DNA from: Flavobacterium branchiarum
GTDB lineage: Bacteria; Bacteroidota; Bacteroidia; Flavobacteriales; Flavobacteriaceae
Direction of reading: 5' to 3'
Length of the DNA: 64,000 nt
Assembly: GCF_030409845.1 (NCBI RefSeq)
Contig: NZ_JAUFQQ010000005.1
Location: 2,170,001 to 2,234,000 of the forward strand
The notes beneath the pieces are model-generated. The model saw nothing but the letters and a program-made list of their open reading frames with translations. It ran no database searches and was not told the origin of the DNA. This document shows, one piece after another, positions 1 through 64,000 of the stretch; position 1 is the stretch's first letter; each line of letters begins with the position of its first letter. A program made the translations under genes and the position numbers.

Positions 1-96
1 TGGAATGGAACGAATCTTAGTGAGGTAGACTATTCTGACAGCCGTGTGGCTTCTGTTAAAAATTGGAAACAAGATGCACTTGCAAACAGAAACTAA
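1..96 (+). CDS. C-terminal end of an unidentified protein
   Basis: An open frame enters from the left edge in frame 1 and encodes 31 residues, ending in a basic, Asn-rich tail before TAA at 94-96. A strong hairpin terminator follows 23 bases later, which supports this as the true end of a plus-strand gene. The fragment is too short to recognise a family and no function is proposed. Confidence 0.6.
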   Translation, partial: WNGTNLSEVDYSDSRVASVKNWKQDALANRN

Positions 97-118
97 GACT
101 AAATTATAAAACCAAAAA

Positions 119-147
119 AGGTTGTTCAGCTGAACAACCTTTTTTTT
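119..147. terminator. Bidirectional intrinsic terminator
   Basis: A perfect 22-base palindrome (arms AGGTTGTTCAG / CTGAACAACCT, 119-140) is flanked by an A-run on the left and a T-run on the right, so it can terminate transcription from both sides: the plus-strand gene ending at 96 and the minus-strand siderophore group ending at 309. Confidence 0.85.
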
Positions 148-308
148 GTGCCTATTATTTTTGAAGACTTACTTTTTTTATTTCGCACCAAATGATTCTT
201 TCTGTTACGGGTATCCCTTGTAGATATTAGATTCATTATAAAACTGTTTCTTATCTTTATTTGGAATAGTAGTAGTGACTAAATCAGGTCTATTTATTTT
301 AGATGGTG

Positions 309-1865
309 TTATGATATTGCTTGTTTGTCTTTTTTGTCCAAATGGTATGAAATGTATAATGTAATCGATGCAAGAACAATCCAAAACACATCAATAAAGA
401 ATAGCTGAATTTGATTTTGTGCAAAGGTTTTCCAAAACCAATTTCCCGTACAAATTCCGTTAGCAATAGGGATCAGGAATCCCAAAATACTTCCAGCTAG
501 TAAACTAAATTTATTTGTGAAAGCGTTGTTCTTTTTTAGAATAAAAAATACGACTAATACCAACCAACCAATAAAGTAGATGCTGTAAATATTTGATCGC
601 CCGAGCGGATAAAATACTTTTGTAGCAATAAATGCTAATGCCGTAATAGGGTACATGCTTAAACAAATTGCCAAATAAATGCGCACAACAGTTTCGTTGA
701 AGCGGCGTTTCTTTTCGGGCATGTTTTTCTTATCTCGGGCTACGAGCCAAATCATAACTCCTGATATAATTACAAAACAAGTAATAAGACCAAGTACAAA
801 ACTAATTATCTTGAGAGCATATCCTCCATAATCTCCAAAATGAATTCGGTATAATACATTTTTTACCGTGTCAAGATAGGTGATTTCTGTAACTGGATCC
901 TTTTTTGCAACAACTGTGTTATCGGCAACTTTATAAACGATCTTACCAATTCCAGTGAATTTTTTGTCATATTTAATTTCACCTTCTACTAAAACATGCA
1001 TATTGGCATCGCCATAATTTTGGATAAAAACACGAGTGATTTCAAAATCCTTCCAGTTGTTTTTGGTTTTTGCTACCAATTTGTCAATGCTAAAAGGAGT
1101 TGCCAATTTTTTATTATCAAATTTATATTCTGGATCGGTGTATTCTAAATCTTTATATAATTTATCTTGATCGCCTTTATAAAGTGCCATTACACTTGGA
1201 GCAATAATTAATAATTTAATCATGAAAAATGCACCTGTAACCGCATATACAAATTGAAAAGGCAAGCCAATCATTCCTAATGATGTATGTGCATCTGTCC
1301 ACAATGTTTTTAGTTTTTCTTTAGGTCTAAAAATATAAAAGTTAGAAACGATTTTATTCCAATGCAATAGAACCCCAGTTATAATTGCAAATAGAAAAAA
1401 TAAGGCTACAAATCCGGAAAGATAATATCCAAAGGGATAGGGTATCTGGGCAAGGAAATGAAGTCGGTATAAAAACTCACCTAGTGAATACGAGTTTTCA
1501 TACGTATGGGTTTTGAAATTTTTGGTATCTAAATAAAAGAAAGACCCTTCTTTTAATTTGGCAGGAGCCAAAGTGTCTTTGGTACCTTCGAGATAAATAT
1601 TTACCCTTCTTTCGGCACTGGTTTTAGAAATAGAAATGTTCCTTCCGTGTAAGGTATATTCTTTGTCTAAGTTGTTTAAAGCTTTATCGTATTCTAATTG
1701 AATGTTCTTTGTTATTGCTACAGATTCACTTCGTTCCCAATTGATGATTTCATCTCTAAAAAACGAAAAAGATCCAGCAAAGAAAATGACAAATAAAACG
1801 ACACTTATAACGATACCACTTACGGTATGTGTATGAAAATAGATATTGTAATTCCTGTTATTCAT
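309..1865 (-). CDS. PepSY-associated transmembrane protein (siderophore utilisation)
   Basis: 518 residues with an N-terminal membrane helix (about 16-35), a large periplasmic segment, a helix pair near 145-170, a second PepSY-like periplasmic region near 190-330, and four or more C-terminal helices (about 350-375, 390-415, 425-445, 450-510). This layout is that of PepSY_TM proteins such as FoxB, inner-membrane proteins that help release or reduce iron from siderophores. It lies 3 bp after a DUF3649-like gene and downstream of a TonB siderophore receptor, a combination known from iron-uptake loci. Its role here is inferred from family and neighbours; the ligand is unknown. Confidence 0.82.
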   Translation of the reverse strand: MNNRNYNIYFHTHTVSGIVISVVLFVIFFAGSFSFFRDEIINWERSESVAITKNIQLEYDKALNNLDKEYTLHGRNISISKTSAERRVNIYLEGTKDTLAPAKLKEGSFFYLDTKNFKTHTYENSYSLGEFLYRLHFLAQIPYPFGYYLSGFVALFFLFAIITGVLLHWNKIVSNFYIFRPKEKLKTLWTDAHTSLGMIGLPFQFVYAVTGAFFMIKLLIIAPSVMALYKGDQDKLYKDLEYTDPEYKFDNKKLATPFSIDKLVAKTKNNWKDFEITRVFIQNYGDANMHVLVEGEIKYDKKFTGIGKIVYKVADNTVVAKKDPVTEITYLDTVKNVLYRIHFGDYGGYALKIISFVLGLITCFVIISGVMIWLVARDKKNMPEKKRRFNETVVRIYLAICLSMYPITALAFIATKVFYPLGRSNIYSIYFIGWLVLVVFFILKKNNAFTNKFSLLAGSILGFLIPIANGICTGNWFWKTFAQNQIQLFFIDVFWIVLASITLYISYHLDKKDKQAIS

Positions 1866-1868
1866 AAA

Positions 1869-2171
1869 TTATCGCGTAATAGGGTTATAGGTTTGTCCTA
1901 GATATATAATGCCACAAAAGATTAAGGTGAGTAATAAATAAATACCCCAGATTTTCCATCCGTTTTTTGCCAAGAAAGCGACAATCATCAAGACAACCCA
2001 AAGAATGAATCCGCTAAAAGCCATTGTTATGATAACATTGACATGATCAATCCATGAAGCCAATGCAAGATGAAAACTTACGGATACTAAGTAACCACCT
2101 AGAATAGCGGCTGATATTTTGGCAATACGTTGCCAAATAGATTGGGTTAAATATTTTGGGTTTGCAGGCAT
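1869..2171 (-). CDS. DUF3649-like small membrane protein
   Basis: 100 residues with three predicted membrane helices (about 18-36, 43-65, 72-92). The N-terminal pattern (basic start, then RIAKISAAILGGYLVS) resembles DUF3649 proteins, which accompany PepSY and DUF3325 proteins in siderophore-uptake operons. Gaps to its neighbours are 3 bp (downstream) and 25 bp (upstream), so it is co-transcribed. The molecular function of the family is unknown. The assignment is by residue pattern and context, not by a database search. Confidence 0.68.
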   Translation of the reverse strand: MPANPKYLTQSIWQRIAKISAAILGGYLVSVSFHLALASWIDHVNVIITMAFSGFILWVVLMIVAFLAKNGWKIWGIYLLLTLIFCGIIYLGQTYNPITR

Positions 2172-2196
2172 ATTTTTTGGATATACAAATGGTTAT

Positions 2197-2529
2197 TTAG
2201 TAATAGTAATATTCTAATAGTCCAGCAACAACAAATAAAACTAGGACTCCTCTGTAGTTGATTACTTTTAATGGGGTCAATAGTATAACTAAGCTACTTA
2301 TTGTCATTAACTGAATCAAAAAAAACAAAGTTGCCGAACCTAATGACGCAGTAAGCAACCACAATAAGTAAGCTAAAAGAAGCAAACATAAACCTGTAAT
2401 TTTTGTTTGTTTTGGATTTCTTTGCATCCATTTTTCAAAACCAAAGTCATGAGACAGCACGGCTCTTTTGGAAGTGTAGTATAAGGTATAAAAAGAGATA
2501 AAAACGAAAAGGCTGGCTATTGTTATCAT
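2197..2529 (-). CDS. DUF3325-like small membrane protein
   Basis: 110 residues. An N-terminal helix (1-17) is followed by a basic loop containing KRAV and KWMQRNPKQTK, then two or three hydrophobic helices (about 46-64, 67-87, 92-107). The helix, basic loop, helix order matches DUF3325, the usual companion of DUF3649 and PepSY proteins next to TonB siderophore receptors. It is the first gene of the three-gene minus-strand group; a hairpin lies between it and the receptor gene. Biochemical role unknown. Confidence 0.65.
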   Translation of the reverse strand: MITIASLFVFISFYTLYYTSKRAVLSHDFGFEKWMQRNPKQTKITGLCLLLLAYLLWLLTASLGSATLFFLIQLMTISSLVILLTPLKVINYRGVLVLFVVAGLLEYYYY

Positions 2530-2544
2530 AACGTAATGATTAAA

Positions 2545-2583
2545 AAAGCACCCCTCTAAAATTTACATAGAGCGATGCTTTTA
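2545..2583 (-). terminator. Probable intrinsic terminator after the TonB receptor
   Basis: On the minus strand, an imperfect stem with outer arms AAAAGCA / TGCTTTT and inner arms CTCT / AGAG is followed by a T-rich run. It sits 10 bp beyond the receptor stop codon. Complete termination would uncouple the three downstream membrane genes; partial read-through is possible. Confidence 0.6.
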
Positions 2584-2592
2584 TTGTTTTTA

Positions 2593-5085
2593 TTAGAATC
2601 TGTATGAGAAACTTGCTGCAAAAGTTCTTGGATCTTTAGGATGAATTGTAGACCAACCATCGTAAATTTCTTCGTTTGTAATATTGTTTACTTTTAATGT
2701 TACTGTGAATTTCTCAGCAGTATAAAATATAGAAGAGTTCATTACTGTGTATTCTGGAATTGTAAATGTTCCAGCAGTAGCTCTGTTCATGATTTTGTTA
2801 TCTCCAACATAGTTTCCTCCAAAACCTACTCCAAGACCTCTTAAGAGACCATGAGAAAATTTATAAGTAGCCCAAAGGTTTGCTAAGTTTTGAGGTCCTG
2901 CACTTTCTGGTCTGAATCCTACGAAATCTGGATCTCCAGCAGTTAAAACTGCATCATTGTAGCTGTAACCCAAAAGAATGTTTAATCCAGTAATTGGGTT
3001 TGCAATAAATTCTGCTTCAAAACCTTTATTGCGTTGTCCACCGTCTTGATGCGAAACTTGGTTGTTAGGTAGTATTGCAGTTGGATCAGTTGGGTCAACA
3101 TACGGAGTTTCTGTTACATAAACTTTGTCTGTAACCTTTATGTCGTAGTAGCTAAAAGTAGCATACAGTTTATCTTTAAAAAGATTTAATTTAGTTCCTA
3201 CCTCAAATTGATTAGCATGTTCAGGATTAAATGTTAATGGAGTAACAACACCCGCATTACGATTTTGTCCTGGCGCTACATTAGAAAATCCATCCATGTA
3301 ATTAGCAAAAATAGAAACCTTGTCTATAATTGGTTGGTAAACGATACCTAATTTAGGAGAAAAAGAAGTTTGATTGTAGTTGTCATCTTTAGTAGTAACA
3401 TCACCACCATTTATAAAACGGTCAGCACGTAAACTTAGCATTGCTGAAAGTGCAGGAGTGAAATTAATTACATCAGAGAAATAAGCACTGTAAACTTCTT
3501 GTCTTGTTTTGTTGTTATTTCTTGGAGTGTTGCCAATAATTGCATCCGATCCTGCTTTTGTTAAGTCTCCACTATCTCCATTTGTTGCGCCAGGAATAAT
3601 GGTATTGAAAGATTGTAAGTCATCTCCAATGTATACGTAACCATTGCCAAACCAACCTGAGTTATGGTCTGTTGCTGTTCTGTTGAAATAATCAAAACCA
3701 ACTACAATTCTGTTTCTTAATTTACCTATTTTAAAATCACCAATAAAGTTTTGTTGAATATCAGTAGAGACATCTTTAGCATCTTGATCAGTAAAAGATC
3801 TAGCAAGAACGATTCCTTCTTTAATTGGTGCAAATTGAGCTCTACTAGTTGCTTCATACAAATACGAATAGTTTCCTTTTGATTTTGCTGAACTTGTCGA
3901 GAAGATTGTCTGTGATGTCCATTGATTAGAAAGCTTATAATTCATTTGACCTTGCAAATTGTACGAAGGCGTTTTCATTGTAAGCTCATTACTAGTATAA
4001 GAACGTTTGTTGTCGTATTTTAATTCAGCAATGTTATGCACTCTTAATGGGTTTGATCTGTCTAGAAACAACATAGTCGGATTCGTAGTTTCATTAGTCA
4101 TGAACTCTGTGTTTACTAAAAATGACAATCTATCATTTACTTCATAAGATAAGGAAGGGGCGATAAAAAACGATTCTCTAAAACCAGCATCTTGAAAACT
4201 ATCTTGTTTGTTATACGCTGAATTAATTCTAAAGTTCAATGTTTTTTTATCGTTTAATGGAGTATTAAGATCTACCGTAGCTCGATGTAAACCATAACTT
4301 CCAACAGTATAATTTACTTCGCCACCAAAAGTTCTAAACGGTTTCTTTGTAGTAGTGTTGATTAATCCACCGTATGAAATTAAACTGCTTCCGAATAATG
4401 TTCCAGAAGGTCCTTTGATTATTTCGATTCTATCGATATTAGCAGGATCTAAACTTCCGTTTGTTAAACCAGGTAACCCGTTAACCATTGTAGGTTGAAC
4501 AGCAAATCCTCTTAATGAATAATATCCAGCTCCGTCTCCTGCGCGCCCTGTTGAAGCCCACAATTGTGTGATTCCAGAAGCATTTTTTAACGCATCATCA
4601 AAAGTAGTTACTACTTGTTCTTTTAAAACTTCCCCTGTAATAGTTGTATATACTTGTGGGTTTTCAAGATTGTTTAGTGGTAATCTTGATACTTGTTGGT
4701 TTTCTTTACGAGCGTAGTGATTCTTTTTACCACTATTGATAACTACTTCACTTAACTCTTCGTTGCTAGAAGTAATAGTGAAATTCTCTGTTAATTCATC
4801 ACCACTGTTAATCGTTATTTTCTTTTCTTTAGTAGTTTGACCTATTACTGATACTTTTATAACATATGAGCCAGGTTTAATATTCTTTAAAGTATATTTT
4901 CCTTCAGCATCTGTAACTGTACCCATTCTAGTTCCTTTTAGAACTACAGAAATATTGTCGGGTGTTTCGTTATTTGTTAAAATAACTTGCCCTTTGATAG
5001 TTGCTTTTTGCTGTGCCCAAGTCGTGGTACTTAGTAGTATAGCAAAACAGAAACTCAAAAATGATATTGTAAGTTTGGATCTCAT
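2593..5085 (-). CDS. TonB-dependent siderophore receptor
   Basis: 830 residues: a signal peptide ending near WAQQ (about 1-26), a carboxypeptidase-regulatory-like beta-sandwich (27-110) typical of Bacteroidota receptors, a plug domain (about 130-265, including the stretch FDDALKNASGITQLW characteristic of siderophore-type receptors), and a 22-strand barrel ending in a C-terminal aromatic (FSYRF). It should import ferric siderophores across the outer membrane using TonB/ExbBD energy. The downstream PepSY, DUF3649-like and DUF3325-like genes support an iron role. The start is placed at the Met preceding the signal peptide; a promoter-like TTG-N20-TAAATTTG lies 28 bp upstream. The siderophore is unknown. 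Confidence 0.92.
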   Translation of the reverse strand: MRSKLTISFLSFCFAILLSTTTWAQQKATIKGQVILTNNETPDNISVVLKGTRMGTVTDAEGKYTLKNIKPGSYVIKVSVIGQTTKEKKITINSGDELTENFTITSSNEELSEVVINSGKKNHYARKENQQVSRLPLNNLENPQVYTTITGEVLKEQVVTTFDDALKNASGITQLWASTGRAGDGAGYYSLRGFAVQPTMVNGLPGLTNGSLDPANIDRIEIIKGPSGTLFGSSLISYGGLINTTTKKPFRTFGGEVNYTVGSYGLHRATVDLNTPLNDKKTLNFRINSAYNKQDSFQDAGFRESFFIAPSLSYEVNDRLSFLVNTEFMTNETTNPTMLFLDRSNPLRVHNIAELKYDNKRSYTSNELTMKTPSYNLQGQMNYKLSNQWTSQTIFSTSSAKSKGNYSYLYEATSRAQFAPIKEGIVLARSFTDQDAKDVSTDIQQNFIGDFKIGKLRNRIVVGFDYFNRTATDHNSGWFGNGYVYIGDDLQSFNTIIPGATNGDSGDLTKAGSDAIIGNTPRNNNKTRQEVYSAYFSDVINFTPALSAMLSLRADRFINGGDVTTKDDNYNQTSFSPKLGIVYQPIIDKVSIFANYMDGFSNVAPGQNRNAGVVTPLTFNPEHANQFEVGTKLNLFKDKLYATFSYYDIKVTDKVYVTETPYVDPTDPTAILPNNQVSHQDGGQRNKGFEAEFIANPITGLNILLGYSYNDAVLTAGDPDFVGFRPESAGPQNLANLWATYKFSHGLLRGLGVGFGGNYVGDNKIMNRATAGTFTIPEYTVMNSSIFYTAEKFTVTLKVNNITNEEIYDGWSTIHPKDPRTFAASFSYRF

Positions 5086-5112
5086 AATTATTTAGAATTG
5101 ATTTTAATAACG

Positions 5113-5143
5113 CAAATTTAGTTGCTGGATAAAAACAAACCAA
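5113..5143 (-). promoter_or_regulatory. Candidate Bacteroidota promoter of the TonB receptor
   Basis: Read on the minus strand: TTG (5143-5141), a 20-base spacer, then TAAATTTG (5120-5113). This matches the Bacteroidota sigma-A pattern TTG-N(17-23)-TAnnTTTG. The leader to the start codon at 5085 would be about 20 bases. No Fur box could be assigned with confidence. Confidence 0.55.
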
Positions 5144-5243
5144 ATTATTTTTATCTATTCTAAATAAATTTAATTTAATCAATTCAATTTGTTTCATTGT
5201 TATTTTTTTAACATAAAATGATTTTATTTGTTAAAAAGACATA

Positions 5244-5277
5244 AAAAAACCTGTTCAGATAGCTGAACAGGTTTTTT
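5244..5277. terminator. Bidirectional intrinsic terminator
   Basis: Stem ACCTGTTCAG / CTGAACAGGT with a four-base loop, flanked by A- and T-runs. It lies 23 bp beyond the stop of the RND pump gene and ends the minus-strand efflux operon. Confidence 0.85.
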
Positions 5278-5299
5278 AAGTTTGAATTTATTTTGTAAG

Positions 5300-8200
5300 T
5301 TAAAGCGTATGCTTCGGATTGAAACCGTCTTCACTTAGTTCTGTATGTACATAATCGGCAACCATTTCTGTCTCATAATCAACCTTTTCCCCTTTAGAGA
5401 ATTTGTGGATGATTTTTTCCATGATTTCATAAATCACAGGAACAACAATCAAGGTTAGGAATAAAGAAGAAATTAATCCTCCAATAATTACCCATGCCAA
5501 ACCATTTTTCCATTCGGCTCCAGCTCCAGATGCTAATGCAATTGGGAACATACCAAATACCATCGCAATTGTTGTCATCAAGATCGGACGCAAACGAGCG
5601 TGATTTGCTTGAATTAATGCCGTTCTGATTGATTCTCCTGCAGCTCTTCGTTGGTTGGTGTAGTCAACAAGCATAATCGCGTTCTTACACACCAGACCAA
5701 TTAACATAATAATACCCAGAATCGTAAAGATATTTAATGAGTTATTCGTTAAGGCCAAGGCTAACATAGCCCCAATAAACGAAAGCGGTACTGCAAACAA
5801 TACTACAAACGGGTGAACGAAACTATCGTAAAGACCAACCATTACAAGGTAAACCAAAATAATAGCGGCTAATAATGCAATTCCTAGTGTTCCAAAACCT
5901 TCACTTTGGTTTTCTTGATCACCTCCCCAGATGTAATTTACTCCAGCTGGTTTTTTTAGTTTATCAAGTTTTGCTTGCCATTGTGTTACAATTGTTCCAG
6001 ATGGCACCCCAACGTTTTGTCCTTTTACAGTTACCGAAGCCGATTTATCTCTTCGCTCTAACTGGCTAGGTCCTGAACCTTCTGTTACATCTGCAAATTG
6101 AGATAATTTTATTTGTTGTCCAGCAGCGTTTACGAAAATTAGGTTACTAACATCAGTAATACTTTTTCTATCAAATTCATCATATCGAATATTGATATCA
6201 TATTCGTATTCACCAGCTCTATATTTACCATCAGTGTTTCCGCTAAAAGCAGTTTGCATTGTTAAACCAACTGTTTGAAGCGTTAAACCTAATGCGGCCA
6301 TTTTATCACGATCAACCTTAACATTGATTTCAGGGTTTCCATCTTCAACAGTTAATTTAATCTCTGTTGTTCCCGGAATTGTACGTAATTCTGCTTCGGC
6401 TAATTTAGCAAATGCCATAGCACTTTCAGTAGAAGGTCCTGTTACAATTAATCCTAAAGTAGCATCTTCGGCAGTTCCTAAAATACCTACTGGAACAGTT
6501 TTTACTTTTGCTCCAACCAATACTTTTTCTAGTTTACGTTTGATTTTTGCTGCATAAACAGAAGCACCATCAGTACGGTCTTTTTGTTCAATCATCTTCA
6601 CGTTGATCTCTGCTTTGTAAGCAGTAGCTTGCGATGCTCCAAAACCTTCACTGGTTTGTCCTACCGTTGTAATCTGACTATGAACGTATTCTTCATTCTT
6701 CAAATAAGCTTCCGCCTTTTGAGTCATAAAGTTAGTTTGTTCTAATGAAGCATCTTTTGGCATTTCGATTTGCACTAAGAACTCACCACTATCTGATGCT
6801 GCGAAAAACTCACCACCAATGAAACCTCCACCTAATAATCCAATTGTAGAACCAAAGAATAATACAAGAACTACGGCAATTGTTTTAATGTAATGATCCA
6901 AACACCAGTTTAGTAAATTAGATATCCAGTTTGTAAAACGAGTTAAATAACTTTCGAAACCTAGAATTACTCTTCCAAATAAATTCTTTCCTTCAATATG
7001 TTCCAATTTCCCATAACGAGAGGATAACCAAGGAATAATTGTAAATGATGCTAATAATGAGAATAAAGTTGAGATAATTACCGTAACACAAAATTGTGTA
7101 ATGATATTAGATACTAAACCAGAACTCATTGCAATAGGCAAGAATACCACCACAATTACTAATGTAATCGAAGTAACGGTTCCACCAATTTCTGCCGTTC
7201 CATCGTATGATGCACGAATTTTGCTTTTACCCATTTCCATATGTCGGTAAATATTCTCCAGTACCACAATGGCATCATCGACAAGAATACCAACAACAAG
7301 AGATAATCCTAATAAACTCATTAAGTTTAATGTGTATCCCATTAAGTAAATACCAATAAATGTAGAAATTAACGATGCAGGAATTGCAACCATTACGATC
7401 AATGAGTTTCTAATACTATGTAAGAAGAATAACATTACTAACGCAACAAGAACTACAGCGATTAATAAATCGTGAACTACAGAGTCAGCAGCTTCTAATG
7501 TAAAAACGGTACTGTCTTTTGCAACTTCAAGTTTTAATTCATTTTCTTTATAATCGTTTTCAAGAACAGTAATTGTTTTTAATAATTGCTCACTTACTGC
7601 TACGGCATTTGCATCCGATTGTTTAATGATTTGTAAAATAATCGCACTTTTTTGATCGATACGAGAAATTTTTTCAGCAACTTTTTGAGTATCCTGTACG
7701 TCAGCGATATCGCTTAAACGAACTTGAATTCCGTTTTGAGATGATACAACTAAGTTTCTTAATTCGTCAACACTTTTGTATTTACCCGCTAAACGAATTA
7801 ATATTTTTTGTTCACGAGTTTGAATGTTACCAGTAGGGAAATCTAAATTCGAAGTCAAGATGGTTTGTTGCACTTGCGGAATCGAAAGTCCATAACCTTG
7901 CATTTTTAAGGCATCAAGATTTACTTGAATTTCACGTTCTTGACCACCAATAATATTTACCTGTGCCACACCTTGTACACGCGATAAGATTGGAGCAATT
8001 TTTTTATCAATTAAGTCATAAAAAGCAGCTTCATCCATTTTACCATTGGCACCAATTGTCATAATTGGTAAATCACTCAATGAGAATTTGGTTAGGGCTG
8101 GTGTTTTAACATCATCTGGTAAATCACTTATGATTGCATTAATCTTTCGTTGCGCATCGTTCATAGAGAAATCTACCTTCGCATTCGACGTTAAAGTAAT

Positions 8201-8476
8201 CGATACGATAGATAAACTTTCGTATGATTTAGAGTCGATTTTTTTGATATTCTCTAAGGATGCAATCGCATCTTCAATTTTCTTTGTTACGGTGTTTTCT
8301 ACCTCACTTGGAGATGCTCCAGGATAAGTAGTAGAAATGGTAATAACGTTTTGTTCAAATTTAGGGATCAGCTCATAGCCTAATTGGCTGTAGCTGAATA
8401 ATCCACCAAGTATCAAAATTGTAAACAATACAATTATCAACGACGGACGTTTTATGGATATTTCGGCTAATTTCAT
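5300..8476 (-). CDS. RND-family multidrug efflux permease (AcrB/MexB-like)
   Basis: 1058 residues, the usual length of hydrophobe/amphiphile RND pumps. TM1 lies near residues 12-30; the first porter domain spans about 40-330, TM2-6 about 335-500, the second periplasmic domain about 560-870, and TM8-12 about 875-1030. The proton-relay aspartates are visible in TM4 (VGILVDDAIVVLEN, around residue 400), and the conserved lysine region of TM10 reads VCKNAIMLVDY. It should exchange protons for drugs and pass them to the adaptor and outer-membrane channel encoded just upstream. It is the last gene of yceI-tetR-tolC-mfp-rnd. The substrate is not predictable; the TM4 Asp pair argues against a heavy-metal CusA-type pump. 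Confidence 0.93.
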   Translation of the reverse strand: MKLAEISIKRPSLIIVLFTILILGGLFSYSQLGYELIPKFEQNVITISTTYPGASPSEVENTVTKKIEDAIASLENIKKIDSKSYESLSIVSITLTSNAKVDFSMNDAQRKINAIISDLPDDVKTPALTKFSLSDLPIMTIGANGKMDEAAFYDLIDKKIAPILSRVQGVAQVNIIGGQEREIQVNLDALKMQGYGLSIPQVQQTILTSNLDFPTGNIQTREQKILIRLAGKYKSVDELRNLVVSSQNGIQVRLSDIADVQDTQKVAEKISRIDQKSAIILQIIKQSDANAVAVSEQLLKTITVLENDYKENELKLEVAKDSTVFTLEAADSVVHDLLIAVVLVALVMLFFLHSIRNSLIVMVAIPASLISTFIGIYLMGYTLNLMSLLGLSLVVGILVDDAIVVLENIYRHMEMGKSKIRASYDGTAEIGGTVTSITLVIVVVFLPIAMSSGLVSNIITQFCVTVIISTLFSLLASFTIIPWLSSRYGKLEHIEGKNLFGRVILGFESYLTRFTNWISNLLNWCLDHYIKTIAVVLVLFFGSTIGLLGGGFIGGEFFAASDSGEFLVQIEMPKDASLEQTNFMTQKAEAYLKNEEYVHSQITTVGQTSEGFGASQATAYKAEINVKMIEQKDRTDGASVYAAKIKRKLEKVLVGAKVKTVPVGILGTAEDATLGLIVTGPSTESAMAFAKLAEAELRTIPGTTEIKLTVEDGNPEINVKVDRDKMAALGLTLQTVGLTMQTAFSGNTDGKYRAGEYEYDINIRYDEFDRKSITDVSNLIFVNAAGQQIKLSQFADVTEGSGPSQLERRDKSASVTVKGQNVGVPSGTIVTQWQAKLDKLKKPAGVNYIWGGDQENQSEGFGTLGIALLAAIILVYLVMVGLYDSFVHPFVVLFAVPLSFIGAMLALALTNNSLNIFTILGIIMLIGLVCKNAIMLVDYTNQRRAAGESIRTALIQANHARLRPILMTTIAMVFGMFPIALASGAGAEWKNGLAWVIIGGLISSLFLTLIVVPVIYEIMEKIIHKFSKGEKVDYETEMVADYVHTELSEDGFNPKHTL

Positions 8477-8499
8477 CTTTTTTGCTTAGTGCTTTTAAA

Positions 8500-9570
8500 C
8501 TATTTTATAATTTCTACTTTATCTCCGTCTTGTAAGTTAATTTGACCAGTAGTGATTACTATTTGGCCATCAGATAATCCGTTGATAATTTCTACTTTAT
8601 CACCTAAAATTCTTCCAGCTGTTACTTTCTTTAATTTTGCAATACCATTTTCAGCAACAAATATTTGGTTACTACTTACACTTCCTACAAATGCAGTTCT
8701 AGGTACAACCATTAAGTTTTGATTCTGTTGGTTAGATGCAAAATTTGCAGTTCCGTACATACCCGCTTTAAGGTCGTTGCTTACGTTATTTGTGATTTCG
8801 ATTTCTACTGGGAAGTTTAAGCTTTCGTCTGCTTTTGCAGCAATAAAAGTGATTTTTCCAGAAAATACTTTGTCAGGATATACACTTGCAGTTACTTTAA
8901 TAACGTTCCCTAGTTTTAAACTTGCGACTTGAGTTTCATTTACAGTTACAGCAAGTTTTAATTTAGAAACATTTACGATATCAAATAAAGCAGTTGCTGG
9001 CATACCAGCTAAAATAGAACCTGGCTCAATATATTTTTTATTGATGAATCCATTAATAGGTGCTTTTACTTTAGTGTCTCCAACATTAATATTTGCTTGT
9101 TTTAGATTCGCTTCTGCATTAGTTAGTGCTAATTTTGCTTGATCTAATTGTTGTCTTGTAACTCCATCAGTTTTAAAAGCATTCTCATATCTCATGTAAT
9201 CTGCTTTAGCATTTTGGTATGCTGCTTGAGCGGCTTGAGCGTTTACATTAATTACATCACCTCTAACGGTTAATAACGTTTGACCTACTTTTACATAATC
9301 TCCTTCTTTAGCCAAAACACTAATTACTTTACCTGATTTTTCAGCAGAGAAAGTTAGCTCTTGAATTGGTTGGAAGTTTCCGTTAGCAACAAAATCCAAT
9401 GAAACTTCTTCTGTTTTTACAGTAGAAACTTTAACTGAAACAGCAGCATTTTTTTCGGCAACGATATCAGTTTTAGCTTTGTTCTCTTCTTTGTTCTTCG
9501 TTAAAATGAAGCCAATTAGTGCTAATGACCCGATTATGACTACTATTGTTATTATTACTGTTTTTTTCAT
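8500..9570 (-). CDS. RND efflux periplasmic adaptor (HlyD/MFP family)
   Basis: 356 residues: an N-terminal membrane anchor (about 5-25), a lipoyl-like half motif with GKVISVLAKEGDYVKVGQ near 88-105, a short alpha-helical hairpin (about 110-160, Ala/Gln-rich), the second lipoyl half with KAPINGFI (about 168-180), then beta-barrel and membrane-proximal domains. It links the inner-membrane pump to the outer-membrane channel. The gene starts 5 bp after the TolC-type gene and ends 23 bp before the pump gene, so the three are co-transcribed. Confidence 0.92.
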   Translation of the reverse strand: MKKTVIITIVVIIGSLALIGFILTKNKEENKAKTDIVAEKNAAVSVKVSTVKTEEVSLDFVANGNFQPIQELTFSAEKSGKVISVLAKEGDYVKVGQTLLTVRGDVINVNAQAAQAAYQNAKADYMRYENAFKTDGVTRQQLDQAKLALTNAEANLKQANINVGDTKVKAPINGFINKKYIEPGSILAGMPATALFDIVNVSKLKLAVTVNETQVASLKLGNVIKVTASVYPDKVFSGKITFIAAKADESLNFPVEIEITNNVSNDLKAGMYGTANFASNQQNQNLMVVPRTAFVGSVSSNQIFVAENGIAKLKKVTAGRILGDKVEIINGLSDGQIVITTGQINLQDGDKVEIIK

Positions 9571-9575
9571 TTGTT

Positions 9576-10946
9576 TTAGTTATTTATAAGTGATTTTAGT
9601 TGTCCTTTTGATTTGATTACTTGAATTTCGGCTATTTTATATCCTAGTATTGCTGAGGAATAATTGTTTTCTGCTTCGATATAGGCATTTTCTACTTCTA
9701 ATAGATCATTTAATGAAGCTAGTCCTTGTAGGTAATTATTTTTTGTATTTTGAAGTACTTGTTGCGCCAATTCTCTGTTTTCTTTTTGGTTTTTAATAGT
9801 TATAAGGCTATTTTCCATTTGAATTGTGGCATTGTTGTATGCTATGTCAAGAGAAAGCTTAGTGTCTTTTAGATCTTCCTTTAATGAGCGAATCGCAACA
9901 TCAGCCTGACGAACTTTGGCACGGGTACCAAAACCAGTAAAGATTGGAACTCTTAGGTTTAATCCGATGGCAGAATAATCAGACCAGTATACTCCTGATG
10001 ATGGTTTAGCAAACCAAGGCATTTCTGGACCTTGACCAATATAGTTGTATCCTGCACTTAAAGAAAGTGTTGGGTAATACTCAGCCTGTACAGCTTTTTT
10101 CTGAAAAACCAGTAGTTCCTCTTGCTTTTTCATAAGTAAATATTGAGTTAAATTTTCAACATTTGGAGCTTCAGTTAGAGCTTGAGGGGTAATTTCAAAT
10201 TCAGTATTAGGAATTACGATTTGTGTTTCTACAGGCATACCCATGTAAAATTTCAAAGCATTTTCCTGTAATGCAACTTTATTAATTACTTGTTGGCGTT
10301 GTGTACTGATGTTAGAAAGCTTTACAATGATTCTGTTTAAATCAATTTTCTTAGCTAAACCATTGTCATACTGTCCTTGTAGAATGTTTTTTACTCTAGT
10401 GGTATTTACGTAATTAGTATCTAATACCGTTAAGTTCAAACGTTGAACATATACATCATAATAGCTATTTGCTACTCTTTCGATTACATCTTCTTCAGTA
10501 AGTTGTTCGTTAATTTGATAAAATTCGCGTGTACTTTTTGCCGCTCTTAAACCAGTGAATACCGCTTGATCAAATATGTTCTGAGTTAATGTAACACCAG
10601 CAGTAGATGCCCATTTTTGACCAAAAGCAGCTTGAATAGTGGTTCCTGGAGCTCCAAATCCTGCCCCGTCAATAATAGTAGTTTGTATTACAGGGTTGTA
10701 AGTTAAGTTTCCGTTAGCCGAAATTTGCGGTAATGCTCTAGAGCGAACTTCTTGTATTTTATATTCGCTATTTTCTACTTGTAATCTGGCTTTTTTAGAA
10801 TCAGATTTGTTTTGGAGTGCATAGTTAATAGCCTCCTTTAAGGTCAAAGTCTGTGTGCCTTGCTTGCTTAAATTACTATTATTGGTGTCTTGTGCATTTG
10901 CTGTTATTGCAAATGATAAGAGAAAGAGAAACACTATTCTTTTCAT
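9576..10946 (-). CDS. TolC-family outer-membrane efflux channel
   Basis: 456 residues with a signal peptide (about 1-18, ending NAQ). Two homologous outer-membrane efflux-protein repeats follow (about 35-240 and 245-450), rich in long amphipathic helices with Ala/Gln/Asn periodicity. The start LTLKEAINYALQNK is a typical OEP opening. As a trimer it should form the outer-membrane duct and periplasmic tunnel of the pump encoded downstream. It lies 19 bp after the TetR gene. Confidence 0.92.
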   Translation of the reverse strand: MKRIVFLFLLSFAITANAQDTNNSNLSKQGTQTLTLKEAINYALQNKSDSKKARLQVENSEYKIQEVRSRALPQISANGNLTYNPVIQTTIIDGAGFGAPGTTIQAAFGQKWASTAGVTLTQNIFDQAVFTGLRAAKSTREFYQINEQLTEEDVIERVANSYYDVYVQRLNLTVLDTNYVNTTRVKNILQGQYDNGLAKKIDLNRIIVKLSNISTQRQQVINKVALQENALKFYMGMPVETQIVIPNTEFEITPQALTEAPNVENLTQYLLMKKQEELLVFQKKAVQAEYYPTLSLSAGYNYIGQGPEMPWFAKPSSGVYWSDYSAIGLNLRVPIFTGFGTRAKVRQADVAIRSLKEDLKDTKLSLDIAYNNATIQMENSLITIKNQKENRELAQQVLQNTKNNYLQGLASLNDLLEVENAYIEAENNYSSAILGYKIAEIQVIKSKGQLKSLINN

Positions 10947-10965
10947 GTTGAAGGGTTGATGATTG

Positions 10966-11565
10966 TTAATTGCTGTTTTTTTCTATTTGTCTCTCCAGTT
11001 CAATAATTCCTGCTGGAGTTGCCATTGCTCTTGTGAGATATTCTAAGGCTTCCAGTTCTGCTAATTGTGCTTCTTTTTCTGAGCTGGTGGTTTCATTTAT
11101 GTGGAATATCAAAGTGTAATAAAATTTTACATAAACATCGACATTGATATCTGCGCGATATAGTTTTTGCGCTATTCCATTTGCAATGTTATCCCTAAAA
11201 TATTGACTGCATTGATCTATTTCATGTCGCATCAAATTGGTGTAAATTTCAGGATAGTGTTTTTTTAATTGATAGATTGGTGAAGTATCAATAGAGGATT
11301 GAAATAAATTTTTGAAAGTCAGTCTAATTTCAAAATTCTCTTCAATCGCATTCAATTTTTTAATAACTATTGAGTCTATTAATTCATGAACTTGTTTATG
11401 AACAGCCGAAGTACTTTCTTGAATTAGAACCTCTTTATTGCAGAAATACTTATAAATAGTTTTTTTTGAGATGCACATTTCACCCGCAATATCATCCATA
11501 GTAACACTCTTAAAACCTAGTCTTAAGAACAAGTCACTCGCTTTTGATATAATTTTTTCTTTCAT
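10966..11565 (-). CDS. TetR/AcrR-family transcriptional regulator
   Basis: 199 residues. The N-terminal TetR helix-turn-helix is clear (about 5-50): AGEMCISKKTIYKYFCNKE matches the recognition-helix consensus with the conserved KxTIYxYFxxK pattern. The C-terminal ligand-binding domain (60-199) is divergent. Placed between yceI and the efflux genes on the same strand, it probably controls this operon, including itself, in response to a pump substrate. A possible operator overlaps the promoter upstream of yceI (12208-12232). Confidence 0.9.
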   Translation of the reverse strand: MKEKIISKASDLFLRLGFKSVTMDDIAGEMCISKKTIYKYFCNKEVLIQESTSAVHKQVHELIDSIVIKKLNAIEENFEIRLTFKNLFQSSIDTSPIYQLKKHYPEIYTNLMRHEIDQCSQYFRDNIANGIAQKLYRADINVDVYVKFYYTLIFHINETTSSEKEAQLAELEALEYLTRAMATPAGIIELERQIEKNSN

Positions 11566-11610
11566 TTCGTTTTCTTAATCTTTTTTTGGATCTTTAATTT
11601 GATGTAAACC

Positions 11611-12132
11611 TTAGATTGAGAATTCTAAATTGGCCACCAGTTTAATGTCTTGTCCAGTCGATAAACCATTACTTTCATTAAATGAATTATAAGCTAATCC
11701 AAAATCTTTACGGTTTATATCGCCAGTAAGTTCAAAAGAAACTTTTTTGTTACCATTATAGTAGTCACTCTCAATCATTTCTACATCAAGCTCAACCGTT
11801 TTTGTAACATCTTTTATTGTTAAATCACCTTTTAAGAAGTTGATTTTTTTATTCACTTTTTGAAAAGATGTCGATTTAAAACTTATCGTAGGGTATTTGT
11901 TTACATCAAAAAAATCATTGAGTTTTAAGTATGTATTTATTTGTTCAAGTTTGGCTTCTCTATTGTTTACATCCAATGAGAATTCGATAGTAGCATCTTC
12001 AATTTCATTGTTTTGCAAATCAACGTGACCATTAAATGTGTTGATAGTACCACCCAAATAAGCCAGAATTGAATGTCTCATTTTAATTAAAACATCAGAT
12101 TGGTCAGAATCAATTGTCCAGTGTGTTCTCAT
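11611..12132 (-). CDS. YceI-family lipid-binding-like protein
   Basis: 173 residues covering one YceI domain: THWTIDSDQSDVLIKMRHS at the start, ISFKSTSF in the middle, LTGDINRKDFGL near 140. The fold is a lipocalin-like barrel that binds isoprenoids or other amphiphiles. No signal peptide is visible, so a cytoplasmic form is likely, unlike E. coli YceI. It is the first gene of the unit that continues with tetR and the efflux genes (46 bp gap), suggesting it handles a lipophilic compound linked to the pump. Confidence 0.88.
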   Translation of the reverse strand: MRTHWTIDSDQSDVLIKMRHSILAYLGGTINTFNGHVDLQNNEIEDATIEFSLDVNNREAKLEQINTYLKLNDFFDVNKYPTISFKSTSFQKVNKKINFLKGDLTIKDVTKTVELDVEMIESDYYNGNKKVSFELTGDINRKDFGLAYNSFNESNGLSTGQDIKLVANLEFSI

Positions 12133-12215
12133 AAATATTGTTATTATGTTAATACAAGTGATTTAACAAGTTTACTAGGAAATTGATCGGAGCCTCTACA
12201 TGTTAAATTTCGATG

Positions 12216-12245
12216 CAAATGTATATCGGAAACTCTAAACACCAA
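12216..12245 (-). promoter_or_regulatory. Promoter of the yceI-tetR-efflux operon, with possible TetR operator
   Basis: On the minus strand, TTG (12245-12243), 19 bases, TACATTTG (12223-12216): a very good Bacteroidota promoter match with a leader of about 75 bases. The -7 element lies inside an imperfect inverted repeat at 12208-12232 (half-sites TTTCGAT and ATCGGAAA on the plus strand), where a TetR dimer could block initiation. The promoter call is pattern-based; the operator is inference. Confidence 0.6.
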
Positions 12246-12342
12246 AATAGTTTCCTAAGTATTTTTGATTATTTAACATTTCATTAAGAAATGGAGTTTG
12301 TATTGCAGGCTTAATGCCGTAAATTAGCCGAAAATTTCTTTT

Positions 12343-13317
12343 ATGCATGCCATTTATCAATACCAAGAATTCTTTATCGATTATTTAGAGAAACAAACTA
12401 TACGTAAAGAGCCTAAAAACCTTTATGAACCAATTGAATATATTGTAAGTCTTGGCGGAAAAAGAATGCGCCCAGTGTTGACTTTGATGACTGCTGAAGT
12501 TTTTGATGTTGCTTACGATCAGGCTCTTCCGGCGGCTATGGCTGTTGAGGTTTTTCATAATTTTTCATTGGTACATGACGATATTATGGATGATGCTCCT
12601 TTGCGAAGAGGACAAAAAACAGTTCATGAAAAATGGAATCTTAATACCGGAATACTTTCAGGAGATGCAATGCTTATTTTGGCATATCAATATTTTGAAC
12701 AGTACGAATCAAACACTTTTAGAGATTTAGCGAAGCTTTTTAGTAAAACAGCTTTAGAAGTTTGTGAAGGACAGCAGTTGGATGTTGATTTTGAAAAAAG
12801 AAATGATGTTACTATTCCTGAGTATTTAAAAATGATTGAGTATAAAACAGCAGTTTTGGTTGCCGCAGCTATGAAAATGGGTGCAATTGTGGCTAAGACA
12901 TCTGATGAAAATGCCAATTTAATATACGATTTTGGATTGAAATTAGGTTTGGCTTTCCAATTGCAAGATGATTATCTAGATGCATTTGGAGATCCAGAAA
13001 CTTTTGGAAAACAAGTAGGTGGAGATATTATCGAAAATAAAAAAACATATTTGTATTTAAAAGCATTGGCATATTCTAATGAGGCAGATGCAAAACAGTT
13101 ACAAGAATTGTTTACGACTCACCCAGAGGATAATTCTGAAAAAATAGCCATCGCGAAAAATATTTTCAATGCATCAGGTGCTTCAAAAGAAACACAAGAA
13201 GCAATCGAAATGTTTACACTAGAAGCTTTTAAGACATTAGAGAAAATGGATATTAGCGACGAAAAGAAATTGTCGTTACGTACTTTTGGTGAAAACTTAA
13301 TGGGTAGAAAGGTGTAG
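12343..13317 (+). CDS. Polyprenyl (prenyl) diphosphate synthase
   Basis: 324 residues of the trans-isoprenyl diphosphate synthase family. The first aspartate-rich motif is DDIMDD (79-84), followed by the RRG signature; the second is DDYLD (210-214), with the conserved GGDI and K residues after it. The upstream GGKRMRP (38-44) binds isopentenyl diphosphate. It condenses IPP with allylic diphosphates to make farnesyl or longer chains for quinones or cell-wall lipid carriers; chain length cannot be fixed by eye. A conserved hypothetical gene follows after 89 bp. Confidence 0.92.
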   Translation: MHAIYQYQEFFIDYLEKQTIRKEPKNLYEPIEYIVSLGGKRMRPVLTLMTAEVFDVAYDQALPAAMAVEVFHNFSLVHDDIMDDAPLRRGQKTVHEKWNLNTGILSGDAMLILAYQYFEQYESNTFRDLAKLFSKTALEVCEGQQLDVDFEKRNDVTIPEYLKMIEYKTAVLVAAAMKMGAIVAKTSDENANLIYDFGLKLGLAFQLQDDYLDAFGDPETFGKQVGGDIIENKKTYLYLKALAYSNEADAKQLQELFTTHPEDNSEKIAIAKNIFNASGASKETQEAIEMFTLEAFKTLEKMDISDEKKLSLRTFGENLMGRKV

Positions 13318-13406
13318 TGATTATTTGAAAAACTATAAGTTTTTAAGTTTTTTTTAATCTTTCAATTACTAAATTTTTAATTCTTAAATTAACAATCATA
13401 AGTTAA

Positions 13407-13760
13407 ATGTTTGTAGCTCCACAAAATACAGATTTACTACTTCAGGAAGCCCAGAAAGAAGCTTTGTATCTTAACTTGATTGAACAAATTAATAAAGATT
13501 TTAATTTGGCCAATGAAGGAATAGATTTTCCAATGAGTATTTCTCCAGAAGAACTTAAAATTCAAATGCACGAAAAAATATACCGTATGATTCAGTATAA
13601 GTTTGCCGAGTATTTGAATCTGCTATATATAATAGATGTCTCAGAAGCCGAAATAAAAAAATTAGACGGATCTGATTTAGTGATGTTAGCCGAACAAGTT
13701 TCTTATTTAGTTTTAAAAAGAGAGTGGCAAAAAGTGTGGTTTAGGAATTTTTATAAGTAA
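13407..13760 (+). CDS. Conserved hypothetical protein (117 aa, helical)
   Basis: 117 residues, acidic, predicted mostly alpha-helical, no signal peptide or membrane segment. It begins with an ATG and follows the polyprenyl synthase gene in the same direction after 89 bp. The codon use is like its neighbours and the frame is compact, so it is probably real. I do not recognise the family. A cytoplasmic accessory role near isoprenoid synthesis would be pure guesswork. Confidence 0.7.
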   Translation: MFVAPQNTDLLLQEAQKEALYLNLIEQINKDFNLANEGIDFPMSISPEELKIQMHEKIYRMIQYKFAEYLNLLYIIDVSEAEIKKLDGSDLVMLAEQVSYLVLKREWQKVWFRNFYK

Positions 13761-13771
13761 TTTATTTTTAA

Positions 13772-14008
13772 GGTTCAAAGGTTCAAAGTAACTGAGGTAC
13801 TAAGGTTTCTCTTTTTGAGATAAAAACTCAGCAAGTAGCTAGTACAAAATATTTTTTTTGTAGCATCGGAATTACTCCCAATCTTGTCTTTCTGAGGAAT
13901 CTCCGAAAGAAACTAATACACAATAAATCCTTTTTTTTAACACCTTACATTACCCGCAATCTTGTCTTTCTGAGGAACGAAGAATTTCCTCAAGTGGCTC
14001 GACAAAAC
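13772..14008. repeat. Word repeats and two CTTGTC...CTGAGGAA repeat copies
   Basis: Directly after the 117-aa gene comes an iterated GGTTCAAA word (about 13772-13787). Two partial copies of the dispersed palindromic family CTTGTCTTTCTGAGGAACGAAGA follow, starting at 13883 and 13961, the second ending in a GTGGCTCGACAA segment. The same family recurs at 29.8-30.1, 31.8 and 38.8 kb. No gene is visible. Confidence 0.75.
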
Positions 14009-14382
14009 TTTTCTCTTTTCTCTTTTCTCTTTTCTCTTTTCTCTTTTCTCTTTCTTCTTTCTTCTTTTCTCTTTCCTCTTTCCTCTTTCCTCTTTCCTCT
14101 TTACTCTTTACTCTTTATTCTTTATTCTTTATTCTTTATTCTTTACTCTTTATTCTTTACTCTTTATTCTTTATTCTTTACTCTTTATTCTTTATTCTTT
14201 ATTCTTTACTCTTTATTCTTTATTCTTTATTCTTTATTCTTTACTCTTTATTCTTTATTCTTTACTCTTTACTCTTTACTCTTTACTCTTTATTCTTTAT
14301 TCTTTATTCTTTACTCTTTACTCTTTATTCTTTTCTCTTTTCTCTTTTCTCTTTCCTCTTTCCTCTTCACTCTTTTCTCTTT
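14009..14382. repeat. Heptamer-word tract (TTTATTC / TTTACTC / TTTTCTC)
   Basis: About 375 bp of near-continuous 7-nt words. The edges carry mostly CTTTTCT and CTTTCCT variants and the centre CTTTATT and CTTTACT. The plus strand contains almost no G. A 132-residue open frame on the plus strand is a by-product (only Phe/Leu/Ser/Tyr/Ile words) and is not a gene. The tract separates the 117-aa gene from the convergent end of the 183-aa barrel gene. Confidence 0.95.
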
Positions 14383-14429
14383 AGATCTTTGAAACTTTGT
14401 GCCTCTGTAGCTCTGTAGCTAAGTACCTT

Positions 14430-14981
14430 CTAAAAGTATAATCTCACAAACGGCATAAAGGCTTCTCCGTAAATACTTTTGTCGTCGTCATGTAGTACAT
14501 TATAACGTACGCCCATAGTTACATTTCCGGTTCGGTAACCAGCACCTAAATATAAGGAAGTATTCCAGAAAGTATAATTATAACGTGGTTCTCCAAAATA
14601 TTTATAATCAGTACTTACATTGATTTGTTCTAATTCTGCCGAAAGTTGAATTTCAGGAATAGGATTTACTAATCCGATAAGACTTCCTCCGTAAAGAAAA
14701 GAAGAGTATTGATTTTTAGACGATACATATCCTATTTGTGCACCTACACCAACAGCAACAATTGGGTTAATGTTGTAAATCGCACTTGGTAATAACGAGA
14801 TGTCAGTATATCCAGATCCAAAACTTAAACCGACTCCACCACCAAATTGTACATTGCTCCAGAAATCATTTTGTTTTTGTGGAATGTAATATTTTTGTTG
14901 TGCTAATGCACCATTTGAAAATAATAGAACCAAAATGATAAAAAATGATTTGAAAACGATTGAAAAATGATTTTTCTTCAT
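14430..14981 (-). CDS. Outer-membrane beta-barrel protein (hypothetical)
   Basis: 183 residues: signal peptide ending at ALAQ (about 1-27), then alternating hydrophobic and polar strands with glycines (GGGVGLSFGSG, YLGAGYRTG) and a C-terminal aromatic (VRLYF), as in small eight-stranded outer-membrane barrels. It is divergent from sucA. Flavobacterial homologues next to sucA have sometimes been named after it, but nothing in this sequence suggests a catalytic role in 2-oxoglutarate metabolism. Function unknown. Confidence 0.78.
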   Translation of the reverse strand: MKKNHFSIVFKSFFIILVLLFSNGALAQQKYYIPQKQNDFWSNVQFGGGVGLSFGSGYTDISLLPSAIYNINPIVAVGVGAQIGYVSSKNQYSSFLYGGSLIGLVNPIPEIQLSAELEQINVSTDYKYFGEPRYNYTFWNTSLYLGAGYRTGNVTMGVRYNVLHDDDKSIYGEAFMPFVRLYF

Positions 14982-15052
14982 AGTTAAATGGATTTTAACA
15001 AATTTTTACGTAAATGTACGCAAAAAAAAGGCTCGAATAAACTCGTTTGTCG

Positions 15053-15060
15053 TACTTTTG
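15053..15060 (+). promoter_or_regulatory. Candidate -7 box upstream of sucA
   Basis: TACTTTTG matches TAnnTTTG 36 bp before the sucA start at 15096. No TTG lies at the right distance upstream, so the -33 element is weak or absent. Its position favours initiation at 15096 over the upstream in-frame ATG at 14988. Confidence 0.45.
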
Positions 15061-15095
15061 CATTCTATTTAACAAAAAGTATATTCACTAATATT

Positions 15096-17870
15096 ATGGA
15101 TAGGTTTTCATTTTTAAATGCAGCGCATACAGAGTTTTTCGCACAATTGTACGATCAATATACACAAAACCCAGATAGTGTAGAGCCGAGCTGGAGAAGT
15201 TTCTTTCAAGGTTTTGATTTTGGAATGACAACTTACAACGACGAGGCACCAGTTCAGCAAATTGTTGAATTCGCAGCTAACAACACCGATTGTAGTTTGG
15301 TGTCTGAAAAATTGCAAAAAGAATTTAACGTATTAAAATTGATTGATGGATATCGTTCTCGCGGTCACTTGTTTACAAAGACAAACCCAGTAAGAGATCG
15401 TAGAACTACATCTCCAACTTTAGACATCGAGAATTTTGGACTTACAGCGGCAGATCTTTCAACAGTTTTTGATGCTGCAAAAGTAATTGGTGTACCACCT
15501 TGCTCATTGCAAGATATTGTGAGACGTCTTCAGGCAATTTATTGCCAACACATTGGAGTAGAATATATGTATATTCGAAACCCTAATGTTGTAAAGTGGA
15601 TTCAAGACAAACTTGGAGTAAATGATAACCAACCTAATTTCTCTACTGATGAGAAAAAAGTTATCTTAAATAAATTAAATCAAGCGGTTTCTTTCGAGAA
15701 CTTCTTGCATACCAAATATGTTGGGCAAAAAAGATTCTCACTAGAAGGTGGTGAATCAATCATTCCAGCTTTAGATGCTTTAATCGAAAAAGCAGCTGAA
15801 AAAGGAGTAGAGCAATTTGTAATGGGTATGGCTCACCGTGGACGTCTTAATGTATTGGCTAATATTTTTGGTAAATCGACACAAGACATCTTCGGAGAAT
15901 TTGATGGTAAAGATTACGATCAAGAATATTTTGATGGTGACGTAAAATACCACTTAGGACTTACTGCCGACAGAAAAACTAGAGCTGGAAAAAATATCAA
16001 TATCAACCTAGCACCAAATCCATCTCACTTAGAGACTGTAGGTGCAGTAATTGAAGGTATTACAAGAGCAAAACAAGATAAATATTACGCAGACGATTTC
16101 TCAAAAGTATTACCTATTGCCGTTCACGGTGATGCTGCAATTGCAGGACAAGGTATCTTATACGAAATCATCCAAATGGCGCAATTAGACGGTTATAAAA
16201 CCGGAGGAACAATTCATATTGTAATCAACAACCAAGTTGGATTTACAACGAATTACCTTGATGCACGTTCATCTACTTATTGTACCGATGTTGCTAAAGT
16301 AACATTATCACCAGTATTACACGTTAATGCAGATGATGCAGAAGCTGTAGTTCATGCTGTTTCATTTGCATTAGATTACAGAATGCAATTTGGACGTGAT
16401 GTATTTATTGATTTATTAGGATACAGAAAATACGGTCATAACGAAGGGGACGAACCTCGTTTTACACAACCAGTTTTATATAAAATTATTGCTAAGCATG
16501 AAAATCCAAGAGATATTTATGCGCAAAAATTATTGTCAGAAGGTATTATCGATGCTACTTATGTAAATGCATTAGAGAAAGAATACAAATCGACAATGGA
16601 AGTAAATCTTGAAGCATCTCGTAAAAAAGACTTGACAGTTATTACTCCATTTATGCAAAATGAATGGAAAGGTTTTGAGCAAGTTTCAGATGTTGTGATG
16701 TTGAAAAAATTCGACACAACTTTCCCTAAAGCAGGATTAGATTCTATCATAAATACAATCTCAACTTTACCATCAGATAAAAAGTTCATCAATAAGATAA
16801 CTAAAATTGTTACTGATAGAAAGAAAGGATACGATAACAACACAATCGACTGGGGAACTGCAGAAGCATTAGCTTATGGTTCGCTTTTAACAGAAGGATT
16901 TGATGTTCGTATTTCTGGACAAGACGTAGAGCGTGGTACATTCTCACACCGTCATGCCGTAGTTAAGGTAGAAGATTCAGAAGAGGAAGTAATCTTATTG
17001 GATGCTATCGAAAACAAAAAAGGTAAATTTGGCGTATTCAACTCACTTTTGTCTGAATATGGAGTTTTAGGATTTGATTACGGATATGCTTTGGCTAATC
17101 CTAATGCATTGACTATTTGGGAAGCACAATTTGGAGATTTCTCAAATGGAGCACAAATCATGATTGACCAATACATTTCATGTGGAGAAGACAAATGGAA
17201 CAACCAAAACGGAATTGTTTTATTATTACCACACGGATATGAAGGACAAGGAGCAGAGCACTCTTCGGCAAGAATGGAGCGTTACTTACAACTTTGTGCT
17301 AGACAAAACATGTATGTTGCCGATTGTACAACACCAGCTAACTTCTTCCACTTGTTGAGAAGACAAATGAAAACAACTTTCCGTAAACCGTTAGTTGTAT
17401 TTTCACCAAAAAGTTTGTTGCGTGATCCAAGATGTGTATCTACAGTAGAAGAATTAGAAAATGGAAGTTTCCAAGAAACAATAGATGATAACACTGTAGT
17501 AAAAGCGGATGTTAAAACATTGGTTTTCTGTACAGGTAAATTCTATTATGATATTGTTGCTGAAAGAGAAAATAACGGGCGTAATGACGTTGCAGTAGTA
17601 AGAATCGAGCAATTGTTCCCATTCCCGGTAGAGCAATTAAAAGAAATTATTGCACAATATCCTAACGCAGATGATTATGTTTGGGCACAAGAAGAACCTA
17701 AAAACATGGGAGCTTATAGTTTTATGTTAATGAACTTTGATCTTGTAAAATGGAGATTAGCATCATTAAAAGCATATGCTGCACCAGCATCAGGAAGTTA
17801 TACACGTGCAAAACGTCGTCATGCAGATGCAATAAGAATGGTTTTTGATAAAAACCTATTTAGATCATAA
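15096..17870 (+). CDS. sucA: 2-oxoglutarate dehydrogenase E1 component
   Basis: 924 residues from the chosen ATG. The N-terminal motif SFLNAAHTEFFAQLYDQY and the FFQGFDFG region are the E2-binding start seen in SucA. Thiamine-diphosphate signatures follow: GMAHRGRLNVLAN, HGDAAIAGQG and HIVINNQVGFTT; the transketolase-like C-terminal half includes HGYEGQGAEHSSARMER. It decarboxylates 2-oxoglutarate and transfers succinyl groups to lipoylated SucB in the TCA cycle. An in-frame ATG at 14988 would add 36 residues with no family match and would lie upstream of the -7 box, so 15096 is preferred. sucB follows after 105 bp. Confidence 0.96.
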   Translation: MDRFSFLNAAHTEFFAQLYDQYTQNPDSVEPSWRSFFQGFDFGMTTYNDEAPVQQIVEFAANNTDCSLVSEKLQKEFNVLKLIDGYRSRGHLFTKTNPVRDRRTTSPTLDIENFGLTAADLSTVFDAAKVIGVPPCSLQDIVRRLQAIYCQHIGVEYMYIRNPNVVKWIQDKLGVNDNQPNFSTDEKKVILNKLNQAVSFENFLHTKYVGQKRFSLEGGESIIPALDALIEKAAEKGVEQFVMGMAHRGRLNVLANIFGKSTQDIFGEFDGKDYDQEYFDGDVKYHLGLTADRKTRAGKNININLAPNPSHLETVGAVIEGITRAKQDKYYADDFSKVLPIAVHGDAAIAGQGILYEIIQMAQLDGYKTGGTIHIVINNQVGFTTNYLDARSSTYCTDVAKVTLSPVLHVNADDAEAVVHAVSFALDYRMQFGRDVFIDLLGYRKYGHNEGDEPRFTQPVLYKIIAKHENPRDIYAQKLLSEGIIDATYVNALEKEYKSTMEVNLEASRKKDLTVITPFMQNEWKGFEQVSDVVMLKKFDTTFPKAGLDSIINTISTLPSDKKFINKITKIVTDRKKGYDNNTIDWGTAEALAYGSLLTEGFDVRISGQDVERGTFSHRHAVVKVEDSEEEVILLDAIENKKGKFGVFNSLLSEYGVLGFDYGYALANPNALTIWEAQFGDFSNGAQIMIDQYISCGEDKWNNQNGIVLLLPHGYEGQGAEHSSARMERYLQLCARQNMYVADCTTPANFFHLLRRQMKTTFRKPLVVFSPKSLLRDPRCVSTVEELENGSFQETIDDNTVVKADVKTLVFCTGKFYYDIVAERENNGRNDVAVVRIEQLFPFPVEQLKEIIAQYPNADDYVWAQEEPKNMGAYSFMLMNFDLVKWRLASLKAYAAPASGSYTRAKRRHADAIRMVFDKNLFRS

Positions 17871-17975
17871 AGAGCCATCCCGATAGTTTTAGGGCTAAAA
17901 GAATAAGAATCAATTAACAAAAGTTGTTTTTAGAACAATTTAAAAATATAAATTCATAATTTAAAATAATAAGAC

Positions 17976-19202
17976 ATGATTTTAGAAATGAAAGTCCCAT
18001 CACCAGGGGAGTCAATAAAGGAAGTTGAAATTGCAACTTGGTTAGTAAAAGACGGAGATTATGTAGAAAAAGACCAAGCAATTGCCGAAGTTGATTCTGA
18101 TAAAGCAACACTTGAATTGCCAGCAGAAGCAAGTGGGATTATTACATTAAAAGCAGAAGAAGGTGACGCAGTAGCAGTAGGAGCAGTAGTTTGCTTAATC
18201 GATACTAGCGCAGCAAAACCATCTGGAGCAGCTCCAGCAGCTGAGGCTCCAAAGGCAGAAGCACCAAAAGCGGAAGTTAAAGCAGAAGCTCCAAAAGCAG
18301 CTCCAGCTCCAGCAGCAACATATGCTTCAGGGACACCTTCGCCAGCAGCAAGAAAAATATTAGACGAAAAAAATATAACAGCTTCAACTGTTTCTGGAAC
18401 AGGAAAAGATGGTAGAATCACTAAAGAAGATGCTTTAAATGCAGTGCCTTCTATGGGAACTCCAACAGGAGGAAACCGTGGTTCAGAGCGCACAAAACTT
18501 TCAATGTTACGTCGTAAGGTAGCAGAAAGATTGGTTGCTGCTAAAAATGAAACAGCTATGTTAACTACATTCAATGAAGTTAATATGACACCAATAAACA
18601 AATTGCGTAATGAGTACAAAGATGCATTCAAAGCGAAACACGGTGGTGTTGGTTTAGGATTCATGTCATTCTTTACAAAAGCAGTTACAAGAGCTTTAGC
18701 ATTATATCCAGACGTAAACTCTATGATGGATGGTGACTATAAAGTAGCTTATGATTTCTGTGATATCTCAATCGCAGTATCTGGACCAAAAGGATTAATG
18801 GTTCCTGTTGTTCGTAACGCAGAGAATTTAACTTTCCGTGGTGTAGAAGCAGAAATCAAAAGATTGGCTATTAAAGCACGTGATGGACAGATTACAGTTG
18901 ATGATATGACTGGTGGTACATTTACAATTACTAACGGAGGAGTTTTCGGAAGTATGTTGAGTACACCAATTATCAACCCTCCACAATCAGGAATCTTAGG
19001 AATGCACAATATTATTGAGCGTCCGATTGCTGTAAATGGTAAAGTTGAAATTCACCCAATGATGTACGTAGCACTTTCTTATGACCACAGAATTATTGAT
19101 GGTCGTGAGTCAGTAGGTTTCTTAGTTGCTATTAAAGAGGCACTAGAAAACCCAGTTGAATTATTGATGGATAACAATCCTAAAAAAGCATTAGAATTAT
19201 AG
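17976..19202 (+). CDS. sucB: Dihydrolipoyllysine-residue succinyltransferase (2-OGDH E2)
   Basis: 408 residues. The lipoyl domain (1-76) carries the lipoylation lysine in [12 protein letters not shown], an Ala/Pro/Lys-rich swinging linker follows (about 80-112), then the E1/E3-binding domain (about 115-152, [13 protein letters not shown] and [12 protein letters not shown]), and a catalytic domain (about 175-408) with the active-site signature [11 protein letters not shown] near the C-terminus. It forms the core of the 2-oxoglutarate dehydrogenase complex with SucA; E3 is not in this window. A strong terminator follows. Confidence 0.97.
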
Positions 19203-19227
19203 TTTATAATAATTTTCAATTGAAAAG

Positions 19228-19257
19228 CCGTTTAGTTTTACTAAACGGTTTTTTTTG
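19228..19257 (+). terminator. Intrinsic terminator after sucB
   Basis: Stem CCGTTTAGT / ACTAAACGG with a three-base loop followed by eight or more T residues, 26 bp past the sucB stop. Confidence 0.88.
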
Positions 19258-19319
19258 TTAGTTAGGTAATAGTTATAAGGAAGTTTTAAGAATTAATTCT
19301 GTGATAATCTTAAATAATA

Positions 19320-19348
19320 AAGCCGTCATTTTATTAAAATGACGGCTT
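19320..19348 (-). terminator. Hairpin terminator after the T9SS protein gene
   Basis: Near-perfect inverted repeat with arms AAGCCGTCATTTT / AAAATGACGGCTT, 27 bp beyond the stop of the minus-strand gene at 19375. The T-run on the minus strand is short, so efficiency is uncertain. Confidence 0.65.
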
Positions 19349-19374
19349 AGTATTAATGCTACTTTTTTTGGTTA

Positions 19375-20895
19375 TTATTCTTTTACAATCTTTATTGTTT
19401 TTTCTTGCCCTTCAGATTTTACTTTAAGAATATAAATTCCCGTAGCAAGATGTGATAAATCAAGGTCTGAATGCATACTATTAATTTTTTTATCGAAAAT
19501 AACTTTTCCTGAAACGGAGAAAAGAGTCGCTTCATCAATCACCGCTGTATTATCGATACTTAGTGTGTTCTTTACAGGATTAGGATGGTATTTAAAATTA
19601 CTAAGAATAAAATCAGGAGTGGATAGCGTATTTAATTTCGCCGTTACTGCTAGCCTTTCTTTGCTTTCAATTCCATTAATAGTTTGAGAAGCATAATAAG
19701 TTGTACCATCAACTAAAACAGTTGTTGGAGGTAATTGTGTTTCGGTTGTTCTTTTAGTCTTTCCAGAAGGAGAAACTGCATTACTATACCATTTTATGCC
19801 CGTAACTTGAATGTTAATATCTGCAAGCGTTTGCCCCACATTAAAACTTTGAGTGATAGTATTTTTGCCATCAACTAAAGGTGCAGGTGGGGTAACAGTT
19901 AGGTTTAGTATTTCTGATGTACAGAAGTTAGAGTCTCTTACAATTATTTCGTAAGTGTCTGGAGCTAGGTTTGCAAAAACGTTATTCCCTGAAAACTGAT
20001 TTAAAGTAGGTGAAATTGCATAAGTGTATTGATTAGTTCCGCCATTTGCAATAACAGTTATTGTTTGATCTGTAATTGTTGTAGCGGCTGTAATAGCTTT
20101 AGTTTCCTGAATTTGAATATGGTTTATTTCTGAGCATATCCCTGATGCATCTTTAACAAGTACTGTATATTGGCCTGCTGACATATTGTTTATAGTGTAA
20201 AAATTGTTGTTTAAATACACAAAAGCGTCTGGCTTCTCTAGGATAGATAAGTTGTAAGGAGGAGTTCCTCCTGATACAATTGTCATTATTTGTGCATCGC
20301 TGGCTCCATTACATCTTGGCATAGTAGCTACTGACCGTATCTCTAAACGAGGAATGTTTATATCTTGTACAATCATAGTTGTTGTAGCAGTGCAGTTATT
20401 AGAGTCTTTTACGTATACTGTATGACTTCCTGGGCCCATATCATAAAAATAAGGCTCTATTTGATAGTTAGTTCCGTCTTTTGAATACTGATATGAAAAG
20501 GTGCCACCTGAAGCATTTAAAGATGTGACTGATTTGACGCATCCTGAATATTTAACGGTACCATCTAAGGTAAGAGGAGTAGCGCTAACTTTCAATTGGA
20601 AAGATTTTACGATAGCACTAATGCTTCTTTCATTAATAATTTGTGCATAAATAGTAGATGTACCTGTACTCTGAAACGAAGTCGGATTTGGAATTGGATA
20701 AGCGCCTCTGTCAGCATCAAATTTACTAATGTGATAACTAACTGTAGTTTCAGCAGGATTTAAGTTTCCAATTATTTCTGATTCTCGACTAGTTAAATCA
20801 AAAATAGTATTTCCGTCGCAATGCACAATAGGATTGATTTGTGCATAAAAATTAAAGGTTGTAAAAAGTAATAAGTAAAGTAGAGTTCTTTTCAT
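19375..20895 (-). CDS. T9SS-secreted protein with SprB-type repeats
   Basis: 506 residues from the Met at 20895, which gives a clean signal peptide (MKRTLLYLLLFTTFNFYAQ); the longer frame adds ten residues without support. The middle has repeated beta-rich modules with the SprB-repeat flavour (for example VSGGTPPYNLSI and QYTVLVKDASG) at about 190-345. The C-terminal 75 residues are a type A T9SS sorting domain (KYHPNPVKNTLSID, LATGIYILKVKSEG, KTIKIVKE). It is thus exported by the type IX system and probably anchored or released at the surface. The role may be adhesion or gliding-related; no enzyme domain is seen. Confidence 0.88.
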   Translation of the reverse strand: MKRTLLYLLLFTTFNFYAQINPIVHCDGNTIFDLTSRESEIIGNLNPAETTVSYHISKFDADRGAYPIPNPTSFQSTGTSTIYAQIINERSISAIVKSFQLKVSATPLTLDGTVKYSGCVKSVTSLNASGGTFSYQYSKDGTNYQIEPYFYDMGPGSHTVYVKDSNNCTATTTMIVQDINIPRLEIRSVATMPRCNGASDAQIMTIVSGGTPPYNLSILEKPDAFVYLNNNFYTINNMSAGQYTVLVKDASGICSEINHIQIQETKAITAATTITDQTITVIANGGTNQYTYAISPTLNQFSGNNVFANLAPDTYEIIVRDSNFCTSEILNLTVTPPAPLVDGKNTITQSFNVGQTLADINIQVTGIKWYSNAVSPSGKTKRTTETQLPPTTVLVDGTTYYASQTINGIESKERLAVTAKLNTLSTPDFILSNFKYHPNPVKNTLSIDNTAVIDEATLFSVSGKVIFDKKINSMHSDLDLSHLATGIYILKVKSEGQEKTIKIVKE

Positions 20896-20990
20896 ACGTA
20901 TCGATTTGTTAAAATATAGCGACAAATGTACTTAAAAAAACTTTTATTTGTTTATTGTGTTGATATTGTGTATTGTAGTTTTTTGTGAGC

Positions 20991-21428
20991 TTATTTTAGA
21001 TATACATAATGATTATAATAGTCAATAATTGCTTTGCCTTGTAATAGCACATCGGCTCCAATAATGCCATGAACAGGTCTGGCTTTGTATTGACGTAAGG
21101 CTTCGTTTACGTGAGAAAGGTCAAAAATAACCAAAGTAAAATCCAAATCTTTCCAAGATCCAATTTGTAATAAGTTGTTGGAGGCAGTTTGAGTTAACAT
21201 TCCAGTTGCACCAGCCCCTGCAGCTTTTGTTTTGGATGCTTCTGCTCCTAATGAAAATCGTTCGATACTCTCAAATCCTACGCAAGTATTAGAAGCGCCT
21301 GTATCTAAAATGAAATTTCCAGAAACACCATTTATTTTGGCTTTTATCAATAGATGTTGCGTTTTGGTAACTTTGAATTTGATTTTTTTATATTTCTCCT
21401 TTTTGAGAACTTCGTGAAGATTTTCCAT
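20991..21428 (-). CDS. Retropepsin-like clan AA aspartic protease
   Basis: 145 residues in a single retropepsin-like domain. The catalytic motif reads NFILDTGASNTCV (DTGA triad) near residue 41, and the flap-proximal second motif reads GIIGADVL near residue 125. No signal peptide is present, so it is probably cytoplasmic. Such one-domain proteases are common single genes in Flavobacteria with unknown substrates and are not evidence of a retroelement. It is preceded on the same strand by no close partner. Confidence 0.85.
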   Translation of the reverse strand: MENLHEVLKKEKYKKIKFKVTKTQHLLIKAKINGVSGNFILDTGASNTCVGFESIERFSLGAEASKTKAAGAGATGMLTQTASNNLLQIGSWKDLDFTLVIFDLSHVNEALRQYKARPVHGIIGADVLLQGKAIIDYYNHYVYLK

Positions 21429-21723
21429 TATTGTTAGGGATTGAAAACCAAAAATAAACCAATTACACTCAAAAAACTAATGAGCTAGAGGATATAATTT
21501 GTTATTTTAATTTTAGGCTTAGATTGAATCATAATACGTAAAATGAGACTATTGAAAAGATAATTTGGTTTGTTTTAGATTTGTGTACTATGTTGATTTA
21601 CTATTTGTTATGTTTTTATTTAAGGATTTTCTTTAAATTAGCTAATCAGATAAGTGTTTTAAGGATGCTGATGCTGGATGTGATTTGCTAGATCAATAAA
21701 ATAAATTTCTAAAAAAAGTAGTC

Positions 21724-22449
21724 ATGAACGAACAAAACCATACAGTATTCGATCAATATCTTCAAGGTAAAATGAATGTTGAGGAAAGAAACGCTTTTGA
21801 GAAAAAATTATCTGAAGACTCCGATTTTGCTTTAGCATTTGAAAATTTCAAAACTACAAACCTTCAGTTGGAAACTAAATTTGGATACGAACAAGAACAT
21901 GTAGCTCAAAATGAAAAACTAAAACGTGTTTCTGATTCAGATAAAAAGAAGAAGAAAAACAAAGCTACTTCATTAAGGCCTTGGTATTATGCAGTAGTCG
22001 CTTCGGTTGTAGTTTTAATCGCTTTGTTTTATTTTAATTACGATTCAAATCCAGATTTTGAAGATTTTAATCATCAAGAAGAAGCTACATTTAGTGAAAG
22101 AGGAGGGGCGAGTGTAACTTTAAAAGAAACTGAAATAGCATTTAATGCAAGAAAATATAAAGATGCAATTCCGCTTTTTGAAGAAACTTTAAAAAATACT
22201 AAAACACCAGAAATTCAATGTTTCTATGGTATTTCTTTATTAGAAGACGATCAACTTGTAAAAGCCGAAGCAGTTTTTAATGAATTAAAATCGGGAACAT
22301 CGCCTTATAAAGACAAGGCATTGTGGAATTTGGCATTGTTGAAATTAAAACAGAAAGATTATATTGCTTGTAAAGAAAATTTAGAGGCGATTTCTCAAGA
22401 TTATGAAGGATATGATGATGTACAAGAATTACTGAATGAGTTGGATTAA
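21724..22449 (+). CDS. Membrane-anchored TPR protein
   Basis: 241 residues. The N-terminal 70 residues (HTVFDQYLQGKMNVEERNAFEKKL) resemble the cytoplasmic helical region of anti-sigma-like Bacteroidota proteins. One transmembrane helix follows (about 87-105, AVVASVVVLIALFYF), and the periplasmic part has TPR-like helices (about 135-235: FNARKYKDAIPLFEETL, DKALWNLALLKLKQKDY). This suggests a scaffold or envelope stress adaptor. No sigma factor gene is adjacent, so an anti-sigma role is unproven. Confidence 0.78.
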   Translation: MNEQNHTVFDQYLQGKMNVEERNAFEKKLSEDSDFALAFENFKTTNLQLETKFGYEQEHVAQNEKLKRVSDSDKKKKKNKATSLRPWYYAVVASVVVLIALFYFNYDSNPDFEDFNHQEEATFSERGGASVTLKETEIAFNARKYKDAIPLFEETLKNTKTPEIQCFYGISLLEDDQLVKAEAVFNELKSGTSPYKDKALWNLALLKLKQKDYIACKENLEAISQDYEGYDDVQELLNELD

Positions 22450-22648
22450 AAATAAATCTTTGGGTATAATTCAAAACAAATATAATTTGGCACAAATTAG
22501 ACAGACTCGTTATCAGTGTTTTAATTTATGTAAGTTTGTTTTTAAATATAATTTTCCTTTATTAGAAAGGCAATATTTTGTCTAAAGCAATGACAAGTAA
22601 AATAGTAAAGTGAGAATTATTGTTCTTTCTTTAGTAATTGTAATCAAA

Positions 22649-22680
22649 TTGGGAAAGTTTTTATTATTGTCGTAATTTTG
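22649..22680 (+). promoter_or_regulatory. Candidate promoter of the TatD-family gene
   Basis: TTG (22649-22651), 21-base spacer, TAATTTTG (22673-22680). Initiation about seven bases downstream would give a very short leader before the TTG start codon at 22700, supporting that start. Confidence 0.6.
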
Positions 22681-22699
22681 GCCTTTTAAAATTATACAA

Positions 22700-23479
22700 T
22701 TGAATCCAAATACAATTATTACCGATACACATACCCATTTGTACTCCGAAGAATTCGATCAAGATCGTGATGAAATGATTCAAAGAGCAATAAATGCAGG
22801 TGTTTCTCGTTTTTTTATACCTGCAATCGATGCCGCTTGTACACAATCTATGTACGATTTGGAACAAAATTATCCAGATAATGTTTTCCTAATGATGGGA
22901 TTGCATCCTACTTATGTAAAAGATAATTATTTAGAAGAGCTAAAACATGTAGAAACAGAATTAGCCAAACGAAAGTTTTATGCGGTTGGAGAAATCGGAA
23001 TCGATTTGTATTGGGACAAAACACATCTTAAGGAGCAACAAATTGCTTTTAGAACACAAATTCAATGGGCAAAACAATATAAATTGCCAATTGTGATTCA
23101 TTGTCGCGAGGCATTTGATCCTATTTTTGAAATCTTGGAAGAAGAAAAATCAGATGATTTGTTTGGGATTTTTCATTGCTTTACAGGAACTTATGAGCAA
23201 GCATTACAAGCGATATCTTATAATATGAAGCTTGGAATTGGTGGTGTAGTAACTTTTAAAAATGGAAAAATCGATCAGTTTTTGAATCAAATTGATTTAA
23301 AACATATAGTGTTAGAGACAGATTCTCCTTATTTGGCACCGATTCCTTTTCGCGGCAAGCGAAATGAAAGTAGCTATTTGGTGAACGTTGTGGCTAAATT
23401 AGCCGATATATACGACGTTTCAGAAGAAGAAATAGCAACAATAACAACCCAGAACTCAAAAGATGTTTTTGGGATTTAA
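22700..23479 (+). CDS. TatD-family metal-dependent hydrolase
   Basis: 259 residues with a TTG start. Metal-binding residues are visible: THTHLY (His11, His13), GEIGID (Glu), VIHCREA (His), GIFHCF (His) and LETDSPYLAP (Asp). TatD proteins are TIM-barrel nucleases acting on DNA 3' ends or on D-tyrosyl-type substrates; the exact substrate here is not known. No in-frame ATG lies between the promoter and the first His motif, which forces the TTG choice. It is followed by the acyltransferase gene after 65 bp. Confidence 0.92.
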   Translation: MNPNTIITDTHTHLYSEEFDQDRDEMIQRAINAGVSRFFIPAIDAACTQSMYDLEQNYPDNVFLMMGLHPTYVKDNYLEELKHVETELAKRKFYAVGEIGIDLYWDKTHLKEQQIAFRTQIQWAKQYKLPIVIHCREAFDPIFEILEEEKSDDLFGIFHCFTGTYEQALQAISYNMKLGIGGVVTFKNGKIDQFLNQIDLKHIVLETDSPYLAPIPFRGKRNESSYLVNVVAKLADIYDVSEEEIATITTQNSKDVFGI

Positions 23480-23544
23480 CTTAGAACATATGATACTTTA
23501 ATTTTTTTTTTGTTCATTTGTCCACTTAAATATAGATATTAATA

Positions 23545-24681
23545 ATGCAGAAATTTGATGCAATTCGACCGTTTTATGATTCAGAAGTAAATGAAGCCCT
23601 TCATGGCGTGGCAAATCACCCGATTATGAAAGCCATGATGAATTTTTCATTTCCAGAGTTAGAAGACGAAGTTTGGAAGGAACAATTGAAGAGAACTCAC
23701 TCTATTCGTGATTTTCAGTGCAATTTTATTTATCAGACAATTCAAAAAGTTCTTGAAAGAAGCTCAGAAGGATTAACGACTTCGGGATTTGAGAAACTTG
23801 AAAAAAACACTTCTTATTTATTTGTTTCTAATCATAGAGACATACTTTTAGATACCACATTATTAAATGTTTGCTTATTCGAGCACGGTTTAGTAATGAC
23901 AGCTTCGGCAATTGGAGATAATTTAGTTAAAAAGTCATTCTTAAACATATTGGCTAAATTAAATCGTAATTTCTTAGTTCTTCGTGGACTTTCACCTCGT
24001 GAAATGTTACAAAGTTCTAAGTTATTATCGGAGTATATCGGGCATTTATTGTTCCGTGAAAACCGTTCCGTTTGGATCGCACAACGTGAAGGAAGAACTA
24101 AAGACGGTAATGATGTTACAAATCCTGGTGTTTTAAAAATGTTAGGAATGGGATCAGACGAAGCTAACCTGATGGATTATTTCAAGAAAATGAAAATAGT
24201 TCCTATTTCTATTTCGTATGAATATGATCCGACTGATGCTTTAAAGATGCCACAATTAATGGCAGAAGCAAATAACGAGATTTACATTAAAGAGAAAAAT
24301 GAAGATTTCATGACCATTTTAAGTGGTATCATGGGAACTAAAAAAAGAATACATATTTCTGTTGGTGATGTTTTGGATAAAGAAATTGATCAAATTGCCT
24401 CAGAGAATGACAGTGTAAATAAACAAATTCAAGCATTGGCACAGGTTATAGATGATTCAATATTGAAGAACTATAAATTATGGCCAACTAATTATATTGC
24501 ATACGACATCGTAAATAAGACAGATAAGTTTTCGCATTTGTATAAAGAAAGCGAAAAATCATTATTCGAGCGTCGTTTAGAAATGCGTATTGGAAATGAT
24601 AATCCAATTGCTGTGCAAGGGATTTTGGCAATGTATGCAAATCCAGTTGTAAATAAATTAAAATACGGAGATGCCATCTAA
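23545..24681 (+). CDS. Glycerol-3-phosphate/1-acylglycerol-phosphate acyltransferase-like
   Basis: 378 residues with a PlsC/PlsB-type acyltransferase domain. The HX4D catalytic motif appears as SNHRDILLDTTLL near residues 96-108; the later RNFLVLRGLS and IAQREGRTKDG stretches match the second and third blocks of the family. No clear membrane span is present, so it is probably peripheral. Substrate specificity is uncertain. It overlaps the downstream asparaginase gene by 11 bp, so the two are translationally linked. Confidence 0.82.
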   Translation: MQKFDAIRPFYDSEVNEALHGVANHPIMKAMMNFSFPELEDEVWKEQLKRTHSIRDFQCNFIYQTIQKVLERSSEGLTTSGFEKLEKNTSYLFVSNHRDILLDTTLLNVCLFEHGLVMTASAIGDNLVKKSFLNILAKLNRNFLVLRGLSPREMLQSSKLLSEYIGHLLFRENRSVWIAQREGRTKDGNDVTNPGVLKMLGMGSDEANLMDYFKKMKIVPISISYEYDPTDALKMPQLMAEANNEIYIKEKNEDFMTILSGIMGTKKRIHISVGDVLDKEIDQIASENDSVNKQIQALAQVIDDSILKNYKLWPTNYIAYDIVNKTDKFSHLYKESEKSLFERRLEMRIGNDNPIAVQGILAMYANPVVNKLKYGDAI

Positions 24682-25702
24682 AGCCAAAATACTTTTAATT
24701 TATACCGGAGGAACTATCGGTATGAGTAAAGATTTTGAGACTGGAGCGCTCAAAGCCTTCAACTTTAATAAATTATTACAGAAAATTCCGGAGCTGAAAC
24801 AATTGGATTGTGAAATCGAAACGGTTTCTTATGACAATCCTATTGATTCATCGAATATGAATCCGGAGCATTGGACAGAAATTGCCACAATCATAGAGGA
24901 GAATTACAATTCTTTTGATGGATTTGTGGTTTTACACGGTTCGGATACCATGTCTTATTCGGCATCGGCACTGAGCTTTATGCTCGAAAACTTAGCAAAA
25001 CCAGTCATTTTTACAGGATCGCAATTGCCAATTGGTGATTTACGAACAGATGCTAAAGAAAATTTAATTACAGCAATTCAGATTGCTTCATTGCAGCAAG
25101 ATGGAAAACCTGTAATTAATGAAGTCTGCTTGTATTTTGAATACAAATTATACCGCGGTAACCGAACTTCTAAAGTAAACGCGGAACATTTTAGAGCTTT
25201 TACGGCTCCAAATTATCCTGAATTGGTTGAATCTGGAGTGCACTTAAAATTAAACAGACATTTGTTTCTTCCTATAAAAACAGATGCCAAATTGATAGTT
25301 CATAAAAAACTAGACAATCATGTCGCTATCATAAAAATGTTTCCTGGAATGAGCGAAATTGTTTTTGCAGGAATACTAACAATTCCAGGCTTAAAAGGGA
25401 TTGTTTTAGAAACGTATGGATCTGGAAATGCACCAACAGAAGATTGGTTCCTGAATGCCATTAAAAAAGCAATTCACGCAGGTATACATATCGTAAATGT
25501 AACTCAATGTTCAGGCGGAAGTGTGAATATGGGACAATACGAAACAAGTACGGAACTGAAGCAACTGGGGATTATCTCTGGAAAAGATATCACAACCGAA
25601 GCTGCAATTACAAAACTAATGTATTTGTTGGGACACGGAATTGAACCAAAAAACTTCAAGACCGTTTTCGAAACCGCTTTGCGAGGCGAAATCTCTATTT
25701 AA
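24671..25702 (+). CDS. Type I L-asparaginase
   Basis: 343 residues. Both catalytic threonine blocks are present: YTGGTIGM (Thr at 12-15) and VLHGSDTMSYSA (about 92-103), plus the GSQLPIGDLRTDAKENL segment with the catalytic lysine. No signal peptide is present, consistent with the cytoplasmic type I (AnsA-like) enzyme. It hydrolyses asparagine to aspartate and ammonia. The start overlaps the end of the acyltransferase gene. Confidence 0.93.
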   Translation: MPSKAKILLIYTGGTIGMSKDFETGALKAFNFNKLLQKIPELKQLDCEIETVSYDNPIDSSNMNPEHWTEIATIIEENYNSFDGFVVLHGSDTMSYSASALSFMLENLAKPVIFTGSQLPIGDLRTDAKENLITAIQIASLQQDGKPVINEVCLYFEYKLYRGNRTSKVNAEHFRAFTAPNYPELVESGVHLKLNRHLFLPIKTDAKLIVHKKLDNHVAIIKMFPGMSEIVFAGILTIPGLKGIVLETYGSGNAPTEDWFLNAIKKAIHAGIHIVNVTQCSGGSVNMGQYETSTELKQLGIISGKDITTEAAITKLMYLLGHGIEPKNFKTVFETALRGEISI

Positions 25703-25713
25703 ATCTTTGTCTT

Positions 25714-25860
25714 GACACATAGAGATATAGTTTTTTGAATTTTTTTTTGAATTCATAAAAAGCTTACTTTACTACATAGCGAGCTTATGTGTTTTTATGT
25801 AGAAGTAAAACGACTTTTTAGTCTATTTTTTTTCTATGTTGCTATGTGTTAAAAATAATT
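25714..25860. repeat. ACACATAG palindromic repeat element (copy 1)
   Basis: An approximately 145-bp intergenic element bounded by ACACATAGAGATATAG and CTATGTTGCTATGTGTTAAA, with an internal TACATAGCGAGCTTATGTG hairpin and a conserved stretch (AAGTAAAACGACTTTTTAG). It matches the elements at 33.1 and 58.4 kb over most of its length. It lies in the gap between convergent asparaginase and MFS genes. Confidence 0.8.
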
Positions 25861-25922
25861 TTAAATTGAATTAGAAAAATCTCAGTAATTTAATTTTCCT
25901 AACTGAGATGTTTCAAAAGAGC

Positions 25923-27155
25923 TTACGATTTATAACGTACAGAGCAAGTTTCTATATCTTCTGATACCTTGTGACTTTTGTAGTATACATAAACAATCAC
26001 CGAAATAATACATATTATTCCCTGTATTGCAACCGTGTGGCGTACTCCAAGTGTGTGAGAAACATACCCAATTATTAAACTTCCCACAGGAATCATTCCT
26101 TGATAAGCCATTAGGTAGTAGCTAATACTTCTAGAACGCATATTAACTGTGCTTTGAGTTTGGATGTATATATTTATCGATGAAGTTTGGGCCATCATCC
26201 CGACACCGCTTAATCCCATACAAATGAGCGCTATCGTTAAGCTGTTAGAATACGCTAGAATAATAATACTAAAACCCATTAAAAGACTGGCCGCTATCAT
26301 TATTTTATTCATGTTTTTTGCCGTTTTTAAATTGGCAAGGTAAATTGCCGATAGGATAGAACCAATACCAGCAGCGCTTTCAAACCAACTAAACGTTTCG
26401 GCATTACCACTAAAAATGTCTTTCGCAAAAACAGGCATCAGTGTATTGAAGGAAATAACAAACAAGCTACTGCACATTAACATCAAAAGCATTCTTGCCA
26501 TTTCTCTTTCTTTTTTTACATAATCCCAACCTTCGATAAAGTCTTCAAGCATTTTGAGTTTATCAGTTGCTTTAATGTGAGGCGTCATCTTCATCATTAA
26601 TAAAGAAACTATAACCGGAATATAACTTAGGAAGTTTCCAATAAAACAGATGTCTTCACCATATTGATGCAAAATAATTCCAGCCAAAGCAGGACCTGCA
26701 ATTCGGGCAAAGTTATTCAGAGTTGAATTTAGGGCTACAGCATTTGGTAAATCTTCTTTATTATCAACAATGTCAATCATCATTGTTTGTCTGCAGGTCA
26801 TGTCAAATGCATTTATTATTCCCTGAAAAAGACTCAATGCTAAGATGTAGTTGATGTTGTATATTTTTAGATAAATAAGCAAAGCCAATGCACCAGCCTG
26901 AAACATTGCCAAAGATTGCAAAATAATCATGCTACGGTGTCTGTCGTAACGGCCAATAATACTTCCGGCTAAAGGAGCTAGAAACAAAGAAGGAATCATA
27001 CTTAAAAAAGTAGCCAATCCTAATAAAAATACCGATCCAGATATGCTATAAACCATCCAACTCACGGCTGTTTTTTGAAGCCATGTCCCAATTACCGATA
27101 CTGATTGTCCGTAAAAGAATAATTTGAAGTTTTTTGATTTTAACGCTTTAAACAT
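25923..27155 (-). CDS. MFS transporter (EntS/MFS_3-like exporter)
   Basis: 410 residues with about 12 hydrophobic helices. The start has the GQSVSVIGTWLQKTAVSWMVY pattern of MFS_3 and EntS-type exporters (split by the loop in the middle), and a motif A-like GSIIGRYDRHR lies near residue 65. These proteins typically export siderophores or drugs. It is divergent from a LysR gene with a 90-bp shared control region, so it is probably regulated by it. The substrate is not predictable. Confidence 0.88.
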   Translation of the reverse strand: MFKALKSKNFKLFFYGQSVSVIGTWLQKTAVSWMVYSISGSVFLLGLATFLSMIPSLFLAPLAGSIIGRYDRHRSMIILQSLAMFQAGALALLIYLKIYNINYILALSLFQGIINAFDMTCRQTMMIDIVDNKEDLPNAVALNSTLNNFARIAGPALAGIILHQYGEDICFIGNFLSYIPVIVSLLMMKMTPHIKATDKLKMLEDFIEGWDYVKKEREMARMLLMLMCSSLFVISFNTLMPVFAKDIFSGNAETFSWFESAAGIGSILSAIYLANLKTAKNMNKIMIAASLLMGFSIIILAYSNSLTIALICMGLSGVGMMAQTSSINIYIQTQSTVNMRSRSISYYLMAYQGMIPVGSLIIGYVSHTLGVRHTVAIQGIICIISVIVYVYYKSHKVSEDIETCSVRYKS

Positions 27156-27219
27156 GATGCTGAATATTTTTTACAAAGGTCGGAATTATGATTTCATTAG
27201 AAAAATTAATAATTTTACT

Positions 27220-27242
27220 GATAATGATTAGTATAACTTATC
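27220..27242. promoter_or_regulatory. Possible LysR operator between MFS and LysR genes
   Basis: An inverted repeat GATAA (27220-27224) ... TTATC (27238-27242) with a 13-base centre fits the T-N11-A type spacing used by LysR proteins. It abuts the LysR start codon at 27246, consistent with autoregulation and control of the divergent exporter. This is inference from position and symmetry. Confidence 0.35.
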
Positions 27243-27245
27243 GAT

Positions 27246-28118
27246 ATGGAAATTTATCAATTGCAATATTTTATTAAAACAGCCGAGGTACTTCACTTTA
27301 CTAAAGCGGCTGAGTTGTGTTTTGTAACCCAATCGGGATTGTCACAACAAATAAAAAAACTCGAAGAAGAACTCGGAATGCCTTTGTTTGTAAGGATTGG
27401 AAAAAAGGTGCAACTCACCGAAGCTGGCTCTGTTTTCTTGATTCATGCCAAGCAGGTAATAGAAAGTGTGCAGAGTAGCAAGCAGGCGATTGATGATTTA
27501 AACGAAATGATTGGTGGCGAATTACGAATTGGAGTAACCTATATTTTCGGACTTTTGGTTTTGCCAATTGTCAATTTATTTGCCAGGACATATCCGAATT
27601 TAAAGATTGTAGTTGAATATGGAACTACAGAACCCATGCAGAAAAAACTATTGAATAATGAGCTAGACTTGGTTTTATTAATTTCTTCATATGAAATAGA
27701 AGAGCCATTTCATAAAGTTCCATTGTTTACTTCTAATCTGGTCATGGCGGTTTCTAAATCGCATGAATTGGCAACTTTAGATACAATTGCCTTTAAAGAA
27801 ATTGAAAATATTCCGCTTATTTTACCAGCAAGAGGATTTAATTCCAGAGAATTTTTGGATGATTTGTTTATAAAGAATAATATGAAACCTCGAGTTTCTA
27901 TAGAGTTAAATGCAATACATGCCTTATTTCGATTGGTAGAAGGAGGACATTGGGCGACAGTAGTAACAGAAAAAGCCCTAAAAGGCTGGGATAATCTTAA
28001 AGCAATTCAGATAACGGGAGTAGCCACCAAGAGAGATTCGTTTATGTTAACGATAGGAGGAGCATACCAAAAAAAGGCAGTAAAGCTTTTTGTAGAAGAA
28101 TTTAGGAAAAGTATGTAA
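27246..28118 (+). CDS. LysR-family transcriptional regulator
   Basis: 290 residues. The N-terminal winged helix-turn-helix is textbook (YFIKTAEVLHFTKAAELC, VTQSGLSQQIKKLEEELG, 8-45), followed by a substrate-binding domain of two periplasmic-binding-like lobes (about 88-290, with the usual GELRIGVTYIFG opening). It probably controls the divergent MFS exporter. The closest named relatives by appearance are CynR/OxyR-like regulators; the inducer is unknown. Confidence 0.93.
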   Translation: MEIYQLQYFIKTAEVLHFTKAAELCFVTQSGLSQQIKKLEEELGMPLFVRIGKKVQLTEAGSVFLIHAKQVIESVQSSKQAIDDLNEMIGGELRIGVTYIFGLLVLPIVNLFARTYPNLKIVVEYGTTEPMQKKLLNNELDLVLLISSYEIEEPFHKVPLFTSNLVMAVSKSHELATLDTIAFKEIENIPLILPARGFNSREFLDDLFIKNNMKPRVSIELNAIHALFRLVEGGHWATVVTEKALKGWDNLKAIQITGVATKRDSFMLTIGGAYQKKAVKLFVEEFRKSM

Positions 28119-28177
28119 GGATTAGTTGATTTTATTTTAATAGTTCAGTTTTTTTCGTGTTATTTGCAATCCTAATT

Positions 28178-28262
28178 AGAGAGGTGGCCGAGTGGCTGAA
28201 GGCGCACGCTTGGAAAGCGTGTATATGGCAACATATCGTGGGTTCGAATCCCATCCTCTCTG
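28178..28262 (+). tRNA. tRNA-Ser (anticodon GGA)
   Basis: Acceptor arms AGAGAGG (28178-28184) and CCTCTCT (28255-28261) pair perfectly, with G73 at 28262. The D-arm has GGCCGAGTGG, the anticodon stem is CACGC/GCGTG with loop TTGGAAA (GGA at 28212-28214), a long variable arm typical of class II tRNAs follows, and the T-arm reads GGGTTCGAATCCC. CCA is not encoded. The gene marks the left edge of an accessory stretch. Confidence 0.97.
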
Positions 28263-28519
28263 CAATATTATCTGTTTTTTAGGCTGATGTGATTTTTGTA
28301 CCCAATTTCATACCCAGTTTTGTAAGATTGTAAAGAGATGTTTTATAGATTATTATAAAAAAGCCAACTGAACAGTTGGCTTTTTTTATCTAATATTTGA
28401 ATGGTAATTATATTTTAAATAGGTTAATTTTTATTGATTTGTTTAACATGACTGTGATAACGTGTTAACTTTTTTCTGTTTTTTTAACATGATAAGATAA
28501 ACGTGTCAACAAAATTGAA
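28263..28519. other. Gap after tRNA-Ser with ACCCA direct repeats and a hairpin
   Basis: Two TACCCA words (within 28295-28316) lie about 35-55 bp past the tRNA. A GC-poor palindrome with GCCAACT / AGTTGGC arms and T-run (28357-28387) acts as a terminator. The rest, to the Fic remnant at 28520, is AT-rich, with repeated AACATGA/AACGTGTTAAC-like words. No integrase gene is visible here. Confidence 0.6.
28357..28387. terminator. Intrinsic terminator downstream of tRNA-Ser
   Basis: Arms AAGCCAACT / AGTTGGCTT with a four-base loop; A-run before and T-run after, so it works on both strands. It would end the tRNA transcript. Confidence 0.85.
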
Positions 28520-29614
28520 TTATTTAAACTTGAGTTTTTGTGGCGCATTTTGTAAAAAGTTATAAAGCGCAATATTAATATAAAAGTTTTCTTTACCTAT
28601 TTTATGCAAAGTAATCAGTTTTAATTCTATTAATTGATCCAAGTATTTTGAAGCCGTTTGTCTTGTAATCCCTAAATCTTCAACAATAAAATCAATTTTT
28701 GTGTAGGGATGTTTAAACAGATTGTTAATTAAATCTTGAGAATAAATTTTGGGTAAGTTTTCACGAATTTCTTTTTTATACTCCATCATTAGTTTTTTAA
28801 TTCCTCGGATAATTGCTGTTGTTTGTTTTGAGGTTTGTTCAACGGCTTCAAGTATAAAAAGAATCCAAGGTTCCCAATCTTGAGTTATTCGAGTTTCTTG
28901 TAATAAATGATAATAATTAGCTTTGTTTTGATTAATGTACCTACTTAGATAAAGGATAGGTAAATGTAATAGATCTTCTTTTACTAGGTACAAAATATTG
29001 ATAATTCTACCTGTACGCCCATTCCCATCGTAAAAAGGGTGGATACTTTCGAATTGATGGTGAATGATTGCCATTTTAATTAATGGGTCTAAATCCGTTA
29101 ATTCATCATCATTAATAAAAAGTTCCAAATTACGCATCAAACTTACTATATCGTCATGGTTTTGTGGAGGAGTATAAACTACTTCACCAGTCTGACCATT
29201 TTTTAATTCTGTTCCAGGCAATTTTCTAAATCCTGCTTTCGTTTCTTCTAATATTCCTTGGATTTCAATTATTTGATTACTAGTTAAGATTTTATTTTCA
29301 CGGACTGACTTGAATCCTTCTTTTAAAGCTGTGGCATAATTAAAAACTTCTTTTGCGGCTGTACTTGCAAACTGTTGTGCAATACTGTCACTTGAAAATA
29401 ACTCATCATGTGTAGTAATAATATTCTCAATAGCGGAACTATCTTTTGCTTCCTGTAAAGATAAAGTGTTGAGTACAATAACTTCATTAGGGATTGTCTC
29501 GGCTACTCCGTTAAGTTCAGCAAGTGCTCGATGTGCTACAGCTAATTTTTTAAGAACTATTTTAGTCTCAACGTCTTGTTTAAATGGTTATATAGGAAGT
29601 TTAAATTGGCTCAT
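28520..29614 (-). pseudogene. Fic-family protein with in-frame stop at codon 9
   Basis: The minus-strand frame from ATG at 29614 reads MSQFKLPI, then TAA at 29588-29590, then about 355 further codons without interruption in the same frame to 28520. The body is a full Fic/DOC AMPylator: an N-terminal inhibitory helix with SSAIEN (fits the S/TxxxE(G/N) autoinhibition motif), the active-site HPFYDGNGRTGR, and a C-terminal winged-helix (RQTASKYLDQLIELK). The N-terminal phrase LPI-stop-PFK replaces the family's usual Pro-rich start. No ATG or GTG lies between the stop and the first family motifs; a TTG at 29221 would begin past the inhibitory motif. Either a recent nonsense mutation or a sequencing error. 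Confidence 0.8.
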
Positions 29615-29798
29615 GTATTCTTATTAGTAATTTATTGAAGACTTAATAATAAAATATTATTTCTTCAAAATTAAGTTTTTTATTTAATCTTATCTAAATA
29701 CTTCTTCATAACCCAACCTGTTTCCATTAAATTATCTTTGGGATTGATATAACTTACAAAAGCCTACTTATGATTGATTTGTAACACCACTTCAAAAC
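29615..29798. other. AT-rich gap between Fic remnant and repeats
   Basis: No open frame or RNA gene is recognisable. The sequence is about 75 percent A+T and leads into the palindromic repeat array. Confidence 0.5.
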
Positions 29799-30131
29799 CT
29801 TGTCACTCTGAGGGACGAAGAGTCTTCGTTAGTAGCTCGTGGAGATTCTTCGTTCCTCAGAAAGACAAGACTGGGCGAAGAAAAGCTTTGTGTTAGCTTC
29901 TTTACGGCTATTATTTTACGCAATCAATAATCGCAATCTTGTCACTCTGAGAAACGAAGAGTCTTCATTAGTAGCTCGTGGAGGTTCTTCCTCCGTCAGA
30001 AAGACAAGACTGGGCAAAGAAAAGCTTTGTCTTAGTTTCTTTGGGCTATTATTTTACGCAATCAACAATCGCAATCTTGTCACTCTAAGGAACGAAGAGT
30101 CTTCGTTAGTAGCTCGTGGAGTTTCTTCGTC
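29799..30131. repeat. Tandem array of CTGAGGAACGAAGA palindromic repeats (2.4 copies)
   Basis: Units start at 29799, 29938 and 30076 (period about 139 bp). Each has a 71-bp imperfect palindrome, left arm CTTGTCACTCTGAGGAACGA and right arm TCGTTCCTCAGAAAGACAAG, separated by a GTTAGTAGCTCGTGGAG loop, then a spacer carrying ACGGCTATTATTTTACGCA. The third copy is cut off after the loop. A 107-residue open frame through the array is spurious. Confidence 0.92.
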
Positions 30132-30142
30132 TATTCGCTATT

Positions 30143-30178
30143 GCCCTAACTTTCCTTCTTAAGAAAGAAAGTTAGGGC
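30143..30178. terminator. Long hairpin at the end of the repeat array
   Basis: Perfect arms GCCCTAACTTTC / GAAAGTTAGGGC around a 12-base loop. A T-rich stretch follows only about 20 bases later, so it may be a structural repeat rather than a terminator. It insulates the toxin-antitoxin promoter from the left. Confidence 0.5.
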
Positions 30179-30264
30179 AGGGCTGAGAAATGCGATGTGT
30201 TAGTTTTTTTGTTCGATTTTTTTTATTTTAAAGTTGTGTAATGTGTTGTTTATGGTTAATTATG

Positions 30265-30305
30265 CAACTTTATAGTTGTTTTTTTTGTGTCTTTATGTAT
30301 ATTTG
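30265..30305 (+). promoter_or_regulatory. Toxin-antitoxin promoter with overlapping palindromic operator
   Basis: TTG (30276-30278), 19 bases, TATATTTG (30298-30305) is an ideal Bacteroidota promoter. The TTG is the last three bases of the palindrome CAACT-TTAT-AGTTG (30265-30278), and a further AAAGTTG half-site lies at 30230-30236. The palindrome resembles the AACCT/AGGTT operator of E. coli mqsRA in form, so it may bind the HTH of the downstream antitoxin. Transcription would begin near 30312. Confidence 0.6.
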
Positions 30306-30316
30306 TACGCAATTCA

Positions 30317-30676
30317 ATGCTTATGGTTTTAGAAAGAGAAGTTAAAATTTTTTTAAGTGAGCTAAAGCAGTTCTTAAAGATCTGGCCTATAGTATTTTTG
30401 CATAGACCCAAAAATAGTTTGCAAAACCTTGCAGATATTGGTATTACAGCGAAAAGACGTCTGGAAATTATCCTAGACTTAGAAATAGAAGATTATTCCC
30501 AAGGTCCATTAAGTGAAACACAGCAAAATGGAACGGCAATGTGGGTGTTCGGTAAAGTAGTTAAAAAAACGGAAGTTTATATTAAATTAACTGTTAACAA
30601 AGATAGTAACCACGTAATTTGTATTTCATTTCATATTGCAGAAGATACAATGAATTATCCCTTAAAAGTCAAATAA
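30317..30676 (+). CDS. MqsR-like toxin (type II toxin-antitoxin)
   Basis: 119 residues from ATG 30317 (30323 is an equally good alternative); the longer frame from 30287 begins upstream of the -7 box and is rejected. The sequence fits the MqsR-type mRNA-interferase-like fold: helix EVKIFLSELKQFLK, the block RRLEIILDLEIEDYSQGPL, then MWVFGKVVKKTEVYIKLTV and VICISFHIAE. The conserved Tyr of QVYLKI in E. coli MqsR is kept (EVYIKL), while the catalytic Gln and second Lys are not obvious, so activity is unproven. The stop at 30676 is one base before the antitoxin start at 30678, indicating coupled translation. Confidence 0.72.
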   Translation: MLMVLEREVKIFLSELKQFLKIWPIVFLHRPKNSLQNLADIGITAKRRLEIILDLEIEDYSQGPLSETQQNGTAMWVFGKVVKKTEVYIKLTVNKDSNHVICISFHIAEDTMNYPLKVK

Positions 30677-30677
30677 G

Positions 30678-31688
30678 ATGAAAAGCCCATTTACTAATGA
30701 AGAAATGATTTTACTGAACGAAAAAAGTAGTTTAGTATTTCGTAATAAAGAATTTCAATATGTGTTTCATTATTATTGGTGTAAGGAAACAGAAGAAAAA
30801 ATTACAACAACAGAATTAGATGAATTAAATATTAATCAGGTTTATAATCAATATAGAGATTTACATAATATACCTTTTCCTGATGAGATTTATAATATTA
30901 GAAAGAAATACGATTTATCAGCAAATAAAATGTCTTTATTGTTGGGTTTAGGGCCCAATAGTTACAGACATTATGAAAAAGGAGAAATTCCTAGTTTAGT
31001 TATTGCTAATTTAATTCAATCTATCATTGTAAATCATAATGTTTTTAAACAATTAGTGGAATGGAATAAAGAGTTGAAAGATTCAGATAAAGTTAAAATT
31101 TTAGCTAGAATTGAATCCGTAGAATCAAAAGGGAATGATGAAAATTACGCTATAGAAGAGTATTTAAATCTATCTTGTGGTAATTTGGTGCCAGGTAAGA
31201 TGACTGGTTATAAAAAAACGAACATACATAAGTTGTCTGAAATGGTTTTATTTTTTACTGAAAAAATGCAACCAACAGTTACAGCAATGAATAAGCTTTT
31301 GTTTTATTCTGATTTTTTACATTATAAGGAAACTGCCTATTCAATAAGTGGGTCATCATACATGGCACATAATTATGGACCAGTTCCTGTTAAGTTTAGA
31401 ACTATTTATGAATACATGGCTGACCAACAATTGATAGAATTTAAATGTGAAGATTATGGCAATGGTGTTATTGGCGAAAGATTTTGTCCAACTGAGCATA
31501 AAAAATTTAACTCAGAGCTGTTTAATGAATCTGAAATTAAAGTTTTATCTGTTATTGCGGATTTTTTTAAAGGCATGAATGCTTCGCAAATTATGAATGA
31601 AAGTCATAAAGAAAAGGCATGGACTGAAAATGTTAAAGAAAAAGCATTAATAGATTATAGTTATAGCTTCGACCTGTTAGTTGTTTAA
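30678..31688 (+). CDS. Antitoxin: MqsA-like HTH fused to Panacea (DUF4065/SocA-like) domain
   Basis: 336 residues in two parts. Residues 1-125 align by eye with MqsA: the MKCPVC opening becomes MKSPFT, a single Cys remains in YYWCKET where MqsA has two, and the HTH follows as IRKKYDLSANKMSLLLG with GPNSYRHYEKGEIP, close to the MqsA RYEKG helix. Residues about 185-330 match DUF4065 (Panacea/SocA), with MNKLLFYSDFLHYKETAYSISGSSY split across the known core, HNYGPVP and a C-terminal helix bundle. Panacea domains neutralise many unrelated toxins. Here it should inhibit the MqsR-like toxin and repress the promoter through the HTH. The apparent loss of the zinc ribbon is notable. Confidence 0.8.
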   Translation: MKSPFTNEEMILLNEKSSLVFRNKEFQYVFHYYWCKETEEKITTTELDELNINQVYNQYRDLHNIPFPDEIYNIRKKYDLSANKMSLLLGLGPNSYRHYEKGEIPSLVIANLIQSIIVNHNVFKQLVEWNKELKDSDKVKILARIESVESKGNDENYAIEEYLNLSCGNLVPGKMTGYKKTNIHKLSEMVLFFTEKMQPTVTAMNKLLFYSDFLHYKETAYSISGSSYMAHNYGPVPVKFRTIYEYMADQQLIEFKCEDYGNGVIGERFCPTEHKKFNSELFNESEIKVLSVIADFFKGMNASQIMNESHKEKAWTENVKEKALIDYSYSFDLLVV

Positions 31689-31799
31689 TAATTTGAAAAA
31701 GCTAATGATCTCAGGTCAATAAATGGGAAATGCTTCCAGTATTGTTAAGTCTTGATAGTGTCTTTACGGCTATTATTTTACGCATTAAACAATCGCAAT

Positions 31800-31870
31800 C
31801 TTGTCACTCTGAGGAACGAAGAGTCTTTGTTAGTAGCACGTGGAGGTTCTTCGTTCCTCAGAAAGACAAG
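31800..31870. repeat. CTGAGGAACGAAGA palindromic repeat (single copy)
   Basis: A 71-bp imperfect palindrome with the same arms and loop as the array at 29.8-30.1 kb, preceded by the same ACGGCTATTATTTTACGCA spacer (31765-31783). It lies between the antitoxin gene and the convergent XRE gene. Confidence 0.9.
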
Positions 31871-31893
31871 TTTGGGGTTTAAAAAAAAATGGA

Positions 31894-31922
31894 ACAAAAA
31901 AAGAGACCATATCGGTCTCTCT
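31894..31922 (-). terminator. Intrinsic terminator of the XRE gene
   Basis: Stem AGAGACC / GGTCTCT with a five-base loop and, on the minus strand, a run of T residues. It is 27 bp past the XRE stop codon. Confidence 0.82.
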
Positions 31923-31948
31923 TAAAATAAATTATGTTTCATAAAAGG

Positions 31949-32368
31949 TTATTCGCCTTTTAGTAATTTCTCCAAATATTCGTTTTTGTCTTTTTCAGAC
32001 TGTAATAAACGTTCGTAGAGTTTTTTGTTTTCTTCTACAGCTTCCATCAATTTATCTAATGGATTGAATGTGCAATGATTTGATTGTATAGCTCCATTAC
32101 TGTGGCTAAAGTCGTTATCGTAAATAGTGTTGAAATAATTAATCACGTTTTCTTCTGTAAAATTTTTAATTGCTTCAACAGAAACTTCCAGCACTTTTGC
32201 AATTTCAATAAGCTTTTCTTCATCAACATTTTCGCTTGCTTCAATATTAGAAACAGATTGTTGAGATAAGCCAATTGCAAAAGCCAACGCTTCTTGTTTC
32301 ATGCCTTTAAGTTCTCTAATTCGGCTAATATTTTTGCCAATATGTTTTGGTTTTGTTGCTGTGCTCAT
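31949..32368 (-). CDS. XRE-family (Cro/CI-type) HTH regulator
   Basis: 139 residues. The helix-turn-helix spans about 13-68 (ISRIRELKGMKQEALAFAIG, LSQQSVSNIEASE), and a C-terminal coiled coil follows (about 105-139, LMEAVEENKKLYERLLQSEKD), suggesting a dimer or oligomer. Such proteins are common in mobile or accessory regions. No obvious operon partner. The target is unknown. Confidence 0.88.
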   Translation of the reverse strand: MSTATKPKHIGKNISRIRELKGMKQEALAFAIGLSQQSVSNIEASENVDEEKLIEIAKVLEVSVEAIKNFTEENVINYFNTIYDNDFSHSNGAIQSNHCTFNPLDKLMEAVEENKKLYERLLQSEKDKNEYLEKLLKGE

Positions 32369-32469
32369 ATTTCAAAGATATTTAAAATTCTTAAAGGAAA
32401 ATATATTTTAGTAAAAAACCTCAATTTTATAAGATACGGTTTTGATGACCTTGTTCGGATTAATTTTCT

Positions 32470-32976
32470 TTACAATTTAATTTCAAACAAGCTAAAAGAA
32501 CCTTCTTTGTAATGTTCGGGTAATTCGTTTGTCCACTCGATAACGCTAACGCCTTTGAAATCAAAACCACAACTCATATAGTACTTGTTTATTCTTTCGT
32601 TGCCGCTATGAGTGTCTAATCTTATGTAAGATTTGTTATTCTCTTTGGCATATATTTTTACCCATTCGATAATTTTTTTGACATACGATTGACCCCTGAA
32701 TTTAGGATTCGTCGCAATTCGATGTAGGTAAACAGCAGGATCTGCGCTGGCTTCTTTCCAAATAATTAAATCATTAAAAGTAAGCACAAAAGTGCAGGCA
32801 ACTTCGCCATCTTCTTTGATTACAAAATGACGGTCTTCGGAGATTTCTTTTTCTATTAAGGCTCTTTCAAAACCTCTCCAGCTTTTATTATTAACAGTTT
32901 TTTGGTACGATGTAGCTTCATTATAAATATCGAAAACAGCATCGATATCTTCATTTGTAGTTTTAAAAAATTCCAT
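32470..32976 (-). CDS. GNAT-family N-acetyltransferase
   Basis: 168 residues with a GNAT fold: the acetyl-CoA pyrophosphate-binding loop is seen as RIATNPKFRGQSYVKKI near 88-104 (R-x-x-G-x-G/S form), followed by the NERINKYYMSCGF segment typical of motif B. No signal or membrane segment. The substrate is unknown; it is one of three GNAT genes in this 12-kb stretch. The start follows a short AT-rich leader. Confidence 0.88.
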   Translation of the reverse strand: MEFFKTTNEDIDAVFDIYNEATSYQKTVNNKSWRGFERALIEKEISEDRHFVIKEDGEVACTFVLTFNDLIIWKEASADPAVYLHRIATNPKFRGQSYVKKIIEWVKIYAKENNKSYIRLDTHSGNERINKYYMSCGFDFKGVSVIEWTNELPEHYKEGSFSLFEIKL

Positions 32977-33130
32977 TATAGTGTTTATTCTGTAGATTAA
33001 TCAATCCTTCAAAGGTAAATCTTTCTTTTTGGAAACATCTAAAATTTGCTTGTCAGATACCTATTTTTATTTTAACGGAAGATTTGTGTCGTTAGAGTGT
33101 TCATTTGTTTTATGTCTGTAAAAATTATAT

Positions 33131-33292
33131 TTAACACATAGACACATAGTTTTGTAAACTTTATAAAAGGCGTTTCACTTAAAATAAATCACATAGCGCT
33201 ATGCGAAAAAAATATTTTTCTTGAATCATCTTTGATTATCGATTTAAAATCTATGTCCCGATAGCTATCGGGACTATGTGTTGAAATAATTA
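33131..33292. repeat. ACACATAG palindromic repeat element (copy 2, inverted)
   Basis: An approximately 160-bp element starting TTAACACATAGACACATAG and ending CGGGACTATGTGTTGAAATAA, with internal CACATAGCGCTATG and a conserved AAAGGCGTTTCACTTAAAA stretch. Compared with copies at 25.7 and 58.4 kb, the core runs in the opposite direction, so the element has an orientation. It is immediately downstream of the minus-strand nitrilase gene. Confidence 0.85.
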
Positions 33293-33303
33293 AAGCTAAC
33301 TAG

Positions 33304-34269
33304 TTAGCTTTTACTTTTTTCGTCCGTATTCAACCAAACTACATTCTGTTCCGATTTGTGATCTTGACCAATGATATCTCGATATAAATCTGGTCTTCTT
33401 GCTTTTATGTAGCGATTTCCTCCTGCTTGAATGCATTTTTCGGGAGTAATAATTGCTGTTGCAAAAGAGTCTTCAAATGATCGGCATTCGGCAATTACAT
33501 CTCCAAAAGGATCAATAATCATTGAGCAACCATTTTTTAGTTGGTCATCGTCCATACCAATTGGATTGGAGAAAACGGCATAAATTGCATTATCGTATGC
33601 TCTTGCAGGTGGCCATTTCATTAACCAATCGCGCCCTTTCATTCCGTCGAATTCCAATCGTAGTGAAGTTGGGTCGGCTTCGCGGTTTTCCCAAAGTTGA
33701 GGTGCCACAAAACCAGCACCAGGTCGGGTAGAAGGCGTGCACATTGTGACGTGGGGCATAAAAATAATGTCGGCGCCTAAAAGTGTTGTTGCTCGAACGT
33801 TTTCGATTATGTTGTTGTCATAGCAAATTAGGATGCCGCATTTCCAACCATTGATTTCAAAGATGCAATAGCTGTCTCCAGCTGTTAGGTACGGATTTAT
33901 AAACGGATGTAGTTTTCGGTATTTTGCAACCAAACCATTTTTATCAACACAAACATAGGCTTTGAATAAATTATCATGTTCATCCTTTTCAAAAAGTCCT
34001 GCTAATACAACTATGTTGTTGTTTTTGGCTATTTCTGTTAGTTTTAAGATGCTTTCTCCGCTCGGGATGACTTCTGCTAGGTTTAGCATTTGTTTTTTTG
34101 ATAAGTGCCTTGCAAATGTATATCCTGTGATGGAGCATTCGTGAAACGCAATTACATCACAACCTTCGCTTGATGCTTTTCGCGAAAGCTTTTCGATTAC
34201 GGATAAATTATAGTTTTTATCGCCACTTTTATTTTCAAATTGAGCAGTGGCTATTTTTAGATTTTTCAT
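33304..34269 (-). CDS. Nitrilase-superfamily carbon-nitrogen hydrolase
   Basis: 321 residues. The catalytic triad of the superfamily is visible: Glu44 in FHECSITGY, Lys in KYRKLHPF (about 118), and Cys in GILICYDNNI (about 150). No signal peptide, so cytoplasmic. Members hydrolyse nitriles, carbamoyl-amino acids or amides; the residues around the active site do not allow me to choose. It is monocistronic by spacing. The long repeat array lies just upstream of its start, so its promoter must be within about 95 bp (34270-34365) or beyond the array. Confidence 0.88.
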   Translation of the reverse strand: MKNLKIATAQFENKSGDKNYNLSVIEKLSRKASSEGCDVIAFHECSITGYTFARHLSKKQMLNLAEVIPSGESILKLTEIAKNNNIVVLAGLFEKDEHDNLFKAYVCVDKNGLVAKYRKLHPFINPYLTAGDSYCIFEINGWKCGILICYDNNIIENVRATTLLGADIIFMPHVTMCTPSTRPGAGFVAPQLWENREADPTSLRLEFDGMKGRDWLMKWPPARAYDNAIYAVFSNPIGMDDDQLKNGCSMIIDPFGDVIAECRSFEDSFATAIITPEKCIQAGGNRYIKARRPDLYRDIIGQDHKSEQNVVWLNTDEKSKS

Positions 34270-34364
34270 GTTCTACGATATTAATATTTTAGGCAAAAAT
34301 AACGGGCATGATAATTTACAAATTGTATAAAACCGACATTTTGAAGTTGCTTGTGGGACTGAAG

Positions 34365-36945
34365 GTATGATTAGTGGCTGAGAAAATCATTTTAATCTGT
34401 GGAATCTGTGGTAAAAAAGTTTACCGCAAGGTTCGCAAGGTTTGGTGTTGTGGGAATGCGCAAGGTTCGCAAAGTGTTGTGTTGGTTTTTAGTAGCTGAA
34501 AAAAAAATCTTTTTAATCATTTTAATCTGTGGAATCTGTGGTAAAAAAGTTTACCGCAAGGTTCGCAAGGTTTGGTGTTGTGGGAATGCGCAAGGTTCGC
34601 AAAGTGTTGTGTTGATTATAAGTGGGTGAGAAAATCATTTTAATCTGTGAAATCTGTGGCTAAAAAGTTTATCGCAAAGTGCGCAAAGTTCACTGTTGTG
34701 GGGATGCGCAAGGTTCGCAAAGTGCTGTGTTGTATTTTAGTGGCTGAGAAAATCATTTTAATCTGTGGAATCTGTGGCAAAAAAAAATTACCGCAAAGAG
34801 CGCAAAGTTCGCTGTTGTGGGGATGCGCAAGGTTCGCAAAGTGCTGTGTTGTATTTTAGTGGCTGAGAAAATCATTTTAATCTGTGGAATCTGTGGCTGA
34901 AAAAATTTACCGCAAGGTTCGCAAAGTTCGCTGTTGTGGGAAAGCGCAAGGTTCGCTATGTGTTGTGTTGGTTTTTAGTGGCTGAGAAAATCATTTTAAT
35001 CTGTGGAATCTGTGGTAAAAAAGTTTACCGCAAGGTTCGCAAGGTTTGGTGTTGTGGGAATGCGCAAGGTTCGCAAAGTGTTGTGTTGGTTTTTAGTAGC
35101 TGAAAAAAAAATCTTTTTAATCATTTTAATCTGTGGCAAAAAAAAATTACCGCAAAGAGCGCAAAGTTCGCTGTTGTGGGGATGCGCAAGGTTCGCAAAG
35201 TGCTGTGTTGTATTTTAGTGGCTGAGATAATCATTTTAATCTGTGGAATCTGTGGCTAAAAAGTTTACCGCAAAGTGCGCAAGGTTGCTGTTGTATTTTT
35301 AGTGGCTGAGAAAATCATTTTAATCATTTTAATCTGTGGCTAAAAAAGTTTATCGCAAAGTGCGCAAGGTTCGTTGTTGTGGGAATGCGCAAGGTTTGCT
35401 AAGTGTTGTGTTGATTATTAGTGGTTGAAAAAAATCATTTTAATCTGTGGAATCTGTGGCTGAAAAAATTTACCGCAAGGTTCGCAAAGTGTTGTGTTTA
35501 TTTTTAGTGGCTGAGAAAATCATTTTAATCATTTTAATCTGTGGCAAAAAAAAATTACCGCAAAGAGCGCAAAGTTCGCTGTTGTGGGGATGCGCAAGGT
35601 TCGCAAAGTGCTGTGTTGTATTTTAGTGGCTGAGAAAATCATTTTAATCTGTGGAATCTGTGGCTAAAAAGTTTACCGCAAAGTGCGCAAGGTTCACTGT
35701 TGTGGGAATGCGCAAGGTTCGCAAAGTGCTGTGTTGTATTTTAGTGGCTGAGAAAATCATTTTAATCTGTGGAATCTGTGGCAAAAAAAAATTACCGCAA
35801 AGAGCGCAAAGTTCGCTGTTGTGGGGATGCGCAAGGTTCGCAAAGTGCTGTGTTGTATTTTAGTGGCTGAGAAAATCATTTTAATCTGTGGAATCTGTGG
35901 CTAAAAAGTTTACCGCAAAGTGCGCAAGGTTCGCTGTTGTGGGAATGCGCAAGGTTCGCAAAGTGTTGTGTTGTATTTTTAGTGGCTGAGAAAATCATTT
36001 TAATCTGTGGAATCTGTGGAATCTGTGGCTGAAAAAATTTACCGCAAGGTTCGCAAAGTTCGTTGTTGTGGGAATGCGCAAGGTTCGCAAAGTGATGTGT
36101 TGATTATTAGTGGGTGTGAAAACATTTTAATCTGTGGAATCTGTGGAATCTGTGGCTGAAAAAATTTACCGCAAGGTTCGCAAAGTTCGTTGTTGTGGGA
36201 ATGCGCAAGGTTCGCAAAGTGATGTGTTGATTATTAGTGGGTGTGAAAACATTTTAATCTGTGGAATCTGTGGTAAAAAAGTTTACCGCAAGGTTCGCAA
36301 GGTTTGGTGTTGTGGGAATGCGCAAGGTTCGCAAAGTGTTGTGTTGGTTTTTAGTAGCTGAAAAAAAAATCTTTTTAATCATTTTAATCTGTGGCAAAAA
36401 AAAATTACCGCAAAGTGCGCAAAGTTCGCTGTTGTGGGGATGCGCAAGGTTCGCAAAGTGTTGTGTTGGTTTTTAGTGGCTGAGAAAATCATTTTAATCT
36501 GTGAAATCTGTGGCTAAAAAGTTTATCGCAAAGTGCGCAAGGTTCACTGTTGTGGGAATGCGCAAGGTTCGCAAAGTGCTGTGTTGTATTTTAGTGGGTG
36601 AGAAAATCATTTTAATCTGTGGTAAAAAAGTTTATCGCAAAGTGCGCAAGGTTCACTGTTGTGGGAATGCGCAAGGTTCGAAAAGTGCTGTGTTGGTTTT
36701 TAGTAGCTGAAAAAAAAATCTTTTTAATCATTTTAATCTGTGGCAAAAAAAAATTACCGCAAAGAGCGCAAAGTTCGCTGTTGTGGGGATGCGCAAGGTT
36801 CGCAAAGTGATGTGTTGATTTTTAGTAGCTGAAAAAAAAATCTTTTTAATCATTTTAATCTGTGGCTAAAAAAGTTTATCACAAAGTGCGCAAGGTTTGC
36901 TGTTGTGGGGATACGCAAGGTTCGCAAAGCGGTGTGTTGTAATTT
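34365..36945. repeat. Large tandem word-repeat array (about 22 units, 90-132 bp each)
   Basis: About 2.6 kb of tandem composite units. In order, a unit holds TCATTTTAATCTGTGG with one to three AATCTGTGG words, an A-run, ACCGCAAGGTTCGCAAGG, CTGTTGTGGGAATGCGC, AAGGTTCGCAAAGTG, TGTGTTG and TTTTTAGTGGCTGAG. Successive CATTTTAATCTGTG starts occur at about 34387, 34519, 34636, 34753, 34871, 34993, 35124, 35231 and so on to about 36857. Units vary by word gain and loss and by a few point changes. Short open frames (60-77 residues) here are repeat artefacts. It lies between minus-strand genes. Confidence 0.97.
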
Positions 36946-37009
36946 AAAATTTGTTTTTGCTCTTTGCAATAATCAGTGCCATTCGGGTTTTATTGTAGAT
37001 ACGCTAGGA

Positions 37010-37837
37010 CTACGTTGCTTTTGCAGGAATTGTTTTGATGAAGTTGTTTGTTAGTTTTCCCGCATTATGCAAATATTCCTTTGGAGTCATTCCGGTGTGT
37101 TTTTTAAATTCTCGTATAAGATGCGATTGGTCCGAGAATCCGGCATCATAGGAAATGGTAGTGAGATTTGTGTCTTCGGCTTTGTTCTTTAGCAATTTTA
37201 AGAAACCATGAATCTTTACAATATTGCCAAATTTCTTGGGGTTTAGCCCAACACACTCTGTAAACTTTCGTTCGATATGTCTTTCGGTATAACCTGTATA
37301 GTCAACCAATTGTTTGAGTGAAAATTGCCCTTTTGTTTTTAGGATGAAATTCAATGATGCATTGGCTATTAGCTGATTTGAGGTTGGTTTTTTCGCTTCA
37401 AGCGTTTTAAAAAAATGATTCAAAAGATTCAATCTATCCTGAATAGTAGCTTGCTCTGCTAATTTTTCTTGAAGTTCGATTCCTTCTTGTCCAAAAACTG
37501 CATCGATGTTGACGATAGTATCCCGTAATTCACTACTGGTAATTCCTAATAATTGGTTGATTCCGTTGGGCTGAAAAACTACAATAGCAATAGCCATTTC
37601 GTTACCTGAGTAAATGTCTTTAAATCCATTTAGCTGGCCATATAAAAATGAAGTTGGTAAGTAGTTTTGTGCTTCGTAATTGTTGAAACCAGAAATGAGT
37701 TTGCTTTTTAAAGAGAATACAACGCCTGTATTGCCATCAGAAAATAAACGCAGTTTTTGAGCATCACTTCCCTTATTCTCTAAAAAAAGATAATGTTTAA
37801 TATATGGCGATAATTCTTTTGGTGGTAAAACTTGCAT
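37010..37837 (-). CDS. AraC-family transcriptional regulator
   Basis: 275 residues. The N-terminal half (1-150, opening PPKELSPYIKHYLFLENKG) matches the AraC-associated cupin-like domain seen in many Flavobacteria. The C-terminal half has the paired HTH (about 165-265): FSLKQLVDYTGYTERHIER in the first helix-turn-helix and TISYDAGFSDQSHLIREFK with HTGMTPKEY in the second. It is 20 bp upstream of no other gene but follows the isochorismatase-type gene on the same strand (20 bp gap), so these may form a unit. Inducer unknown. Confidence 0.9.
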   Translation of the reverse strand: MQVLPPKELSPYIKHYLFLENKGSDAQKLRLFSDGNTGVVFSLKSKLISGFNNYEAQNYLPTSFLYGQLNGFKDIYSGNEMAIAIVVFQPNGINQLLGITSSELRDTIVNIDAVFGQEGIELQEKLAEQATIQDRLNLLNHFFKTLEAKKPTSNQLIANASLNFILKTKGQFSLKQLVDYTGYTERHIERKFTECVGLNPKKFGNIVKIHGFLKLLKNKAEDTNLTTISYDAGFSDQSHLIREFKKHTGMTPKEYLHNAGKLTNNFIKTIPAKAT

Positions 37838-37857
37838 GGTTTTATAATTAAGATTAC

Positions 37858-38400
37858 TTAATCAAAAAGGGTACTAATTATTACGGCTACTTTGCTTTCT
37901 AAATCGAGTAGTGTTTCATGCTTTCTATGTTGAACATCATCACCAGTTCCGATGTATTTTGATGCTAATGCAACTTTGTAACCTTTAGTGAGTCCGTCAA
38001 TCGCAGTTTCTTTTACGCAATATTCGGCTAGGAAACCGCAGAGGGTAATTTTTTGTATGTTGTTGGTTTTTAAGAAGTTTTCGAATCCATTTGAGCTAAA
38101 GCAACTATGTTGCGTTTTAGGAATTAACTTTGTACTGTCGTCAAAATCGATGTCAATTTCATGACCAGTAGTGTTTTCAATGCACATTGATAGTCCGATT
38201 CCGAATTGGTCTTTTTGATAATTTGAATAGATAATTACAAATTTATCTTTGTTTATTCGTTTCGTTAATTGGTTTATTCTTGCTTTGACTTCGGTTATAG
38301 TACTCGTGTCAGAATGTCTTTTCGCGTAAGCGCCATTAGGATCAGTAAAGTCCTTTTGTGGATCAATAATTACAATTAATTCTTCGGATGTTAATTTCAT
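37858..38400 (-). CDS. Isochorismatase-like cysteine hydrolase
   Basis: 180 residues from the Met at 38400, which places the catalytic Asp in LIVIIDPQKDFT at the usual distance from the start; a longer frame to 38511 adds a Lys/Asn-rich, AT-rich leader with no family match. The family's cis-peptide and nucleophile region is seen as ITLCGFLAEYCVKETAIDG with the catalytic Cys, and a Lys lies in the middle (CIENTTGHE precedes). Similar enzymes are nicotinamidases and related amidases. The D-K-C triad looks complete; the substrate is unknown. It is followed by an AraC gene. Confidence 0.83.
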   Translation of the reverse strand: MKLTSEELIVIIDPQKDFTDPNGAYAKRHSDTSTITEVKARINQLTKRINKDKFVIIYSNYQKDQFGIGLSMCIENTTGHEIDIDFDDSTKLIPKTQHSCFSSNGFENFLKTNNIQKITLCGFLAEYCVKETAIDGLTKGYKVALASKYIGTGDDVQHRKHETLLDLESKVAVIISTLFD

Positions 38401-38514
38401 AACATTGTTTTTAATCTTCTTTTTTGTTTTGAATAGCGACGAATCAATTTTTACAAAATTAAGTATATTTTTCGAATTGTGTTTTTTGTGTTTTTTGTTT
38501 TTTTTTGCCACAGA

Positions 38515-38788
38515 TTAGAGGATTAAAAAACTTTGGGTATGATTGTTTAATTGAAAAGTTCGTAAGGTTGATAGGGGGCGGTGAAAGGTTTTATCGCAAG
38601 GTTTATGATAGGGGGTGATGAAAAAATTAATCGCAAAGTTCGCAAGGTTTACGCAAGGTTCGCAATTTTTATATGGAGTGGTGAAAGAATTTACCGCAAA
38701 GTTCGCAAGGGTTAAAACGCAAGGTTCGTAAGGTTGATAGTGAGTGGTGAAAGGTTTTACCGCAAAGCTCGCAAAGTTTAACCACAAT
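38515..38788. repeat. Short word-repeat tract (TTCGCAAGG type)
   Basis: About 270 bp of TTCGCAAGG, AACGCAAGG, GGTGAAAGG and ACCGCAAAG words, the same vocabulary as the arrays at 34.4 and 42.6 kb but without regular periods. The 90-residue minus-strand open frame through it consists of repeated Thr/Leu/Phe/Ala words and is not a gene. Confidence 0.9.
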
Positions 38789-38913
38789 CTAGTCCCTCTG
38801 AGGAACGAAGAATCTCCGCAAGAAACTAACGTAAAGTATTCCTAGATTGTCGAGCCATTAGGTGAGATTGCCTATTTACTCTCGCTCTGCTCTTCGTTCC
38901 TCAGGAGGATAAG
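38789..38913. repeat. CTGAGGAACGAAGA palindromic repeat (variant, wide loop)
   Basis: Left arm CTAGTCCCTCTGAGGAACGA, right arm CTTCGTTCCTCAGGAGGATA, separated by about 85 bp instead of the usual short loop. It abuts the word-repeat tract and precedes an AT-rich gap to 38993. Confidence 0.85.
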
Positions 38914-38993
38914 ACTGGGGCAATGCATGATGCTTTGAAAAAAAATGTTTTGTGTTAGCTACTTGACGAAGTAATTGTAACCAACGTGTTATT

Positions 38994-39782
38994 CTAACTT
39001 TCTAGATTAAACTCAGTTGCTAAAATATCGTTTAGTTTTTCTTTTTCGAAAGTATATCCATGCGCTTTTCCGTTTTCAATAGATTTGAAGGTGTTTTTAA
39101 ATAGTATTTTTTTACCCAATGGATTCTGTAAAACAACAACTAGGTTTTGTGTGAAAAAGGAATCGGGATGTGTTGAATTGAAATGATTGGCAGGTTTAAA
39201 ATCAATCCATTTTTGAAGAGATAAATCAAAAGAATATAAGTCTTTCCATTCATTGTGTAATAAAGTTTGTAGCAGATACTCTCCGTTTTCTGTTTTTGCC
39301 AAAGCAAAAGTTTCAGTGCCTTGTTTTACAGCTGTAGTGTCGTTTAGTTTTAATGGTTCTCTTATTCCGTTGCCACCAAAGCCCAAATCGATTAAATAGT
39401 CTTCGCCTTCAACTGTTACAATAATTGCCATATGTGTTTTAGGATTCTCAATAGGATTTACTAACGGACGTGCCGCAATAAATCGATACGGAATACTCAT
39501 TTTTTGAAGTGCCATGGCAAATAAGCCATTGAGCTCATAACAATAGCCTCCGCGATTGCGATTAATGATTTTATCGACAATATCATTTCCTGCTAAAGAA
39601 ATTGTTTTTCCAGCCTGAACATCTAAGTCTTCAAAAGGAACGGTGAATAACTGGCATTGCATTAACTTAGCAATGCTTTCGATATTTGATTTTATATCGT
39701 CAACAAAATGAATTCTATCCAAATAATCTTGTAAAACAAAATTGTCTGAATCTATCTGATTGAAATTAGATTGTTTTGCCAT
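38994..39782 (-). CDS. Arylamine N-acetyltransferase
   Basis: 262 residues. The catalytic Cys-His-Asp triad is visible: RGGYCYELNG (Cys81), KTHMAIIV (His117) and IDLGFGG (Asp132). The enzyme transfers acetyl groups from acetyl-CoA to aromatic amines and hydrazines in the cytoplasm. It lies 34 bp downstream of a GNAT gene on the same strand and heads a row of small detoxification-type genes. Length and motif spacing are typical of the family. Confidence 0.93.
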   Translation of the reverse strand: MAKQSNFNQIDSDNFVLQDYLDRIHFVDDIKSNIESIAKLMQCQLFTVPFEDLDVQAGKTISLAGNDIVDKIINRNRGGYCYELNGLFAMALQKMSIPYRFIAARPLVNPIENPKTHMAIIVTVEGEDYLIDLGFGGNGIREPLKLNDTTAVKQGTETFALAKTENGEYLLQTLLHNEWKDLYSFDLSLQKWIDFKPANHFNSTHPDSFFTQNLVVVLQNPLGKKILFKNTFKSIENGKAHGYTFEKEKLNDILATEFNLES

Positions 39783-39816
39783 TTTATTTGCTTTTATATT
39801 TAATGAAAAACGGAGC

Positions 39817-40347
39817 TTATTCTAAAAACGGAGCAGGATATTTTACTGTTCCGCTTACGCCATTTAATCCGTTTTCGGTTAATGAAATAACCATACAGTT
39901 TGCAGCAGGAACGTCAAAAGGCATTTCGATATTGTATTTGCTAGTTTGTTCATAGCCAAATCTCGGATAATAGTTTTCGTGTCCTAAAAGGATAATCGAT
40001 TTATAACCTAATTTTTTTGCTATTGCATGACTTTCAAGAATCAGTTTTGAACCAATTCCTTTGCCTTGAAATTCTGGTTTTACAGAAACAGGTGCCAAAG
40101 CTAAAGATTCAAAGGTTTGGTCTTTGTTTTCGATTTGTAATTTGGTTAGCAAAATATGCCCTACGATTTCATTATCGACTTCAGCAACAAGCGATAATTC
40201 GGGAATAAAAGCATCTGATTTCCGTAGTTTTTCAACTAGAAATTGTTCTTTATGATCGCTGTATTCTTCATTTTTAAATGCTTCTTCGATGATTTTGAAA
40301 ACCTTAGGGTAATCATTTTCGTTTTCTTGACGTATTGTGATTTCCAT
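39817..40347 (-). CDS. GNAT-family N-acetyltransferase
   Basis: 176 residues. Acetyl-CoA loop: VKPEFQGKGIGSKLI (Q/RxxGxG form) near 93-107, followed by ILLGHENYYPRFGY, which resembles the GNAT proteins of the YhbS type (predicted to act on small molecules or protein N-termini). Compact gene with 18 bp to the upstream PhzF gene and 34 bp to the downstream NAT gene. Substrate unknown. Confidence 0.9.
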   Translation of the reverse strand: MEITIRQENENDYPKVFKIIEEAFKNEEYSDHKEQFLVEKLRKSDAFIPELSLVAEVDNEIVGHILLTKLQIENKDQTFESLALAPVSVKPEFQGKGIGSKLILESHAIAKKLGYKSIILLGHENYYPRFGYEQTSKYNIEMPFDVPAANCMVISLTENGLNGVSGTVKYPAPFLE

Positions 40348-40365
40348 GATTGTTTAATTATTTTA

Positions 40366-41154
40366 TTATTCTGTCCAGAATGTTCCTGTAGAATAGGTTC
40401 TTGCTTTTCCGCTTATTAATACTCTTTCACCATTATCAACGCAATACAAAGTGCCTTTTCTTTCTGATATTTGTTTCGCATGCATTTCTTTTTTTCCTAG
40501 TTGTTCGCTCCAATATGGAATTAACGAACAATGGGCAGAACCTGTAACGGGATCTTCTAAAATAGAAGATTGCGAGGTGAAATATCTTGAAACAAAGTCG
40601 CAATGGTCTCCTTTTGCAGTTACTACTACACCACCAAGATCAAGGTTTATTTTGTCAAAAGTTTGTCTGTCGATTACAAGGTCTTTAATCTCTTGCTCGG
40701 TTTCGTATATTAAAACATAATCTCTAGATTTTAAAACTGTTTTGGGTTGTAGGTTAAGCGAATTTTTGATGATTTCTGGGAGTTCAGTGGGAACAGGTTT
40801 TCTTGATGGAAAATCTAATGTGTATAGGTCATTATCGACTGTTACAATTAATTCACCACTCAAAGTATCAAATACAATCGTGTCTTCTGGATAGTTCAGT
40901 ATTGATTTTAAAGTGTGAGCTGTTGCGAGTGTCGCATGACCGCATAAGTCCATTTCAATTTCGGGTGTAAACCAACGTAAATGAATTCTTTTGCCATTAA
41001 CAACGTAGAAAGCGGTTTCGGCAACGGCATTTTCTTGCGTAATTTTTAAAAGGATTTCATCAGGTAACCAGTTTTCTAGCGGAACAACGCAGGCTGGATT
41101 TCCTCCAAATATTTTATCTGTAAACGCATCTATTTGATATAAGTTTAATTTCAT
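40366..41154 (-). CDS. PhzF-family isomerase-like protein
   Basis: 262 residues from ATG 41154 (the longer frame starts with a TTG three codons earlier). The PhzF signature is seen: QIDAFTDKIFGGNPACVV at the start, AETAFYV with the catalytic-type Glu, RWFTPEIEMDLCGHATLA, and SSILEDPVTGSAHCSL. Members are isomerases of the diaminopimelate-epimerase fold; most are not phenazine genes. It is 18 bp from the GNAT gene, suggesting co-transcription. Substrate unknown. Confidence 0.92.
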   Translation of the reverse strand: MKLNLYQIDAFTDKIFGGNPACVVPLENWLPDEILLKITQENAVAETAFYVVNGKRIHLRWFTPEIEMDLCGHATLATAHTLKSILNYPEDTIVFDTLSGELIVTVDNDLYTLDFPSRKPVPTELPEIIKNSLNLQPKTVLKSRDYVLIYETEQEIKDLVIDRQTFDKINLDLGGVVVTAKGDHCDFVSRYFTSQSSILEDPVTGSAHCSLIPYWSEQLGKKEMHAKQISERKGTLYCVDNGERVLISGKARTYSTGTFWTE

Positions 41155-41190
41155 GGTGTTCAAAAATTAAAAAGCCGTCAGGTGTAAATT

Positions 41191-41700
41191 TTATTTGTTT
41201 CTTTCGTCTACAAGAAGTTTTAACGAATTGATATAATCGGTATCAAATTCTATTACTCTTATTTTGTTTGGGTTAAAGCTTAGCTCGCCACCAAATTTCC
41301 CTCTTGTTTCTAGAAAATCAATTACCAATTCTTCATCGTCTAGCTTTATTAACTTACCAAGATAAACTGCTTTTTCTGATTTTTTTGCAATCTGAAAAAT
41401 CCCATATTTGTTTGTTATGAAAGTAAGGATAGATGATAAATCTCTAAGCGGAATTATCTCGTCTGAATTGGTTTTTAAACCTTTCAGCCTAATCACACTT
41501 TCAGTAAACGCATTATCTCCATCGCGAGTGATAGATTTGATGTTTTTGTTTTTCAATATCACATAACCATCTATTATGAAGTCAACGGGATTGTTTTTGA
41601 TTAAGATCCAATCGTTTGTATAATCAATTAGAAAACCGGAGAAGATTTCTTTTCGGTCTTCAAATTCGATTGTGATTAATTGTCTTAGGTAATTGTCCAT
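41191..41700 (-). CDS. Hypothetical protein (169 aa)
   Basis: 169 residues, predicted beta-rich with no signal peptide. It starts MDNYLRQLITIEFEDRK and has two half-like regions (about 10-70 and 95-155: FSGFLIDYTNDWILIK and YLGKLIKLDDEELVIDF) that could be a duplicated Sm-like or barrel fold. I do not recognise a named family. It is 36 bp downstream of nothing else and 11 bp from the tautomerase gene upstream, so it is likely co-transcribed with it. Confidence 0.65.
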   Translation of the reverse strand: MDNYLRQLITIEFEDRKEIFSGFLIDYTNDWILIKNNPVDFIIDGYVILKNKNIKSITRDGDNAFTESVIRLKGLKTNSDEIIPLRDLSSILTFITNKYGIFQIAKKSEKAVYLGKLIKLDDEELVIDFLETRGKFGGELSFNPNKIRVIEFDTDYINSLKLLVDERNK

Positions 41701-41711
41701 TTTATTGTTTG

Positions 41712-42113
41712 TTACTTATTTTTTAAATGCTTTGGTTCTTGTATTTCTCCATTTCCAAATGACCAATTTTCATTTCCATTGTTTTCAAGTAAAATTATGA
41801 TAATATCACTTTTTTGAATTTCGGTGGTATTGGAGATTCTAGTTGCAATTTGAGCATATAATCTCTCTTTTTGTTCTTTTGTTCTTCCTTGTCCTGCTGT
41901 TATTTGAAGATAAATAATGTTTTCTGTATGTGCTATGCCAAGATAGTTTTTCGGAAATTTAATTTGTGTCGTTTCGAGTTCTTCAATTACATGAAAATAA
42001 TCGTCTTGCGGAATATTGAATTCCTGAATTAATGACTCGTGTACCGAGATTGAGATGTTATTTTTGGTTTCTTGTGATAATCTTTTTGGTAAACTTATTC
42101 TAACAAATGGCAT
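41712..42113 (-). CDS. Tautomerase-family protein
   Basis: 133 residues. The catalytic Pro is directly after the initiator Met (MPFVRISLPKRLS), as in 4-oxalocrotonate tautomerase-like proteins, with a second-repeat-like segment (IIYLQITAGQGRTKEQKERL) after about residue 64. It should interconvert keto and enol forms of small acids or dehalogenate. Substrate unknown. The gene is 23 bp from the upstream DUF1801 gene. Confidence 0.85.
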   Translation of the reverse strand: MPFVRISLPKRLSQETKNNISISVHESLIQEFNIPQDDYFHVIEELETTQIKFPKNYLGIAHTENIIYLQITAGQGRTKEQKERLYAQIATRISNTTEIQKSDIIIILLENNGNENWSFGNGEIQEPKHLKNK

Positions 42114-42136
42114 AATTATTCCCTTTACTTGTTCAA

Positions 42137-42514
42137 TTAATTCTTGTTTTTTATTTTGATTACGCCACTTTTATAAAGTCCGATTGCTTTTTCTATAATT
42201 GCTCTAATAGTATCAATTGGTATGTCTTGATGAGGTTCTAAAAACATGATTTTCATTCGTGAACGTTTTTCTGATAGCAATTCGGGATTATCAAAATGCT
42301 TTCCTTCTACGATGCCAATATACGGCTTGTTATTCGTTTTGTGGATCCATAAATAGCAAAACATTTTCCCTCTATAACAAAAAAATGGCATTCCGTATTT
42401 TAATGTATGCGTGATTTCTGAATCTTGTGAAAGAATAATTCCACGTAACGCAAGTAAACATCCTTTGTTGGGTTCTTCTTGTTTTAGGTAGAAATTATCT
42501 AGTTCTAAGCTCAT
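42137..42514 (-). CDS. DUF1801-family protein
   Basis: 125 residues with the YdhG-like/DUF1801 pattern: LKYGMPFFCYRGKMFCYLWIHK, split by the central Met-Phe, and PYIGIVEGKHFDNPEL. Small cytoplasmic alpha+beta protein of unknown function. It is the first gene after the second word-repeat array when read on the minus strand, and it starts the run DUF1801, tautomerase, 169-aa protein. Confidence 0.8.
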   Translation of the reverse strand: MSLELDNFYLKQEEPNKGCLLALRGIILSQDSEITHTLKYGMPFFCYRGKMFCYLWIHKTNNKPYIGIVEGKHFDNPELLSEKRSRMKIMFLEPHQDIPIDTIRAIIEKAIGLYKSGVIKIKNKN

Positions 42515-42559
42515 TTTTGTTTCTGTTTTAAATTACAAAGTTCGTGATTTTGATGTTAG

Positions 42560-44205
42560 CGGATGATGAAAAAATTGACCGCAAGGTTCGCAAGGTTAAA
42601 GCGCAAAGTTCGCAAAGTTTTTAATCGTTTTGATATTTTTGACCGCAAAGTTCGCAAGGGATTACGCAAGGCTCGCAAAGTTTTAAATCTGTTTAATCTT
42701 TTAAATCTGTGGCTGAAAAAAAATTACCGCAAAGGATTTACCGCAAGGTTCGCAAGGTTAAAGCGCAAGGCTCGCAAAGTTTTAAATCTGTTTAATCTTT
42801 TGAATCTGTGGCTGAAAAAATGACCGCTAAGTTCGCAAGGGATTGCGCAAGGCTCGCAAAGTTTTAAATCTGTTTAATCTTTTAAATCTGTGGCTGAAAA
42901 AATTTACCGCAAAGTTTGTAAGGTTTTAATCGTTTTGATGTTTTTGATGTTTTTGACCGCAAGGTTCGCAAGGTTAAAGCGCAAGGCTCGCAAAGTTTTA
43001 AATCTGTTTAATCTTTTGAATCTGTGGCTGAAAAAATTTACAGCAAAGTTTGTAAGGTTCTAATCGTTTTGATGTTTTTGACCGCAAAGTTCGCAAGGTT
43101 AAAGCGCAAGGTTCGCAAGGTTGATTGGGAGTGGCTGAAAAAGTTGACCGCAAGGTTCGCAAGGTTAAAGCGCAAGGCTCGCAAGGTTTTAAATCTGTTT
43201 AATCTTTTGAATCTGTGGCTGAAAAAAAATTACCGCAAAGGATTTACCGCAAAGTTCGCAAGGTTAAAGCGCAAGGTTCGCAAAGTTTTGATCTGTTTAA
43301 TCTTTTGAATCTGTGGCTGAAAAAATTGACCGCAAAGTTTGTAAGGTTTTAATCGTTTTGATGTTTTTGATGTTTTTGACCGCAAGGTTCGCAAGGTTAA
43401 AGCGCAAGGCTCGCAAAGTTTTAAATCTGTTTAATCTTTTGAATCTGTGGCTGAAAAAATTGACCGCAAAGTTTGTAAGGTTTTAATCGTTTTGATGTTT
43501 TTGATGTTTTTGACCGCAAGGTTCGCAAGGTTAAAGCGCAAGGCTCGCAAAGTTTTAAATCTGTTTAATCTTTTGAATCTGTGGCTAAAAAAAAATTACC
43601 GCAAAGGATTTACCGCAAAGTTCGCAAGGTTTACGCAAGGTTCGCAAAGTTTAAATCTGTTTAATCTTTTGAATCTGTGGCTGAAAAAATTGACCGCAAA
43701 GTTTGTAAGGTTTTAATCGTTTTGATGTTTTTGACCGCAAAGTTCGCAAGGTTTACGCACAAGGTTGATTGGGAGTGGCTAAAAAAGTTGACCGCAAGGC
43801 TCGCAAAGTTTTAAATCTGTTTAATCTTTTAAATCTGTGGCTAAAAAAAAATTACCGCAAAGGATTTACCGCAAAGTTCGCAAGGTTTACGCAAGGTTCG
43901 CAATGATGATTGGGAGTGGCTGAAAAAAGTTGACCGCAAGGCTCGCAAGGTTTTAAATCTGTTTAATCTTTTGAATCTGTGGCTGAAAAAATTGACCGCA
44001 AAGTTTGTAAGGTTTTAATCGTTTTGATGTTTTTGATGTTTTTGACCGCAAGGTCCGCAAGGTTAAAGCGCAAGGTTCGCAAGGTTGATTGGGAGTGGCT
44101 AAAAAAGTTGACCGCAAGGTTCGCAAGGTTCGCAAGGCTCGCAAGGTTGATGCTGGGGGTGATAAAAAAAATTATCGCAAGGTTCGCAAGGTTTCTGGTA
44201 AGGTG
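42560..44205. repeat. Second word-repeat array (about 11 units, about 130 bp)
   Basis: About 1.65 kb with a different composite unit: TTTAAATCTGTTTAATC, TTTTGAATCTGTGGCTG, A-run, TTGACCGCAAAGTTTGTAAGG, TTTTAATCGTTTTGATG with GATGTTTTT iterated once or twice, ACCGCAAGGTTCGCAAGG, AAAGCGCAAGGCTCGCAAAG. The AATCTGTGG, ACCGCAA and TTCGCAAGG words are shared with the array at 34.4-36.9 kb, but the higher-order unit is not. Basic 60-94 residue open frames inside are artefacts. It lies between two minus-strand genes. Confidence 0.96.
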
Positions 44206-44256
44206 TGACGAAATAATTACTTATAACGGGTTAAATTGGTCTTATCTCTGGTATGT

Positions 44257-44778
44257 CTAATTGATGAGTAACTTCATCATTATATCTGTTTGTGGATCAT
44301 TTCCTAATTTAAAGATGTGTTTGTCAAAGGCAACAAATCCATTTTTTTTATAAAAGGCCAAGGCTCTGTGGTTTTCCTCCCATACGCCAAGCCAAACATA
44401 GGTTGCGTTTTTTTGCTTTGCAATTTCTAAAGCTGTATCGTATAAAAGTTGTCCAACCTTTTTGCCTATAAATTCTTGTGATACATAAATACGCTCTATT
44501 TCAAGTGCTTTTACGTCTTCGGATTCTGTTTGTGCATTTCCTGTATTTGTTTTTAAATAGCCGATGACTGTATCATTTGCTATTGCAAAATAGAACTCTG
44601 AATTTGGATTTTCTATTTCCTTTTTAAGTTTGTCAAATGCAAAACTATTTGATAAATAGAGGTTCATGTTTTCTTCTGTATTTGGTTTTGAAAAAGTTTC
44701 TAAGAACGTTTGTCTCCCTATTTTTTGCAGTTTTTCAATGTCGGCAACTGTTACTTTTTCAATTTTAATGGTTTTCAT
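44257..44778 (-). CDS. GNAT-family N-acetyltransferase
   Basis: 173 residues. The acetyl-CoA-binding loop is VSQEFIGKKVGQLLYD (about 98-113), with the GNAT motif YVWLGVWEENHRALAFYKKNGF after it, typical of RimI/PaiA-like acetyltransferases with NHRALxFYxxxGF. It is cytoplasmic and not in an operon with neighbours. The substrate is unknown. It ends just past the second repeat array. Confidence 0.92.
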   Translation of the reverse strand: MKTIKIEKVTVADIEKLQKIGRQTFLETFSKPNTEENMNLYLSNSFAFDKLKKEIENPNSEFYFAIANDTVIGYLKTNTGNAQTESEDVKALEIERIYVSQEFIGKKVGQLLYDTALEIAKQKNATYVWLGVWEENHRALAFYKKNGFVAFDKHIFKLGNDPQTDIMMKLLIN

Positions 44779-45140
44779 GAATGTTTAATTTTTAATCACT
44801 AAAAAACGTGTGGGTTGTAATTGGTATAAGTGAAAATACGAAATAGGTTTTTGATTAGTGGGGAAGTTAAATCGATGCTTAACCAAATATAATAAAAAAA
44901 CAATTATGAGTTTTTGAAGTTTTATGCCTTTCGGTCTGAATATTACGCGTGATTCGTTACTACTCAGACTCAGCTCTTTTTAAAGTAAAAAAGCTGGACT
45001 AAGTCATGAAGTTATAAATAACCTCGACTTAGCCCAGCTTGATAGTAATAACTAGTTTTCATAGTTGTCGTTTACTATACGATTTAGCCATTATTAGTAA
45101 CTGTAGCAAACAGCTGTTTTACTGCTTTTACACTAAAAGA
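44779..45140. other. Gap with the terminator of the FISUMP gene
   Basis: AT-rich, with no gene seen. It holds the hairpin listed separately at 44981-45040. The remainder has no recognisable repeat. Confidence 0.55.
44981..45040 (-). terminator. Terminator downstream of the FISUMP gene
   Basis: Inverted repeat with arms AAGCTGG-A-CTAAGTC (44991-45005) and GACTTAG-C-CCAGCTT (45026-45040), one internal mismatch, a 20-base loop, and a T-rich run on the minus strand. It is 100 bp beyond the stop codon of the surface protein. Confidence 0.72.
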
Positions 45141-48100
45141 TTAATTTTTGGCACATCGTATAGCGGTATAAAAATAGGTATCACCAGCACCCTTCACAGT
45201 TGCCCCGGCGGAAGTATTTGATAATACCATAGCATAACCAATGTAGTCAGCTACCGCCATTACTGAATAAACTCCAAAATTTTGAGCGGCACCAGACACC
45301 CCTGATTTGTATTGATATGCAGATGGGTAAGCATTAAATCCAGAATTTTTGCTATCACCAACAGGATATCCCGCCCAAGCGTAACCCTTATATGTATTGT
45401 TATTTGCTTTCATTTCTTTCCCAGCGTTATTCTCTGAAAAGGTCTGAATCAGATTAGCCCATTCCAGATAAGTGGGTATATGCCATCCCTCTGGACAAGG
45501 TTCAGAAGCAAAATCAGTATTTTTGTACAATAAGCCAAATTTTGATGCAAAATCAGCACGAGACTCAATTGTACCGACATTATTTACAGTATACCACACA
45601 GTACCCGTATTTAGATAAGCTTTACTATGAATAGCTGTTTTTGATGATTCTGCATATAAATATGGAGTACTTAAATACTTTCCATTTTTGTTTACAGTTG
45701 TACGCAAGTTTTGGGTCATCCAACAACCTGCGTCTCCGAAAATTTTTGCTGTATATACATTTCCATCAAGATCTACAGCTTCAGAGCAACAAGAACAATC
45801 TTTAATCGTAATTTCAAACTTCGACTTTCCATCTACTCCTCCCGTTTTATAAAGCGCCACTAGTGTAACTCTAAACGGATTATCATTGTCTCTTCCTACT
45901 GCAGTAGTCATTAGAGATTGCTTGTATTTAATAGTAACGGTATATTTACCTCCATTTGCTAAAGCAGTTGGCATGTCTTTTTGTATTTCATAACTTTCTA
46001 TTGCTTTTTCTGGGTCGTTAATAACAAAGCGTAAATTTGTATTGACATTACCAACACTTGTAAATGTATACGTGTACGATTTATTAAAATCGGCTCTGTG
46101 AGCTTCACGAACCGTAAGCAATCCACATTTAGCATTATTGCTTGATGCAGAGGCAATATCAAAACAATCTTCTCCTGCTAAAGTACCATTCCCTTTTGGA
46201 AGCGTTGCCTCATCTATAACTTCTATTGTTCCTGCTGTAGTTTCTACAGGTGTATTACTACAGTTATTTATCACACAAGTATAGTTACCGCTATTTGTTG
46301 TTTTTGCATCGTTTATTGTATAGCTAGCCAATGTCGCTCCAGAAATTGGAGTTCCGTTAAACTTCCATTGATAGGTAATAGGATGTTCATCATTGTTTGA
46401 TCCTTCTGCAAGTACAGACATGGTCACGGAGTTACCTGTAAGTATCGATCCTGTAGGGAACATAGTTGTCTTTTTTACTGCTACTGCTACACAAGCTGGT
46501 GCTACAGTAACTTGTTGCGTGAGTTTGTTACTAATTCCACAATCATTTTCAGCTTCTATCGTTACATTTACAACTGTATCTGTGTTAGGAAATTTTATTT
46601 GAGCTGTATTGGTGCCCTGCCCATTTTCTATAACAGCTCCATTATCTGCTGTCCAAGTGTACGAGGTAGGATTAAAAGTATCTGATACCTGAAATATTTT
46701 TGTTTGTTTTAGCTCGGCTTTATCATAAACGGCCTTCCATTCTAAAATTGGAAAATCAGATAAAGATATTAAAAGAGCTGCTGATAAGGGACTAATACAA
46801 CCTGATACATTAATAGCTTCTACTTGATACGATCCTATTTTAGTAACAGCAAGTGTTTGATTTACTTCGTTTTCCATAAGTACTCCTTCTTTATACCATT
46901 GAAAAGTAAATGGGCCACCTGTTACAGACGCTGTTAACTGTGCTTCTACACTACCACAAATAAGTGGCGGGTTTGCAACTATTGCTGGAGTTGCAGGTGC
47001 TACTCCTTGTAATTTTTTTGTCTCAGTAAATTCTGCTGTACAAAGCACGCCTGTATTGTCTGAAACGATACAGCGTAATATAATATTATTTCCACTAGAG
47101 GGTGCTGTTATCGTAAGGTCTTTTCCTTCACCTAAGTATTCTAGTCCGTTATACCACTTAACGGTAACTGCAGATGTGTAATCACTAGGTGGGTTACTTA
47201 ATGAAAGTTTTAAACGTCCATTACTACAAAATTCACTTAATTCGGATAACGGTTTTCCATTAATCGAAATCTTTGGTTTTTTAAGCGGACTGCTTGAATC
47301 ATCTACAGAAACAGTGACTTTTTCGCTTGGTAAAGAGGTACAACCATCGCGTTCTATAAGAACAGTCCAAACTCCTATATCTGCTGCTTTAAGAGTAATT
47401 ACATCTCCTGTTTTATTTGTTTTTTTACCGTCTTTATACCATGCAAGTTCACTAAGTTCAGCAAAATTATAAACAGTAAGCGTAACTTCTCCTGTATTTC
47501 CACATAATACCCCATTATTAGTAGCATATAAAACGGTAGAGTTATTAGGGGCTGTACCTGCACCTAGGGTTACTGTTATGTTATCAGAAGCACTGTTTGG
47601 ATTTATTTTATCACAACCTATTCCACCTACATATACTTTATAAATACCTGATTGAGTTGCTCTAAAGTTTGTTCCTTGTCCTCGTACTATATTGTTAATT
47701 GTCCAGATGTAATTTGCTCCAGGATGAACGTTTGTTATTTCCATAAAAACATCCCCTCCTATACAAAGTACACCACCGTTACTCATAGTTATAATGGGTT
47801 TTGCTACTGTTACATCGCACAAGTCATTATCTCCGTCTTGATTAAATAAAAATTCTTTATACTCCCCTGTACAATTATTCGTAACACGTACAATTGCTGT
47901 ACGAGAAACGGCTGTAGTGTTAGGACTCATATTGACTTTAAACGCCCCTGTATTGTGGTCTGTAATATCAATAGAGATAAAATCATCTCCTGTTATTGCA
48001 ACGTAGGTATACGGTTCTTTTCCTGTACATGGTGGCGTTTCTACTGGTGTAAAAGGGCCTACTGTTCCACCTTCAGGCGGATGAACTAAATCCGAAGGAT

Positions 48101-48425
48101 CTTTTGGTAAAAAGCCTATATCTGCACTTCCAGAACATAAACTTACCCATTTATGCGTGTTCCAATACTCCATACACTTAGAATCGGTATTGTATATTGT
48201 AAGTCCCTTAGCTCTTACATCACTCATAAAATCGGGTGTTGTAAGATTGTTTCTTTCTACTGTTGTTAACTGTGGCATTCGTATGCCTCCTTTAACTGTT
48301 GTTGTAGACAATTCTAGCAATGAATAACTTTTGGGTGTTAAAACTGACCCAATAACAGCCTGTCCTATTGCTACTACTGGTAGGAATAATAGTAAGACTA
48401 TTAAAAAACGAATTCTAGTTTTCAT
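45141..48425 (-). CDS. Large exported surface protein with Ig-like modules and C-terminal FISUMP domain
   Basis: 1094 residues with a signal peptide (about 1-21, VVAIGQ). The opening (QAVIGSVLTPKSYSLLELST) is of the type that precedes FISUMP proteins. Several beta-sandwich modules follow (about 130-730), with Ig/PKD-like features such as GNYTCVINNCS and TYTWTADNGAV-like repeats and paired cysteines. The C-terminal 190 residues form a FISUMP domain (DLDGNVYTAKIFGDAGCWM, TQNLRTTVN, EPCPEGWHIPTYLEW), the last part of which reads YFYTAIRCAKN. No typical T9SS C-terminal sorting domain is seen, so it may be lipid-linked or released by another route. Likely a surface adhesin or glycan-contact protein; ligand unknown. 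Confidence 0.85.
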   Translation of the reverse strand: MKTRIRFLIVLLLFLPVVAIGQAVIGSVLTPKSYSLLELSTTTVKGGIRMPQLTTVERNNLTTPDFMSDVRAKGLTIYNTDSKCMEYWNTHKWVSLCSGSADIGFLPKDPSDLVHPPEGGTVGPFTPVETPPCTGKEPYTYVAITGDDFISIDITDHNTGAFKVNMSPNTTAVSRTAIVRVTNNCTGEYKEFLFNQDGDNDLCDVTVAKPIITMSNGGVLCIGGDVFMEITNVHPGANYIWTINNIVRGQGTNFRATQSGIYKVYVGGIGCDKINPNSASDNITVTLGAGTAPNNSTVLYATNNGVLCGNTGEVTLTVYNFAELSELAWYKDGKKTNKTGDVITLKAADIGVWTVLIERDGCTSLPSEKVTVSVDDSSSPLKKPKISINGKPLSELSEFCSNGRLKLSLSNPPSDYTSAVTVKWYNGLEYLGEGKDLTITAPSSGNNIILRCIVSDNTGVLCTAEFTETKKLQGVAPATPAIVANPPLICGSVEAQLTASVTGGPFTFQWYKEGVLMENEVNQTLAVTKIGSYQVEAINVSGCISPLSAALLISLSDFPILEWKAVYDKAELKQTKIFQVSDTFNPTSYTWTADNGAVIENGQGTNTAQIKFPNTDTVVNVTIEAENDCGISNKLTQQVTVAPACVAVAVKKTTMFPTGSILTGNSVTMSVLAEGSNNDEHPITYQWKFNGTPISGATLASYTINDAKTTNSGNYTCVINNCSNTPVETTAGTIEVIDEATLPKGNGTLAGEDCFDIASASSNNAKCGLLTVREAHRADFNKSYTYTFTSVGNVNTNLRFVINDPEKAIESYEIQKDMPTALANGGKYTVTIKYKQSLMTTAVGRDNDNPFRVTLVALYKTGGVDGKSKFEITIKDCSCCSEAVDLDGNVYTAKIFGDAGCWMTQNLRTTVNKNGKYLSTPYLYAESSKTAIHSKAYLNTGTVWYTVNNVGTIESRADFASKFGLLYKNTDFASEPCPEGWHIPTYLEWANLIQTFSENNAGKEMKANNNTYKGYAWAGYPVGDSKNSGFNAYPSAYQYKSGVSGAAQNFGVYSVMAVADYIGYAMVLSNTSAGATVKGAGDTYFYTAIRCAKN

Positions 48426-48479
48426 AATAAATATAATATTTGTTAATTTTAATTAATTGCAATATTTTTTAGGAAAAAA

Positions 48480-49655
48480 TTATTTATTCAATCCTGTGTC
48501 TTCCAATTGAGCGTATCTGCCTGTTATTTTTCCTTTTTCTATTACAAAATAGGTTGGTGTCATGATTACTCCATACGGGTAAAAAAGATTGTTATTTGGG
48601 TCGTTTAGTTTGTATTTCCATGAAAAACCCTTAGTATTTTCCTCTAATTCTTTTTGGGTGGCGTCTAGTGAAATAGTTACTATTTTTATCTTACTTGCTT
48701 CAAGTTTTCCTGAATAGGTTTTCAATTCTTTTATTTCATTACTGCATTTATAGCACGTACTGTCGTAAAAAAGCAATAGAACCGTATCGTTAAATAAGGA
48801 ACTCAGTTTTGTTTTTTTATCTATTAAAAAATCAGGTGGCGTTTCTCCTATTTGCACGCCTCTGCTTTTTAAAAGGATAGCTAGATTACGTGTGGGAGCT
48901 TTGATTATTCCCGAGTTATAAATGTGTAGGACTAATTGATTTTTTATATACTCCCAACCGTATTGCTCACAAATATCAATCAAGTTGTTTGCAAACTCGT
49001 TTACTATTGGTTCTTGCTTTATGTTTTTCATGATTTGTAGTGCATCTGCGACTAACTTATCATCATCTTTTATTCGGTTGTTGTACATGGTTACCCAGTA
49101 AGTAAGCATTGTTTTCCAAAACGGAGAATGATAAAACACAGTCATATTTGCACTTAAAAACTCTGAGCGTAGATTTTCAATTTCCGAATCTGAAGCGCTT
49201 GCTACTACTAAAATCCGATTGAGATAATCCATTTCCTTCTTCAATTGCGTGGCATATAAATTAGGTTTAATAATTACTTCATCTCCTAAAAGATAATTTT
49301 TAAAAAACTGATTTTCTTCGGAGCCATTAAATTGAGACGTACGTGTATCGGGATAGCTGTAAATAGATGCAACTGAAAAGTTTTCATTGTTCAGAATCAT
49401 ATCCATTTTTGCATCATCATCTATAACCAGTGATGCCACACCTTGATATTTTTTAACCGAGGTTGGTAGTTGTAATTTTGCATTTCCTTGCTTGTCTAAA
49501 TGCCCTTTTGTTAGCGTATCTGTTTTTGTTCCACGATATCCAATTAAAGTATATTTTTTTGATGGGAACTTTTCAAATGAAATAGTTATATTCTGTGCCC
49601 ATGTACTAAAATTATAAACTAAAAATAGCATCAACATTATTCTTTTCCTTATCAT
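48480..49655 (-). CDS. TlpA-like thioredoxin-fold protein, exported
   Basis: 391 residues with a signal peptide (about 1-20, STWAQ). The N-terminal 260 residues are a divergent beta-rich and helical region as in the DUF4369/DUF5106-type extensions of Bacteroidota TlpA-like proteins. The C-terminal 120 residues are a thioredoxin fold with the redox motif STCYKCSNE (CxxC) near residue 299 and the cis-Pro region GVIMTPTYFVIEKG. It should act in the periplasm on disulfides. It ends 55 bp before the surface-protein gene on the same strand, which is Cys-rich, so a folding role for that partner is possible. Confidence 0.82.
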   Translation of the reverse strand: MIRKRIMLMLFLVYNFSTWAQNITISFEKFPSKKYTLIGYRGTKTDTLTKGHLDKQGNAKLQLPTSVKKYQGVASLVIDDDAKMDMILNNENFSVASIYSYPDTRTSQFNGSEENQFFKNYLLGDEVIIKPNLYATQLKKEMDYLNRILVVASASDSEIENLRSEFLSANMTVFYHSPFWKTMLTYWVTMYNNRIKDDDKLVADALQIMKNIKQEPIVNEFANNLIDICEQYGWEYIKNQLVLHIYNSGIIKAPTRNLAILLKSRGVQIGETPPDFLIDKKTKLSSLFNDTVLLLFYDSTCYKCSNEIKELKTYSGKLEASKIKIVTISLDATQKELEENTKGFSWKYKLNDPNNNLFYPYGVIMTPTYFVIEKGKITGRYAQLEDTGLNK

Positions 49656-49685
49656 CTTTTTTACTTTATTTTTTAATATTCTCTG

Positions 49686-49945
49686 TTTATAGTTTTCAGT
49701 CTCAGTGTTCAGTTTGCACTCTGACTTATTTTGACTGTAAACTAAATCTCAATCTGATTACTGCAAACGGCAACTGCTTACTAAACAATACAGCTTACTA
49801 AATCTCAATAGGATTATTGTGACCGTAAATTGCGACTGTAAACTAAACACGACTGTATACCAAATCTCAATCTGATTACTGTGACTGCAAACTGCGACTG
49901 TATACTAAACATGACTGTATACTAATTAATACTGAATGCTAAATT
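49686..49945. repeat. Degenerate ACTGTAAACT / AAATCTCAATCTGATTACTG word region
   Basis: About 260 bp of words such as GACTGTAAACT, GACTGTATACT, GCAAACTGC and AAATCTCAATCTGATTACTG in irregular order. The words are unlike those at 34 and 42 kb. It sits upstream of the minus-strand redoxin gene. Confidence 0.75.
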
Positions 49946-50549
49946 GTAGGTTAAGTAGATAATGAACAAGCTTATTTCATGACTTTGGAAGTAATACAGC
50001 AATTGTTTAAATAACTTTTGCAAAAGTATAATGAATTAATTATTTGGGAATATTTTTGCATATCACTATTTATCACAAGGGGGTGTTTTTTTATTCAACA
50101 ACTTGATAATTAAACATTTATAGTTAAAATTTATATTGGCTCTCCTTTTCTTTTTTTTTGTTAAATAAATCAAGAAGGAATGAATAATTAATTGAAAAAT
50201 GAAAAAAAAATAGGTGCTTTTGGGTTGTTTTAAATGTAAGTACCCGCCTTTAGATCATTATTTTTGTAAAGATAAAAGGGTAGAGTAAAACTTTGTTAGG
50301 TGTTATTGTATTTTAAAATACAACACAAATAAATCTGAGTCTTCATGATAACGAATCCGTTTAATTTGCGCTAAATTATACTGTTTAACGGCGTGTAAAA
50401 TATAAAGGGAATCTGTGATGGGTATAATTATTTCGTCAATTGGCTTCGCTTGTGTAGTAATAATGATGTTTAGCACATAGAGACCTTGTTTCGATAGCTA
50501 CAGGAACAAGGTGTTGTAATAATTACAGCCAATGGGTTGAAGGTAGTTT
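49946..50549. other. AT-rich intergenic stretch with an ACACATAG-family fragment
   Basis: Long AT-rich gap with homopolymer runs near 50140-50210. At 50469-50527 there is a truncated ACACATAG-type element (TAGCACATAGAGACCTTG ... GATAGCTACAGG ... GTGTTGTAATAATTA). No gene or RNA is recognised. Confidence 0.6.
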
Positions 50550-52022
50550 TTAAAGATTCATCATCCAGATTGTAAGATCCTCATCTGAAGAAGCAAGATT
50601 CAATTTTTTTCTTAATCTATACTTTCGAGTTTCAACAGCACCTACTGTAGAATTTAGATTTTGAGCTATTTCTTTTGTTATGAATCCTAGACGTATCATA
50701 GCGCAAAATATTAAATCATTATAGTTAAGAGCAGAATTGGCTTTTTGATTTAATTTGTCGTAAAAGTCTGGTTCTAGTTCCTGAAATTTAGTATTAAAAG
50801 AGGGGTCTTTATTGATAGCTAATTGTAATACTTCTTGTAAAGTAGGTTTGTTAGAATCAGTTAAACGTTCTAGTTCTTCTTCCTTCTCATAAAGTAGTTC
50901 TCCCTTCTTTTTTTTATCTGCTTTTACTTTTCTAAATTTTTTAATAAAATGGTACGCTATAGTACCGAAAGTAAGTATCATAAAACCAATAATAATATTA
51001 AAAATGGTTCGAGAAGTTTCAAGTTCAGCCTTGTTTTTTTGCCCCATGCTCTCTATAGAGGCTTCTAGGGCTTCTTCTTCTAATTTGCTAATCTTTTTGT
51101 TTATGGTTATGTATTGATCTTGATATGCTTTAGATTTTTTGTCGTCATTGAGAACTGAATAAATATTTGATAGCTTAGAGTATACATTACTTAAAATATA
51201 GGATTGGTTGGCTGCTTCGGTTTTTTTTAATATTGATTCATAGTAATAAATTGCAGAGTCATACCTTCTTTTGCCTAAATGAATGTCTCCTAAATTTTTA
51301 TAAGCATTTAATTTGAGAATGGAGGTGTCGTTTTTATGTAGTATTTTAAGTGCTCTTTGAACGTAATAAGCCGCAGAATCATATTTCTTAATCTGTATGA
51401 AAGAAGTACTGATATTTATATTAGCTTGTGCTATTGCTCTATTTTTTCCTTCTTCTTGACCGGTTCTTTGCTGAAACTCAGAAATGCACTTTCTGTAATA
51501 GTAAAATAAGGAATCATTTGTTTTGTCTTGTTTGCTTATGGTCATTGCAATAGAATTATAAACATTTGCTTTGATACCGTGTTTAATATTTTTATCCTGT
51601 ATTTTATCTGCTATAGTAAGACATCTATTGAATTCTTTTCGCGCTCTTTGAAAAAGTCCTGTTCTATTATAACAATCTCCTTTTAGGCGTATTATGTCAA
51701 TAAATGAGGGGCTATCTTTTTCTTCGGGTAACTCTTTTTCTGCAATAGCGATATATTCTTGTGCCGTTTTAAACTCTCCTAAAAAACAATAATAGGCAAT
51801 TATCAATTGGTAACCATCAATAATTCCACGAATATATTGAGCTTTTCTAGATTGCTCTATAATCTCCAAAGCCAGCGGTTTTGTTTTGATATCCATATTA
51901 TAAATATGTTTCTCACCTAGGCTGACCAAACTATCTATCTGCTGTTTAGTATATGTTTGGGCGAAAACGATGGTATTGGACAGAAAGAATAAAAATAATA
52001 GTATTGAAATATTCTTTTTCAT
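50550..52022 (-). CDS. TPR-domain membrane protein with C-terminal LuxR-type HTH
   Basis: 490 residues from the Met at 52022, which gives a clean signal peptide (MKKNISILLFLFFLSNTIVFAQ). About eight TPR repeats cover 30-320 (for example YDSAAYYVQRALKILHK and YDSAIYYYESILKKTE). One transmembrane helix (about 345-365, TIFNIIIGFMILTFGTI), a basic coiled coil (370-395), and a C-terminal HTH (about 425-490) with LGFITKEIAQNLNSTVGAVETRKYRLRKK, split here by the loop, as in LuxR-type proteins. It would sense periplasmic signals through the TPRs and act on DNA from the membrane. Typical Bacteroidota regulator; target unknown. Confidence 0.85.
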   Translation of the reverse strand: MKKNISILLFLFFLSNTIVFAQTYTKQQIDSLVSLGEKHIYNMDIKTKPLALEIIEQSRKAQYIRGIIDGYQLIIAYYCFLGEFKTAQEYIAIAEKELPEEKDSPSFIDIIRLKGDCYNRTGLFQRARKEFNRCLTIADKIQDKNIKHGIKANVYNSIAMTISKQDKTNDSLFYYYRKCISEFQQRTGQEEGKNRAIAQANINISTSFIQIKKYDSAAYYVQRALKILHKNDTSILKLNAYKNLGDIHLGKRRYDSAIYYYESILKKTEAANQSYILSNVYSKLSNIYSVLNDDKKSKAYQDQYITINKKISKLEEEALEASIESMGQKNKAELETSRTIFNIIIGFMILTFGTIAYHFIKKFRKVKADKKKKGELLYEKEEELERLTDSNKPTLQEVLQLAINKDPSFNTKFQELEPDFYDKLNQKANSALNYNDLIFCAMIRLGFITKEIAQNLNSTVGAVETRKYRLRKKLNLASSDEDLTIWMMNL

Positions 52023-52415
52023 TGTAGTACTAATATGGATTGTTTTCTGGTTTGTTTTTCTACTCATGTACAGCATGTTTTTTATTCTCCTCTATAAGAT
52101 GCTATACCTTATGGGAATGAATATGCATCAATAGCAATTGATTTTGATATCTAAATTAATAAATAATCCTTGATGTTGTTATTTCTAACACATAGGGATT
52201 TGATTATTGTATAAAAAGGGGGGGAGTAAAGGGAGTATTCGTACAGCGAAATTATATAAAAAAAGTGATTTTTATAAAATTAAACCTGTTTTTTTTTATG
52301 TGTTCAGGGGAAATTAAACAAAGCTATATGAGGTAATAAGGCTATAAATGACCTTTGAGATTTAAGAATAATGCTGTTTTAGACTAAGCATTATTCTTAA
52401 AAAAATCTGTGTAAT
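52023..52415. other. AT-rich gap with half of an ACACATAG element
   Basis: A TTCTAACACATAGGGA half-site of the palindromic family lies near 52182-52197. A short G-run (GGGGGGG, about 52218) is unusual for this AT-rich sequence. No gene is seen. Confidence 0.5.
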
Positions 52416-53009
52416 TTATAATTTATTCTGTTTTATTGTAATTGGTATTATTGATTTCATTTTAAATAGTGAATCAGTCATTTCTTTGAAAAGATGCAAT
52501 AATAATTTTAAACGTTCGATATCTTTTATTTCATCATTTGCATAAAATGACAATTCGAGATTTTTTTCTGGAAGCTTTTCTTCCCAAATACCCTTTTGAT
52601 CTGATATTTCAATATTTACTTCTTTTTGGGATGTTATTAAATCTCGTATTTTTTGATTTTGAAGGAAAGATTTTACTTTGAATTCATTGTTTGTTTTGAT
52701 TATAAATTCTTTATCAAAATCACGACGGCCAATTGTGACATCCTGTGCTCCAAATAACTTTTCTATTGCTCGAACAAAACCTGTCCTGTAAATTTCAAAT
52801 CTAAAATTATCGTTAGAAATAAAAGGGACAATTATTCGAGTTGTTTCAGTACTGTATTTACCTGACCAAATAGTAAAATTGTCAAAGATAATTTTGAAGT
52901 TATTGTGTTCAAATTCAGTTTTATCAGAAACCCAAGAGTTACCTTCAATAAAAATTCCATCTGATTTTTTTGCAAACTCTTCCCAAATATTGACTCTAGA
53001 TTCAATCAT
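52416..53009 (-). CDS. Hypothetical protein (197 aa), possible immunity-cluster member
   Basis: 197 residues, cytoplasmic, beta-rich start (IWEEFAKKSDGIFIEGNSW) then a region with FDNFTIWSGKYSTETTRIIVPF and a helical C-terminus. I do not recognise the family. It sits 24 bp after the DUF4265 gene on the same strand, and the three genes have similar spacing and codon use, so they form a unit. The role is assumed from the neighbours only. Confidence 0.65.
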   Translation of the reverse strand: MIESRVNIWEEFAKKSDGIFIEGNSWVSDKTEFEHNNFKIIFDNFTIWSGKYSTETTRIIVPFISNDNFRFEIYRTGFVRAIEKLFGAQDVTIGRRDFDKEFIIKTNNEFKVKSFLQNQKIRDLITSQKEVNIEISDQKGIWEEKLPEKNLELSFYANDEIKDIERLKLLLHLFKEMTDSLFKMKSIIPITIKQNKL

Positions 53010-53033
53010 TTCACAATTTACATTTCACAATTA

Positions 53034-53498
53034 TTAATACCAGTGATTATCAGATAAATCAGGTTCTGCGTAATTTATAATTTTTGCTTCTTCTAATTCA
53101 ATTAATTTTTGTCGGATTGCATCGTATTTTAGTGTTGATGGAATCTGTATCACAAAATAGTCTTTATTGAATTTTTCTGACTCGCAACCAAGCTCCGTAA
53201 ATAGTTCACGTAAATCATCTATAGGTGTAGTTTTGTCTAAAACGATAACCTGAATTGTTGAGTTTCCAGAATGTTCAATAGTTTGTTTGTAAACCAATTT
53301 TTGTTCGTCTTCGTCAAATGTTGCAAATACTACATCTTCAAAAGAAACAGGAGCATAAAACGGAATATTATCCAGTTTGTACAATCCATTTTCTTCATTA
53401 ATAGTTGTTGCCCATAATGTTTCTACAGCAGGTTCGTTAAGAATCTTACTGAAAAATTTAAAAACTATTTTGACATATTTGTCTTGTTCTTCTGCCAT
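53034..53498 (-). CDS. DUF4265-family protein
   Basis: 154 residues. The sequence matches the DUF4265 pattern: VETLWATTINEENGLYKLDNIPFY near 22-46 (split in text), SFEDVVFATFDEDE, STIQVIVLD, and the C-terminal IINYAEPDLSD. Members often occur near polymorphic toxins and contact-dependent systems and may be immunity proteins, but this is not shown for this gene. Soluble, no signal peptide. It lies 24 bp from each of its neighbours. Confidence 0.82.
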   Translation of the reverse strand: MAEEQDKYVKIVFKFFSKILNEPAVETLWATTINEENGLYKLDNIPFYAPVSFEDVVFATFDEDEQKLVYKQTIEHSGNSTIQVIVLDKTTPIDDLRELFTELGCESEKFNKDYFVIQIPSTLKYDAIRQKLIELEEAKIINYAEPDLSDNHWY

Positions 53499-53521
53499 TT
53501 TAATTAGATGCTATTGTTTTA

Positions 53522-54031
53522 TTATAATTTATCGGCCCATTGTTTTGGGTCAAAAGGTTCAAATTCTCGTTCTGAGAAAGGCTCAGTTAAAATTCCTGAT
53601 GAACACAACCAGTTTATAGCTTCTTCGAGTGTTTTACCAATTTTGTATATCTTTTCGCTATTTCGTGGTAAAACGTAATATTCCTTTTTGTAAAGAATGA
53701 TTTCATCTCCATCAAATGTATCTCCGATTCTAACGGAGTCTAAAACTTGTTCTTTTGTTAAAACGTCTGCGCCTTCATCCCAAAACCAATATTCATTAAT
53801 TCTCTTTTTCCATTCAGTAATAGTTAGTACTATAGTTTCAGGAAGATAGATTCTTACGTAGGTTCCGCCAAGAATGCCGCTTCCATACGTTAAAACATAT
53901 TCTTTGTAATTGTTGTCAAAAGTTATGTTTAGTGTTTGCTCGCAAGCCTGAATGTCTTCATCATCAGCAAGAAATAAGTCGGTTCTGTGCGTGTTGTAAT
54001 TTGGAATTACCTTATAGTTTTCGAAGTTCAT
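53522..54031 (-). CDS. SMI1/KNR4-family protein
   Basis: 169 residues with an SMI1/KNR4 domain. The family hallmark LNITFDNNYKEYVLTYGSG lies at about 34-52, followed by the usual beta-rich part and C-terminal helices (LEEAINWLCSSG). In bacteria this fold is a frequent immunity protein against polymorphic toxins. It heads a three-gene minus-strand unit (SMI1/KNR4, DUF4265, 197-aa gene). No toxin gene lies in the window, so if it is an immunity gene it is an orphan. Confidence 0.85.
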   Translation of the reverse strand: MNFENYKVIPNYNTHRTDLFLADDEDIQACEQTLNITFDNNYKEYVLTYGSGILGGTYVRIYLPETIVLTITEWKKRINEYWFWDEGADVLTKEQVLDSVRIGDTFDGDEIILYKKEYYVLPRNSEKIYKIGKTLEEAINWLCSSGILTEPFSEREFEPFDPKQWADKL

Positions 54032-54094
54032 GCGTTTGAATTTTTGACAGCTAAGATATGGCTTTTTTATTGTTGAGAATGTTATTTTTTCAAC

Positions 54095-54132
54095 AGAAAA
54101 GCCGCAATCATTTTCGTGATTACGGCTTTTAT
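54095..54132 (-). terminator. Intrinsic terminator of asd
   Basis: Inverted repeat with arms AAAAGCCGCAATCA / TGATTACGGCTTTT (one mismatch) and a loop of about six bases. On the minus strand it is followed by a T-rich stretch 22 bp after the asd stop codon. Confidence 0.8.
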
Positions 54133-54151
54133 TAAAATATAAATAGAGGTT

Positions 54152-55141
54152 TTATACCAATTTTGCAGCTGCTAAATATTCAGCAATTTGAATTGTATTT
54201 GTTGCGGCACCTTTTCTTAAGTTATCGGCAACAATCCACATGTTTAAAGTGTTTGGTTGACTTTCGTCACGACGAATACGACCTACAAAAACATCGTTTT
54301 TGCCTTCAGCATAAAGAGGCATTGGGTATGTAAAAGTGTCAAGGTTGTCTTGAACAACGATACCGTCTGTATGATGTAAAATTTCACGAACTTCATTAAC
54401 ATCAAAATCATTTGTAAACTCAACATTTACAGCCTCGCTATGTCCACCAACAACAGGTACACGAACGGCAGTTGCAGTAACAGCAATAGTTTTATCACCA
54501 AGGATTTTTTGAGTTTCGCGAACCAGTTTCATTTCTTCTTTAGTGTATCCATTTTCTTCAAAGCTATCACAATGAGGAATTGCATTTCTGTGAATAGGGT
54601 ATTTGTAAACCATTTCACCTTTTACACCAGCATATTCGTTTTCAAGTTGTTTTACTGCTTTTACACCCGTTCCAGTAATAGATTGGTAAGTAGAAACAAC
54701 AACTCTTTTAATGTTGTATTTTTTGTGTAATGGAGCCAAAGTCAAGACCATTTGAATAGTCGAGCAGTTTGGGTTTGCTATAATTTTATCTTCTTTAGTT
54801 AGGGTAGAAGCATTAATTTCGGGAACGATTAATTTTTTGGTTGGATCCATTCTCCACGCCGATGAATTATCAATAACTGTTGTTCCAGCTGCTGCAAATT
54901 TTGGAGCCCATTCTAATGATGTCTCGCCACCTGCAGAGAATATTGCAATGTCAGCTTTCATGTCAACTGCAGTTTGCAAGCCAACTACGGTATAATTTGT
55001 TCCTTTATATTCGATTTGTTTTCCAACTGATTTTTCAGATGCAACCAAAATTAATTCAGAAACTGGGAAATTTCTTTCTGCCAATACTTTTAGCATTACT
55101 TCGCCAACCATTCCGGTAGCGCCTACAATTGCTATTCTCAT
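54152..55141 (-). CDS. asd: Aspartate-semialdehyde dehydrogenase
   Basis: 329 residues from the Met at 55141. The N-terminal nucleotide motif is MRIAIVGATGMVGE (GxTGxVG), FSAGGETS follows, and the catalytic Cys is in IANPNCSTIQM. The C-terminal dimer region is complete. It reduces aspartyl phosphate to the semialdehyde, feeding lysine/DAP, threonine and methionine synthesis. The upstream in-frame Met at 55231 is rejected because it lies before the mapped promoter pattern (55180-55209) and adds a hydrophobic AT-rich leader not found in the family. Confidence 0.95.
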   Translation of the reverse strand: MRIAIVGATGMVGEVMLKVLAERNFPVSELILVASEKSVGKQIEYKGTNYTVVGLQTAVDMKADIAIFSAGGETSLEWAPKFAAAGTTVIDNSSAWRMDPTKKLIVPEINASTLTKEDKIIANPNCSTIQMVLTLAPLHKKYNIKRVVVSTYQSITGTGVKAVKQLENEYAGVKGEMVYKYPIHRNAIPHCDSFEENGYTKEEMKLVRETQKILGDKTIAVTATAVRVPVVGGHSEAVNVEFTNDFDVNEVREILHHTDGIVVQDNLDTFTYPMPLYAEGKNDVFVGRIRRDESQPNTLNMWIVADNLRKGAATNTIQIAEYLAAAKLV

Positions 55142-55179
55142 CTTTATATTTTTTATTATGAATATATTAATTTTAAGTG

Positions 55180-55209
55180 CAAAAATAGTGATAATGATTA
55201 TGAAAACAA
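55180..55209 (-). promoter_or_regulatory. Candidate promoter of asd
   Basis: On the minus strand: TTG (55209-55207), 19-base spacer, TATTTTTG (55187-55180). A start near 55173 gives a leader of about 32 bases to the ATG at 55141. Confidence 0.6.
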
Positions 55210-55255
55210 TCGGCTTAACAAAAAATAACAAAAAGTTATATTTGTAACATAAAAG

Positions 55256-55284
55256 AAAAACCGTTCAGATTCTGAACGGTTTAG
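55256..55284. terminator. Intrinsic terminator of mscL (bidirectional)
   Basis: Arms AAACCGTTCAGA / TCTGAACGGTTT around a single-base loop, with A- and T-runs on both sides. It lies 20 bp past the mscL stop on the minus strand. Confidence 0.85.
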
Positions 55285-55304
55285 TTAGACTATAGTGTAG
55301 CGGA

Positions 55305-55682
55305 TTATTTTTTTAATAAATCTCTAATTTGAGTCAATAATTCTTCTTGAGTTGGTCCAGCTGGAGCAGCAGGAGGGGCAACTTCTTTTTTCTTAGCATG
55401 GTTTATACCTTTGATGATAATAAACAATACGAAAGCAACAATTAAAAAGTTAATTACTGCCGAGATAAACAAACCATATTTTACACCTCCAAAAGCGGTT
55501 AGTTCTTCGATTGTCGATAAATGCGCAGCATCTAATGCAGGCTTTAATAGCAACGGAGTAATTACATCTTCGATAAATGAGCTTACAATTTTACCAAAAG
55601 CTCCACCAATTATGACACCGACAGCTAAATCGACCACGTTGCCCTTCATTGCAAATTCCTTAAATTCAGATAACATTCCCAT
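55305..55682 (-). CDS. mscL: Large-conductance mechanosensitive channel MscL
   Basis: 125 residues. The N-terminal amphipathic helix and TM1 are recognisable: FKEFAMKGNVVDLAVGVIIGGAF (split by the usual turn), TM2 is about 70-93 (GLFISAVINFLIVAFVLFII), and the C-terminal helix has LLTQIRDLLKK. It forms the pentameric pressure-release valve of the inner membrane during hypo-osmotic shock. Length and charge pattern are typical of the family. Own terminator downstream; probably monocistronic. Confidence 0.97.
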   Translation of the reverse strand: MGMLSEFKEFAMKGNVVDLAVGVIIGGAFGKIVSSFIEDVITPLLLKPALDAAHLSTIEELTAFGGVKYGLFISAVINFLIVAFVLFIIIKGINHAKKKEVAPPAAPAGPTQEELLTQIRDLLKK

Positions 55683-55767
55683 ATTTGATTTTGTTTTAGT
55701 TTAAAATTTTTTCTTACTCGAAAATAAGTAATATTTCGGATATTTTAACCAAATAGCGACTAAAATA

Positions 55768-58239
55768 TTATTGACGGAAAAATACGCGTTTCACACGTTG
55801 CGATATACTGGTAAGGATTTCATAAGGAATAGTGCGTAATTCCTGAGCTATTTCTATTACAGTTGGGCTTTCGCCAAAGATTACCACATCGTCACCTTCT
55901 TTGCAATCTATAGCACTTACATCGACCATGAGCATGTCCATGCAAACATTTCCAACAATTCGTGCTTTTTTTCCTTTTATGGTTACAAAACCAACTCCGT
56001 TACCCCAAAGTCGGGCAATTCCGTCGGCGTATCCAATAGGAATTGTAGCAATTCGAGTTTCTTTTTCTGCCATAAATTTGCGTCCATAACCTACACTATC
56101 ATTAGCAGGAATGGTTCTTACCTGAGATATAATTGATTTTAATGTGCTTACGTTCTCTAGGTATTTTTGTTCAGCTGGATCATTAGAAACGCCGTATAAA
56201 CCAATTCCTAAACGCACCATATTATATTGTGCTTGCGGGAAATTGCTAATTCCTGAAGTATTCAAAATATGACGAATGGGATTAATAGCTAACTCAGTCA
56301 TTAATTTAGAAGATAGCTTTTCGAATAAATCAATTTGCGAAAGCACAAAGTCAAAATGTTTTTCTTCATCGCTAGTTGCCAAATGAGATAATATACTTTT
56401 TACTTCAACAGTTGAATTGCCTTTTAGCGTAGCAATTAATTCATCGAGTGTATTGGCTTCAAACCCCAATCGATGCATTCCCGTATCTAGTTTTATATGA
56501 ATAGGGAAATGATGTAACTTTTTCTCTTTGGCAATTTTTAAAAAGGCATTTAATCCTTTTAAACTATAAATTTCTGGTTCTAATTGGTGCTGAATAATAG
56601 CCGAAAAAGTCGTGGTTTCGGGATTAAGTACCATAATAGGTAATTTTATACCTCCGTTTTTAAGAACTATTCCTTCATCGGCGAAAGCCACACCTAGATA
56701 ATCTACTTTGTGGTGTTCGAGTAATTTGGCAATTTCAAGTCCTCCATTTCCATAGCTATATGCTTTTACCATCACCATCATTTTGGTGTTTGGATTTATT
56801 TTGGATTTAAAGAAATTAAGATTATGTCCAATTGCGTTGAGGTTAATCTCAAGAATTGTCTCGTGCGTTTTCTCCTCAAGTAGCGCAACAATTTCTTCAA
56901 AATGGAATGTGCGTGCGCCTTTTATAAGAATGGTTTCGTTTGCAAAATCTAATGATTCATAGTGAGCAATGAACTCGGCAGTATCAGGAAAAGTAATGCA
57001 ATTAGAAAATTTATCGGCAAATTTTGAAATCGTAGAGCCAATACCAATTACGCGACTTATTTTATTAGATTCGATAAGTTGGGCTACTTTTGTGTATAAT
57101 TCGTCATTAGAAAAACCACTCTGGAGAATGTCAGATAAAATGACCGTTTTCTTTTTGAATTTATGTTGGCTTTCCAAGAAATCCAATGCAATTTTTAAGG
57201 ATTGGAAATCGGAGCTGTAACTATCGTCGATGATACTACAATTATTGATTCCGGTTTTTACTTCCAAACGCATTTCTACAGGATACAATAAATGCATTCT
57301 GTTTTGAATTGTAGCCGAATCGTATTTTAAATACAATAAAACCATCAGACAAGAAATGGCATTTTCTATAGAGGCATCATCTTGAAGCGGAATAGTAAAA
57401 TCGTTTATTTCGTTCTCATATTGGTATTGTATTGCGGTACTTTCGTTATGAGATTCTTTTGTCGAAACTAAAACATCAGCTTTTTTATCTGTAAAACTCC
57501 AAGAAAATAACTGTCTTGACTCCAGCATATATTCAGCAGCAAATTGAGTCAAGCAAGAATGCACAACCTCATTTTTCTGATAAATAATTACAGGGCATTC
57601 TTTAAATAGAAGTAGTTTTTCGTCTATTTTTTGAACCAGATTTAAAAAGCCTTCATCGTGTGCTGATCCAATATTGGTAAGCAATCCGATAGTGGGTTTT
57701 ATAATTTTTTCTAGCTTGTCCATTTCAGCAACGGTAGAAATTCCAGCTTCAAAAATACCCAGATTGTGTTTTTCGTTAATTGCGATAACCGATAACGGAA
57801 CGCCAACTTGTGAGTTGTAACTCTTAGGGCTTCTGATTATATTATAATCGGGACTTAGCAAGAAATTAAGCCATTCTTTTACTATCGTTTTACCATTACT
57901 ACCGGTCAATCCGATAATAGGAAAATTAAAAAGACCACGATAATATGCTGCAACTTCTTGTAAAGCTGCTAGCGGATTTTCGACAACTATATAATTAGCC
58001 CTTTGGGTATATTTTTCAGGAATTTCGGTTACCACAAAATTATGAACGCCTTTTTCGATCAAGTCAGGAATATAATCGTGAGCATTATTGTTAGGCCCGC
58101 TTAAAGCAAAAAACAATGTTTTAGGTCCGTTTTGTAAAGAACGACTATCAATAGAAATATGGTCGATGTTGATGTCGGAGTTGCCTCCAAACCATTTTGC
58201 ATGAAGCGTTTGAATTATATTTTTAAGATTTATAGGCAT
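55768..58239 (-). CDS. Bifunctional MurF-alanine racemase
   Basis: 823 residues, a known Bacteroidota fusion. The N-terminal half (1-455) is a MurF ligase with P-loop IGLTGSNGKTIVKEW (about 109-123) and the Mur central domain; the C-terminal half (about 458-823) is a PLP-dependent alanine racemase with the catalytic Lys in MVKAYSYGNGG (about 489), the later Tyr in SVGYGRKF, and MVRLGIGLYG. It supplies D-Ala and attaches D-Ala-D-Ala to the UDP-MurNAc tripeptide in one protein. An ACACATAG element and the 58.6-kb duplication lie between its start and the divergent membrane gene. Confidence 0.95.
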   Translation of the reverse strand: MPINLKNIIQTLHAKWFGGNSDINIDHISIDSRSLQNGPKTLFFALSGPNNNAHDYIPDLIEKGVHNFVVTEIPEKYTQRANYIVVENPLAALQEVAAYYRGLFNFPIIGLTGSNGKTIVKEWLNFLLSPDYNIIRSPKSYNSQVGVPLSVIAINEKHNLGIFEAGISTVAEMDKLEKIIKPTIGLLTNIGSAHDEGFLNLVQKIDEKLLLFKECPVIIYQKNEVVHSCLTQFAAEYMLESRQLFSWSFTDKKADVLVSTKESHNESTAIQYQYENEINDFTIPLQDDASIENAISCLMVLLYLKYDSATIQNRMHLLYPVEMRLEVKTGINNCSIIDDSYSSDFQSLKIALDFLESQHKFKKKTVILSDILQSGFSNDELYTKVAQLIESNKISRVIGIGSTISKFADKFSNCITFPDTAEFIAHYESLDFANETILIKGARTFHFEEIVALLEEKTHETILEINLNAIGHNLNFFKSKINPNTKMMVMVKAYSYGNGGLEIAKLLEHHKVDYLGVAFADEGIVLKNGGIKLPIMVLNPETTTFSAIIQHQLEPEIYSLKGLNAFLKIAKEKKLHHFPIHIKLDTGMHRLGFEANTLDELIATLKGNSTVEVKSILSHLATSDEEKHFDFVLSQIDLFEKLSSKLMTELAINPIRHILNTSGISNFPQAQYNMVRLGIGLYGVSNDPAEQKYLENVSTLKSIISQVRTIPANDSVGYGRKFMAEKETRIATIPIGYADGIARLWGNGVGFVTIKGKKARIVGNVCMDMLMVDVSAIDCKEGDDVVIFGESPTVIEIAQELRTIPYEILTSISQRVKRVFFRQ

Positions 58240-58444
58240 TGCGTTGGGAACTATTTTATGTTGGATATTTTGTGTAAAATGTTTTATTAAAAAAATGAAA
58301 TGGTGGTTGTGATGAATTAGAAAACCATGACGTAATTTGAAGCATTAAAGGTAGAAAAAGAGTTTTTAATATTTTCTTAAAAATGAGCAAGATTCTATAA
58401 ATCTTACTTATTTAACTTGTTGGGTAAAATTTGCAAAAATAGCA

Positions 58445-58623
58445 TTTAACACATAGAGACATAGTTATGATAGCTATCGGAATAAGAATTGATGAACAAA
58501 GGTGATTTAAGAGAAAAAAGTTTTTTTCCACATAGGCTATGTGATTTATTTTAAGTGAAACGTCTTTTTTAGACTTTGTTAAGTTATGTTCCGATAGCTA
58601 TGTCTCTATGTGTTAAAATAATT
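58445..58623. repeat. ACACATAG palindromic repeat element (copy 3)
   Basis: About 180 bp from TTTAACACATAGAGACATAG to CTCTATGTGTTAAAATAATTA, with an inner CCACATAGGCTATGTG hairpin and a conserved region (TTTTAAGTGAAACGTC) matching the cores at 25.7 kb (same direction) and 33.1 kb (reverse direction). It lies upstream of the murF-alr start. Confidence 0.88.
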
Positions 58624-58765
58624 ACTCTCAACGTTTTTTAATCTTTTTAATCCTTTAATCTGTGGCAAAAAAAACTATGTTCCGATAGCTATGTCTCTAT
58701 GTGTTAAAATAATTACTCTCAACGTTTTTTAATCTTTTTTAATCCTTTAATCTGTGGCAAGAAAT
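58588..58765. repeat. 91-bp tandem duplication joining ACACATAG end and CTGTGGCA words
   Basis: Two copies, the second starting 91 bp after the first (GTTCCGATAGCTATG at 58588 and 58679). Each holds the right end of the ACACATAG element followed by AACGTTTTTTAATC, TAATCCTTTAATCTGTGGC and an A-run. It combines two families that are separate elsewhere in this window. Confidence 0.9.
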
Positions 58766-58903
58766 CGATGTCTCTATAGTTATCGAAACTGTGCGTTAAA
58801 TCTGCGTTATCCGTATTCTATCTTAAGAACTGTTAATTTTTAGAACATATTATACACAGCCATATATTTTTTTATATTTGTTGAAGACAATAAAATCAAG
58901 CAG
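58766..58903. other. Leader of the 202-aa membrane gene
   Basis: AT-rich. A third, degenerate copy of the CTATGTCTCTATG motif (58769-58783) and a TGCGTTATCCG word occur before the -7 box at 58873. Confidence 0.4.
58873..58880 (+). promoter_or_regulatory. Candidate -7 box of the 202-aa membrane gene
   Basis: TATATTTG matches TAnnTTTG 23 bp before the TTG start codon at 58904. No TTG is present at the -33 position. Confidence 0.45.
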
Positions 58904-59512
58904 TTGAAAAAGATTCTTCCAATAATTTCTTATCTATTCCATCCTTTATTTATATCGATGTATGCGAGTGTATTTTATCTTTTTTTTAAAGAAGATGCGT
59001 TTGCCAATGAAGAGAAATTTTTTATTCTTTTTCAGATAGTAATTATCACGGTTTTGGTGCCGATATTGTTTTTCTTACTGCTTCGCTCAACAGGAAATGC
59101 AGATTCGATTATGATTCATGAAACATCACAACGTAGGATTCCGCTGGTGCTTCATTGCTTTCTGATTATTTTGTTAGTCAAGCGCAGTGTGGTATATATG
59201 CGATATCCAGAGTTGCATTTCTTCTTTTTAGGCGTATTGTTTAGTACTATAATTGCACTAGTACTGTCTTTTTTTAAGATAAAAGCTAGTTTGCACATGA
59301 TGGCTATTAGCGGATTAACAATTTTTGCAATAGGATTGAGTCGTCATCTTGAGTTGCCGAGTATGCTGTATTGGGTTGCGTTTTTTATATTGATGAATGG
59401 ATTTGTTGCTTCTTCTCGTCTAGAAATGAATGCGCATACCAATAAGGAACTCCTTATCGGGCTACTAATAGGAATAATTCCGCAATTGCTTTTTTTGGTT
59501 TTTTGGCTATAG
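58904..59512 (+). CDS. Integral membrane protein (possibly PAP2-like)
   Basis: 202 residues with about six hydrophobic helices and a TTG start; the next in-frame Met is inside the first helix. The KIKASLHMMAISG segment near residue 128 recalls the third motif of the PAP2 phosphatase family, but the other two signatures are not clear, so this is a guess. No signal peptide distinct from the first helix. Its TAG stop overlaps the stop of the convergent PorT-like gene in the palindrome CTATAG (59507-59512). Confidence 0.72.
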   Translation: MKKILPIISYLFHPLFISMYASVFYLFFKEDAFANEEKFFILFQIVIITVLVPILFFLLLRSTGNADSIMIHETSQRRIPLVLHCFLIILLVKRSVVYMRYPELHFFFLGVLFSTIIALVLSFFKIKASLHMMAISGLTIFAIGLSRHLELPSMLYWVAFFILMNGFVASSRLEMNAHTNKELLIGLLIGIIPQLLFLVFWL

Positions 59513-60208
59513 AATATAGAAGATAACACCAATATTCATTGTTCTCATATCGATATCCTCAGTGCCTGCTTTTGCTGATTTAAATAAAGGTTTTAAACCA
59601 TAATAAGCATAGACATTCCAAGTATTGAATCCTGCAGACATATATACGCCATATTGAAACTTTTCGAAATCGGAATTGTTCTTAATGGTTACTTTTTGTT
59701 CGGAGTCTTTGTAAACAGATTGGTCAAAAAGAACATAACTGAATTTTATTCCACCATATATTCTCCAAAATTTATAGCTTTCGAAAGTCGAAGTTCGCCA
59801 TCTAAATTCAAGAGGAACTTCTACTAAATATTGAGTGAATTTGTTCGAGTTTACATTAGAGTAATTTATCACATTGTATATAGGAGCATCCTTTGTTCCA
59901 GTAATAGCAATATTCTGAAAGTAATTTTTGTAACTGAAACCTAAACCAGTAGCAATGGCAACGTTTCGGTTTTTGTTAATAGGCATATCTCTCAGGAAAC
60001 CAAAGTTTATTCCCGCAGAAAACTTCTTCTGTGATAATCCCTCAGGAGCATTGTTCAATGCATTATAAGTAACAGCAAAATAAAACTGATCTTCTCGGTA
60101 CAGAGAATCAATTTTTACTTTTGGCGCTTCGGTAGCAGGTGCTTTCTCTTCTTGAGAAAAAACATTTAGAAACGATATTAAAAATAAACAACTAAAAAAT
60201 AATCGCAT
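59507..60208 (-). CDS. PorT-like outer-membrane beta-barrel protein
   Basis: 233 residues from the Met that starts a clean signal peptide (MRLFFSCLFLISFLNVFSQ); the longer frame to 60274 adds 22 residues without family support. The mature part is a small barrel with GINFGFLRDMPIN, GLGFSYKNY and WRIYGGIKFSYV strands, and a C-terminal aromatic run (GVIFYIL). It resembles PorT-family proteins. It is not the T9SS gene sprT by context, since no gliding or ubiE-like gene is adjacent. Function unknown. Confidence 0.8.
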   Translation of the reverse strand: MRLFFSCLFLISFLNVFSQEEKAPATEAPKVKIDSLYREDQFYFAVTYNALNNAPEGLSQKKFSAGINFGFLRDMPINKNRNVAIATGLGFSYKNYFQNIAITGTKDAPIYNVINYSNVNSNKFTQYLVEVPLEFRWRTSTFESYKFWRIYGGIKFSYVLFDQSVYKDSEQKVTIKNNSDFEKFQYGVYMSAGFNTWNVYAYYGLKPLFKSAKAGTEDIDMRTMNIGVIFYIL

Positions 60209-60452
60209 GTTGGATTTTGGTTTTAATGATTGTTCCAAGAGTAGGAGTGATTTTTGCATTTTGATATAAACCATACAAATATAAGATTTTGAGCGTTTCG
60301 GTTGTGATTTGATCGTGATTATTCTGCTTTCTTAAATTTTAGGGGCATACAAGCCGATGCTATTCTGCGTACATGCATTTATTACTATTTGTGTATTAAC
60401 GCTATATTTTAATGAAATTAATATGGTTTCTATTTCTGTGACATGTTTTTTA

Positions 60453-60460
60453 TACCTTTG
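60453..60460 (+). promoter_or_regulatory. Candidate -7 box before the DUF2946-like gene
   Basis: TACCTTTG is 7 bp upstream of the ATG at 60467, so the mRNA would start almost at the start codon (leaderless or nearly so). It argues against the longer frame starting at 60443. Confidence 0.45.
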
Positions 60461-60466
60461 TGGTGC

Positions 60467-60811
60467 ATGAAAAAGAAGCAATTCATAATTAGTTTTTCTT
60501 TGGCTATGACAATATTGTTCTCAATGTTGTTTCAGTCAGTACATAGTTATGAGCATATTGTACAAGAATTTTCAGAAAAGCAATGTCATCATGAATATAA
60601 CGTAACAAATACCGAAATAACGCATCAGCATCATAATTTCGATTTTTGTTATGTATGTCATTTTGCTTTAAGTAGTTATATTACTCCTGAAAAATTTACT
60701 TTTCAGGTGCCCTTTTTTCAGGATGAAATTCCTTATTTCTTTCCCTTTTCAGAAAAACCTGTTTTGTTTTCTGGAAGTTTATATTCTCTTCGAGGTCCAC
60801 CCGTAGTTTAG
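60467..60811 (+). CDS. His/Cys-rich exported small protein (DUF2946-like)
   Basis: 114 residues from the Met at 60467. A signal or anchor helix (about 5-22) is followed by a His-rich stretch with CHHEYN, ITHQHHNFDFCYVCHFA (two Cys in a CxxCH arrangement and several His), and a C-terminal LRGPPVV. The C-terminal Arg-x-Pro-Pro and the cysteine and histidine pattern recall DUF2946 proteins, which lie beside TonB receptors for copper in Proteobacteria. It precedes a TonB receptor by 201 bp. Metal binding is inferred, not shown. Confidence 0.68.
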   Translation: MKKKQFIISFSLAMTILFSMLFQSVHSYEHIVQEFSEKQCHHEYNVTNTEITHQHHNFDFCYVCHFALSSYITPEKFTFQVPFFQDEIPYFFPFSEKPVLFSGSLYSLRGPPVV

Positions 60812-61012
60812 TTTTTTGTATCCGATATTCACGGAATACTATGTATTTACCCAGTTTTGATTTTCATACAATCAAACAAAGTCTTTGTTTATAAATTCGA
60901 ATGGTACTAATGGTTCACTAATTCTGATAGTTGTCGGAGTTAATGAGCGTATTGATACATTTTTTTGAGTTTTTTAAAAGAAGAAATCATCTAAACTATA
61001 GCATCATTTTCA

Positions 61013-63220
61013 ATGAAAAAAATAATAATTGCCCTAATTTTAGGGTTCTCGGGCTTGATTAATGCCCAAAATACAGTTTCAGGAACCGTAACCGATTTAC
61101 AAAATCAACCCGTTCCTGGAGTTTCGGTTTATGTAGCAGAATTACATAAAGGAACTACAACAGACGAAAACGGAAAGTACAGCTTAAATAATCTTCCAAA
61201 AGGAGCGTTGCGTATCGCATTTACGTTTGTAGGTTATACAACTCAGAATAAAAATATCGAAAAATTATTAAAAGAGAATACACTAGATATTTTGCTTACG
61301 CAAGCCGCTTTTGAAATGGATGAAGTAATTGTATCAACAGCATTTAGCAAATTACAATCTCAAAATGTAATGAAAGTTGAGCATGAAACGATTAAAACAT
61401 TACAGCAAAAAGGGACTTCAACATTAATAGAAGGATTGGCAACAATACCAGGAGTTTCTCAAATTTCTACAGGAACTTCTATTGGTAAACCAGTAATTAG
61501 AGGATTAAGTGGGAATCGTGTTTTAGTATATTCACAAGGGGTTCGATTAGAAAATCAACAATTTGGAGACGAGCACGGATTAGGCTTAAATGATTCAGGA
61601 GTAGAGAGTGTTGAGGTTATAAAAGGACCAGCATCTTTATTATATGGTTCAGATGCTTTGGGAGGTGTATTGTATTTTAACCCTGAAAAATTTGCAGATG
61701 CAGGCGAATTTAAAGCAAATTTCAATCAGAAATATTTCACCAATACACAAGGAACTAACTCTTCGATAGGATTAAAAACATCTACAGAAAATTGGAAGTT
61801 TTTAGCACGCGGAAGTTTTAATTCGCATTCTGATTATAAAGCTGGCGATAGTGATCGTGTAACAAACACGCGTTACAACGAAACCGATTTTAAAACCGGA
61901 ATAGGATATAGCAATTCAAGTTTCTCAAGTGTTTTGCGTTACAACTACAATAAGTTGGATTTAGGAATTCCCGAAGAAGGTTTTGGAGAACAAACAACTA
62001 CCAAGAATACCGAGTTTCCTAGACAAGGAGTTTTTAACCATTTGTTGAGTTTAAACAACGTTTTCTTTTTTCAAAATTCAAAACTAGATGTTGATTTGGG
62101 TTATATCACAAATGATAGAAGTGAGTTTGAAGATAGTAATGATGCTTCATTGCGCATGAAATTGAAAACATTTAATTACAATGCAAAATACCATTTGCCT
62201 AAAATGGGTAAAATTGAAACTATTGTTGGGGTTCAAGGAATGCACCAAACGAATAAAAATTCGGGGGAAGAATTTTTAATTCCAGATGCTACTACAAATG
62301 ATTTTGGTGTTTTTGGAACGGCAAATTATGAGTGGAAAACAAATGTGATCCAAGCAGGTTTGCGTTTTGATAACCGAAAGATTACTTCGATTGCTCACGG
62401 AATAGAAGGAGAAGAAGGCTATTTTCAGGCATTAGACAAATCGTTTGATAGTTTTAATGCATCGTTGGGTTACAAGACTAATCTTGCCGATGACTTAACC
62501 TTGCGTTTAAATGTTGCTTCAGGATTTAGAGCGCCAAACTTGGCTGAGCTAACATCTAACGGAGTTCATGAAGGAACAAATCGTTACGAAATTGGAAACG
62601 CAGCCTTGAAAACGGAACAAAACGTACAAACCGATTTGAACTTAGAATATAAAAACAGCCATTTTGAGTTTTTCGTAAATGGATTTTATAACCACGTAAA
62701 CAATTATATTTATACTTCGCCAACAGGTGAAGTTATTGAAGACAATGCTGTTTTTGCTTATATTCAGGACAATGCCAAATTGTATGGTGGAGAAATAGGA
62801 TTGCATTTTCATCCACATCCTTTAGATTGGTTGCATTTTGAAACAAGTTTTGAAACGGTTACTGGAAAAAAACAAAATGGAGATTACCTACCATTAATTC
62901 CTGCAAACAATTGGAACAATACCATAAGAACAGAGTTTAATATCAAGAACTGGTTTCAAGATGGTTTTGCAACTTTAAATGTGAGTTCAACATTTAATCA
63001 GGATAATGTAAGTGGTTTTGAAACAGCATCTAAATCATATTCATTAGTTAATCTAGGTTTTGGAGGAAAAGTGAAATTTGGTAAAACTGCTTTTGATGTG
63101 AATATAAACGGAAATAACCTATTCGATAAAAAATACATCGCACACCTATCTCGACTAAAAACAGACGGAATTCCTAATATAGGACGTAACATTGTTTTAG
63201 GAGTTAACTTTAATTTGTAA
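61013..63220 (+). CDS. TonB-dependent receptor (possibly metal uptake)
   Basis: 735 residues with a signal peptide (about 1-19, LINAQ). A carboxypeptidase-regulatory-like domain (20-105) is followed by a plug (about 115-225, including LSGNRVLVYSQGVRLENQQ split by its turn and GPASLLYGSDALGGVLYF) and a 22-strand barrel to the terminal FNL. The plug has VIRGLSGNRV, as in receptors of the BtuB/copper/haem type rather than SusC. The neighbouring His/Cys-rich gene suggests a metal or metallophore substrate. No transporter for the inner membrane is next to it. Confidence 0.9.
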   Translation: MKKIIIALILGFSGLINAQNTVSGTVTDLQNQPVPGVSVYVAELHKGTTTDENGKYSLNNLPKGALRIAFTFVGYTTQNKNIEKLLKENTLDILLTQAAFEMDEVIVSTAFSKLQSQNVMKVEHETIKTLQQKGTSTLIEGLATIPGVSQISTGTSIGKPVIRGLSGNRVLVYSQGVRLENQQFGDEHGLGLNDSGVESVEVIKGPASLLYGSDALGGVLYFNPEKFADAGEFKANFNQKYFTNTQGTNSSIGLKTSTENWKFLARGSFNSHSDYKAGDSDRVTNTRYNETDFKTGIGYSNSSFSSVLRYNYNKLDLGIPEEGFGEQTTTKNTEFPRQGVFNHLLSLNNVFFFQNSKLDVDLGYITNDRSEFEDSNDASLRMKLKTFNYNAKYHLPKMGKIETIVGVQGMHQTNKNSGEEFLIPDATTNDFGVFGTANYEWKTNVIQAGLRFDNRKITSIAHGIEGEEGYFQALDKSFDSFNASLGYKTNLADDLTLRLNVASGFRAPNLAELTSNGVHEGTNRYEIGNAALKTEQNVQTDLNLEYKNSHFEFFVNGFYNHVNNYIYTSPTGEVIEDNAVFAYIQDNAKLYGGEIGLHFHPHPLDWLHFETSFETVTGKKQNGDYLPLIPANNWNNTIRTEFNIKNWFQDGFATLNVSSTFNQDNVSGFETASKSYSLVNLGFGGKVKFGKTAFDVNINGNNLFDKKYIAHLSRLKTDGIPNIGRNIVLGVNFNL

Positions 63221-63247
63221 GAGAATAAATTGTAAAAAGGAACACTG

Positions 63248-63278
63248 AAAGCGCTAACGATATAGTTGGCGCTTTTTA
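63248..63278 (+). terminator. Intrinsic terminator after the TonB receptor
   Basis: Stem AAGCGCTAAC / GTTGGCGCTT (one G-T wobble) with a six-base loop, then five T residues, 28 bp past the stop codon. Confidence 0.8.
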
Positions 63279-63302
63279 TATTAATTAGATAGAAAAATTA
63301 GC

Positions 63303-63310
63303 TATTTTTG
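63303..63310 (+). promoter_or_regulatory. Candidate -7 box of the prolyl oligopeptidase gene
   Basis: TATTTTTG matches TAnnTTTG 23 bp before the ATG at 63333; no TTG at the -33 distance was found. Confidence 0.4.
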
Positions 63311-63332
63311 TTAAAAACCAAATTGTATAAAA

Positions 63333-64000
63333 ATGAAAAAAATTAGTATTCTAATGGCTATAACCGCAACTACAGTGGCGTTTGGACAAAGTCAAAAATC
63401 AAGTTCAATTAAATATCCTGAAACAAAAAAGGGAGATGTTGTTGATACTTATTTTGATGCAAAAATTAGCGATCCATATCGTTGGTTAGAAGATGATAAA
63501 TCTGAAGAAACAGCTGCTTGGGTAAAAGCACAGAATAAAGTTACCTATGCGTATTTAGACCAAATTCCTTTTCGTGATGAATTAAAAAAACGAATGGAGA
63601 AACTATGGAACTATGAAAAAATTGGAGCACCTTCTGTAAAAGGAAAAGCTACTTATTATTCTAAAAATAACGGTTTGCAAAATCAATCTGTAGTTTATAG
63701 AAAAGGAGAAAATGGTAAAGATGAGGTTTTCTTAGATCCAAATACATTCTCAAAAGACGGAACCACATCGTTAGGAGGATTAGATTTTACTAAAGACGGA
63801 ACCATCGCAGCATACTCTATTTCTGAGGGAGGAAGCGATTGGAGAAAAGTAATTATCATAAACGCACAAACACGTAAAATTCTAGAAGATACTTTGGTAG
63901 ACGTAAAGTTTAGTGGTATCTCTTGGAAAGGAAACGAAGGATTTTACTATTCTAGTTATGAGAAACCAAAAGGAAGTGAATTGTCTGCTAAAACAGATCA
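63333..64000 (+). CDS. Prolyl oligopeptidase (S9) family protein, N-terminal part
   Basis: Open frame from ATG 63333 to the window edge (222 residues seen, 3' truncated). A signal peptide (MKKISILMAITATTVAFGQ) is followed by the S9 propeller opening: DTYFDAKISDPYRWLEDD, AAWVKAQNKVTYAYLDQI and KLWNYEKIGAPSVKG, all typical of prolyl endopeptidases. The catalytic Ser-Asp-His part lies outside the window. It should cleave proline-containing peptides in the periplasm. Confidence 0.9.
   Translation, partial: MKKISILMAITATTVAFGQSQKSSSIKYPETKKGDVVDTYFDAKISDPYRWLEDDKSEETAAWVKAQNKVTYAYLDQIPFRDELKKRMEKLWNYEKIGAPSVKGKATYYSKNNGLQNQSVVYRKGENGKDEVFLDPNTFSKDGTTSLGGLDFTKDGTIAAYSISEGGSDWRKVIIINAQTRKILEDTLVDVKFSGISWKGNEGFYYSSYEKPKGSELSAKTD

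Follow-up and report, generated by a model that had tools for sequence, protein, structure and literature searches.

The gene pair analysed here, which lies in a 64,000-nucleotide window of the Flavobacterium branchiarum genome, is, judging from its sequence, a zinc-free variant of the known MqsR:PanA toxin–antitoxin system, with an antitoxin that presumably neutralises an MqsR-like toxin. In the reading that we consider probable, the zinc-free N-terminal domain of the antitoxin (N-domain) would grip the toxin directly, without a metal, and so neutralise it; the helix-turn-helix domain (HTH) would repress the operon through a CAACT-N4-AGTTG palindrome overlapping the −33 region of the promoter; and the Panacea domain would be an addition that serves in regulation or sensing rather than as the main grip on the toxin. 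The initial annotation of the locus had placed an MqsR-like toxin of 119 aa one base before a 336-aa antitoxin, a layout that our analysis bears out (Table 1): the toxin gene runs to the end of its stop codon at 30676, and the antitoxin starts with the ATG at 30678. An alternative toxin start, GTG at 30287, would give an ORF of 129 aa.

Table 1. Coordinates of the features of the toxin–antitoxin locus within the window
Feature	Position	Strand	Basis
Accessory segment carrying the toxin–antitoxin pair	28266..31915	.	Gap in relative G465
Palindrome CAACT-TTAT-AGTTG (CAACTTTATAGTTG), candidate operator for the antitoxin HTH, upstream of toxin	30265..30278	.	Family motif conservation
Bacteroidota-type −7 box TAnnTTTG (TATATTTG), putative	30298..30305	+	20 bases past palindrome end
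MqsR-like toxin, 119 aa	30317..30676	+	PF15723 above cut-off; model matches 3hi2 MqsR; start set by family alignment
Antitoxin, 336 aa: zinc-free MqsA-type N-domain, HTH, linker, Panacea	30678..31688	+	Profile matches, alignment to MqsA, AlphaFold model
N-domain, residues 1–62 (strands 11–21 and 24–34, helix 45–62); MqsA-N topology, three of four zinc ligands gone	30678..30863	+	AlphaFold, profile alignment
HTH, residues 68–125, with RHYEKGE	30879..31052	+	Sub-cut-off HTH_3 match; alignment to MqsA-C
Panacea (SocA/DUF4065), residues 183–336; Pfam match 205–315	31224..31685	+	PF13274

The toxin matches the Pfam family MqsR_toxin (PF15723) with 27.6 bits, above the cut-off of 26.2, and this profile is matched by 48 of the 52 aligned family toxins at E ≤ 1. 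Profile–profile comparison of the toxin family with six classical MqsR sequences yielded an E-value of 8e-7 (probability 91.6), and the AlphaFold model of the toxin (mean pLDDT 89) has as its top PDB match 3hi2, MqsR from the MqsR:MqsA complex (Foldseek E 9e-4; TM 0.56 by query length); a search with the toxin sequence alone against PDB chains gave zero matches up to E 10. Residues K56, Q68, Y81, and K96 of Escherichia coli MqsR correspond, in an alignment through classical MqsR, to Q62, V77, Y88, and H106 of the window toxin. Tyr81 is thus the only one of the four that is retained, and activity could differ for this reason. In the E. coli work, the K56A, Q68A, Y81A, and K96A variants were visible on blots, whereas the wild type halted growth too fast (described in PMC2791442), and in the Bacillus fungorum MqsR the predicted catalytic Tyr97 is reported to be required for toxicity (PMC10440598). 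The protein probably represents a divergent RNase of the MqsR/RelE fold, with His replacing the last Lys, and is presumably toxic.

It is conceivable, if very improbable in our judgement, that the pair is degenerate, with an inactive toxin or an orphaned antitoxin retained as a transcription regulator. The retention of just the Tyr among K56, Q68, Y81, and K96 would fit such a scenario, as would the number of antitoxin loci with an intact toxin ORF (67 of 82); of the remaining 15, nine have toxin homology, in some cases partial, and six have none in tblastn searches with three family toxins at E ≤ 1e-3. Against it stand the intact ORF of the window toxin and the near-invariance of its Y88 (64 of 65 sequences), H106 (65 of 65), and W76 (63 of 65).

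The antitoxin is matched by SocA_Panacea (PF13274) over residues 205–315 with 68.2 bits (cut-off 25.7), in agreement with the C-terminal DUF4065/Panacea domain of the initial annotation, and this match next to a toxin gene makes the protein a PanA antitoxin. Matches to the MqsA profiles fall below their cut-offs, with 25.7 bits for PF15731 (cut-off 30) and, only slightly under, 61.0 bits over residues 8–124 for TIGR03830 (cut-off 61.8), a profile that is matched by all 53 aligned family antitoxins at E ≤ 0.001. The HTH_3 match (residues 71–107) is likewise under its cut-off (20.1 versus 23 bits). The AlphaFold model of the antitoxin has a mean pLDDT of 93.5, with 92–97 per ten-residue block in the N-domain, and its top PDB match is MqsA (3gn5, E 9.4e-5), MqsA-N alone (3ga8) ranking fourth (E 0.18). 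In the model, the N-domain folds into two long strands plus a helix, the arrangement reported for MqsA-N, and is followed by the HTH, which is the MqsA fold and upholds the proposed MqsA-like N-terminus with its HTH; toxin and antitoxin were modelled as separate chains, and high pLDDT is not equivalent to zinc-free folding. The N-domain is predicted to retain the MqsA-N fold and may adopt it without zinc.

The claim that one of four zinc cysteines is left also stands. Cys3, Cys6, and Cys40 of E. coli MqsA align to positions 3, 6, and 38, and Cys37 to position 35, so that the four-cysteine site of MqsA is represented in the window antitoxin by S3, T6, C35, and T38. A zinc ribbon concealed by misalignment could be ruled out because the alignment of MqsA to the profile built from 53 family antitoxins begins at residue 1. 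To place this pattern in the family, 113 antitoxins of at least 300 aa were filtered at 90% identity, computed simply and without alignment, which left 90. The collection is uneven: 82 loci came from N-domain scans, 20 from an antitoxin search of genomes, and 19 were picked from other searches, and the N-domain genome scan took the best 80 of 311 relatives, more distant relatives being missing. Within this uneven sample of 90, the ligand columns read STCS in 39, STCT in 34, SSCT in two, and SACT in one, whereas nine antitoxins have four cysteines, three have three, and two lack the N-terminal loop; S-T-C-[ST] thus accounts for 73 of the 90. In the sampled Bacteroidota/Chlorobiota branch, the zinc site is missing in 76 of 80 non-redundant antitoxins, and the other four combine four cysteines with Panacea. 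In nearly all of this sampled branch, the zinc-less state takes the form S-P-x-T ... C-x-[DE]-[ST].

The term ‘decay’ used in the initial annotation is therefore not appropriate, since, of five sets of positions compared, that of the former ligands has the highest conservation (score 0.817; 76 sequences). The zinc-less state is not a local decay but a pattern fixed across nearly all of the sampled branch, and the Ser, Thr, Cys, and Ser/Thr at the ligand positions probably form a metal-free, hydrogen-bonded knuckle. In a phylogenetic tree built from HTH, linker, and Panacea, with the N-domain columns left out, the zinc states require several changes (at least three for ‘no zinc’ by starred branches, five for ‘zinc’). 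Four zinc-bearing Bacteroidota fusions cluster with two zinc-less ones (support 97/96); the two loop-less antitoxins form long branches of unsure placement. Given several changes of state, zinc loss does not go hand in hand with Panacea fusion, and the site was lost, or lost and regained, more than once: the state changed at least three times on well-supported branches, along which losses and regains are indistinguishable. Zinc-bearing Panacea fusions are also found beside the same toxin family.

The central proposal of the initial annotation was that the zinc site decayed and toxin binding shifted to Panacea, with the HTH keeping its regulatory role. We regard the shift of binding as unlikely, and the dissection of B. 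fungorum MqsR:PanA described in PMC10440598 speaks directly against it: there, the zinc-binding domain (ZBD) and ZBD-HTH neutralise the toxin, and Panacea and HTH-Panacea do not. The authors of that work suggest that Panacea is a sensor. The same source reports that Panacea alone does neutralise some other toxins, which lends the proposal some credit. A point against our own reading is one tested case in which PanA failed to rescue from its MqsR toxin, in Herbaspirillum (PMC8832971).

Sequence conservation in the family also bears on this question. Across 76 sequences, mean conservation is 0.597 for the N-domain, 0.596 for the HTH, 0.491 for Panacea, and 0.340 for the linker. The 13 positions equivalent to the MqsA–MqsR interface, as named in PMC2791442, score 0.662 versus 0.527 for other positions, with permutation p-values of 0.047 when all N-domain positions other than the ligands serve as the reference and 0.012 when only the non-core ones do; core positions are equally conserved (0.663), so conservation by itself is no proof of binding. 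The domains also differ in how they diverge with the toxin. The rank partial correlation with toxin distance over 65 pairs is 0.34 for the N-domain, 0.42 for the HTH, and −0.19 for Panacea, and over the 59 zinc-less pairs 0.20, 0.40, and −0.16, respectively; in both sets the N-domain exceeds Panacea in 400 of 400 bootstraps. A first version of the calculation with other distances gave 0.27, 0.33, and 0.08, the N-domain exceeding Panacea in 93% of 300 bootstraps. The toxin co-diverges with the N-domain and the HTH and not with Panacea, co-divergence not being the same as contact.

Because the N-domain matches the HTH in conservation, is predicted to have the MqsA-N fold, and co-diverges with the toxin while Panacea does not, a takeover of binding by Panacea is improbable; and because the toxin-binding domain is firmly conserved even though the zinc clamp is lost, it probably holds the toxin without a metal. 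The strong conservation of the former ligand positions themselves argues in the same direction, as does the fact that Panacea fusions with zinc accompany the same toxin family.

The HTH has the top partial correlation in both data sets, and PMC10440598 groups HTH, with Panacea, in the class whose neutralisation works through a folded epitope. These two points favour an arrangement in which no single domain suffices and the toxin is bound by a three-dimensional epitope, formed either by N-domain, HTH, and linker together or by the face of the HTH. We consider such an arrangement rather unlikely, as the isolated N-domain suffices in B. fungorum PanA (PMC10440598) and the MqsR contacts described for the solved E. 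coli complex are with MqsA-N (PMC2791442).

Column covariation between toxin and antitoxin gives a mixed picture. Among the top 20 pairs from the 59 zinc-less pairs, 14 fall in Panacea (9.6 expected), four in the HTH (3.2), one in the N-domain (3.2), and one in the linker (4.1), and the Panacea excess is a point for binding by that domain. With the zinc-bearing sequences included (65 pairs), the N-domain has eight of the top 20 versus 3.6 expected, a result resting largely on one clade. In a first APC-corrected run, the N-domain contributed to two of the top 100 pairs versus 19 expected, and variable linker columns dominated. When the background was removed from the 65-pair set, six of the eight highest couplings joined toxin position 75 or 77 to antitoxin position 3, 6, or 38. 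Toxin position 77 aligns with Q68 of E. coli MqsR, a residue reported to contact the MqsA loop K2–H7 (PMC2791442). Glu occupies this position in all four zinc-bearing rows and also in six zinc-less ones; since the zinc-bearing rows form one clade with two zinc-less ones and Glu77 is shared with six zinc-less rows, the coupling counts as approximately one event.

A further argument that could be made for Panacea as the toxin-binding domain is that zinc loss is common in the fusions (78 of the 90 collected antitoxins have neither four nor three zinc cysteines), compared with MqsA-type antitoxins at other loci. In 395 phylum-group genomes, the Pfam MqsR profile hits 27 at E ≤ 0.01 and scores above its cut-off in 24. 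At 22 of 23 inspected loci (30 returned), the adjacent ORF, of 81–169 aa, carries CxxC...CxxC, but the scan looked for this motif and could find only zinc-bearing proteins; the one locus with no such ORF is a weak match. On the other side, MqsA-related antitoxins lacking both Panacea and the zinc ligands exist. In three Flavobacterium genomes (G154, G463, and G410), a protein of ~165 aa, too short for Panacea, adjoins an MqsR-like toxin that matches the family profile at E 1e-8 to 2e-7 (for 5000 sequences). These antitoxins contain zero cysteines in the first 130 residues from the likely start and two or three thereafter. They align to family residues 32/37–144 only, leaving the ribbon region unaligned, which makes them a weaker counter-example than it may appear. 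The G154 antitoxin scores 41.2 bits against TIGR03830, under the cut-off, and its toxin has no Pfam MqsR match.

In E. coli, ClpXP degrades zinc-free MqsA, and cysteine oxidation has been proposed to block zinc binding (Vos 2022, as told in PMC10846083). We tentatively raise the possibility, which we hold to be less probable than not, that the Bacteroidota clade dropped this zinc/redox switch and kept the toxin grip, Panacea taking over the sensing that leads to release; the trigger, and not the binding, would have moved.

The proposal that the HTH kept the regulatory role finds support in a palindrome that is conserved over the promoter and is a candidate operator. The first base of the stretch noted in the initial annotation, 30265, is also the first base of this palindrome. 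Of 61 non-redundant zinc-less loci, 16 have an exact CAACT-N4-AGTTG within 150 bases upstream and 51 have it with at most two mismatches, compared with 0 and ~7.8%, respectively, of 2039 control tiles. As the tiles, taken from the same loci, are mostly coding, a control of 60 dinucleotide-keeping shuffles of the 61 regions was added, in which the exact motif was found on average 0.02 times (most 1) and the motif with at most two mismatches 5.6 times (most 11). Zinc-bearing loci share it in part: one has the exact palindrome (L115), two have it with two mismatches (L019 and L164), and one is without the motif (L165, three mismatches). In its own genome, the 10-base motif is present at four places versus two for a backward control, and the window copy is the only one of the four with four A/T middle bases.

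The −7 box is assigned by TAnnTTTG, which we take to be the Bacteroidota consensus, and the candidate −33 element is a TTG at 30276–30278, within the right arm of the palindrome. Among 51 loci examined, such boxes lie past the palindrome most commonly at an offset of 20–21 (13 boxes), followed by 40–41 (eight), 0–1 (six), and 30–31 (three). At an offset of 20–21, an HTH bound at the palindrome would cover the −33 region. The operator of the E. coli type is AACCT-N2-4-AGGTT, and this motif was found in 0 of the 61 upstream regions. A scan for sigma-70-type promoters gave six sites versus 9.7 in shuffles, fewer than expected by chance, and such promoters were discarded.

Pairing of MqsR with Panacea is well known, as 90 of 1,268 Panacea partners are MqsR-like toxins according to PMC8832971. 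The closest described relative, B. fungorum MqsR(D2):PanA, likewise combines an MqsR toxin with a ZBD-HTH-Panacea antitoxin, and neutralisation by the N-domain was shown there; however, that N-domain is called zinc-binding, by description, in PMC10440598, whereas the one in the window lacks three of the four ligands. E. coli MqsR/MqsA (PMC2791442; 3hi2, 3gn5) shares the toxin fold, the N-domain fold, and the HTH, and its antitoxin binds its own promoter, the counterpart in the window being the candidate palindrome. Unlike the window antitoxin, E. coli MqsA has 131 residues, zinc, and no Panacea, and the toxins differ at K56, Q68, and K96. A precedent for binding without cysteines is the pseudo-ZFD of CapRel, a zinc-finger-like antitoxin domain that directly blocks its toxin, although the toxin is a toxSAS, toxin and antitoxin reside in one protein, and the domain is a three-stranded sheet with one helix (PMC9712102). 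Lactococcus phage bIL311 (orf20/orf21) and a Fusobacteria plasmid each encode a small upstream ORF followed by a zinc-less MqsA-HTH-Panacea protein, but these antitoxins are distant from the Bacteroidota branch and lack the N-terminal ribbon loops altogether instead of having them replaced. The bIL311 upstream ORF matches MqsR weakly (19.5 bits against a cut-off of 26.2), and that of the plasmid has no MqsR match up to E 1.

Titles and abstract openings of the open literature yielded no description of zinc-less MqsA-Panacea antitoxins, and passages of PMC8832971, PMC10440598, and PMC10305079 contain none; PADLOC matched neither the toxin nor the antitoxin up to E 10. In this literature we found no account of the zinc-free pattern as a fixed one, of how it changed repeatedly, or of the palindrome. 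If our preferred reading holds, the zinc of MqsA, a textbook trait of this antitoxin family, would be dispensable for gripping an MqsR toxin, and the family would uncouple toxin binding from stress-triggered release, which normally go together. The sensor role suggested for Panacea could then be tested by comparing relatives that naturally carry or lack the zinc site and accompany the same toxin family.

With regard to its genomic setting, the locus is an accessory MqsR:PanA pair. The segment that carries it begins directly after a tRNA-Ser(GGA) gene (28178–28263) and is absent from G465, in which 27 bases separate the counterparts of window positions 28265 and 31916, just past the tRNA-Ser gene. 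Five other relatives compared retain the left flank and have different ORFs in place of the segment. Among these six relatives, the gene at 31949 is matched in G398 and G465 only; the right-hand match of the remaining four starts at 32438–32477 (three) or 33329 (one). More broadly, the antitoxin has a match in 31 of 296 phylum-group genomes, some over Panacea or HTH only. Relatives in viral contigs are few, with two, two, three, and three loci in four scans, some of them sharing a contig.

The stretch immediately after tRNA-Ser(GGA) is a variable spot. In the window it holds a Fic-like ORF together with the toxin-antitoxin pair, whereas one relative (genome G465) has no insert at this position and five other relatives carry different ORFs. 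The Fic-like ORF matches the Fic and SoFic-like C-terminal profiles and, because the Fic match begins only at profile position 30, the N-terminal portion may be absent. Direct repeats of approximately 138 bases lie on both sides of the toxin-antitoxin pair, with three copies before it and one after, the latter matching the reference copy at 88%.

Features of the variable spot, palindrome sites and repeats (window coordinates)
Feature	Position	Strand	Remarks
tRNA-Ser(GGA)	28178-28263		borders variable spot
Variable spot	28266-31915		immediately after tRNA-Ser(GGA)
Exact CAACT-N4-AGTTG	28365-28378		additional site
Fic/SoFic-like protein, 233 aa	28520-29221	minus	TTG start; Fic and SoFic-like C-terminal profile matches
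Repeat, ~138 bases	29752-30152 (three copies); 31753-31876 (one copy)		brackets toxin-antitoxin pair
Array of 15 diverged copies	34329-36488		spacing mostly 117-130 bases
Exact CAACT-N4-AGTTG	57804-57817		additional site

Besides the copy upstream of the toxin gene, the palindrome CAACT-N4-AGTTG, a candidate operator of the antitoxin HTH, occurs exactly at two additional sites, so that the 64-kb window contains three such sites versus 0.04 expected from shuffling. Across the whole genome, there are four sites, versus two for the backward control.

When the AlphaFold model of the antitoxin (m74d52943f05c) was matched as a whole with Foldseek, ranks 2 and 3 were occupied by chains of the Mycobacterium tuberculosis DarTG complex (7yk3; probability 1.00, E-values of 0.027 and 0.086).

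A second type of pair is found within Flavobacterium at three loci (L173, L242 and L243), where an MqsR-like toxin of 126-127 aa accompanies an MqsA-related antitoxin devoid of both Panacea and zinc ligands. For six antitoxin genes belonging to the family of the window's antitoxin (L056, L071, L075, L112, L113 and L114), tblastn searches of the locus DNA with three family toxins (E ≤ 1e-3) detected no toxin. In Lactococcus phage bIL311, orf20 and orf21 (L181), annotated only as Orf20 and Orf21, appear to encode an MqsR-like toxin and a zinc-less MqsA-HTH-Panacea antitoxin. On a viral contig (L178), a zinc-less antitoxin adjoins a 370-aa ORF, the end of which, judged by eye only, looks like a tyrosine recombinase.
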